Shown here in pieces: positions 1 to 31,453 of a stretch of DNA of 31,453 nt (positions within the stretch are counted from its first letter, which is position 1; each line of letters opens with the position of its first letter). Source of the DNA: a virus; the IMG/VR virus record IMGVR_UViG_3300017605_000429, positions 1 to 31,453 of that record, one strand, 5' to 3'. Both the position numbers and the translations under genes were made by a program. The notes under the pieces were generated by a model, which saw only the letters and a list, made by a program, of their open reading frames with translations, was not told the DNA's origin and did not search any database.

Positions 1-371
1 CGTTCTATTTGGATAGCTGGGACGAGGTCCCGAAGACTACCGCGGCGGTTACGGTTAGCTCGAACAACAACCCGAGTGATGTGGGGGAGTCTGTTACCTT
101 TACTGCGACTGTCACGGGGACTGGAGGCCCGCCCACGGGCACAGTCACATTCAGGGATAATGGAAGCCCTATCGGGTCTGGGATATTGGCAGGGGGCTTT
201 GCTACGTTCACGCTCACGGGCCTGCTCGTGGGTGATCACAGTATAACGGCGTTCTATTCTGGGGACGTGACATTCGCTCCGGCGGGCTCAGGAGTGCTTA
301 CACAGCAGGTCGCGGGTATCCCTCCGCCTCCCGGACCTAATCCGTATCAGTTCTCTGTGTTTGCGATGTGA
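1..371 (+). CDS. Ig-like domain virion protein, C-terminal part (5' truncated by window edge)
   Basis: The reading frame is open from the first complete codon (position 3), so the start lies outside the window; a TTG at position 9 is in frame but is probably internal. The visible 120 or so residues form one bacterial Ig-like repeat, starting near TAAVTVSSNNNPSDVGESVT and including GTVTFRDNGSPIG and VGDHSITAFYSGD. Those are hallmarks of the Big_3-type beta sandwich (Ig-like repeats with a YSGD near the end). A proline-rich tail (GIPPPPGPNP) ends the protein. Such domains are known as add-ons on phage capsids and tail proteins, where they are thought to bind carbohydrate or host surface weakly. 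It sits directly before the repeat protein and portal, so a virion surface role is inferred. What the missing N-terminal part does is unknown. Confidence 0.75.
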   Translation, partial: FYLDSWDEVPKTTAAVTVSSNNNPSDVGESVTFTATVTGTGGPPTGTVTFRDNGSPIGSGILAGGFATFTLTGLLVGDHSITAFYSGDVTFAPAGSGVLTQQVAGIPPPPGPNPYQFSVFAM

Positions 372-372
372 T

Positions 373-2394
373 ATGACTGAAGGGCCGCTTTATAAGTATC
401 GTTACCAGCCTGTCGCGGAGGTGATTGGTGCCCCGCGTCAGCAGGCGGCGCCTCCGAGTAGCCAGAACATCGCGCCCGCGCGGATAGCGGACTCGGACGT
501 AGGATTTGCCCCTACGACGACCCGTGTCGTCCAGCCCCCTTATGCCGCGGCGAGTCATTTCTATCGACGAAGGCGGATACCGCATTCTGAAGTTATAATG
601 ACCTTTACTATTCCAAACGCTGGAATAGTAACGCCACAGAAACTAGTAGATACCGATACGTTCTCTGCCCCTACGCTTTCGACCAGTAGCGTCATTCTGG
701 GTCAGAACTCATTTAATGATGCTGATGTATTCTTTGCACCGAAGACTACATCAACGGCGCTGCCAGCACGATTTGTTGATAGTGATACGATCTTTGTACC
801 GATTGTTGGCGGGGGCTTTACAACTACGTTATTCGTAGATGCAGACGCGTTCTTTAGTCCACTTATTGGGCCGCGCCCGAACCTGCTAGTTGATAACGAT
901 GCCCTATTTGCTCCAAGCTTTATCGGGGGCGTGAGTATTGGTCCAGCTCGGATCACTGATAATGATGTATTCTTTGCTCCTACACTTGCGACGCTTAAGC
1001 AGACAGCTCCAACGTTCTTTATCGATAGTGACGTTATATACGTTCCGGGGCTCGCCGCGACCAAGCAGCTGACTCCAACGCTATTGGTCGATACTGACGC
1101 GTTTTCTGGTGTCTCGGTCGTTTATAATCTTGGTACTTTATTCTTTGCGGATAGTGACAGTTTCCGTGCTCCGACCTTAACCGGGGGTACGGTAAGCCTG
1201 TTGCCTGGACTAATTAGTGATCAAGATACGTTCTTTACCCCTGGACTTATCAACTTTGGCGCAGACATTGAGCCAATTACTGCTTATGCAGCGGCCTCGG
1301 CGTGGATGAATATCAGGCGGTTTATACCGCCTATGTCAGTGACGGTTGTTATCGCTCGACCCATTGCAGGTGATATCAGGCCAAACGAGTTTATAGATAT
1401 AGATACTATATTCACCCCAGGTTTTGGCGGGGGCCAGTTTATGGTTCACCCCGGGATCTATGTCGAGGGTGATACGCACTACATCCCGACGGTCAGTGGG
1501 GGTATACTGAAGCGTAACTATAATGAAGTTGACAGTTCGACTATAGTCAAGAACCCGCGGTGGCTGCCCCCGCCGATGTCGATCACTGTGGTCATCCGCG
1601 GGCCAGCACAAGGAACACTGGTCACACCGAGCCTGTTCGCGGACAGTGACGTGTTCTTCACGCCCGCGCTGGGCGTCGGAGCGGCCAATATCACGCCCAC
1701 GCTGTTCATTGATCCAGACTCGCCGCGGATGGCGCTGGTCACTGGGGGTGGCGCACAGCCCACGACGGCTGGCAGGATTAACGACGCGGATAGCTTCCCG
1801 GTGCCTGGGATATCCGTAGGTGGAGTAACCATTCGACCTGCACTATTCATTGACGAAGATCTCGATGGAGTTGCGGACGGGGATCACCTGTTCGCCCCAA
1901 CGACGGGACTGTTCGTTGGCCCGACGAAGTTCACCGATACAGACACTGTATTCAGTCCTGCGATTGCGGCTATATCCGATATTAAGCCCCCGGTGTTCGT
2001 CGATAGTGATGTGTTCTTTGCTCCGGTACTGTCCATTGGGCCAGTTAATCTGACCCCGTTCAGGTTTATAGATGCTGATATCTTGATGATGCCAAGTGTC
2101 GGCTCCAAGATTGACGTAGGTTTCTTCACTGATACGAGCACTTTCTACTCGCCGACGGTTGCTCAGCGGAATGACATTACTCCAAGCCTGATCGCGGACA
2201 CTGATCGGGTATTTAGGCCACAGTTAATATACAATCAGACTATAGCCGCGTCGAGTATAATTGATGTGGACACTCTGTTTGAGCCGTTCTTCCCCAGCGA
2301 TCCGAAGTATACTTATCCTGTTGGGCATGGAATGGAGTCTGACTATTCGATCAGAAGGCCACGTCAGGGCCGAGTTATCATAGGACGACACTGA
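373..2394 (+). CDS. Large repeat protein with about 24 D-x-D-x-F-F-x-P repeats, probable virion protein
   Basis: The protein has 673 residues from the ATG at 373, one base after the previous stop; an upstream in-frame TTG at 361 is less likely. Almost the whole length is a degenerate repeat of the form [LRF]-[FIV]-[VIT]-D-x-D-x-[FI]-[FY]-x-P, spaced about 20-30 residues apart. Clear copies are RFVDSDTIFVP, LFVDADAFFSP, RITDNDVFFAP, LFADSDVFFTP and VFVDSDVFFAP. A second, longer unit occurs three times (near residues 60-85, 305-335 and 390-425 of the 673): an aromatic/Arg segment followed by PPMSxTVVI or a relative of it. There is no signal peptide, membrane segment or enzyme motif. Paired aspartates in every repeat could bind Ca2+, but this is speculation. 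It overlaps the portal start by one base, so the two are translationally coupled, which suggests a structural protein. I do not recognise a characterised family. Confidence 0.8.
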   Translation: MTEGPLYKYRYQPVAEVIGAPRQQAAPPSSQNIAPARIADSDVGFAPTTTRVVQPPYAAASHFYRRRRIPHSEVIMTFTIPNAGIVTPQKLVDTDTFSAPTLSTSSVILGQNSFNDADVFFAPKTTSTALPARFVDSDTIFVPIVGGGFTTTLFVDADAFFSPLIGPRPNLLVDNDALFAPSFIGGVSIGPARITDNDVFFAPTLATLKQTAPTFFIDSDVIYVPGLAATKQLTPTLLVDTDAFSGVSVVYNLGTLFFADSDSFRAPTLTGGTVSLLPGLISDQDTFFTPGLINFGADIEPITAYAAASAWMNIRRFIPPMSVTVVIARPIAGDIRPNEFIDIDTIFTPGFGGGQFMVHPGIYVEGDTHYIPTVSGGILKRNYNEVDSSTIVKNPRWLPPPMSITVVIRGPAQGTLVTPSLFADSDVFFTPALGVGAANITPTLFIDPDSPRMALVTGGGAQPTTAGRINDADSFPVPGISVGGVTIRPALFIDEDLDGVADGDHLFAPTTGLFVGPTKFTDTDTVFSPAIAAISDIKPPVFVDSDVFFAPVLSIGPVNLTPFRFIDADILMMPSVGSKIDVGFFTDTSTFYSPTVAQRNDITPSLIADTDRVFRPQLIYNQTIAASSIIDVDTLFEPFFPSDPKYTYPVGHGMESDYSIRRPRQGRVIIGRH

Positions 2395-4457
2395 TGGTCA
2401 GCGCATTAGCAAAGTCAGATGATGTTGTCAATGACTCAGACATTGACGAGGAGGGCTATTGGGAACTGCGCCGATGCAAGCAAGCCTATCTCGATTATAT
2501 TGCCTCGAAGAGCGACGAGATCCTTGAGCAAAAGAATGCCCGGGGCTATCGGCATGGGGCTCAGTGGTCCGCGGATCAGGTAGAGACCTTCAACCGCCGC
2601 AAGCAGCCTGTGGTGACGTACAACAGGATCGGGCGGAAGATAGACTCGATCGTGGGGCTGATGGAGAAGATCAAGCAGGACCCCAAGGCCTACCCCAAGA
2701 ACCCGCGAGAGACCGATGAGATGGGTGCCGAGCTGGCAACGGCAGTGGTAAGGTATGTGGTGGAGAGTGATCTCCGTGAGGCACTGTTTCCGTTCGCGAT
2801 AGAGTTCGGTGCTGTGGATGGCATTGGCGGCGTCGAGATGATGCTCATTAAGGGGGACAAGGACGACAAGGATATTGGGTTCGCCCTGGTCAAGACCGAC
2901 AGCTTTTTCTATGATGTCCGCTCCTATGACCACAACTTCGACGACGCGAGGTATATGGGCCAGGGCAAATGGCTCGATATCGAAGATGCTGTGCTGCTCG
3001 CCCCGGACAAGAAGACCGCTGACAAAATGCGAACGCTGATGGAGGGTGACGGCGCGGACCTGACCTCGAACCCCGAGCGCGAACGGCGCTGGTTTGACGT
3101 GGACCCTCGGCATAAGCGGATGCGAGTGGTGGACATTTGGTACAAGAGTAAGAACGCGTGGAAGTGGTGCCTGTTCACGGGCTCGATGAAGATCGACGAG
3201 GGCAAGGGCTATTTCTATGATGAGAAGGGAGAGATGATATGCAAGTATATCATGTTCTCCAGTTTCGTGGATCATGACGGTGATCGCTATGGCTTCGTCC
3301 GTAATCTACGTTCATCCCAGGATGAGATCAACCAGCGCCGCTCGAAGGGCCTACATGAGCTGGTTTCGCGAAGGATCAAGGCGGAAGATGGAGCATTTGC
3401 TGATATTGAAGTTACTCGGCGGGAGGCCATACGACCAGACGGTGTGGTTATCTACAACAAGGGCTTTGAAATGGAGTTCGATGATGCGGCTCGCATCACG
3501 AACATCGAGGGCCAAATCAAATTCCTAGAGGACGCAAAGAACGAGATCGAGAATTTCGGCCCAAGTCCGGCCCTGATTGGTCAAGGACTTGAATATAAGT
3601 CCGGGAGGGCCATAAACCTGCTGCAGCAGGCAGGAATTGCCGAACTTGGGCCGTTCGTTATAGGGATCAGGAACTGGAAACTGCGCCTTTATCGGGCTAT
3701 TTGGAACGCTGTGCAGCGATATTGGACCGCTGAACGCTATATCCGGGTCACTGACGACGCGGGACTCGCGCAGCTGGTACAGGTTAATGGGGTAGGGGTG
3801 GATGAATACGGGCTGCCGCGGCTCGTGAACTCTATTGGGACCCTTGATGTTAACTTCTCGATGGATGAGGGACCAGACGAGGTTAACATGATGGGAGATG
3901 CCTATGACACATTGGTCGCCCTCACCGCTCAAGGGGCTAATATACCTCCACAGATCCTTATTGAGCTTGCTCCGTTGCAAGGTCAGCTCAAACGTAAACT
4001 GTTGGCCTTACTCCAGCAGAAGGACCCGGTTGCTGAACAGGCTAAAGCGATCACAGTGGCTGGCGAAGCTGCGAAAGTCGATGAAACCAAGTCCAAGACC
4101 GCCCTTAACATAGCCAAGGCCCAGGAAGCTGCCGCGAGCAACAATCCTCAAGAAAAACAGCAAGAAATGGCCATGAAACAGCAAGAACATGGCATGAAGA
4201 TGCAAGAGAGTGTCATGAAGGTCCAATCGGCGAGTCAACTCGCGCGGATCAAGGCCTCGGCCGAGTTCAGCAAGCTTCAATCCAACCAGGTAAAGCAGAG
4301 TCAAGACATCCAGCTGAACGCTCTCCAGGGCCAACAGGACCTGAGACACAATGAACTGAAGGGTCAACAGGCCCTGGCCCAGGGCGAGCAGAAGCATCAG
4401 CAGATGCTCAAGCAGGCCGCGGCCAAACCAGCTGCTGGAGGTACCGGTGGCAGATGA
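2394..4457 (+). CDS. Portal protein (P22 gp1-like podovirus type)
   Basis: This 687-residue protein is the expected size for a podoviral portal, the dodecameric ring at the special vertex through which DNA is packaged and ejected. The N-terminal half has the usual portal fold signature (AVDGIGGVEMMLIKGDKD around residue 140). The helical stretch near residues 395-450 (SGRAINLLQQAGIAELGPFV then RNWKLRLYRAIWNAVQRYW) matches the crown/stem region of P22-type portals. The last 140 or so residues are very Gln/Lys/Ala-rich and alternate as a long coiled coil (KQQEMAMKQQEHGMKMQ), like the C-terminal barrel of P22 gp1. The ATG overlaps the previous TGA (TGATG). The terminase genes that normally precede the portal are not in the window and are probably to the left. 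Confidence 0.9.
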   Translation: MVSALAKSDDVVNDSDIDEEGYWELRRCKQAYLDYIASKSDEILEQKNARGYRHGAQWSADQVETFNRRKQPVVTYNRIGRKIDSIVGLMEKIKQDPKAYPKNPRETDEMGAELATAVVRYVVESDLREALFPFAIEFGAVDGIGGVEMMLIKGDKDDKDIGFALVKTDSFFYDVRSYDHNFDDARYMGQGKWLDIEDAVLLAPDKKTADKMRTLMEGDGADLTSNPERERRWFDVDPRHKRMRVVDIWYKSKNAWKWCLFTGSMKIDEGKGYFYDEKGEMICKYIMFSSFVDHDGDRYGFVRNLRSSQDEINQRRSKGLHELVSRRIKAEDGAFADIEVTRREAIRPDGVVIYNKGFEMEFDDAARITNIEGQIKFLEDAKNEIENFGPSPALIGQGLEYKSGRAINLLQQAGIAELGPFVIGIRNWKLRLYRAIWNAVQRYWTAERYIRVTDDAGLAQLVQVNGVGVDEYGLPRLVNSIGTLDVNFSMDEGPDEVNMMGDAYDTLVALTAQGANIPPQILIELAPLQGQLKRKLLALLQQKDPVAEQAKAITVAGEAAKVDETKSKTALNIAKAQEAAASNNPQEKQQEMAMKQQEHGMKMQESVMKVQSASQLARIKASAEFSKLQSNQVKQSQDIQLNALQGQQDLRHNELKGQQALAQGEQKHQQMLKQAAAKPAAGGTGGR

Positions 4458-5019
4458 TCTTGGAAGGAGTCGCTTCGCGACAGAACTGCTGGACCCCCGC
4501 GTTCGGGACAAGCTGATCGCGTACATAAAGGCTGAGGTTGGAGGGCAGGGACAGAATGCTTGGCAGGCCATCGCAGAGACCTTTGCTAACAGAGGTGTCG
4601 CGCGAAATCAGACACTGGATAGGGTACTATCAGGGGATTATTTCCCGCAGGTAACTCATCAGCGCGCGGCGCGGCCAGTGACCCCAGCCGATAGGGCCCA
4701 GTATGATCCTATCATAGATAAGGTACTGGCAGGATCGAATATAGCCAACTATGCCACGGGTAACGCCTCGGGCACTGTAGGCTTCGCTGGGGGTCCTCAG
4801 ACCTATGCCTCGGGCGGGGAGCGCTATGGAATTGAGGGCCCTGATAAGGGCTGGTGGACTCGGATTGGAGCCTCGGGCCCCGGAGCAGCTGGGAGTGTGC
4901 CCTATACAGCGGCACAGCCCCAGACGCTTGCAGGACTCCAGTCCCAGGCAGTCCCCGTGGCTAAGCCACCAGGGTTCATGTATAAGGACTTCTTCAATAA
5001 CGGGATACTAGGAGGATGA
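4447..5019 (+). CDS. Putative SleB-like cell-wall hydrolase, or small virion protein
   Basis: A GTG at 4447 follows GGAGG by five bases and overlaps the portal end by 11 nt; the product has 190 residues. Residues 10-60 (DPRVRDKLIAYIKAEVGGQG, then AWQAIAETFANRGVARNQ) resemble the core of SleB-type hydrolases, with a candidate catalytic Glu in AEVGGQG and the A-x-x-x-x-NR motif after it. A segment near residue 100 (IANYATGNASG) fits the later Gly-rich part of that fold. The rest contains the notable string FAGGPQTYASGGERYGIEGP and has no signal peptide. A hydrolase encoded next to the portal would most likely be packaged in the virion and help DNA cross the peptidoglycan. The resemblance is by eye and distant; an unrelated structural protein remains possible. 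Confidence 0.5.
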   Translation: MADDLGRSRFATELLDPRVRDKLIAYIKAEVGGQGQNAWQAIAETFANRGVARNQTLDRVLSGDYFPQVTHQRAARPVTPADRAQYDPIIDKVLAGSNIANYATGNASGTVGFAGGPQTYASGGERYGIEGPDKGWWTRIGASGPGAAGSVPYTAAQPQTLAGLQSQAVPVAKPPGFMYKDFFNNGILGG

Positions 5020-5020
5020 C

Positions 5021-5200
5021 ATGCCAATAGGTTTAGCGTTTTGGGTTATCATGCTGATCTGGCTAGTGTTCGGGATATTCTCGCACCTAGGGATGATCGG
5101 TCTCGGCGCGGCAGTAACGGCGACAGTGAGCACAGTCCTGCTGTTCGTGCTGTTCTTTCTGTTGGGCTGGAAAGTCTTCGGGTTTATGTTTCAGGGATGA
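5021..5200 (+). CDS. Small two-TM membrane protein (59 aa), holin candidate
   Basis: The ATG at 5021 is preceded by AGGAGGATGAC, in which the SD overlaps the stop of the previous gene. The protein is very hydrophobic: TM1 at about residues 4-24 (GLAFWVIMLIWLVFGIFS) and TM2 at about 28-52 (ending LLFVLFFLLGWKVFGF). The short loop and the aromatic GWKVFG end resemble small membrane proteins seen in many podophages beside the portal. Function is unknown; two short TM segments and small size allow a holin or pinholin role, but the endolysin lies 12 kb downstream, so this is only a possibility. The frame stops with TGA overlapping the next ATG (ATGA). Confidence 0.75.
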   Translation: MPIGLAFWVIMLIWLVFGIFSHLGMIGLGAAVTATVSTVLLFVLFFLLGWKVFGFMFQG

Positions 5201-5304
5201 AGTACGAACACAAAGTAGCCCTGACGTTCGCCGCGATAGTCGTGGTCATCGTAGGTCTCGGGATCTATGGTTATATGATAGGAGCGTGGGATGCCCCTAC
5301 TTAA
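5197..5304 (+). CDS. Single-TM micro-protein (35 aa)
   Basis: ATGA coupling with the preceding gene fixes the start (ATG 5197, stop of the previous gene 5198-5200). The peptide is MKYEHK followed by one strongly hydrophobic helix (VALTFAAIVVVIVGLGIYGY) and a short acidic tail. The charge pattern (Lys before, Asp after) predicts N-in/C-out. Only CAGGG precedes the ATG, so translation probably depends on reinitiation. It could act with its two-TM neighbour, as holin/antiholin pairs do, but nothing in the sequence proves a lysis role. Confidence 0.6.
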   Translation: MKYEHKVALTFAAIVVVIVGLGIYGYMIGAWDAPT

Positions 5305-5494
5305 AGGGAAAGATCCAAAAATTATCTCGCAGAACATACGTACCGAGGTAGGTGCGGGGAAGCCACAGAAGCAGGCGGTAGCCATTGCGCTGAATACAGC
5401 TGGCAAGGCAAAGGTCCCTGCTGCCCCTGTTGTGGGGCCTGTGAGGCGCGGAGGAATTGGTCACCTGAAGCCCGGTGACTATCGGAGACGCTAA
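5291..5494 (+). CDS. Small basic phage protein (67 aa) with KPQKQAVAIAL motif
   Basis: The 67-residue product begins MPLLKGKDPKIISQNIRTEV and continues GAGKPQKQAVAIALNTAGKA, then ends in an Arg/Gly-rich tail. Short proteins with the pattern (M-x-x-x-x-G-x-x-x-x-x-I-x-x-N-I plus GKPQKQAVAIAL) recur in many phages, usually unannotated. The start overlaps the previous gene by 14 nt and has AGGAG nine bases upstream. The basic, helix-forming composition would suit binding to DNA or to the capsid interior, but no function is known to me. Confidence 0.75.
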   Translation: MPLLKGKDPKIISQNIRTEVGAGKPQKQAVAIALNTAGKAKVPAAPVVGPVRRGGIGHLKPGDYRRR

Positions 5495-5598
5495 TGCGAG
5501 CATTCACGCCTGATGATGGTTGGTGGCGTCGTCTGCTATGCAGGCTAATAATCTTCGCCCGCACCAGCGATATGGTGCCTCGCCGCCGGGGACGATAG
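5494..5598 (+). CDS. Possible very small basic ORF (34 aa)
   Basis: The frame starts at a TAATG junction with the previous gene and runs 34 codons to TAG. The product is rich in Arg and Trp (DDGWWRRLLCRLIIFARTSD, then a PRRRGR tail). Position and coupling favour translation, but the 3' end overlaps the two hairpins at 5561-5604 and no homologue comes to mind, so it may be non-coding leader instead. Confidence 0.35.
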   Translation: MRAFTPDDGWWRRLLCRLIIFARTSDMVPRRRGR

Positions 5599-5604
5599 CC
5601 CCGG
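5561..5604 (+). other. Two adjacent hairpins before the scaffold gene
   Basis: Two perfect inverted repeats lie back to back. GCACCA (5561-5566) pairs with TGGTGC (5573-5578) across a six-base loop, and CCGGGG (5586-5591) pairs with CCCCGG (5599-5604) across a seven-base loop. Neither is followed by a T-run, so a classical intrinsic terminator is unlikely. They sit 37 nt before the scaffold ATG and may tune transcript processing or stability at the start of the scaffold-capsid segment. Confidence 0.45.
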
Positions 5605-5640
5605 ATACGTAAACGCTACGAAACAGCGGAAGGATGGAAG

Positions 5641-6432
5641 ATGGCAGACGACGATAGGAGTCCCGAACAGCTCCAGCAAGAGATGTTCGATCAAGCGCAA
5701 GTTACTCCCCCGGCCGAGCCAGAGCCCGCCCCGGCTCCCGCTCCGCCGCCCGAACCGCCCCCTCCAGCGGCGGTTGAGCCTCCCGAGCCGGGTGTTCCGA
5801 CTTGGCGGTTGAGGGAGGAGGCTGAAGGTCGAAGAGCGGCTGAAGATCGCGCGAGGGCGCTGGAAGCGCGCCTTAACGAGGTTGCAGTTCACCTGCGTCA
5901 GCAGGAGAAAAAGCCAGACTTCTTCGAGAACCCTGACCAGGCCACGGAAGCTATTATCCAACGGTACCTACAGCCTGTTGTTGAACATCAGAACGCTGTC
6001 TCGATGTACAACAGCAAGTTGATTGCCGAGGCCCGGCACGGGGGTGATAAGGTCGCGGAAGCTGAAGCGGCATTCCTAGAGTCCCGCGCTCAGCAAACCC
6101 TCGACGTGGCCGACTACGAGCGTGTGGTGCAGTCTCCGAACCGCTACGACGCGGTTGTGCAGTGGCACAGAAAGCAATCTACACTTGCCGCCGTCGGAGA
6201 CGATCCTAACGCTTGGTTTGAGAAGAAGCTGGCGGAGAAGATGGCTGACCCCACCTTCCAGGCCAGTATGCTGGAGAAGGTTCGCGGAAATGCTGCCACT
6301 CGACCGTCCGAGACACGACTCCCGCCGTCGCTCTCAAGGACCACCGCCGCCGCTAGTAATTCGGAGAGGGTGGGCGATATGAGCAACGAAAGCTTGTTTC
6401 GATATGCCATGGGTAATGGCAAAGAGAGATGA
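5641..6432 (+). CDS. Capsid scaffold protein
   Basis: The 263-residue product lies between portal and major capsid genes, the normal place for a scaffold. Composition fits: an acidic start (MADDDRSPEQLQQEMFDQAQ), a proline/alanine linker at residues 24-58, then a highly charged helical region (REEAEGRRAAEDRARALEAR, about 62-130) and a long helical C-terminal half. No enzyme motif is visible. The C-terminal end (residues 240-263, Arg/Lys mixed) could be the coat-binding hook seen in P22-type scaffolds. The SD is GGAAGGATGGAAG just before ATG. The role is to guide coat assembly and leave, or be cleaved from, the procapsid; no protease gene is visible nearby, so P22-like exit without cleavage is inferred. 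Confidence 0.75.
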   Translation: MADDDRSPEQLQQEMFDQAQVTPPAEPEPAPAPAPPPEPPPPAAVEPPEPGVPTWRLREEAEGRRAAEDRARALEARLNEVAVHLRQQEKKPDFFENPDQATEAIIQRYLQPVVEHQNAVSMYNSKLIAEARHGGDKVAEAEAAFLESRAQQTLDVADYERVVQSPNRYDAVVQWHRKQSTLAAVGDDPNAWFEKKLAEKMADPTFQASMLEKVRGNAATRPSETRLPPSLSRTTAAASNSERVGDMSNESLFRYAMGNGKER

Positions 6433-6438
6433 GCGTTT

Positions 6439-6473
6439 GAGCCATACCGGAACAAAATGTTTTGATATGGCTC
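6439..6473 (+). promoter_or_regulatory. Long dyad before the major capsid gene (copy 1 of a shared element)
   Basis: The left arm GAGCCATACCGGAACA (6439-6454) and right arm TGTTTTGATATGGCTC (6458-6473) form an inverted repeat around AAA. As RNA all 16 positions pair except one C-A, counting two G-U pairs. It is followed by GAGTTTAGAAAGGG and the capsid ATG 23 nt later. The same core, AGCCATAYCGGAACAAAATG, recurs on the minus strand at 24773-24805. No T-run follows, so I favour an operator/promoter or an RNA processing or stability hairpin over a terminator. Its position would allow separate control of the most abundant virion protein. Confidence 0.6.
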
Positions 6474-6495
6474 GAGTTTAGAAAGGGTAATAGCA

Positions 6496-7701
6496 ATGGC
6501 TATCACAGTCATTGAACCCAATAACAAACTCGTCCGGTATACAGAGGAAATCAACCGGGAGTATGTTCGGGGTAATATGTTCTCGCCCTACATGGGTGAG
6601 GGCCTGAACGCGGTCATTCGTATCCGCAGTGAGCTGAAGGCAGGCGGCGAGGATATGAATATCCCGCTCGTCACCCGTCTCCAGGGCAGTGGCGTTGCCA
6701 CTACCACCTTGGTGGGTAACGAAGAAAAGATCGATAACTACGGTATGCGAGTCCGTATTGAGTGGGCTCGTAACGCTATCGTAACTACGAAGGCGGAGAC
6801 TCACAAGGACTCCGCGGACGTGTTCGGAGTGGCGAAGCCCCTTCTGAGTGACTGGGGTAAGGAACTTCAGCGGGACGAGATCATCGTTGCACTGATGGCC
6901 CTGCCGACCGAGACCCTCCCGGTAAGCTCGAGTGGGACTCGGGTCAATGGTATCCAGTACGATCAGGCCACCGCGGCCCAGAGGGATACCTGGAACGTAG
7001 CCAATTCGGATCGCATCGTTTATGGCGCTGCGGTATCGAACTGGAATGCTGTCCATGCCACGGCCCTGGCCAACGTGGACGGCACCGCTGACAAGTTCAC
7101 CGCCGCGAACCTGTCATTGATGAAGCGCGTGGCGAAGCTCGCCGACCCCCATATCCGTCCCTATACCACTGACGATGGGTATGAGTACTACATCGTATGC
7201 GCCGGGACTAACACGTTCCGGGATCTCAAGCTTGATCTCCAGACTGTAAACAAGGACGCTCGCCCGCGTGAACAGTCAGGGCCGTACGGTGCAACGAAGA
7301 ACCCCATCTTCCAAGATGGCGATCAGATCTATGACGGCTGTATTGTTCGGGAAGTTCCCGAGATTAGCCGCTTCGTGGGAACGACCGCCAACCCTGGAGC
7401 ATGGGGCGGCGCTAGCAGCGGTAACCTGCTGGTTGCTGGAACCGTTGGTACGCCAGCGGGCTATACTGGGCGGGTCGAGCCTGTGTTCATGCTCGGTCAG
7501 CAAGCCGCAGTCTTCGCGTGGGGCCAGATGGCCAAGCCCACCTTCCGTAAGGAAGACGACTACGGTTTCATCACTGGCGTCGGCGTGGAGATGGCCTACG
7601 GCGTCGCGAAGATGTTCAAGAGGCATCCGGGTCTACCCACTGGCGGTCCACTTAAGCAGTGGGGCGTCGTGACCGGGTTCTTCGCATCTTCGTCTGATTG
7701 A
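6496..7701 (+). CDS. Major capsid protein (N4-gp56 / DUF4043-like)
   Basis: The 401-residue product has the order and composition of the N4-gp56/DUF4043 family of HK97-fold coat proteins. The N-terminal arm ends at LVRYTEEINREYVRGNMFSP; KAGGEDMNIPLVTRLQG (about residue 50) and MRVRIEWARNAIVTTKAE (about 84-100) give the usual start of the family core. A central A-domain region (ADPHIRPYTTDDGYEYYIVC near 215-235) and a C-terminal VEMAYGVAKMFKRHPG complete it. The similarity is to the coat only and does not imply an N4-like phage. The SD AAAGGG lies eight bases before ATG. It is preceded by a long dyad and, with the next gene, followed by a terminator-like hairpin, forming its own expression block. 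Confidence 0.85.
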   Translation: MAITVIEPNNKLVRYTEEINREYVRGNMFSPYMGEGLNAVIRIRSELKAGGEDMNIPLVTRLQGSGVATTTLVGNEEKIDNYGMRVRIEWARNAIVTTKAETHKDSADVFGVAKPLLSDWGKELQRDEIIVALMALPTETLPVSSSGTRVNGIQYDQATAAQRDTWNVANSDRIVYGAAVSNWNAVHATALANVDGTADKFTAANLSLMKRVAKLADPHIRPYTTDDGYEYYIVCAGTNTFRDLKLDLQTVNKDARPREQSGPYGATKNPIFQDGDQIYDGCIVREVPEISRFVGTTANPGAWGGASSGNLLVAGTVGTPAGYTGRVEPVFMLGQQAAVFAWGQMAKPTFRKEDDYGFITGVGVEMAYGVAKMFKRHPGLPTGGPLKQWGVVTGFFASSSD

Positions 7702-7714
7702 GGAGGATGCACAC

Positions 7715-8107
7715 ATGGTAACCTCTCTTAACACCAAGACTGCTGCCCGCGACGCGAACGAGCAGCAGATCGCCTATATCGCTTGTCGTCTCACGGCAGC
7801 TGCAGGCGGCGGTACAATCCAGGCCAAGGTCGGGGCACTCCCGGCCGGGGCAGTGATTGTCGGTATCCACTCGCGAGTATTCACTACGTTCGCGGGCGGC
7901 TCTCCAGTCCTGGCCGTCGGCCAGGTCGGAGTCTACAACGATCTCGCCACGGGCATCGCACTGACTGCTGGTGGCGTGCTGACGCAGCCACTGACTACGA
8001 TCGCTCAGCCGCTGGCTGCGGATACCGAAGTGTGGTGCCAAGTCACGGGCGGTGCTACCGCTGGTGATGCGGTATTCTCAGTTTGGTTCATGAAGCCTCT
8101 GAATTGA
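7715..8107 (+). CDS. Putative capsid decoration or head-associated protein
   Basis: This 130-residue protein has AGGAGG nine bases before its ATG, a very strong ribosome site. It is rich in Ala, Gly, Thr and Val with alternating beta-type segments (GGTIQAKVGALPAGAVIVGI then HSRVFTTFAGGSPVLAVGQV) and ends in VFSVWFMKPLN. No catalytic motif, signal or TM segment is seen. A small beta-rich protein right after the major capsid gene, sharing its block between dyad and terminator, is typical of capsid cement proteins. That assignment rests on position and composition. Confidence 0.6.
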   Translation: MVTSLNTKTAARDANEQQIAYIACRLTAAAGGGTIQAKVGALPAGAVIVGIHSRVFTTFAGGSPVLAVGQVGVYNDLATGIALTAGGVLTQPLTTIAQPLAADTEVWCQVTGGATAGDAVFSVWFMKPLN

Positions 8108-8124
8108 TGCCTCTCGTCCCAACT

Positions 8125-8152
8125 GGAGGGGACGGTGTTCCCTCCCACTTTT
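8125..8152 (+). terminator. Intrinsic terminator-like hairpin after the capsid block
   Basis: GGAGGGGAC (8125-8133) pairs with GTTCCCTCC (8137-8145) as a nine-pair stem with one G-U and a GGT loop; TTTT follows at 8149-8152. The short T-run makes it a moderate terminator, suited to lowering rather than ending transcription after the capsid and decoration genes. The SD of the next small gene begins immediately after it. Confidence 0.6.
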
Positions 8153-8166
8153 CCAAGGAGGAAAAG

Positions 8167-8358
8167 ATGAATAACGATAAGCCTAAAGAGCCCGCACCTG
8201 AGGAAGTGACCAACGCAGATCGGGATGAACACTTCCACGAGCCACACACTATGGTTCATATACCTCCCCAACAGCCCGCGCCGAAGTCCGGGGAAGGCCC
8301 GAAGTCGCCGCCACATCACGAGCCCGAAGAAGATAATAAGTCCAAATCGAAAAAATAG
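8167..8358 (+). CDS. Small disordered charged protein (63 aa)
   Basis: The ATG at 8167 follows AAGGAGGAAAAG, a strong SD, so the gene is very likely translated even though an upstream in-frame ATG exists at 8083. The product is almost entirely charged or proline: MNNDKPKEPAPEEVTNADRD, then five His residues in the middle, and a Lys/Ser-rich end (DNKSKSKK). No hydrophobic core is evident, so it is predicted disordered. It lies between the capsid block and the tail genes. Function is unknown. Confidence 0.6.
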   Translation: MNNDKPKEPAPEEVTNADRDEHFHEPHTMVHIPPQQPAPKSGEGPKSPPHHEPEEDNKSKSKK

Positions 8359-8401
8359 CGCGGGAAGGTATGGCTATAGTTAAGTAACAGGAGGGTCCTT
8401 C

Positions 8402-9019
8402 GTGGGCACACAACCGAGTCTCCGCGCCCGCATCCTGCCCCGGTTCCCCGCACAAGTCCTGGCGGGGACCGGGATTACTATCACTAAGAATGGGGGCACC
8501 TACACCTTCGCGGCACAGGCCTATGCTAACATCCCTATTAGCGCGCTGGCCAATATCCCTGAGGATCGTCTGCTCGGACGGGATAGTTCTGGAATTGGTC
8601 CAGTTGAGGTGCTCGCGGCCTCGGGCGGCTTGGGCTTCAGCGGAAGCGGAAGCCTACAGCTGACCTTTAACAACAGGATCAGGGGTATTCCAGCTGTCTT
8701 GCTTATCGGGACGACTCCCAGCGCGCAGGATACCGTTGTTCCGTACTCTTGTACGATTACAAGGGTAACTGTTATCAGTGATGCAACCAGTGGAAATCCA
8801 ACTATAGCAATTCAAAAGGGAGTCTTTGCTACCTGGCCAAGTGGTCTTGTTGATATCACAGGAGGTAATCCACCTGTACTCTCCTCTGGCAAGTATCAAA
8901 ATAGCACTCTTACAGGGTGGAATACTAACATCACGGCCGGGGACATACTGCGAATGTCTTCGAGTACAGGTGGACCTATTACCAGATTGAATATCACCAT
9001 AGAGGCACTGCCGCTATGA
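8402..9019 (+). CDS. Tail fibre-like virion protein
   Basis: A GTG at 8402 with AGGAGGG ten bases upstream gives a 205-residue product. The first 80 residues have phage fibre signatures: AGTGITITKNGGTYTFAAQA, then NIPEDRLLGRDSSGIGPVE and SGGLGFSGSGSLQLTF. After this a beta-sandwich-like domain (about 100-205) follows, with TITRVTVISDATSGNPTIAI and the later STLTGWNTNITAGDILRMSS, a pattern common to receptor-binding or tail-tip domains of many phages. The C-terminal domain's DNA is visibly more AT-rich than the first half (from about 8690), suggesting that it was acquired separately. It overlaps the next gene by four nt (ATGA). Confidence 0.6.
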   Translation: MGTQPSLRARILPRFPAQVLAGTGITITKNGGTYTFAAQAYANIPISALANIPEDRLLGRDSSGIGPVEVLAASGGLGFSGSGSLQLTFNNRIRGIPAVLLIGTTPSAQDTVVPYSCTITRVTVISDATSGNPTIAIQKGVFATWPSGLVDITGGNPPVLSSGKYQNSTLTGWNTNITAGDILRMSSSTGGPITRLNITIEALPL

Positions 9020-9360
9020 AAATCACCAAGACTCGGTTCGAGCTTATTCGGGAGGCCGCGGACAAGCTCAACATTGTTGGGACTGGTCAAGATCTCGAGG
9101 CAGAATACTCCGGTAAGATTGATAGCAATGTCGATCCTTTGATTATGCAACTCGCCTCGGATAGTATCTGTGAGGTAGTTAATGACGGGTATATTCCAGC
9201 AGAGTGGTTCGACTCGCTCGCGGGACTGCTGGCTAATATATGTGCTCCGATAGCTGGTAAGAACTTTGATCCGCAGATCAAGGAGTACTACGAGAGTCGT
9301 TTGCGGCGATTGACTTCGAGCGGCCCAACCTACGGAACGCAGGAAGCTGAGTACTTCTGA
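9016..9360 (+). CDS. Head-completion adaptor, P22 gp4-like
   Basis: The product has 114 residues and is mostly helical: KTRFELIREAADKLNIVGTG, then a stretch centred on NVDPLIMQLASDSICEVVND, and EYYESRLRRLTSSGPTYGTQ. Size, helical content, and position directly before a gp10-like gene fit the small adaptor that binds the bottom of the portal after packaging, in P22 called gp4. Its stop overlaps the next start by one base. P22 gp4 also has muramidase activity; no such motif is visible here. The sequence match is weak, and the assignment leans on gene order. Confidence 0.6.
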   Translation: MKITKTRFELIREAADKLNIVGTGQDLEAEYSGKIDSNVDPLIMQLASDSICEVVNDGYIPAEWFDSLAGLLANICAPIAGKNFDPQIKEYYESRLRRLTSSGPTYGTQEAEYF

Positions 9361-10778
9361 TGCCGTCTATTGTGTTTCCAACTACGTCAGCCCCGGCCAC
9401 CAGACCACAAGAGTCTGGGGGAAGACTGATTAATGCCTATGTGGAGAAGACACCCTACGGGGCACCATCACAGGTTATTGTAAGACGTTCACCAGGTATT
9501 CAACGACTTTCAACAACTTCTGTAAGCGGTCATACCAGAGGTTTTCTAGATGCCGAGTCAGTTGGTATATGGGCGCTCAATGATAAACTTATGCGATTTG
9601 ATAGTACCTTTGCTATAACGGATCTCGGTCCACTGGTAGGAACACAACCAGTGACCTTTGGCCGTAATAATGCTGTTGTTAAACAGAACGTAGTCGTTAC
9701 CGAAAATGGCTGTTTCAACGTCAATGCTAGTACTGGCGCATCAATCTTTGTTTCGCCTAACCTGCCTGCGGGGCCAACGAGTGTTTGTGACTTTGATGGG
9801 TACTTTGTCTGGTCGTTTGGTGGGGGTCAGATCTATGCTTCCGATCTTAATTCTACTAATGTACAGGCGGGGTCGTTGAATACTGAACAGGGCCTGTTCG
9901 TTCGACGTGTACTGCGATATGCAGGGAGGCTCTATGCCTTTGGAGATAAATGGACAGGAGTATATCGTGACGCGGGAACACTCCCATTTCCGTTCGCTCG
10001 CGAGGTCACTATTCCTCGGGGTATCGTTGGGACTCATGCTGTCGCTGGTTGGGAGACTGGCTGGGCCAATCAGTTGCTCTGGGCCGGAGACGACTTCATC
10101 GTCTATAAACTCGATGGATATACTCCTACTCCAGTCTCGACCGATGATGTTAGTAGGGCCATTCAATCAGCCGTACTTTCTGGAGGACGTAACTTCATCG
10201 AGGCCTACGTTTATATGTATGGCAAGAACGCCTTCTGGGTCTTGTCCTCTCACAATAACTGGACGTGGGAGTATAATCTAGTCACGGGCGAGTGGAACGA
10301 GCGCAAGTCGTTCAACCAGCCCAATTGGAAAGGCATGAAGAGTATACGGATCTTCGATCGCTGGGTTATTGGGGACGAGTTTACTGGTGATCTCTATCAG
10401 ATCAGCGGATCGTACTTTCTTGAGGGCACCGATCCCCTTATCTGGCAGGTAGAAAGCGGGGTAATGTCGGGCTTTCCGAGGGGCGTCATGATCCCTCGAA
10501 GCAGCTTTCTGGTGACGACCGCTGTCGGTAATGTTGCTACTGTAACAGATCCAAGAATAGAGATCTCTTGGTCCCTTGACGGGGGATATACCTACGGTGA
10601 TCCAGTCATGCGCCGTCTGGGTGGCCCGGGAGAGTCGTTCTCGCACCCGTATATCCTGCAATGCGGGCTGTCCCGTGGACAGGGTGTAAGGTTCCGGTTG
10701 AAGGTCTCGGACCCAGTTCACGTAGGACTGTCAGGAGGTTCGATAGATGATCTTGAGGCACGGGGGTACTCAGGATGA
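9360..10778 (+). CDS. Packaged-DNA stabilisation / tail hub protein, P22 gp10-like
   Basis: The product has 472 residues, about the length of P22 gp10. The N-terminal segment carries the family signature: PQESGGRLINAYVEKTPYGA, then VRRSPGIQRL. Six or seven beta-rich units follow, with recurring W/G/D turns (GYFVWSFGGGQIYASDLNST, KNAFWVLSSHNNWTWEYNLV, WKGMKSIRIFDRWVIGDEFT), as expected for the beta-propeller-like hub protein that closes the portal channel and holds fibres or needle. No catalytic residues stand out. It starts with a one-base TGATG overlap and ends with ATGA coupling to the next gene. The first third (about 9420-9800) is more AT-rich than its flanks. Confidence 0.75.
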   Translation: MPSIVFPTTSAPATRPQESGGRLINAYVEKTPYGAPSQVIVRRSPGIQRLSTTSVSGHTRGFLDAESVGIWALNDKLMRFDSTFAITDLGPLVGTQPVTFGRNNAVVKQNVVVTENGCFNVNASTGASIFVSPNLPAGPTSVCDFDGYFVWSFGGGQIYASDLNSTNVQAGSLNTEQGLFVRRVLRYAGRLYAFGDKWTGVYRDAGTLPFPFAREVTIPRGIVGTHAVAGWETGWANQLLWAGDDFIVYKLDGYTPTPVSTDDVSRAIQSAVLSGGRNFIEAYVYMYGKNAFWVLSSHNNWTWEYNLVTGEWNERKSFNQPNWKGMKSIRIFDRWVIGDEFTGDLYQISGSYFLEGTDPLIWQVESGVMSGFPRGVMIPRSSFLVTTAVGNVATVTDPRIEISWSLDGGYTYGDPVMRRLGGPGESFSHPYILQCGLSRGQGVRFRLKVSDPVHVGLSGGSIDDLEARGYSG

Positions 10779-11512
10779 GAGCCCCGCTCGACCCATTCTC
10801 AAAGGTTACTGACGAGAAGAGTCGCTGGGACCCGGAGTGGTACTCGTGGCTTACGGATCTTTCCACTAGTACAACGCAGTTACAGGCTCAGATAGTACAG
10901 CTACAACAGCAGATTGTAGCTCAGCAGATAATTAACTCGCAACAGGCACAAGACATTTCTACACTACAGGGCGCACCACCTACCGGAATGATACTCTTGT
11001 CTAGTAAAGTTGGTCCTGCATCCTCGATTTTCTTTAGTGGTATTAACGGCTCTATCTATGAGGCTTATAGGTTCCAGATAATAGGACTGAAGCCCGGAAA
11101 CGATGGTGCTACTCTCGTTATGCAGATGAGTAATAATAACGGCGCGTCTTGGCTCGGCGCGGCCAACGGGTGGGTCTGGACATACTCCGATCAAAGCACT
11201 GCTGCTGGTGCATATAGTTCAACAGCAGCTTCGGATGCTGCCTCGGTCTGGCTGTTTAACCCAGCGAACTCGACGTGGGGCTGTTATGTTGATCTCACGC
11301 TCTATCCAGGCGTAACTACGGCAACGTTAATCACTGCGACATGGCAGTCAGTTGGTTATCATCCAGCCACCAGTGGTACTCGGATGATAACAGGAGGCAT
11401 AACCGAGCAGAGTAACTCTACGCCGGTTAATGCAGTCAATTTCTTCTTCGGTGGCACTGCTGGGGGAATAACTGCTGGTCGTGTCACAATGTACGGGATA
11501 CGGAAGAGCTAG
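10775..11512 (+). CDS. Coiled-coil plus beta-domain tail protein, tail-needle candidate
   Basis: The product has 245 residues. Residues 1-28 form a short head with WDPEWYSWL; residues 30-68 are a textbook coiled coil (LQAQIVQLQQQIVAQQIINS); the remaining 170 or so form a beta domain that ends ITAGRVTMYGIRKS, the usual last strand of a common phage receptor/tip domain. A trimeric needle is gp26 in P22: similar length, coiled-coil shaft, encoded right after gp10. This protein has the same place and plan with a larger C-terminal knob, so I infer a needle or tail-plug analogue. A general tail-fibre role is the main alternative. Start overlaps the gp10-like stop as ATGA. Confidence 0.55.
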   Translation: MRAPLDPFSKVTDEKSRWDPEWYSWLTDLSTSTTQLQAQIVQLQQQIVAQQIINSQQAQDISTLQGAPPTGMILLSSKVGPASSIFFSGINGSIYEAYRFQIIGLKPGNDGATLVMQMSNNNGASWLGAANGWVWTYSDQSTAAGAYSSTAASDAASVWLFNPANSTWGCYVDLTLYPGVTTATLITATWQSVGYHPATSGTRMITGGITEQSNSTPVNAVNFFFGGTAGGITAGRVTMYGIRKS

Positions 11513-11521
11513 GAGTCTGAT

Positions 11522-12616
11522 ATGGGCCTATTCGATATCTTCACTGGTGATCCAGTCAAGGAAGCTGCACAACAACAGCAGCAGTATCTTCAAGGGGTTA
11601 ACAGCAATATCCAGTCCGGGATAGCTTCTGCACAGTCACAGGGCCTAGGCGCCCTACAGAGCGGTCAGGGCAATGCCATTGGGGCCATCCAGGGCGGGAC
11701 TAACGCTGGCACTAACTTCCTACAAAGTTATTCACCCCAGGCACTCGCCGCGCTCTACGCGGGACAGGCTGGGGGTACCAATGCCCTTATGGCAGGGCAG
11801 GCCGGGGGTCTCGGGGCACTCCAGAGTGGGGTTCAAGGGGCGACAGGGGCCTTTGGGGCGCTCGGAGCCACTGGACAGGGCTATGATGCACGGGCCGCCC
11901 AAGGGGGTGACATTGCGCAGGGTGCATACAACCTTGGGCCTATGGCTGGGGAGGTCCAGGCCGCGTTTCAGTCGAGTCCCGGCTATAAATTCCAGCTAGA
12001 TCAGGGGCTCGAGTCAGTCCTCCGTAATGCTAATGCCTCTGGCATGGGCGCAAGTGGCAATCAGCTCCAGCAGTCACAGACCTTTGGTCAGGGCCTCGCC
12101 AACCAGGACTACGGTGCATGGCGTGCTGGCGTCGCGGGCCTGGGACAGGCCCAACAGGGAGCCTATGCGCCACTAGGTGCCAATGCCGCCTCGACCGCTG
12201 CCACGGGTATAGCCAACGCCGATCTCACGGGAGGCACGGGCGCGGCTAATATCTACACTGGCACTGGAGGACAGCTGAGTAACCTCCTGTCAGGTACTGG
12301 TACGAACGCTGCCAACATCCTTCAGGGCACCGGGACTAGTCTGGCCAATCTGGCCCAGGGCGGAGGCATTGCCCAAGGCGGGGTCTATACTGGAACAGGT
12401 AACAGCATTGCCAACCTGCTGTCCTCGCTGTCTGGTCAGTCCGTCCAGGGTCAGACCGGTATCGCTGGACTGCAGACCCCGACCTATCAGACCGCTGCGA
12501 ATGCGGAAATGGCAGGCTCGAAGAACCTGTGGAACCTGGGCCTCAACCTGGCCACGGCAGGAGCCGGGACACCAGCTGGCAGTGGCTTCTTGAAGGGTCT
12601 TGGACTCGCGGCGTAG
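11522..12616 (+). CDS. DNA ejection / internal virion protein 1 (gp7-like position)
   Basis: The 364-residue product is dominated by Gly, Ala, Gln and Asn. It begins MGLFDIFTGDPVKEAAQQQQ and has many degenerate LQSGQG/GIAxAQ-type repeats. The middle has the recognisable block FQSSPGYKFQLDQGLESVLR (about residue 150) followed by NASGMGASGNQLQQSQTFGQ, which many podo- and siphophages carry in a virion protein annotated as DNA-transfer or hypothetical. Long glycine-rich runs suit a protein stored in the capsid and extruded into the envelope with the DNA. It precedes two other candidates of that type. The SD GGAG lies before ATG. The exact role is inferred from this order. Confidence 0.7.
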   Translation: MGLFDIFTGDPVKEAAQQQQQYLQGVNSNIQSGIASAQSQGLGALQSGQGNAIGAIQGGTNAGTNFLQSYSPQALAALYAGQAGGTNALMAGQAGGLGALQSGVQGATGAFGALGATGQGYDARAAQGGDIAQGAYNLGPMAGEVQAAFQSSPGYKFQLDQGLESVLRNANASGMGASGNQLQQSQTFGQGLANQDYGAWRAGVAGLGQAQQGAYAPLGANAASTAATGIANADLTGGTGAANIYTGTGGQLSNLLSGTGTNAANILQGTGTSLANLAQGGGIAQGGVYTGTGNSIANLLSSLSGQSVQGQTGIAGLQTPTYQTAANAEMAGSKNLWNLGLNLATAGAGTPAGSGFLKGLGLAA

Positions 12617-12625
12617 GAGCTGATT

Positions 12626-14347
12626 ATGGCTGATAACTTTAATGTAGACTTCAGTCTGCTTGGACAGCTTCCCGCGGTGGCTGGGGCGGCTCAGGATAGA
12701 GCCACACTCAAGGCCACGCTCGCGGACCTCAAGAGCGGAGATCCTGACAGCCTGATCGCGGCCGGGGCCAAGCTCCTTGCGGCGGGTAATGCTGCTGAGG
12801 GCATCAAGTTGATTACGACGGGGCAACAGGGCAAGGCCATCATCCAGAAGGGTCTACTCGACAAGGCTAATTTGGACTATTGGCAAAGGACCTTCGGACC
12901 TGATGCGAAGAAGCCCCCAGCGGACAATCCAGCCGCGGCGGGAGACGTTACGATTGTACCCCCTGGAGCACCAGCCGCAGCGCCCCCAGCTCAACTGCCC
13001 TCGCAGAGCCCTCCAGTAGCGTTCCCACCACCTCCCCCGACTGGACAGCAAGGGGCACTGCCAGCACCACCAATCCAGCAGGTCGGGCCGGGACCGAGCC
13101 CAAGTGATGCCATGATAGGGGCGGCTCAGCAAGCTATGGCACCACCCCAGGAGGCTATACCACCGCAGTTGGCTGGTCCTCCGCCAGGGCAGCTGGCTGG
13201 ACCTCCACCAACACCTGATACGGCCCAACCTGGACTATCACCCGCGACCATTCAGGGAGCCCAGTTCAAGCCCGCGCCCGCGCTGCCACAAGCGCAAGCA
13301 GCTCCAACTGCGCCGTTACCTGGGCCCCAGAGCCAAGCCGAGGCTCAGATTAAAGCCATTAAGGTCGGCGGTCAGCTTATGGAGATCCCTCCCGGGGGTA
13401 CTAAGACTCCCGCATTTCAAAAGTTTATGGCGGAGTATAGAAATGCACTCGCGCAACAGAGGCTGTCTCCAGAGATGGAGTCCTATCGACTGGCTCAGGT
13501 TCAGAGTATTGCCGCTGGTCATGGTGACATAAGTTACGATGACTGGAAATCAGATATCCAGTCCGGGCCCGCGAAATACAAGGAGGCCCTAAAGGATTAT
13601 GGTGAGCACAAGGACACAGGTAATAAGGCTCAGGCTGTCCTAAATAACATCACTAGAATAGATCAGATTACCAAGGACCCCAACTTTGTATCTGGAGCCT
13701 ATGCCAATAAGTACGCTGATGTTATCAACAAGATGGCGAGCGTAGCTCAGATATCTGGTATAGCTAACTGGACGCCGCAGTCAGTGGTTGATAAAGTGAG
13801 GGCTGCAGCGACGCCCGCACTCAAGGCCGCCGCGCTGCGCGATGAGTTTGTCTCTTTGACCAACCAGGCCGTCCTGGCCAACGCTGGGAGCTTTTCCAAG
13901 GGGTTCTCTGAGGGCGATCGAACCTTCACTGAGAGGATCTTCCAGACCATTGGGGCTACTCCGGGAGGTATCGAGTCGATATCCAAGAACCTAAAGGCCA
14001 TAGCGGAGCACAATCTGGCCCTGTCGAAGGTCGCCACCGAGTATATGGCCGACACGGACAAGGGGTCGAAGTCTACTCCATTTGGACTACAGAAGGCCAT
14101 TCAGAAGTACAATGACGAGCATCCACTGTTTGTAGAAAAAGGTGGAAAGCTTACTCCAGATGGACAAGAACTCCAGAAGAAGATGGATGCCATAACTGTA
14201 AGACCAGGGGGCACTACAGCACCTGATGCTCCTGCAGCGACCCCTTCCGCCGCGCGGAAGATAACTGCTGAGGATGAGGGTAAGATCTTTGATGTAGGTG
14301 GTAAACTGTTTATCATTCGGAACGGTAAGCGGGAGCCATACAGCTAA
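12626..14347 (+). CDS. DNA ejection / internal virion protein 2
   Basis: The 573-residue protein has three parts: a helical N-terminal region (about 1-90, with DSLIAAGAKLLAAGNAAEGI), a long Pro/Ala/Gln linker (about 90-235), and a helical C-terminal region (about 240-500) with AQQRLSPEMESYRLAQVQSI and repeated helix patterns, ending in a small beta-like tail (EGKIFDVGGKLFIIRNGKRE). No enzyme motif is seen. Length, low complexity, helical parts and its place between the other two ejection genes match P22 gp20/gp16-type proteins that leave the capsid with DNA. The SD is GGAG. It ends with TAATG coupling to the next gene. Confidence 0.6.
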   Translation: MADNFNVDFSLLGQLPAVAGAAQDRATLKATLADLKSGDPDSLIAAGAKLLAAGNAAEGIKLITTGQQGKAIIQKGLLDKANLDYWQRTFGPDAKKPPADNPAAAGDVTIVPPGAPAAAPPAQLPSQSPPVAFPPPPPTGQQGALPAPPIQQVGPGPSPSDAMIGAAQQAMAPPQEAIPPQLAGPPPGQLAGPPPTPDTAQPGLSPATIQGAQFKPAPALPQAQAAPTAPLPGPQSQAEAQIKAIKVGGQLMEIPPGGTKTPAFQKFMAEYRNALAQQRLSPEMESYRLAQVQSIAAGHGDISYDDWKSDIQSGPAKYKEALKDYGEHKDTGNKAQAVLNNITRIDQITKDPNFVSGAYANKYADVINKMASVAQISGIANWTPQSVVDKVRAAATPALKAAALRDEFVSLTNQAVLANAGSFSKGFSEGDRTFTERIFQTIGATPGGIESISKNLKAIAEHNLALSKVATEYMADTDKGSKSTPFGLQKAIQKYNDEHPLFVEKGGKLTPDGQELQKKMDAITVRPGGTTAPDAPAATPSAARKITAEDEGKIFDVGGKLFIIRNGKREPYS

Positions 14348-16044
14348 TGGCCAGAGAGTTTGACTATCTGCAGCCAAATGAGCCTCGGTGGGGCAGATTA
14401 AACCCTGTTGATCCCTCTGTGGACACCTTCCGTCAGCGCTTTGCTCCGTTCAGCTCTGATCCAGTTGGTGACTACATTGAAGAGCAACAGCGCCAGCCCC
14501 CGCCGAGGATAGCCCCGCCCGGTACGCGAGAGCGTTTCGGCGATCCGTCCAAGGTCCTGTCGATGGCAGGGGGCGGTACTCCAAAAAGTGACACGCAACA
14601 GCCATATGCAGCGGATGCAGGAGATACACTTCCCGCTGGCGCGCGGCTGGTCGAGGACCCGCATCCGCTGGACGTGCTTCCGCCCAATGCAAAGCCCTAC
14701 ACTCCGCCAAAGACACAGCCCTCGCCCCTCGAGGGAACGACACTGTCCCAGGACCCGGCCGAGCAGGCTCGGGAAGTCGCGGCCATTGCTACCGCGCGGG
14801 GGACCACCGGCAGAGCCGAAGGACCGGTCACGGACGCTATCAGCCGGTTCCTCCCCGAGGTCGGGGCGGGGATAAAGGCCGGATTTAATCGGTTTCTTGG
14901 AGACGCAGGCGGAAAGCTCCAGGAGCCCCAAAACGCTCTTCCTGCCGCGCTCGGAGGACCAGTGGCCCCCGGGATCGCCGCTATGCGGGGCGGGGCAGCC
15001 CTGACGCGGGCCCTCTCTGAGGGAGGCTTCCAGGGAGTTGATCAAGCCGCCACAGGCAAGACTGTACAGGGAGCCATTAGTAGTGCTACTGCGCCTGAAG
15101 CAATTACCGGAGCAGCTATAAAGTATCGAGACAAGATATATAGAGGAGCAATTCACTCAGACGCAGCAGAAAACGCAGCCCATGAAACCGGCGCTGCCTC
15201 TCGAGATGTAATATACGAGTCAAGGCCGGGGTTTATTACGACTACTGGACGATTTGTTGATCGGGACGAGGCTACTAAGATAGCTGCAAAAACTGGGCAG
15301 CTTGAAGAGGGTCAAACGAAGCTGTTCGGAGAGGATTTATTCGCAAGCGATTTGAATAGAACAACAAATACTGGCCCCGGGACGCAGCGATTATCAACCA
15401 TCTCTGATCTTAGGTCGCCAGAAGATGCTATCGGCCGAATAGCCAACTTGGCTAGGACCTCGGGTCCAGAGGATCTCAAGGCTCTTGCTCAACTAAGGAA
15501 GGTTATTCCAGCAGATAAACACGCCGAGGTTCAGGCTGCACTGGTTAACAAACTTGGCCAGGGTGATACTGGCGAGTTCTCTGCCGGTACTTTTATTCGT
15601 AACTATGGAGCCGTCTCAGACAGAGCAAAGAACATTCTCTTTGGACAAGGTGGCGGGGGCTCACTGAGACAACACCTCGATAGCATCGCGGAAGTTACTG
15701 AGCGCACTCCGACGTGGCGCGGACCCTCGATGAGGACAATGGCCGGGACTGCTACGGCGGCATCAGCTGTCGGCGGTCTGACCGGAATTGGTGCTGTAGC
15801 CGCCCCGCTCGCGGTGCTCGGCACCATGATCCCAGTGAAGGTCGTGGCCCATGCTCTGACCTCGCCCGCGCTCGCAGCCAGTGTGGCCGCATGGTCCCGG
15901 GCCTATGAGCGGGTCGTGCGCTCTGGCGGTAACGCCGCGATAGTGGGGTTTAACCTCGCGACAAAGAACCTAAACAACAATCTTGGGACTGATGTAGATC
16001 CCGCCACTGTCATTGGAGGCGCTCGTGGGAAGCCTGTGGAATAG
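14347..16044 (+). CDS. DNA ejection / internal virion protein 3 with hydrophobic C-terminal segment
   Basis: This 565-residue product starts on TAATG. A disordered N-terminal third is followed by Ala/Gly-rich helices. Then comes a compact module at about residues 250-335 (KYRDKIYRGAIHSDAAENAA, followed by RPGFITTTGRFVDRDEATKI), which recurs in many phage proteins of unknown function. Near residues 465-520 there is a hydrophobic Ala/Gly/Val-rich stretch (ASAVGGLTGIGAVAAPLAVL) that could insert into the host membrane, as expected for a protein forming the ejection channel. The DNA coding for the middle module (about 15080-15640) is noticeably more AT-rich than on both sides, suggesting a swapped domain. 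No lytic transglycosylase motif is present. Confidence 0.6.
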   Translation: MAREFDYLQPNEPRWGRLNPVDPSVDTFRQRFAPFSSDPVGDYIEEQQRQPPPRIAPPGTRERFGDPSKVLSMAGGGTPKSDTQQPYAADAGDTLPAGARLVEDPHPLDVLPPNAKPYTPPKTQPSPLEGTTLSQDPAEQAREVAAIATARGTTGRAEGPVTDAISRFLPEVGAGIKAGFNRFLGDAGGKLQEPQNALPAALGGPVAPGIAAMRGGAALTRALSEGGFQGVDQAATGKTVQGAISSATAPEAITGAAIKYRDKIYRGAIHSDAAENAAHETGAASRDVIYESRPGFITTTGRFVDRDEATKIAAKTGQLEEGQTKLFGEDLFASDLNRTTNTGPGTQRLSTISDLRSPEDAIGRIANLARTSGPEDLKALAQLRKVIPADKHAEVQAALVNKLGQGDTGEFSAGTFIRNYGAVSDRAKNILFGQGGGGSLRQHLDSIAEVTERTPTWRGPSMRTMAGTATAASAVGGLTGIGAVAAPLAVLGTMIPVKVVAHALTSPALAASVAAWSRAYERVVRSGGNAAIVGFNLATKNLNNNLGTDVDPATVIGGARGKPVE

Positions 16045-17359
16045 ATCAGGAATGGTCGAGCGTTATGCTGACGACCTCCGCGCGGATGGCGCTAAGGCGT
16101 TCTTCTTTCAGGGCGGAACAACTTCGCCGCTGACAGTGTTTCGCGACTCGGGTGAGTCTAGTGCTCATCCTATCCCCGTAGTCGCGGACTCGAACGGCCG
16201 TTGGCCTGATGTATTCGTACCTTATGTCACTGCTTACGACTTTCAGGTAAAGTCTAAGGATGGTGTTCAGCTAACATTTACTCTTGCTGTACCTAATCCC
16301 AATCCTGTCGATGTGACTGTGATCATCCCCCCTGAACAACGTGTTCAGACCGGTATGATCCACGCAGAACTAATTAACACGACTAAAACTGGCTATGTCA
16401 GGTTGAATGGAAGAACTATTGGCAATGCGGCCTCGCCCGCGTCGGAGCGAGCTAACGGACTTAACAATCTTGACAGTGACACTTTTCCACTATTTCAGTA
16501 TTTGTATAACAACCTTCCTGACTCCATAGCCACCGTCTCCGGAGGCCGTACCGTTTCTGGAGCTATATCTGACTTTAATAATAACAAAACTATCGTTTTG
16601 CCAGACTCGCGCGGCGGAACGCTTGTCGGCCTCGACGATATGGGTAATACTACCCTGGCCAATGCCTTTGCGGGACTGGCGTTTACTATTGGTAGTTCAA
16701 TAATTCCGGGCTCTACCGTAGGAATTAACTCTAATATCCTTACCGTCGCCCAGATGCCACCACACCTGCATCAGGGCACGACCGGACGGCATCTGGGGCA
16801 CCAACATAGTACCGCTGTGGCAGGGGCCTCTGGTCAAGGGGGTGTTGCTGGTGGCGCTATAAGTACGGGTGTTGAACTGCGAACCGACAACGGACAGTTT
16901 GCAAGCCACAGCCATGGCTGGGCCAATGGTATTCCAGGCGATGCTGGAGGATTTCAGACCCTTTCCGTTGCTCAGACTTATGGTTCTGATGTCACTAACC
17001 ATCACCACGGCCAAGAAGGTCAGACGCTCGGTTCTGGTGGTGGTGGTTCTGGTTGGGTTGGTGGCTCACTGTCAGCTGGAGCAAAGAATACTACAGACGT
17101 TGGTGTAGATCACGTCCATAACATCAATATAGGTGGTCGGACTGATGGACAGAATATACAACACTTCCATACAGCCACCTGGGGCGGTGGAACCTATACC
17201 AGTACCTTCGTATCAAACGCCGACGCCTCCGGTGCTCACGACCACACCTTCAGCACGGATACTCGAGGCGGCAACCATTCGGGCTTCCCAGACTCGGTTA
17301 CTCAGCCCTTTACCAATATGCCGCTGAGCCGTCTTGTGACGTGGTTTATCAAACTGTAG
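16025..17359 (+). CDS. Tail fibre / tip protein with collar domain and seven HxH motifs
   Basis: The chosen start is the GTG at 16025, because GGAGG (16015-16019) lies five bases before it; a TTG at 16013 and an ATG at 16052 are in frame. The product is about 444 residues. Residues 1-90 are a beta-rich attachment region (VVADSNGRWPDVFVPYVTAY). Residues 115-245 form a phage-collar-type domain with IVLPDSRGGTLVGLDDMGN and LTVAQMPPHLHQG. A long Gly/Ser/His region follows, with HLH, HQH, HSH, HHH, HVH, HFH and HDH spread over about 180 residues, then PFTNMPLSRLVTWFIKL. In T4 gp37 and gp12, HxH motifs bind iron or zinc inside the fibre tip, so a metal-stabilised trimeric receptor-binding tip is a strong inference. 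It overlaps the previous gene by 20 nt. Confidence 0.75.
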   Translation: MGSLWNRSGMVERYADDLRADGAKAFFFQGGTTSPLTVFRDSGESSAHPIPVVADSNGRWPDVFVPYVTAYDFQVKSKDGVQLTFTLAVPNPNPVDVTVIIPPEQRVQTGMIHAELINTTKTGYVRLNGRTIGNAASPASERANGLNNLDSDTFPLFQYLYNNLPDSIATVSGGRTVSGAISDFNNNKTIVLPDSRGGTLVGLDDMGNTTLANAFAGLAFTIGSSIIPGSTVGINSNILTVAQMPPHLHQGTTGRHLGHQHSTAVAGASGQGGVAGGAISTGVELRTDNGQFASHSHGWANGIPGDAGGFQTLSVAQTYGSDVTNHHHGQEGQTLGSGGGGSGWVGGSLSAGAKNTTDVGVDHVHNINIGGRTDGQNIQHFHTATWGGGTYTSTFVSNADASGAHDHTFSTDTRGGNHSGFPDSVTQPFTNMPLSRLVTWFIKL

Positions 17360-17368
17360 AGGTCGAAG

Positions 17369-17701
17369 ATGCTCGATGGATCAATCCCTCCCGCCTCGAT
17401 CTACAGTACCTGGATAGAGACTGTAGAGGTATGGAGTATCGATGACGACACACTCTACGATTTCTCGGGAGTGGTCGATGTTACCCTGAAGCTCCAAGAT
17501 CAACTCAGTCGGTTTGATGAGTTGATCCTCACTATGCGCGGCGGGAATATCACCCTGCCCTCGCCCGGGATAGTTCAGTGGCGTGTTGAGGCCGGGGCTA
17601 TGTTCGCGCTACGGCCCAAGCTTTATAAACTGATTTTACTGTTTCAAACCGACACGGATATCACCTCGGTGATCCTCGGAACAGTCTCGGTAGTCGAATG
17701 A
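17369..17701 (+). CDS. Small beta-rich tail-associated protein (110 aa)
   Basis: The ATG follows GAGGTCGAAG. The 110-residue product has alternating strands without Cys or signal peptide: ETVEVWSIDDDTLYDFSGVV, then SRFDELILTMRGGNITLPSP and WRVEAGAMFALRPKLYKLIL, ending TDITSVILGTVSVVE. The pattern resembles small beta-sandwich tail or baseplate accessory proteins. It lies between the fibre and endolysin genes, so a fibre-associated structural protein or fibre chaperone is possible. I do not recognise a family. It ends with ATGA overlap to the endolysin. Confidence 0.55.
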   Translation: MLDGSIPPASIYSTWIETVEVWSIDDDTLYDFSGVVDVTLKLQDQLSRFDELILTMRGGNITLPSPGIVQWRVEAGAMFALRPKLYKLILLFQTDTDITSVILGTVSVVE

Positions 17702-18480
17702 GTGAGATCACCCCGCGCGCGATAACTACCTCTACTACCATCCCGACCTATGGCGCGTACTGGAAAGAGGCCGCGCACTGGTGGGATATCATGGAGCGGA
17801 ACAAGCTCACAATGGCCCAGACTGCGGCCAAGAAAATCCTCGCGAACAAGGCAAGATATCAGAATGTCGAAGCGAAGACGAAGGTCCCCTGGTGGTGGAT
17901 CGGACCTACTCATTTTCGTGAAGCGGATTGTGACTTCACTACCCAGCTCGCGCAAGGGGACCCACTCGGGAAAAAAAGCACCCACGTCCCCAAAGGACAA
18001 GGGCCGTACTTCGGGGCGGACGCCTGGGACAGGGCGGCGATCGTAGCACTTGAATACGACAAGTTGACGGGGAAACCAGATGACTACTGGAGACTCGAAC
18101 GACTGTTCTTCCACTGGACTTCCTACAACGGATGGGGATACACCCTCCACGGAGTACCTTCGGCTTATGTCTGGGCTGGAACTAATATCTACACCCAGGG
18201 GTTTTATGTTGCGGACGGAAACTGGAGTTCTACTGCCCATGACTCCCGGGTGGGATGTGTTCCAGTTCTCAAATGCTTGGTTGACCTCGACTCGACCATC
18301 TCGATCCGCCGCGAGTCAGAAGACGACTCCAACCCCGTCTGGATCGGAAAACAGCCCGATACAGGGCCTGACACAACTCCAGATCCTCCACCGATTGAAA
18401 CAGATGGAAAGACGGAGATCAAGATAGTTATCGAGGACGGAAAGGTTACAGTTTATATCAACGGTACGGCTGTCACATGA
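17698..18480 (+). CDS. Endolysin (COG5526-like phage lysozyme family)
   Basis: The product has 260 residues. Residues 20-205 match a phage/prophage lysozyme family by its ordered motifs: WWWIGPTHFREADCDFTTQL (candidate catalytic Glu75), QGDPLGKKSTHVPKGQGPY, AALEYDKLTG-like helix, FFHWTSYNGWGY, PSAYVWAGTNIYTQGFYVAD, and VGCVPVLKCLVDLD. The likely reaction is cleavage of the peptidoglycan glycan strand in the periplasm. There is no signal peptide, so release should need a holin. A C-terminal extension of about 50 residues (GKTEIKIVIEDGKVTVYING) adds a small beta motif that is not part of the usual family core; it could bind cell wall. It is coupled to genes on both sides by four-base overlaps. 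Confidence 0.8.
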   Translation: MSEITPRAITTSTTIPTYGAYWKEAAHWWDIMERNKLTMAQTAAKKILANKARYQNVEAKTKVPWWWIGPTHFREADCDFTTQLAQGDPLGKKSTHVPKGQGPYFGADAWDRAAIVALEYDKLTGKPDDYWRLERLFFHWTSYNGWGYTLHGVPSAYVWAGTNIYTQGFYVADGNWSSTAHDSRVGCVPVLKCLVDLDSTISIRRESEDDSNPVWIGKQPDTGPDTTPDPPPIETDGKTEIKIVIEDGKVTVYINGTAVT

Positions 18481-18821
18481 AGTACATTGGGCCCCTAATA
18501 GCCTTTATCATAGCAGTTGGAATAGCCATCTTCTTGATGCTCGTTGTCAGTGATCAGAGCCCAGGCGAGGGCGTTCCGCCCCTCAAATCGACCAAGTACG
18601 ATAAGAAACTCGACCGACTCGACCGGCGCGGGGTAGAGGCTGCGTATACCGCCCGCGTCGGGCTGTTGTTCCAAAACTGGATGACCGACACTAACCAGGC
18701 AAGCCAAGATCGAGCCCTTCGAGGGCATCGCAATGCTCGTGAGATCTACATCAAGGTTATGGGCGGCATTGACGAGCGCGATCCCGACGGGGCTACTCTC
18801 GAGGATCAGCCCTCCCGGTGA
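18477..18821 (+). CDS. Single-TM protein after endolysin, inner-membrane spanin (Rz-like) candidate
   Basis: The 114-residue product has one N-terminal membrane segment (residues 4-24, IGPLIAFIIAVGIAIFLMLV) followed by about 85 charged, mostly helical residues (KYDKKLDRLDRRGVEAAYTA). That topology, N-in with a helical periplasmic domain, and its place right after the endolysin fit an i-spanin, which joins with an outer-membrane lipoprotein to fuse the two membranes. I did not find an obvious embedded Rz1-like lipobox ORF, so a holin or other membrane lysis factor remains possible. Its last 29 nt overlap the end of the convergent minus-strand gene. Confidence 0.55.
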   Translation: MKYIGPLIAFIIAVGIAIFLMLVVSDQSPGEGVPPLKSTKYDKKLDRLDRRGVEAAYTARVGLLFQNWMTDTNQASQDRALRGHRNAREIYIKVMGGIDERDPDGATLEDQPSR

Positions 18822-20040
18822 GTCGGGCCTCCCGCGACGCGGGCTTATAGCCTACAGCACCCTCATCCGACTGTAGCTCGAACATCCTCCCACGGACCAT
18901 CATCTCGATGACCTTCATTATGGCGTGGGCGGGCACTCGCTCGCGCAGAAAATGCACTATGCGGTGCTCTGAGATGGGCTTCTTCTCTTTCCCGTAGAGG
19001 GTCCACACGTAGTTCCAAGTCTCCTCCATCGCACTCGAGTCCCCGCCCGATATCATTGATTTGAAGATGTCTGGCATGTATGTTTCAGCTTCCATCAACC
19101 AATTAAGGGCCTGGGCATAGTCATCGACCTCAATGACCTTGTTGCCCCGCCGCGCGATGCTGGAGATCATGCACAGTTTCAGGAGGTGGGCGGTTCGTCT
19201 GGAATTGTAGTACTGGAGCTTGGAGTGTTCAGGTTCGGGTTTGCAACCATTTCTGATCCAGGCCTTGATTGCAGCTGCGGCGGGAGTGGTGAAGGACATC
19301 TGTCCGTACTCGAGTGCGATAGTTTTAAGATCATGGAGAAGATCAGCGTGCAGGCGACCTGCTGCGGGGCCAAGCCCCTCATCGAGGAAAGGATCTCGAC
19401 TGACTCGGTCACCTGAATATATGAGTAGGGTGCGGGATATAAACCCCTGATCCCAAGCTCCCGTAGGCATGACCTCGTTAAGATATGCAGGAGTACACGC
19501 TCCCAGAAGGTTAATTTGTGGAGCCTTGATTTTAATGCGGAGGTCCTTTCCTCGTCGCTTCTGGTCCACTGTGAAGCCATCGTAGATATCCGTTAGGTTG
19601 TTCATCAGCGATGTCTCCCAGCCAGGGATAAGCACCCCGAGTTCCCTGGAGACCACTGTGAGTGAGTTAAACTCGTCGAAGGGTGGGTTACCGCCCAGGA
19701 TAATGACCCTGCGAACTGACTCGTGCAGGGCATCGATCATGCTGGCCGTGGTCATGTCCGAGGGGCCGACGTGGACTTCAGGGACATCCCGCATCATGGC
19801 CTCGGCGGGATGCATAGCCACGCCCTTTCCTATCCCAGGCGGACCTACCAACAAGACATAAAGGTTAGGATAGAGCGCGGACCCCATGGTCCTCACCCAA
19901 ACTCGTCGTTCCATTGCAGCGGCAACAAAGAAGATCGCAACCCACTTGCGAAACAATGCCGGGGACGGCAGAATTTCAGTGTACTCTTCGTAGGACTCGA
20001 TCCAGTTGCCTAGCCTTCGGATGCCTGCGGGGGGTGCCAC
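18793..20040 (-). CDS. DUF3987-like ATPase, probable replicative helicase/primase-associated protein
   Basis: The GTG at 20040 overlaps the polymerase end by 31 nt; the next Met is at residue 43, too late for the fold. The 415-residue product has FFVAAAMERRVWVRTMGSAL, then YPNLYVLLVGPPGIGKGVAM with a Walker A (GPPGIGKG, about residues 65-72). A Walker B-like region follows near VIILGGNPPFDEFNSLTVVS, and a sensor-type strand is INLLGACTPAYLNEV. These features are shared with DUF3987 proteins, which often accompany phage and plasmid primases. It is the last gene of the leftward operon. No primase catalytic motif is visible here, so this may be the ATP-driven helicase or loader of the replisome, with primase elsewhere. 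Confidence 0.7.
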   Translation of the reverse strand: MAPPAGIRRLGNWIESYEEYTEILPSPALFRKWVAIFFVAAAMERRVWVRTMGSALYPNLYVLLVGPPGIGKGVAMHPAEAMMRDVPEVHVGPSDMTTASMIDALHESVRRVIILGGNPPFDEFNSLTVVSRELGVLIPGWETSLMNNLTDIYDGFTVDQKRRGKDLRIKIKAPQINLLGACTPAYLNEVMPTGAWDQGFISRTLLIYSGDRVSRDPFLDEGLGPAAGRLHADLLHDLKTIALEYGQMSFTTPAAAAIKAWIRNGCKPEPEHSKLQYYNSRRTAHLLKLCMISSIARRGNKVIEVDDYAQALNWLMEAETYMPDIFKSMISGGDSSAMEETWNYVWTLYGKEKKPISEHRIVHFLRERVPAHAIMKVIEMMVRGRMFELQSDEGAVGYKPASREARLTGRADPRE

Positions 20041-21497
20041 TTGGAAAGCCCATTCGGGTTATCAGCAGTTTTCTTACCCCAATTCCATCCGACTTGCACT
20101 TCCACAGGCACTACGAACTCGCGGCCGCCCTCGAGTTCCAGGGGAACCCGCATTGCAGAAAGTACCCTTGGGATAACCTCATTTTCGTCGCCCTCCTTGT
20201 ACTGTATAAGTATTGAGTCGTGCCCCTGCAACATTATTTGTACTATGTTCAGCCGCCACAGCGCCAGCATAGCATGGTTCATCTCGTCCGCGGTCATCGA
20301 CTGGCCCAGGTGGGCCACCGCCTGTTTCAGTGTATCACGCTCGTCGCGCTTGCCGAAGAACCAGCGCTTCCGCCCAAAGGGCGTTACCAAGTAACCCTTC
20401 TCCATTATCTCCGTTTTGACCCAGTCGTGGAGCTTGTGGATCGCTGGGAACGTAGAGAAGTAGAGTGCTTGGAAATCTTTAATGATGGACTGCTCGATCT
20501 TGGTGTGTTTCGACATCTCGAAAGGAGAGCCGAGATAGTTTGTACCATGGCCGAGCACTTTGCACATGTGCCGTAGTCCGTGATGGCGATAGTAAGGCTG
20601 CTCTGCGATAAGTCTATTCGCTTTGATATCTGCAGTCCAGGGCAGGTCGGGTCTAGACATAATTGCAACTGTAGTGTGCAGGTCTCCGGACTCACATGCG
20701 TCAAGGTATTTGGGATCTCGGAAGACATTGTAACACAGTGCCCCTATGTTGCGCGAGTCGGCCTGTTCGAGATCGATGTTGGCGAACTTCATTCCCGCGT
20801 CGGCGACGAAGATACGGCGGAGGCGTTCCTCAATGTTTTGGAGATTTCCACCACTTCCAAAGTCATTGAGGCTAGAAGAAAATCTACCTGTTGTAGTTCC
20901 TGCGATGTTATAAGAAGTACGGAGTCGCCCGTCGGAGTCAATCTTCGTCTCAAGGACTCCAATCTTTTTACCAAAATCTCGTAGTGTGAGGATATGGTTA
21001 ATAATTGGCTGAGAGATAAAATGTATCTGTAGTCGTTCAAGGGCGTCCCGGTTAACTGTGCGTACCATCTCTCCCCGTTCGTTTCGCTTTCGTACTTCAG
21101 GAAGTTTGAGTACATCATAGAGGAGAGCAGCAACATAGGAGTTAGAACGCCAAGCCTTAGTTTTTCCGCTGTCTCGGAAATCGGTGTATCCGACTCCATC
21201 GTGAACGATCCGATACAGGTTCCGCTGTAGGCGGTCAGTGTCACTTCGATACTGTTCGATAGCTCGCTTTCGTTCTGTTTCATCGACAAGGACTCCACGG
21301 AGGTTCATCTCGAGCACGGGCGCCTGCAATGCCAAGGACAGGGCATAGGTGCTGGCGGTAAGGTTATCGAGCTGCGGAAGGATGGCCTCGAGGACCTCCA
21401 ACGTCACGCAACAGTCGAGCCCATTATAGACCCACAAGCGCTCGGTCTCGGATTTGGGCTCGCCCGGGCGTAGCAGATCAGTGCGAATGGCCTTCAT
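20010..21497 (-). CDS. DNA polymerase family A, polymerase domain plus last exonuclease motif
   Basis: The 495-residue protein carries the family A motifs: motif A DLEQADSRNIGAL (242-254), motif B RHMCKVLGHGTNYLG (309-323) and motif C LQGHDSIL (423-430). The catalytic Asp residues are D242 and D427, and K313 is the motif B lysine. The position of E. coli Phe762 is His317, and HDE is HDS; variants like these occur in phage polymerases. The first 40 residues contain WVYNGLDCCVTLEVLEAI, which is the third (Y-x-x-x-D) motif of the 3'-5' exonuclease. The two earlier exonuclease motifs are in the upstream UDG-exonuclease gene, with a KTSC gene between. So a normally continuous polymerase is broken inside its proofreading domain. 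ATGA coupling links it to the KTSC gene. Confidence 0.92.
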   Translation of the reverse strand: MKAIRTDLLRPGEPKSETERLWVYNGLDCCVTLEVLEAILPQLDNLTASTYALSLALQAPVLEMNLRGVLVDETERKRAIEQYRSDTDRLQRNLYRIVHDGVGYTDFRDSGKTKAWRSNSYVAALLYDVLKLPEVRKRNERGEMVRTVNRDALERLQIHFISQPIINHILTLRDFGKKIGVLETKIDSDGRLRTSYNIAGTTTGRFSSSLNDFGSGGNLQNIEERLRRIFVADAGMKFANIDLEQADSRNIGALCYNVFRDPKYLDACESGDLHTTVAIMSRPDLPWTADIKANRLIAEQPYYRHHGLRHMCKVLGHGTNYLGSPFEMSKHTKIEQSIIKDFQALYFSTFPAIHKLHDWVKTEIMEKGYLVTPFGRKRWFFGKRDERDTLKQAVAHLGQSMTADEMNHAMLALWRLNIVQIMLQGHDSILIQYKEGDENEVIPRVLSAMRVPLELEGGREFVVPVEVQVGWNWGKKTADNPNGLSKWHPPQASEG

Positions 21498-21814
21498 CGG
21501 TCCTTGAAGTGGGCGTTAAAGAACGCTCCCTTGGAGGGCGACAGCGCGAACGCGGCGAACTCGTCAAGTGTCCCATAAAAGTCGTAGCTCAACGAGCCAC
21601 CACGTTTGAACAGCACCGTGATCGTGTCGGGTGACTTGTAACCGATCGAGGAAATGGCCGAGCTGCTCACAGGGATCGTGATCGAGTCACTGTCCTTTGG
21701 GAAGGGCACACCCAGATGCTCGGCCAGGGTGGCCATAAGCGAGGCCTCGCTGTCCTCGACCGCGGCAGTTACCGCGCCTGCCGCGATGCGGGCCAATATA
21801 CTGGGAATGGCCAT
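21494..21814 (-). CDS. KTSC-domain protein inserted between the two polymerase parts
   Basis: The 106-residue product has an N-terminal helical part (residues 1-40, LARIAAGAVTAAVEDSEASL). A C-terminal KTSC-like domain follows: VSSSAISSIGYKSPDTITVL, then FKRGGSLSYDFYGTLDEFAA, and SPSKGAFFNAHFKDR. The pattern S-x-x-I-x-x-I-G-Y ... Y-x-F-x-G-x-x-x-x-x-x-F ... S-K-G-x-F/Y-F-N fits that family, named after lysyl-tRNA synthetase C-terminal occurrences; its molecular role is not established. AAGGAGG lies six bases before ATG, so it has its own ribosome site. It lies exactly where the polymerase exonuclease domain is interrupted. It could bridge the two halves or be a later insertion. Confidence 0.8.
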   Translation of the reverse strand: MAIPSILARIAAGAVTAAVEDSEASLMATLAEHLGVPFPKDSDSITIPVSSSAISSIGYKSPDTITVLFKRGGSLSYDFYGTLDEFAAFALSPSKGAFFNAHFKDR

Positions 21815-21815
21815 A

Positions 21816-22841
21816 TCAATCCTCCTTCTTGATCGTTCCCTTATGTTTCAATCGGATACCGAGCTTCCATGCACTTTCGGATGTATAGATTGACCCGAGG
21901 TAGTCGAGTCCCTTAGGGGACTCTGGCATGAGTGCATGGTGAAGAAGCATAGTATCGTGACGAGCATTAGTAACCGGAACCCCATAAGTCCTCCAAAGAC
22001 GGTGCATGTCAAAGAGGCCATTCTGGAACACCTTCTCGCAGGGCGAAGCCAGAGCCTTCTTGACCCATTTCCACGCCGCGACCTCGGCCTGGGCGGAGCC
22101 CCAATAACGTCCACTGGAGTTGCGGTGGTCCTCAAACGGCAGAACCAATGCAACGTCTATCGTAGGGGCGAACCCGATGCAGGTTATGACGTTTCCTCTG
22201 GTTTCGATATCGACGGAGAGCCTTTTGGCGGCCAGAATGTGCTCGGTGTAGAACTTTTCAAGGTCCCCGAGGAGTGGCTCTGTGTAGATTGTCCGCTGGG
22301 GTCTCCTAATCTCGGGATACTCGGACTCGCGTCGGGCTTTTTGTAGATCGAGGATGGTGACGTGCCTTGCTTCGTACCCTCCTTGGAGGATGTAGGAGGG
22401 GTGGAAGGTTGGGATGCACTTTTTTCCTGCCAGTACGGGGGAACCTGCGACTGCCCCACGAAGTTTCGATATTCTACCGTCACGTAGTATTGCCCAGGCG
22501 GCAGTTCCCCCGAGACAGACAATGACATTCGGATCAGCTCGAGTAAGTTCTGCGTAAAGGCGGTCGAGTTCTGGGAGAAATTCATCGCGGATGTACTTGC
22601 CAGATGATAGCGGCGGGAGCGCATGACGGACCTCCTTTCGGGTGGCACATAGGTTTTCGATCTTGTTCGTCGGCCGAGGCCGCAGATTGAAGACATTCGT
22701 GAGAAAACACTCCCTTCGCGCTATCCCGGCCTCGCCCAACATCGAGTTGAGCTGCCATCCCGCCGGGCCTACGAAGGGAGCACGTTCCCGCTCCTCGTGC
22801 TCTCCCCACGCCTCCCCAACTAATGCGATTTTATAGGACAC
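21816..22841 (-). CDS. Uracil-DNA glycosylase fused to N-terminal part of a 3'-5' exonuclease
   Basis: Residues 1-175 are a family-4-like uracil-DNA glycosylase: motif GEAWGEHEERERAPFVGPAG (9-28) and the later TFHPSYIL (145-152). Residues 205-325 begin a DnaQ/Pol I exonuclease: LSVDIETRG with D211/E213 (Exo I), FQNGLFDMHRLW with D278 (Exo II), and HDTMLLHHALMPESPKGLDY. The protein then ends at residue 341 (YTSESAWKLGI..., IKKED) before the Exo III motif. That motif starts the polymerase gene two genes downstream. In known phages these domains are fused in one long UDG-Pol A protein, which helps the replisome deal with uracil. Here the halves probably reassemble, or proofreading is lost. It overlaps the HNH gene by 11 nt. 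Confidence 0.85.
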   Translation of the reverse strand: MSYKIALVGEAWGEHEERERAPFVGPAGWQLNSMLGEAGIARRECFLTNVFNLRPRPTNKIENLCATRKEVRHALPPLSSGKYIRDEFLPELDRLYAELTRADPNVIVCLGGTAAWAILRDGRISKLRGAVAGSPVLAGKKCIPTFHPSYILQGGYEARHVTILDLQKARRESEYPEIRRPQRTIYTEPLLGDLEKFYTEHILAAKRLSVDIETRGNVITCIGFAPTIDVALVLPFEDHRNSSGRYWGSAQAEVAAWKWVKKALASPCEKVFQNGLFDMHRLWRTYGVPVTNARHDTMLLHHALMPESPKGLDYLGSIYTSESAWKLGIRLKHKGTIKKED

Positions 22842-23124
22842 GGGGCAATAATCTCCCGAGAGAGTCGCGTTGCCTCTCCTTCATGTGCTCGACATTATGA
22901 CAACTTTGACACAGTACCAACAGATTATCTGGACTATTGTTAGCTCTGTTTCTATCAACATGATGCCGAGGGAACTTTATCTTTCCTCTTCGACCACAAT
23001 TCTCGCAGAGATAGAGGTCTCGGCCAACCGACCTGAGCGCTCTCTTGGATGCTCTGTTAATCGTGCCTCGAGACATACCATCCTTGTAATTACTGTTCTT
23101 CGCACCCCACTGATTTCGTAGCAT
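22831..23124 (-). CDS. HNH homing-type endonuclease
   Basis: The 97-residue product has the zinc-binding HNH core: LCENCGRRG (Cys pair), KIKFPRHHVDRNRANN, and PDNLLVLCQSCHNVEHM, giving C-x2-C ... HH ... N ... C-x2-C-H. An N-terminal basic segment (MLRNQWGAKNSNYKDGMSRG) resembles the ends of phage free-standing HNH genes. It cuts DNA and could promote its own spread or, in some phages, help packaging; here it is far from terminase and stands directly upstream of the UDG-exonuclease gene that is part of the split polymerase. It has GGGAGG before ATG and overlaps the following start by 11 nt. Small HNH genes like this frequently move between phages. Confidence 0.85.
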   Translation of the reverse strand: MLRNQWGAKNSNYKDGMSRGTINRASKRALRSVGRDLYLCENCGRRGKIKFPRHHVDRNRANNSPDNLLVLCQSCHNVEHMKERQRDSLGRLLPRVL

Positions 23125-23125
23125 T

Positions 23126-24415
23126 TTAACCTCCCACGGCCTCGGCCACTTTCAGCTTTCGACTTCGTCGGAGGGCCTCTCGGGCAAGACTGGCGAAATC
23201 AGGATTGATTTCAAGTCCAAGCACATGCTTTGCGCCAAGAGACTCAGCCGCTCGCAACGAACTTCCACTACCACAAGTGGGGTCAAGCATAACTGTATTC
23301 TCATCCACGAGCATTCCGAAGAAGTGTCGTAGCATAGGCTCGGGTTTTTCAGACATGTGTCTTTCTCTAACAGTTGGAGCCGCGTAAGCGTTAGCAACCG
23401 CTCTAACAATCTTTCGGTCGCCCCTCGACCCAAAGAGACAAGTTTCATAGATTTGTCGTGGTCCACGCTCGGGATCGGGGAGTATTCCTGCGCCATCAGA
23501 CTTCATCCATATTAGGGGTTGAGGGTTAATGTCCCAGCCTATGTTCTCGAGCTGGCGACAGGTCCATTCATACAGTCGCTCGTCGGCCTTTCGCATAGCA
23601 AACCAGAACATCAGGTGACACGACGGGGCCGTCATAGTCTTGGTGGTGATCTCCAAGGCCATCATCAGCTTCTGCCACGCCTCGGGCGTGTCTTCGTAGC
23701 CCCCGTGGGCGCGAGCGCCCCCTTGATTGAAGTCGTCCGCTCCTATTCCATAGGGAAAATCGCAGTGGATCAGATTGAACCGCCACGGACTGTCCCCGAG
23801 CGCCCAGTCGGTGAAGTCCGTCGTGAGGATCGACTCTGGCTCGACCTCGGGCTTGACCTCGAAGTGCTCGTGCAATCGACTGATGTTGGCTTCGTCGCGG
23901 CGCTCTCGCGCACGCTGAGCGATGCCCAAGGCCGTGGACAGCTTAGGAGCATCCGCAACCATTTTGTTGTCATCCATCTCCTCCGCAACCAGTATGAGTC
24001 TGTTGATGTGCTGCTTGGTAAAGCCTATGGCCTCGGCCGTGTCTGCCTGACTCCACGTAGGATCAGCGCGCAGCCGAAGGGCGTGCCACCGAGAGACGGC
24101 GTTGACTTGGTCCTGCCAGGAGATATCCTGACGCTTGATGTTCTCCTCAAGCTCGATCGCCTCCAACTTGAGGGGGTCAAGCTCGTCCACGTACTGCACT
24201 GGGATCGCAGTCCATCCCAATCTGGTACAGGCCGTGTACCGGCGCTCACCCGCGACAAGTTCGAAGTCCCGGGTAACGACGATAGGATGGATCAATCCCA
24301 GGCGGTTGATCGAGTCCGCCAGTACGTCGATGTCGCTCAGTTCGCGCCGCTGCCGTTCGTCCCGCTTGACATGGATGTCGCCAAGCGGGACCAAGTGAAA
24401 TTGCCCTGAAGTCAT
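23126..24415 (-). CDS. ParB-like nuclease/partition domain fused to DNA methyltransferase
   Basis: Residues 1-180 are a ParB N-terminal domain: LADSINRLGLIHPIVVTRDF, then LVAGERRYTACTRLG (the GERR motif) and an HTH region around SQADTAEAIGFTKQHINRLI. Residues 200-420 are an amino-methyltransferase: catalytic motif IV as DFPYG (219-223, in place of DPPY) and the SAM-binding motif DPTCGSGSSLRAAESLGAKH (378-397). Fusions of this kind are frequent in phages and likely combine site recognition by the ParB part with adenine or N4-cytosine methylation, for escape from restriction or control of DNA. Phe in DFPY is an accepted variant of the pocket. SD AGGAGG is seven bases away. It lies between an accessory gene and HNH. 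Confidence 0.9.
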   Translation of the reverse strand: MTSGQFHLVPLGDIHVKRDERQRRELSDIDVLADSINRLGLIHPIVVTRDFELVAGERRYTACTRLGWTAIPVQYVDELDPLKLEAIELEENIKRQDISWQDQVNAVSRWHALRLRADPTWSQADTAEAIGFTKQHINRLILVAEEMDDNKMVADAPKLSTALGIAQRARERRDEANISRLHEHFEVKPEVEPESILTTDFTDWALGDSPWRFNLIHCDFPYGIGADDFNQGGARAHGGYEDTPEAWQKLMMALEITTKTMTAPSCHLMFWFAMRKADERLYEWTCRQLENIGWDINPQPLIWMKSDGAGILPDPERGPRQIYETCLFGSRGDRKIVRAVANAYAAPTVRERHMSEKPEPMLRHFFGMLVDENTVMLDPTCGSGSSLRAAESLGAKHVLGLEINPDFASLAREALRRSRKLKVAEAVGG

Positions 24416-24424
24416 GTGGCCTCC

Positions 24425-24751
24425 TCATCCTTTGTGAAGCTTACCTCTCTGCTCATTCATAGAGATAAGCATACTTTGGGCTGTGTTAGTGAACGCCGCA
24501 ACTCGGTCGGAAAAGAGCCGACCCTGCTCGAGGATGGAGTCCGCGAGGGCATTGGCCTCGGCGCGGATCGCCTCCGCGTGCGTGACCACGGCCTCTCCCA
24601 TTTCCCGAATTTGGTCAGAGGTCTCGATGCTGATCTTATCTATCCCCCGTGCGCTAAGTTCGCCAACACGAAGCAGATCAGGAGGACCGCCATTGTTGCC
24701 ACGAGCAGGGATTTCATTAAAAGCTCGGGTCTCATCTTGTACCTCAGTCAT
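24425..24751 (-). CDS. Hypothetical helical protein (108 aa)
   Basis: The start is the ATG at 24751, joined by ATGA to the stop of the upstream Cys-rich gene. The product starts TEVQDETRAFNEIPARGNNG and is otherwise a continuous charged helix (ISIETSDQIREMGEAVVTHA, then EAIRAEANALADSILEQGRL and FSDRVAAFTNTAQSMLI), likely a coiled-coil dimer. No catalytic or DNA-binding motif is clear. It follows directly the second copy of the capsid dyad (24773-24805), which may give it separate control. Function is unknown. Confidence 0.65.
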   Translation of the reverse strand: MTEVQDETRAFNEIPARGNNGGPPDLLRVGELSARGIDKISIETSDQIREMGEAVVTHAEAIRAEANALADSILEQGRLFSDRVAAFTNTAQSMLISMNEQRGKLHKG

Positions 24752-24966
24752 CGTCGTGACTCCTTTTTCACTGTACGTACCGAAACATTTTGTTCCGATA
24801 TGGCTCTAGTGTATTCCCCGCACCAAGTACCATTACTGATGAGGGGGAAATGCGACATAATCTTGTTATCCTCGACTTTGGTAATAGTTGGTGGATACCT
24901 ATGGCAGGCCACCGCCTCTTCGTTACCGTACTCCCGATGGTAGAAACAGTCTTTACAGGTTGGCAT
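24748..24966 (-). CDS. Small Cys-rich protein (72 aa)
   Basis: The product begins MPTCKDCFYHREYGNEEAVA and has four Cys residues (C-x2-C ... C ... C) followed by CHRYPPTITKV and HFPLISNGTWCGEYTR. The pattern C-x2-C-x-F/Y ... C-x-R-Y-P-P ... W-C-G-E-[WY] is frequent in short phage and bacterial proteins of unknown function, probably binding one zinc. The ATG follows the micro-ORF stop directly (TAGATG). The last codons are read through the left part of the shared dyad, so the element is inside coding sequence here. Confidence 0.7.
   Translation of the reverse strand: MPTCKDCFYHREYGNEEAVACHRYPPTITKVEDNKIMSHFPLISNGTWCGEYTRAISEQNVSVRTVKKESRR
24773..24805 (-). promoter_or_regulatory. Second copy of the capsid dyad, ahead of a minus-strand gene
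   Basis: Read on the minus strand, AGCCATATCGGAACA, AAA, TGTTTCGGTACGTAC shares 26 of 33 bases with the copy before the capsid gene (6441-6472 region), including a run of 15 identical bases over the centre. The dyad is less perfect here (10 of 15 arm positions). It lies in the 3' end of the Cys-rich gene, about 20 nt before the ATG of the next one. A shared operator or phage-specific promoter is the simplest reading; an RNA structure is an alternative. Confidence 0.5.
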
Positions 24967-25044
24967 CTACATAGACCTTATGAGAGCGGCCAAGGCAATA
25001 GCTAAAGCAAGAAGAGCAATAGCTATTGGCAGATCTAAATCCAT
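24967..25044 (-). CDS. Hydrophobic micro-protein (25 aa)
   Basis: The ATG at 25044 has AGGAGGTCAAG just before it, one of the best ribosome sites of the window. The product is MDLDLPIAIALLALAIALAA then LIRSM, a single hydrophobic helix with an acidic start and basic end (predicted N-out). Its TAG touches the ATG of the next gene. It is preceded by a strong hairpin at 25062-25096. The strong SD makes real translation likely; membrane-active or leader roles are possible. Confidence 0.6.
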   Translation of the reverse strand: MDLDLPIAIALLALAIALAALIRSM

Positions 25045-25061
25045 CTTGACCTCCTGATGGT

Positions 25062-25096
25062 GGCCTGGGGACCACTTTCATGATGGCCCCCAGGCC
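25062..25096 (-). other. Strong hairpin between the ssDNA-binding-like gene and the 25-aa ORF
   Basis: GGCCTGGGGACCA (plus strand 25062-25074) pairs with TGGCCCCCAGGCC (25084-25096): 12 of 13 match with one G-U in the minus-strand RNA, and a nine-base loop. No T-run follows in the direction of transcription. The stem ends about 10 nt before the SD of the micro-ORF, so it may slow transcription, protect RNA ends, or influence translation of the small genes downstream. Confidence 0.6.
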
Positions 25097-25127
25097 CTCA
25101 ACGCGCACGCTCGGGAGTCACGAATAC

Positions 25128-25574
25128 CTACACGTGCGCAGTCGAGTTCACGCGGTGGAAGATCCTCTTACCGTCCTGAGACATTTCATGCTTGACTTCC
25201 ACCAATAGCTCGCGGTTCGGAACATCATCGAGCATCTGTTCAATGCCCTTCGCGTCCCCGGGATTTGAGATACCGAGGGTGTTCTGGAGAAACTCCTTGA
25301 TAATCGACTTGCTAACATCGTTGTCGATAATGTAGAAGTCCTGTTGCAAGGTCTTTCCGACGACCTGCTGTTCCGCGGCCTCGCGAGCGTCCACAGTGTT
25401 ACCAGCGGCAATGATCTTGTACTTGAACCGCAGATAATCAGTCTTCTTCTGCGAGGATTGGCCGTGCTCGGGCCGCCCATCGACCATGCAGTGGTATGTC
25501 CCCGTCGGGAAGGGTTTGGGTTGCTTGAACTCCGACGTGGGCATCTTGAGGATTTCTTCAAAGGACATCGCCAT
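25128..25574 (-). CDS. Putative ssDNA-binding protein (DUF669-like)
   Basis: The start is ATG 25574 (MAMSFEEILKMPTSEF) with AGGAG upstream, rather than the longer frame to 25628. The product has 148 residues: FKQPKPFPTGTYHCMVDGRP at 15-35, then KKTDYLRFKYKIIAAGNTVD, LQQDFYIIDNDVSKSIIKEF and QNTLGISN. The opening P-x-G-x-Y and later F-K/x-F-x-L-rich strands followed by helix resemble DUF669-type proteins, which commonly stand beside Sak4-like recombinases and are thought to bind single-stranded DNA. It follows that gene here by 10 nt. Identification is moderate. Confidence 0.6.
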   Translation of the reverse strand: MAMSFEEILKMPTSEFKQPKPFPTGTYHCMVDGRPEHGQSSQKKTDYLRFKYKIIAAGNTVDAREAAEQQVVGKTLQQDFYIIDNDVSKSIIKEFLQNTLGISNPGDAKGIEQMLDDVPNRELLVEVKHEMSQDGKRIFHRVNSTAHV

Positions 25575-25584
25575 TTCCTGGCTC

Positions 25585-26379
25585 CTATGACCGGAGGGTT
25601 TCGAAGTACGTCGCCAGCCCGGTCTCAATTGGCAACGTAGGCAACATCTTGAACGCGGCGGGGTTAGCGAGGTCGATCATCGCCGTCGCCGCAGTTTGGA
25701 TCTGTCTCTTGCCGCCCGGACCCGTCTGGGCGAGAGCCACCGAATTGAAATACCTTGGGATTTGAGGCGAAAGAGCTGATCCAACTGCCGTAGGGTAGCC
25801 CTTCTTGGTGCCATCAGGGTTATCCACATATCTGACATGGCTAATGACAATAACGTTAGTTCTGAAAGACTCAGACGTGAGGAGGGCAAGGACGCCCTCA
25901 ACAGCGTCCTGCGCGTCTTTATAGACAGCTCGAACGTCATACTTGCCATCCTTTGACTTAGGGACCAAAGGCTCACGAAAGCGAAAGGCCGCATCAGAAA
26001 GGAACGTCAGCGAGTCCAACACGAGGACACAGTCGGGGCCCCAGCCCGCGGGCGGACCAAGGTCCACGTTCCCGTACTTCCACAGATCGAGCATCCTGAG
26101 AGACTCGATAAAGGCCGTGGCCGAGCCATCCACGACGGTGCCAAAGGGACTGGCCTTGAGCTTGTCCCGCAACGTGCGAAACTCGATGCTCTCGAGTCGA
26201 TCGGGCGCTTCGCGTTTGACCACCTGAACGAGGGCGTCGAGGCCGTTATCCAGATCGAGTATTCTCAGCTTGTACTTTTTGACGAGTGATGCCAGAGCCC
26301 CGGTCTTACCGGACTTGGAGTCACCAATCAACAGAAGCTTTGTAAACTCCGAGGACTGGTGTTCTTTAAGTGACGGCAT
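25585..26379 (-). CDS. RecA-fold ATPase, Sak4-like single-strand annealing or recombination protein
   Basis: The 264-residue product has a Walker A at residues 19-27 (GDSKSGKTG) after a short lead (SSEFTKLLLI), a first-strand acidic motif LRILDLDNGLDALVQVV, and a Walker B strand CVLVLDSLTFLSDAAFRF. Late on come NVIVISHVRYVD and the AVGSALSPQIPRYF region. This architecture matches small phage AAA/RecA-like ATPases of the Sak4 type, which act in strand annealing, usually with an ssDNA-binding protein; the next gene provides one. It starts within the previous small gene (14-nt overlap). Confidence 0.8.
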   Translation of the reverse strand: MPSLKEHQSSEFTKLLLIGDSKSGKTGALASLVKKYKLRILDLDNGLDALVQVVKREAPDRLESIEFRTLRDKLKASPFGTVVDGSATAFIESLRMLDLWKYGNVDLGPPAGWGPDCVLVLDSLTFLSDAAFRFREPLVPKSKDGKYDVRAVYKDAQDAVEGVLALLTSESFRTNVIVISHVRYVDNPDGTKKGYPTAVGSALSPQIPRYFNSVALAQTGPGGKRQIQTAATAMIDLANPAAFKMLPTLPIETGLATYFETLRS

Positions 26380-26554
26380 CGGGTGATCCCTCTATATCCA
26401 ATACGATCTGCAACTTGGCGGCATTTATGCCTTTGACCCACTGGGGTATCCCGGTGGTCAGCCTCACGCCGTTGCCCAGCTCGACCGCGATCGTGTCGGT
26501 GAACAGTTTAACATCATCGCGGTCGAGGGGGAATTCCAGTATGACCTGGCTCAT
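26366..26554 (-). CDS. Small hypothetical protein (62 aa)
   Basis: The ATG at 26554 overlaps the previous stop as ATGA and is preferred to a GTG two codons earlier. The product, MSQVILEFPLDRDDVKLFTD then a beta-type middle and IVLDIEGSPDAVT, is acidic and mixed alpha/beta. It overlaps the recombinase start by 14 nt. I see no known family; its coupling in the operon suggests a role in DNA metabolism. Confidence 0.55.
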   Translation of the reverse strand: MSQVILEFPLDRDDVKLFTDTIAVELGNGVRLTTGIPQWVKGINAAKLQIVLDIEGSPDAVT

Positions 26555-27081
26555 TTCCACACGTGGGCTAGGCCCTGCCCAGAGCGCATCCCCTCCTTAT
26601 GTGGTTTGGTATAGGCTCGCGGCATGTCCTTGTGCTTCCGTCGTTGCCGTGCAACTTCGCGTCGCTCTTTCGCGAGCGCGGAACGGAGGTACTCCTTAGA
26701 GTGAGTTTCAGTAGGAACTCGTAGCTCGACCTTCACAATGCCACGGATTGCCTCCGTCTTGAGTTCCTCGACGATAGACTTGCGTCCGCCCTTGTCGTTG
26801 AGTCGCGCGAAGTATTCCGCGTCGGGACTATTCTGATATCTTGTGGGAACGTCATCACCCTCCCACCAGATATAAGTGATAGTGAGGAACACCTTGGTGG
26901 CCAGTGTTCCAGGGATACTCATAATAGCCCTGGCCTGAACACAGTTTCTGGAGTCGCGCTTCTTACAGTGACGCGCGTGTCGTGGCTTCATCGTAACCCA
27001 CTGAGGCTTGGTCGCGTCCTTAAAGTCTCGGATTTGTCGCGAGGCCGTCGCATTTAGAAACTTCTCCATCTTATCAGTCAT
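26551..27081 (-). CDS. Hypothetical basic protein (176 aa) in recombination cluster
   Basis: AGGAGGAGAGTC before the ATG at 27081 fixes the start; the longer frame to 27267 is an overlap artefact. The product MTDKMEKFLNATASRQIRDF has a His/Cys-rich part (MKPRHARHCKKRDSRNCVQA, about residues 30-50) followed by a beta segment (KVFLTITYIWWEGDDVPTRY) and a very basic C-terminus (LAKERREVARQRRKHKDMPR). The first part resembles a short motif seen in some phage proteins around a conserved Cys; nothing more can be said with certainty. Its basic tail may bind nucleic acid. Confidence 0.5.
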   Translation of the reverse strand: MTDKMEKFLNATASRQIRDFKDATKPQWVTMKPRHARHCKKRDSRNCVQARAIMSIPGTLATKVFLTITYIWWEGDDVPTRYQNSPDAEYFARLNDKGGRKSIVEELKTEAIRGIVKVELRVPTETHSKEYLRSALAKERREVARQRRKHKDMPRAYTKPHKEGMRSGQGLAHVWK

Positions 27082-27091
27082 GACTCTCCTC

Positions 27092-28027
27092 CTATCTAGG
27101 AACCAACGGGTTCCAGGGCTCTCGCTGAAAGTGGGTCTCGAGGAACTTCTCCCGTACCTGGGGACTCTTGGAGCAGATCTCGCGGAACGCGCAGCCCCCG
27201 TACTTGTGACAGCTCTTGTCGTTCTGGGGCCAATAGCCGCGCTCCGCGTAACCACGGGCCTGCTCAAGGTAAACGTAGAGGTCCTTCATCCATTCGTCAA
27301 TCTGGTCTGCGGTCTTAAAGACAAAGGATCGAACAAAGCGACTGAAGCCTACCGCAATTTGCGCAGCGTCCACAATAACGCCCTTCACCGGGGTATGGAA
27401 TGCTACCTGGGACGCTACCGTATACACTGACATCTGGTTGTCTGGATCGAACTGCTCGAAGTAGTACGAACCAAGAGTTGATGTTGTGGTCTTCCTGTCC
27501 ATAACGAAGGGTTGTTCCTGGAATTCCACTACACGATCTAAGTATCCGCACAGAGAATATCCCCCCTCGATCTCGAACTGGAAATGAAGCTCGACCATTG
27601 GCTTGCCCGTGACCGGGTGCATCAAGGTCTTGGCCGGATCGTCCTTGAACTTGTTCAGGTACCACACTACTGTGCGAACGAGGTTCTCGCGGGACTTGAG
27701 CGAGGCCTTGTCGTCGGCTGGGAGGTCCTTCGCCCCGCGCCACGGGAGGCCGTCGCGCCACGTCTTAGTCAAAAGTTCCCGCACCACCCACCTAACAGCA
27801 TCATCGTGGGACATTCCTCCCTCGAGCTTCATCCGATCGTACTCCTCGAGCGCGGCGTGATAGAGGATGCCGTACTCTAAATGGATGGACTCGCCCCGCC
27901 CACGCCACTGCTCGATCATGTGGTACTGGTATTTTCGGGGACACTCCTTGAGCCAGCCCAGGCTCGTCGAGTCCCATGCCCACTGCACTTTGGTCCCGTC
28001 GTGGAAGGGTTGCGGATGAGTGTCCAT
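27092..28027 (-). CDS. PD-(D/E)XK nuclease, Cas4/RecB-like with Fe-S cluster cysteines
   Basis: The start is ATG 28027 in a TGATG junction (a GTG is one codon earlier). The 311-residue product has the nuclease motifs: CGYLDRV (D163), FVMDRKTTTS (D177 and K179) and a following Gln in PDNQMSVY (Q198). Four cysteines lie at C29 (KECPRKY), C273, C279 and C285 (CHKYGGCAFREIC). One Cys far upstream with three near the end is the AddB/Cas4 arrangement for a 4Fe-4S cluster. This predicts an exonuclease that resects DNA ends, a partner for the Sak4-like ATPase. It is larger than usual Cas4, and no other CRISPR gene is nearby. Confidence 0.85.
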   Translation of the reverse strand: MDTHPQPFHDGTKVQWAWDSTSLGWLKECPRKYQYHMIEQWRGRGESIHLEYGILYHAALEEYDRMKLEGGMSHDDAVRWVVRELLTKTWRDGLPWRGAKDLPADDKASLKSRENLVRTVVWYLNKFKDDPAKTLMHPVTGKPMVELHFQFEIEGGYSLCGYLDRVVEFQEQPFVMDRKTTTSTLGSYYFEQFDPDNQMSVYTVASQVAFHTPVKGVIVDAAQIAVGFSRFVRSFVFKTADQIDEWMKDLYVYLEQARGYAERGYWPQNDKSCHKYGGCAFREICSKSPQVREKFLETHFQREPWNPLVPR

Positions 28028-28254
28028 CACTTGAGTCCTAGGTCTTTGAGGAGGTCACCGCTCGAGGCGAGGCCCAGCTCTTTGAGGAGATCCTGGGTCT
28101 TCGAGGGGCGCTTCGCCTTTGGCGCTGGTGCGGCCTTTACGCCGAGTTCGTGTTGGGTCTGGTGCTCGCGCTGGTACTGGACTATGACATCGAGGTCCTG
28201 ATCGGACAGATGTAGGGGATCGCGGTCAAATAGCTCACTGAGTTCGGTGCTCAC
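28027..28254 (-). CDS. Small protein (75 aa) with repeated C-terminal LLK-x-LGL motif
   Basis: A GTG at 28254 overlaps the previous TGA (GTGA) with AGGAGGAG upstream. The product has an acidic N-terminal part (MSTELSELFDRDPLHLSDQD), a basic Pro/Ala linker (KAAPAPKAKRPSKTQ) and an end in which DLLKELGLASSGDLLKDLGL repeats one short helix twice. Two linear helices after a linker suggest a binding tail for another protein, for instance a replisome partner. Function is not recognised. Confidence 0.55.
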   Translation of the reverse strand: MSTELSELFDRDPLHLSDQDLDVIVQYQREHQTQHELGVKAAPAPKAKRPSKTQDLLKELGLASSGDLLKDLGLK

Positions 28255-28475
28255 AGTTCCATCTCCTCCTGATCGATGTCCACGTCGAGGTCGTTCACGA
28301 GCGGGATCTTCTGGGCCGCGTCCTCCTCGATTTTGCGGAGGTGGGCGTGGATTATGTCCCTGATGATCTTCGCCGCGCCCACGCGAGTCGAATACAAAGC
28401 CCGCAGTTTGTCGTAGTCGCCCGCGTAGAGGTTGAGCGTGTGCTTAGAGATTGCCCGATCTTCACGTCTTCTCAT
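28251..28475 (-). CDS. Ribbon-helix-helix-like small DNA-binding protein
   Basis: The 74-residue product begins MRRREDRAISKHTLNLYAGD with a positively charged start, then a short strand (HTLNLYAGD), helix (YDKLRALYSTRV) and helix (GAAKIIRDIIHAHLRKIEED), followed by an acidic tail. Strand-helix-helix with the G/A-x-x-I-I-R core is the ribbon-helix-helix layout, typical of small phage repressors. It may regulate the early operon. It overlaps both neighbours (14 and 4 nt). The fold is judged from sequence pattern alone. Confidence 0.6.
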   Translation of the reverse strand: MRRREDRAISKHTLNLYAGDYDKLRALYSTRVGAAKIIRDIIHAHLRKIEEDAAQKIPLVNDLDVDIDQEEMEL

Positions 28476-28686
28476 CAGTGGGTTTCCTTTTCACTAACCA
28501 GAGCCGCATCGGATCAAAGGGACTAAGGCAAAGGGCGACCTGTTCGAGGTCTGTGTCCTGGGCCTCGCGCCGCGCCGCATAGAGTCGCTGGCGAAGGGCC
28601 TCAACGTCCGAGGAAATCAGCTCGATCCCATAAGGGCTAGAGAGCGCCGAGTACCAGTGGTGGAGAACAGGCGTTCCGCCGCTCAT
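28462..28686 (-). CDS. Hypothetical protein (74 aa)
   Basis: The ATG at 28686 overlaps the previous stop (ATGA) with GGAG eight bases before; the longer frame to 28719 is not needed. The product MSGGTPVLHHWYSALSSPYG has a helical middle (DVEALRQRLYAARREAQDTD) and ends LVKRKPTDEKT. No known family is evident. Its translation start region is a copy of that of the gene upstream (see repeat at 28937). Confidence 0.5.
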   Translation of the reverse strand: MSGGTPVLHHWYSALSSPYGIELISSDVEALRQRLYAARREAQDTDLEQVALCLSPFDPMRLWLVKRKPTDEKT

Positions 28687-28940
28687 GGCTTTGGCTCCAG
28701 GGCGCGGCTTGGGCCGCAACCTAATTCTATTTCTAGCGTTTCGATGTACGCGCGCAGCCGCTCGATCTCGGTGGCCTGTTCCAGATATATCTTCTCGACC
28801 GCTGTTTTACGGACTTCGACCGCTGTTTTACGGACTTCGATCTCTGCGTGCAGCCGCTTGATCTCGGCGAGCTGCTTCTCAATTATAATCTCGTCGCGTT
28901 CCAATGCTTTTTCCAGCGACTCAGCGTAGGGTCCGGTCAT
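28683..28940 (-). CDS. Coiled-coil protein (85 aa)
   Basis: The product is a nearly continuous heptad coiled coil: SLEKALERDEIIIEKQLAEI, then KRLHAEIEVRKTAVEVRKTA and QATEIERLRAYIETLEIELG. A 21-bp tandem duplication in the DNA (28796-28837) encodes two identical heptads VRKTAVE. The tail ends PSRALEPKP. The ATG has GGAG eight bases upstream. It presumably forms dimers or trimers; its function is not known. Confidence 0.6.
   Translation of the reverse strand: MTGPYAESLEKALERDEIIIEKQLAEIKRLHAEIEVRKTAVEVRKTAVEKIYLEQATEIERLRAYIETLEIELGCGPSRALEPKP
28796..28837 (-). repeat. 21-bp perfect tandem repeat (two copies) in the coiled-coil gene
   Basis: Two identical 21-bp units, beginning CGACCGCTG on the plus strand at 28796 and 28817, lie head to tail and are in frame, adding one heptad (VRKTAVE) to the coiled coil. 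Identity at every base, including third codon positions, suggests a recent slippage event. Confidence 0.9.
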
Positions 28941-28952
28941 GGCTTTGGCTCC
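28937..28952 (-). repeat. 16-bp translation-start repeat, second copy at 28683-28698
   Basis: On the minus strand GGAGCCAAAGCCATGA occurs twice, each time covering the SD and ATG of a small gene (starts 28940 and 28686). Before the second copy it codes for the end EPKP-stop of the first gene. The same EPKP-stop can be read before the first copy, hinting that a small gene was duplicated here and the older copy decayed to its end. Confidence 0.75.
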
Positions 28953-29015
28953 GGGGCGGTGGCCCAGCCCCTTCGACGGGTGTCTGGGAGAGACTGGACC
29001 ACCTAACGGCCGTTG

Positions 29016-29735
29016 CTAGACTGCGGCCGTATTCTTACGCCTCCGGCTGAGGAGGCCTAGACCAACGAGCCCGGCCGCGAACAGCGGCAGTGCTGCTGGA
29101 AGCGGAACCTGTGCCACCGGCACAATGTAGAACGACTCGCCGCCGTCCACTGCACCAGACCACGTGGCCTGGAACAACAGACGGTCGCCAAGGTGGGCGA
29201 GGCCGCTCAGATTGAAGCCTGAGATCAGGTAGTCAGCCGAGCCATTGCCGTTTCTGATATCGGGCAGTGGGACCGGATTGAGAAGGCTGAACAGAACCAG
29301 TGAACCGAGGGGGCCATCTCCAGACTGATCAAGGTCGATCAGACGGAACTGCGTTAGAACCTCCGACTTTGCGCTGGTCGAGTTCACGTCCACGGCCACG
29401 CCGAAGGTAAGGCCAGCGTCTCCCAACGCTGTCAGGAAGTTTACGAGCTGGGTACCAGTGTAGGGTGTAACAGTGGTGTCGTCACCATTACCGAAGGCTC
29501 CGGTAATGTTAGAGCTGAACAGGTTAAACGAACTGTTGTTACCTGTGCTGTTGAAGTTGTTGTAACCGAAGCCCACGGGGTTATGGGCCTGGGTTGTGGC
29601 GCAGATAATGCAGGGCGCAGATGCCGACTGCGGCACCACGTCAGCGTCAGGTAGTACGCTAACAGTGAGTGGGGCTGCGTTAGCCGTCATCGACGCCAGA
29701 CACAATGCTGTAGCCAGGAGCAGGGACTTACGCAT
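29016..29735 (-). CDS. Exported protein with VPLPA-CTERM exosortase sorting signal
   Basis: The 239-residue product has a signal peptide (MRKSLLLATALCLASMTANA, cut expected after ANA) and a C-terminal sorting tail: VPLPAALPLFAAGLVGLGLL then SRRRKNTAAV. That is the tripartite motif, hydrophobic helix and Arg cluster of PEP/VPLPA-CTERM proteins, which are handled by exosortase/archaeosortase enzymes in the inner membrane. The mature domain (about 20-205) is Asn/Ser/Gly/Asp-rich with beta segments and a C-x2-C (PCIICATT). No exosortase is visible, so the host must supply it. It has GAGAGGAAC before ATG and sits alone between longer gaps, like a moron. Its work on the host surface (e.g. blocking further adsorption) is a guess. 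Confidence 0.85.
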   Translation of the reverse strand: MRKSLLLATALCLASMTANAAPLTVSVLPDADVVPQSASAPCIICATTQAHNPVGFGYNNFNSTGNNSSFNLFSSNITGAFGNGDDTTVTPYTGTQLVNFLTALGDAGLTFGVAVDVNSTSAKSEVLTQFRLIDLDQSGDGPLGSLVLFSLLNPVPLPDIRNGNGSADYLISGFNLSGLAHLGDRLLFQATWSGAVDGGESFYIVPVAQVPLPAALPLFAAGLVGLGLLSRRRKNTAAV

Positions 29736-29766
29736 CAGTGTTCCTCTCTTGCTGCGGAAGTGCAGC

Positions 29767-29790
29767 GCGAAAGGCCGAGAGGCCCTTTGC
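29767..29790 (-). terminator. Hairpin upstream of the VPLPA-CTERM gene, weak terminator candidate
   Basis: On the minus strand GCAAAGGGCC and GGCCTTTCGC form a ten-position stem with one mismatch and one G-U around a TCTC loop. The TTT lies in the stem, with no longer T-run behind it. It sits in the 201-nt gap between the previous stop and this gene, 32 nt before the ATG, so it could limit read-through or act in the leader. Confidence 0.35.
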
Positions 29791-29901
29791 GGTGCACTCC
29801 ACTAGAGAAGTTGACCCAGCACGGTGATGCGGCAACATTCCGCGCTGGGCCGACAGCCGCCATCCTCGGAGGGTGTTTGCAACCCGGAGAGCAGCTGTAG
29901 A

Positions 29902-29928
29902 GGGGAGGGCACGGTGGGCACCCTCCCC
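29902..29928 (-). other. GC-rich hairpin just after the early gene stop
   Basis: GGGGAGGG (plus strand 29902-29909) and CCCTCCCC (29921-29928) form an eight-pair stem with an 11-base loop, eight nt after the stop of the gene at 29937. No T-run follows in minus direction. It may stabilise the 3' end or weaken transcription into the VPLPA-CTERM gene. Confidence 0.4.
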
Positions 29929-29936
29929 CTTTGACG

Positions 29937-30467
29937 TTATTGGGCCTGCGCAGAGTCGAGCAGTTCGTGGACCGAGGCCATAGCCTCCTTGGCCGTCGCG
30001 CGCTCGGTCTCGATCTGCTGGCGGGCAATCGAGATGATCTTGCCGTTCTCGCCCTGCATCTCGAGGAGGGCCTTCGCGGCCTGGGAAATCCTCGACGCGG
30101 GCCAAGCGTCAGCGTCCATGCCCTTCGCCTTGACCGCGTTGCGAACCAGCTCGCGAGCCATGTTCATTGCAGTGGTCATGACCGGGTCGCCCCTGAAGCC
30201 GCCGCCGCCAGTGCGAACGCCGAACTGGTAGTCATTGGCATAGTCATCGAGCTGCTGTTGCAGGGTCTCGTGGGGGACTCCGGCCTCCGCGCCGTCCCGA
30301 ACCTTCGAGGCGAAATTATTGCGGAGGTTCTCGTGAAAGGTCTGGTTCAGGGCCGATGCCTCACCGTCGTTGAGTGAGTGTCCAGCCGCGTACCGAATAG
30401 GGACTCGAAAGGCCTGTCCCTGGATAGTGATTTGATCGTAGTTGCCGCTACCATTACCGTCTGCCAT
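29937..30467 (-). CDS. Conserved-type early phage protein of unknown function (176 aa)
   Basis: The start is the ATG at 30467 with GAGGAGG seven bases upstream; a longer frame to 30512 would run through the leader. The product MADGNGSGNYDQITIQGQAF has a recognisable block LNQTFHENLRNNFASKVRDG (about residues 40-60) and DDYANDYQFGVRTGGGGFRG (about 75-95), seen in many podophage early proteins without known function. A helical C-terminal half (AKALLEMQGENGKIISIARQ) follows. It stands first behind the predicted sigma70-type promoter, so strong early expression is expected. Small size, acidic helices and position would fit an ssDNA-related or host-takeover role, which is speculation. Confidence 0.75.
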   Translation of the reverse strand: MADGNGSGNYDQITIQGQAFRVPIRYAAGHSLNDGEASALNQTFHENLRNNFASKVRDGAEAGVPHETLQQQLDDYANDYQFGVRTGGGGFRGDPVMTTAMNMARELVRNAVKAKGMDADAWPASRISQAAKALLEMQGENGKIISIARQQIETERATAKEAMASVHELLDSAQAQ

Positions 30468-30485
30468 AGTAACCTCCTCGTTGAA

Positions 30486-30499
30486 GGGGCATTTGCCCC
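30486..30499 (-). other. 5'-leader hairpin
   Basis: On the minus strand GGGGCA, AA, TGCCCC gives a perfect six-pair stem 10 nt before the SD of the gene starting at 30467. It lies in the predicted leader of the early transcript and could protect the RNA 5' end or set ribosome access. Confidence 0.5.
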
Positions 30500-30510
30500 G
30501 GTTAAAAGTC

Positions 30511-30534
30511 ACCCATACGTGACTCGATATGGTT
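30511..30534 (-). promoter_or_regulatory. Operator-like dyad overlapping the predicted transcription start
   Basis: ACCCATA (30511-30517) and TATGGTT (30528-30534) form an inverted repeat with six of seven positions matching. Half sites CCATA/TATGG are the outer half sites of the capsid dyad at 6439. It covers the position where the promoter at 30536-30564 would start RNA, a normal place for a repressor site. Confidence 0.45.
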
Positions 30535-30535
30535 C

Positions 30536-30564
30536 ATTGGATCATATTTTTTGAGGTCTGTCAA
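30536..30564 (-). promoter_or_regulatory. Sigma70-like promoter for the leftward early genes
   Basis: On the minus strand a perfect TTGACA (30559-30564) is followed after 17 bases by TCCAAT (30536-30541, four of six to TATAAT); TATGAT at closer spacing overlaps it. It lies 30 nt after the helicase stop and about 70 nt before the ATG at 30467. It would drive the genes from 30467 to the left with host RNA polymerase. Confidence 0.6.
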
Positions 30565-30595
30565 CAACAATCGACCGAGAACCCACATTTATTTT

Positions 30596-31453
30596 TCAGT
30601 CGGTCTCGCCCTGGAAGCCGTCCATCCTCACAAAGTAGAGGGCAACCTTGGCTCTGGTTTCGATGACGTAGCGGACGTTCTTTTCTTGCTCGAGGGCCTC
30701 TCCTTCTTTTGACCATGGTGAGGGGATGCGATGAGGGTCCAAGTGATATACAGTGTCCCACTCGAGGCCTTTCGCCTTGTGCCCACTAAGAAGCTGTATT
30801 GGCCCCTGCGCCTTAAAGAGAGTTTCACAGTACGCAATTGCTGCACCCAAAGTTGGCCCGAACCCTGCGAAAACTCGCAGACATTCAGCACGATCCGCGA
30901 CAGATCCTGAGTCACGCGCTTTCGCGAGCTTCTCGTTTTCCCAGAGGTCGATGGCATCATACACCTGTTGCTGTGGCATGTTGAGGTCGCAGTTAGCCGC
31001 GGGCCCGCCGAGCTTTTTCAGAGCCTTGACCAGCTGAGGACCAAGGTCAGTCCCAACAAGATGAACACCGCGGCCACTCCTAAGTAAGCTAAGGGCGCAT
31101 CGAAGTAGAGGAGCATTGTTCCTGCAAATAATAGCAGAATTATCAGGTATAGCATCCCCGCTCCATTCCTCTAGAGTTTCGACCCGGCCCTCGGCCGCCC
31201 ACGAGGGCCACTTCATATGCGGGACGCGCCAGTGAGCGTTCTCTACGACCGCGATAGGGCACCGAAACGAGACACTGAGTGTCATCTCGTGCATGTCGAA
31301 GGTCTCTTTCAGGAGCTGCATCGACCTCGTGTCCGCGCCGCGGAAAGCGTAGATCGACTGCCAGGGATCGCCCACCGCGATAAGCTGCGTGTTCGGCCCT
31401 ATGAGCTTTGATACCATGACATGCTGCAGGCGATTGAGGTCTTGGGCCTCATC
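30596..31453 (-). CDS. UvrD/PcrA-like SF1 helicase, C-terminal part (5' truncated by window edge)
   Basis: The frame is open to the window edge: the last bases of the window read DEAQDLNRLQHV on the minus strand, which is helicase motif II (DEAQD), so the ATG at 31417 is internal. Following motifs are GDPWQSIYAFRGAD (III), VSFRCPIAVVEN (IV), LLSGHKAKGLEWDTVYHLDP (V) and RYVIETRAKVALYFVRM (VI). This is an ATP-dependent 3'-5' DNA helicase for phage replication or recombination. The N-terminal Walker A part lies outside. The stop TGA is at 30596-30598, followed by the early promoter of the next genes. Confidence 0.9.
   Translation of the reverse strand, partial: DEAQDLNRLQHVMVSKLIGPNTQLIAVGDPWQSIYAFRGADTRSMQLLKETFDMHEMTLSVSFRCPIAVVENAHWRVPHMKWPSWAAEGRVETLEEWSGDAIPDNSAIICRNNAPLLRCALSLLRSGRGVHLVGTDLGPQLVKALKKLGGPAANCDLNMPQQQVYDAIDLWENEKLAKARDSGSVADRAECLRVFAGFGPTLGAAIAYCETLFKAQGPIQLLSGHKAKGLEWDTVYHLDPHRIPSPWSKEGEALEQEKNVRYVIETRAKVALYFVRMDGFQGETD

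What the first reader, a model, noticed from the sequence alone, without database searches (positions are those of the whole stretch)
29016..29735. A phage-encoded exosortase substrate (VPLPA-CTERM protein)
Seen: signal peptide, VPLPA motif, hydrophobic helix and Arg cluster in one 239-aa protein, sitting among phage early genes. Exosortase substrates are usually chromosomal and linked to exopolysaccharide or biofilm surfaces. A phage copy would be placed on the host surface by the host's enzyme, suggesting superinfection exclusion, surface remodelling or an aid to lysogeny, and it limits the host range to exosortase bearers.
Basis: partly seen in the sequence, partly recalled or inferred. Interest (0 to 1): 0.85.

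Follow-up and report, generated by a model that had tools for sequence, protein, structure and literature searches.

The report
Phage gene tagged for host-surface display
Many unrelated uncultured phages carry a gene for a secreted protein whose tail looks like the address label that bacteria use to send proteins to their slimy outer surface, and the phages swap that tail and the protein it carries independently, which suggests that they coat their hosts with proteins of their own, perhaps to shut out rival phages.

Summary
Observation confirmed; context much larger than stated. The ORF 29735-29016 lies on the MINUS strand. It encodes a signal peptide, a 186-residue domain predicted as a beta-sandwich, VPLPA, a hydrophobic helix and RRRK. 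The record is a phage; a near-complete 46.8 kb relative has the same gene in the same place.

43 IMG/VR contigs encode the same domain. Most share few or no other genes with the window, so the gene is moving cargo. Pattern scans found none in 84,980 GTDB species; translated searches found none in GenBank phages or PLSDB plasmids. No exosortase lies in the 36 records tested.

The domain is under purifying selection. The tail changes type 8-9 times on the domain tree: VPLPA-like, genuine PEP-CTERM, and a GAG[IL]PG type unrecognised by Pfam and NCBIfam. Tails and domains recombine separately; several such proteins in one phage carry matching tails (10 of 10 contigs). In integrase-bearing relatives the gene lies within 2 kb of the integrase in 8 of 10.

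Best reading: phage surface-display cargo that uses the host's exosortase, most likely for superinfection exclusion. Sorting and function are inferred. The window's own phage seems virulent, so lysogeny is not its reason here.

The parts
29016..29735 (-). phage exosortase-substrate-like gene, 239 aa (family A)
   Evidence: 43 IMG/VR contigs encode relatives
29741..29749 (-). Shine-Dalgarno-like AGAGAGGAA, 5 nt before ATG
   Evidence: sequence read directly; invariant in the window and 4 relatives
29676..29735 (-). signal peptide, residues 1-20, Ala-x-Ala end
   Evidence: sequence; helix 3-14 in the model; A20 invariant in the 32-row alignment
29118..29675 (-). conserved ectodomain, residues 21-206, predicted beta-sandwich; ends in DGGESFYIVP
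   Evidence: body dN/dS mostly 0.03-0.2
29601..29612 (-). invariant CxxC (C42-I-I-C45), the only two invariant cysteines
29094..29108 (-). VPLPA motif, residues 210-214 (P213 invariant, P211 over 90% in all tail types)
29049..29093 (-). hydrophobic C-terminal helix, residues 215-229
   Evidence: helix 215-233 in the model
29034..29045 (-). basic cluster RRRK, residues 231-234
29756..29800 (-). strong hairpin in the 5' leader, -28.3 kcal/mol, z -5.7
2394..4457 (+). context: P22-like portal
   Evidence: PF16510 E 1e-79
6496..7701 (+). context: major capsid protein
   Evidence: PF13252 E 1e-33
20010..21497 (-). context: DNA polymerase A
   Evidence: PF00476 E 4e-31
29937..30512 (-). context: upstream neighbour, unknown, same strand
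   Evidence: 97-99% identical in the near-relatives L002-L005

Best explanation
The gene is a mobile phage cargo gene that makes a protein for display on the host's surface by the host's own exosortase. Shown in sequence: signal peptide, conserved secreted domain, and a C-terminal tag (P-x-P motif, hydrophobic helix, arginines) of the exosortase-substrate plan; the domain and the tag are exchanged independently, so the tag is a replaceable address. Inferred steps: the protein is exported by Sec, parked in the inner membrane by the tail, cleaved by the host exosortase and passed to the outer surface or exopolysaccharide layer; there the domain changes what can bind to the infected cell. Most likely benefit: superinfection exclusion (masking or altering a receptor in the surface polysaccharide), useful to virulent phages such as this one during infection and to temperate relatives as prophages. 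The phage brings the substrate, not the enzyme, and matches the tag to the host.
For: Architecture. Relatives with the same domain carry tails over the curated PEP-CTERM cut-offs (L022, L035). Tail type changes 8-9 times on the domain tree. L002 versus L004: body 97.8% DNA identity, tail 69%, Fisher 1.7e-17; conversely L010 versus L023: body 69%, tail 96%. At one locus (L136, L137, L139, L140), similar signal peptide (74-95% in the pairs compared) and tail (78-87%) flank unrelated bodies: 61-63% DNA identity for the pairs with L136, equal to shuffled; L146 has a further body there. Ten of 10 contigs with two or three substrates have matching tail types. Family carried by about 20 phage backbones with few or no other shared genes. 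In integrase-bearing records the gene is within 2 kb of the integrase in 8 of 10; 1.0 expected, never reached in 200,000 random placements. No exosortase in the 36 phage records. Tail look-alikes on Rhizobium and Roseobacter plasmids sit among exopolysaccharide sugar genes. Haft et al. 2006 describe the same anatomy and call PEP-CTERM modular, with stronger similarity within than between species (PMC1569441).
Against: No experiment; host unknown, so the presence of a cognate exosortase is not shown. The window's own tail misses the TIGR03370 cut-off and is borderline for PF07589. No fold match with significance, so the action of the domain is unknown. Strong conservation of the domain is not what a rapid arms race at the surface would leave. 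No test separates superinfection exclusion from other surface roles.
Confidence: 0.5

Rival explanations
1. Same surface display, but the benefit is lysogenic conversion: the protein helps the host in biofilm, flocculation or plant-surface life, and so the prophage.
For: Gene within 2 kb of the integrase in 8 of 10 integrase-bearing records, the usual place of conversion genes; host PEP-CTERM proteins act with exopolysaccharide in floc formation (work cited in PMC12642866).
Against: The window's own lineage shows no integrase or resolvase in a near-complete 46.8 kb relative; several other carriers lack integrases; no prophage carrier in the GTDB set.
Confidence: 0.25
2. Decoy substrate: the phage floods the host exosortase with a competing tail, blocking display of host surface proteins, for example receptors or matrix proteins that trap virions.
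For: The tail seems matched to the host while the body is replaceable.
Against: If only the tail mattered, the body would not be under strong purifying selection, nor would two different bodies be carried in tandem.
Confidence: 0.08
3. Inner-membrane-anchored periplasmic protein without any exosortase step, for example a genome-entry blocker; the tail is just a membrane anchor.
For: Signal peptide plus C-terminal helix and arginines is enough for a type I membrane anchor; the window's own tail scores are borderline.
Against: The P-x-P motif is conserved across tail types (P213 invariant); relatives have true PEP-CTERM tails over cut-off; tail types match within a phage.
Confidence: 0.12
4. Virion or lysis component placed near lysins by chance of module.
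For: In several relatives the gene is near amidase, lysozyme or GH25 genes.
Against: Signal peptide and sorting tail are odd for a virion protein; positions vary between replication, integrase and lysis neighbourhoods; absent from PHROGs.
Confidence: 0.05

Closest known systems
PEP-CTERM / exosortase (EpsH, Xrt) substrates (TIGR02595, PF07589; Haft et al. 2006, PMC1569441)
   Same: Signal peptide, P-x-P motif, about 15-residue hydrophobic helix, basic cluster at the extreme C terminus; bodies diverse; small single genes
   Different: Carried by phages, not by chromosomes; enzyme not in the same genome; tails swapped between types on one conserved body; the 2006 paper does not mention phage
VPLPA-CTERM (TIGR03370)
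   Same: The window's tail has VPLPA at the expected place, 21.5 bits
   Different: Under the curated cut-off of 25.35; other family members use PEP or GAG[IL]PG tails
Phage morons / lysogenic-conversion and superinfection-exclusion surface proteins (from memory: lipoproteins such as T5 Llp, Cor, seroconverting glucosyltransferases)
   Same: Small, self-contained cargo gene in varied positions, often by the integrase, acting at the host envelope (inferred)
   Different: Uses an exosortase-type sorting tag rather than a lipobox or membrane span; works only in hosts with the matching sorting enzyme (inferred)
Hot-spring viral contigs with TIGR03118 exosortase-tailed proteins (Commun Biol 2024, PMC11003980)
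   Different: Different body family; reported as transferred cellular proteins in passing, no tail analysis in the passage read

Membership tests
PEP-CTERM/exosortase substrate class (broad) | N-terminal signal peptide | tested here: met
   residues 1-20; invariant A20
PEP-CTERM/exosortase substrate class (broad) | Pro-x-Pro motif, hydrophobic helix and basic cluster at the C-terminal end | tested here: met
PEP-CTERM/exosortase substrate class (broad) | score over a curated model's cut-off | tested here: inconclusive
   window: PF07589 18.4 or 22.7 against 20.7; relatives L022 and L035 clearly over PF07589 and TIGR02595; GAG[IL]PG tails match no model
PEP-CTERM/exosortase substrate class (broad) | cognate exosortase in the same cell | not testable with these tools
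   host unknown; none in 36 phage records
PEP-CTERM/exosortase substrate class (broad) | cleavage and surface delivery | not testable with these tools
   needs experiment
VPLPA-CTERM (TIGR03370) | score over 25.35 bits | tested here: not met
   21.5 bits; it resembles this class but is not filed as a member
Phage moron / conversion gene | gene present in otherwise unrelated phages at different positions | tested here: met
Phage moron / conversion gene | own promoter and terminator | tested here: inconclusive
   no sigma-70 promoter found; strong leader hairpin
Phage moron / conversion gene | carrier is temperate | tested here: inconclusive
   integrase in 10 of the 28 family-A records tested, within 2 kb of the gene in 8 of the 10; none in the window's near-complete relative
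Superinfection-exclusion protein | expression blocks adsorption or entry of other phages | not testable with these tools
   needs experiment

The most novel reading that the evidence does not exclude
Soil phages run an interchangeable surface-display system: a host-matched signal peptide and exosortase tag act as a fixed mount, into which different ectodomain cassettes are exchanged between phages, often two per genome, to control which phages can attach to the infected cell. The GAG[IL]PG tail would be an exosortase recognition class absent from the model libraries searched here.
Probability: 0.4. Interest if true: 0.9.

Novelty: new variant of a known kind. Interest (0 to 1): 0.8.

Why it matters
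Exosortase biology is poorly understood: substrates have few known roles and the natural partner rules of tail types are largely predicted. Phages that switch tails on one body offer natural experiments on which tail goes with which exosortase. If the display is real, a host sorting enzyme becomes a dependency factor of phage infection, and a large set of phage genes now called hypothetical (181 IMG/VR contigs with the GAG[IL]PG tail alone; the best 80 were examined) gets a location and a testable role in phage competition in soil.

Tried and rejected
Host chromosome fragment: rejected (phage hallmark genes, near-complete syntenic relative, complete relatives with terminal repeats). Chance motif: rejected (conserved family, reversed-sequence control 2 hits against 86). 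A cellular homologue in GTDB: the one hit (L034) is a chance DGGESFY in a non-homologous, LigD-like ORF. Exosortase carried by the phage: none. Domain identity by fold: no match with E <= 0.001 in PDB or BFVD; weak jelly-roll/carbohydrate-module resemblances were not used. PDB by sequence: none. Relatives in isolated phages and plasmids: none. Host by tail similarity: only weak hits in Rhizobium and Roseobacter; the integrase of L042 is 36% identical to a Bradyrhizobium one, a hint of Alphaproteobacteria, no more. Sigma-54 site upstream, as in many proteobacterial PEP-CTERM genes: none above chance. Searching alphaproteobacterial genomes directly was not possible.

Full report
What is there. 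The ORF lies on the minus strand, 29735 to 29016. It has a Shine-Dalgarno-like site, a 20-residue signal peptide, a 186-residue domain, VPLPA, a hydrophobic helix and RRRK. Curated models place the tail at the border: PF07589 22.7 bits in the six-frame scan (over 20.7) and 18.4 in the protein scan; TIGR03370 21.5 against 25.35. AlphaFold gives a beta-sandwich at 21-206 and a C-terminal helix 215-233, mean pLDDT 75; no fold match with E <= 0.001.

It is phage DNA. The record holds a P22-like portal, capsid, head-closure protein, DNA polymerase A, primase/helicase, RecB-like nuclease and part of a UvrD helicase. Record G001 (46.8 kb) carries nearly all of the window proteins tested, in the same order, mostly 80-100% identical with some more diverged, plus a terminase. 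Its two ends fall in neighbouring genes of the window's map, so it is close to a full genome. The exosortase-type gene sits at the same place.

It is a phage family, not a stray gene. Searches with the protein and then with an alignment found 43 IMG/VR contigs (44 loci). Only L002-L005 and L020 share the window's backbone; the rest share few or no other genes with it, yet the protein is up to 88% identical. One copy per record is the rule. The GTDB scan gave no true relative in 84,980 species (the one hit is chance). Translated searches of GenBank phages and PLSDB plasmids gave none. The GTDB scan relies on short exact patterns, so distant cellular relatives could be missed.

The tag is a separate module. 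Body dN/dS is mostly 0.03-0.2, up to about 0.35 for the most distant pairs. On the body tree the tail type changes 8-9 times (the row L030 was left untyped by the script but has a GAGVPG tail). L022 and L035 carry true PEP-CTERM tails over PF07589 and TIGR02595 cut-offs. L002 and L004 differ by 2.2% of bases in the body but 31% in the tail and 18% beyond it. L010 and L023 differ by 31% in the body but 4% in the tail. At the locus behind another exosortase-type gene (L136, L137, L139, L140), signal peptide and tail stay similar while the body is family A or an unrelated domain; identity between such unrelated bodies equals that of shuffled sequence. Ten of 10 contigs with two or three substrates have matching tails. 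The five PEP cases are related loci, so these are not ten independent events. This is what is expected if the tail must fit the host.

A wider class. A search for the tail P[IV][VA]GAG[IL]PG found 181 IMG/VR contigs with confirmed matches. All of the best 80 loci carry the motif 28-38 residues before a stop, and nearly all have a recognisable signal peptide. Many of the bodies are distant relatives of family A; others are different families. The GAG[IL]PG-tailed proteins tested match no tail model in Pfam or NCBIfam. Two further body families were traced.

Where it sits. In 10 family-A records with a tyrosine integrase the gene is within 2 kb in 8; 1.0 expected by random placement, none of 200,000 trials reached 8; some of these phages share genes, so the number overstates independence. 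Others have it near amidase, lysozyme or GH25 genes. The window's own lineage has neither tyrosine nor serine recombinase in G001 and looks virulent (inference).

How it most likely works. Shown: a secreted, tail-tagged phage protein with an exchangeable tag. Inferred: the tag fits the host; host exosortase cleaves it and delivers the protein to the surface or exopolysaccharide; the ectodomain then changes the surface. Since virulent and temperate phages both carry it, a benefit during infection, superinfection exclusion, is favoured over benefit to lysogens alone. No exosortase lies in the 36 phage records, so the host must supply it. Host-like tails on Rhizobium and Roseobacter plasmids stand among exopolysaccharide sugar genes.

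Known or new. PEP-CTERM proteins are known (PMC1569441, where phage is not mentioned); one paper notes exosortase-tailed proteins among viral contigs in passing (PMC11003980); text searches for PEP-CTERM or exosortase with phage, prophage, viral contigs or auxiliary metabolic genes showed no study of phage-borne substrates in the titles and abstracts listed. The library holds open-licence papers only. A new variant of known kinds: phage cargo gene plus exosortase tag.

Noticed in passing
29756-29800 and 29894-29935 (minus strand): Two strong hairpins in the 200-nt gap before the gene (-28.3 kcal/mol, z -5.7; -23.4, z -3.1), kept in four relatives; possible terminator of the upstream operon or leader control.
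   Followed up: partly
23126-24415: ParB N-terminal domain fused to an N6/N4 DNA methyltransferase in one protein.
   Followed up: no
20010-22841: DNA polymerase A domain in one gene, and a uracil-DNA-glycosylase-like domain joined to a 3'-5' exonuclease-like domain in a nearby gene: a split polymerase with a UDG fusion.
   Followed up: no
361-2394: 677-aa protein made of many short repeats of the form D-x-D-x-FF-x-P, upstream of the portal; function unknown.
   Followed up: no
L025:8376-8816: Open frame of repeated ARS-x-x-(V/M)VLS units about 1.2 kb from the exosortase-type gene pair; may be a repeat array rather than a gene.
   Followed up: no
L151:3288-6666: Three exosortase-type genes on one phage contig, two of them neighbours, all with GAGLPG-like tails.
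   Followed up: partly
L008, L009, L010 downstream of the gene: Shared neighbour beginning MASHNVYTFFSVHNCLDEDFD on the opposite strand; conserved partner or just shared backbone.
   Followed up: no
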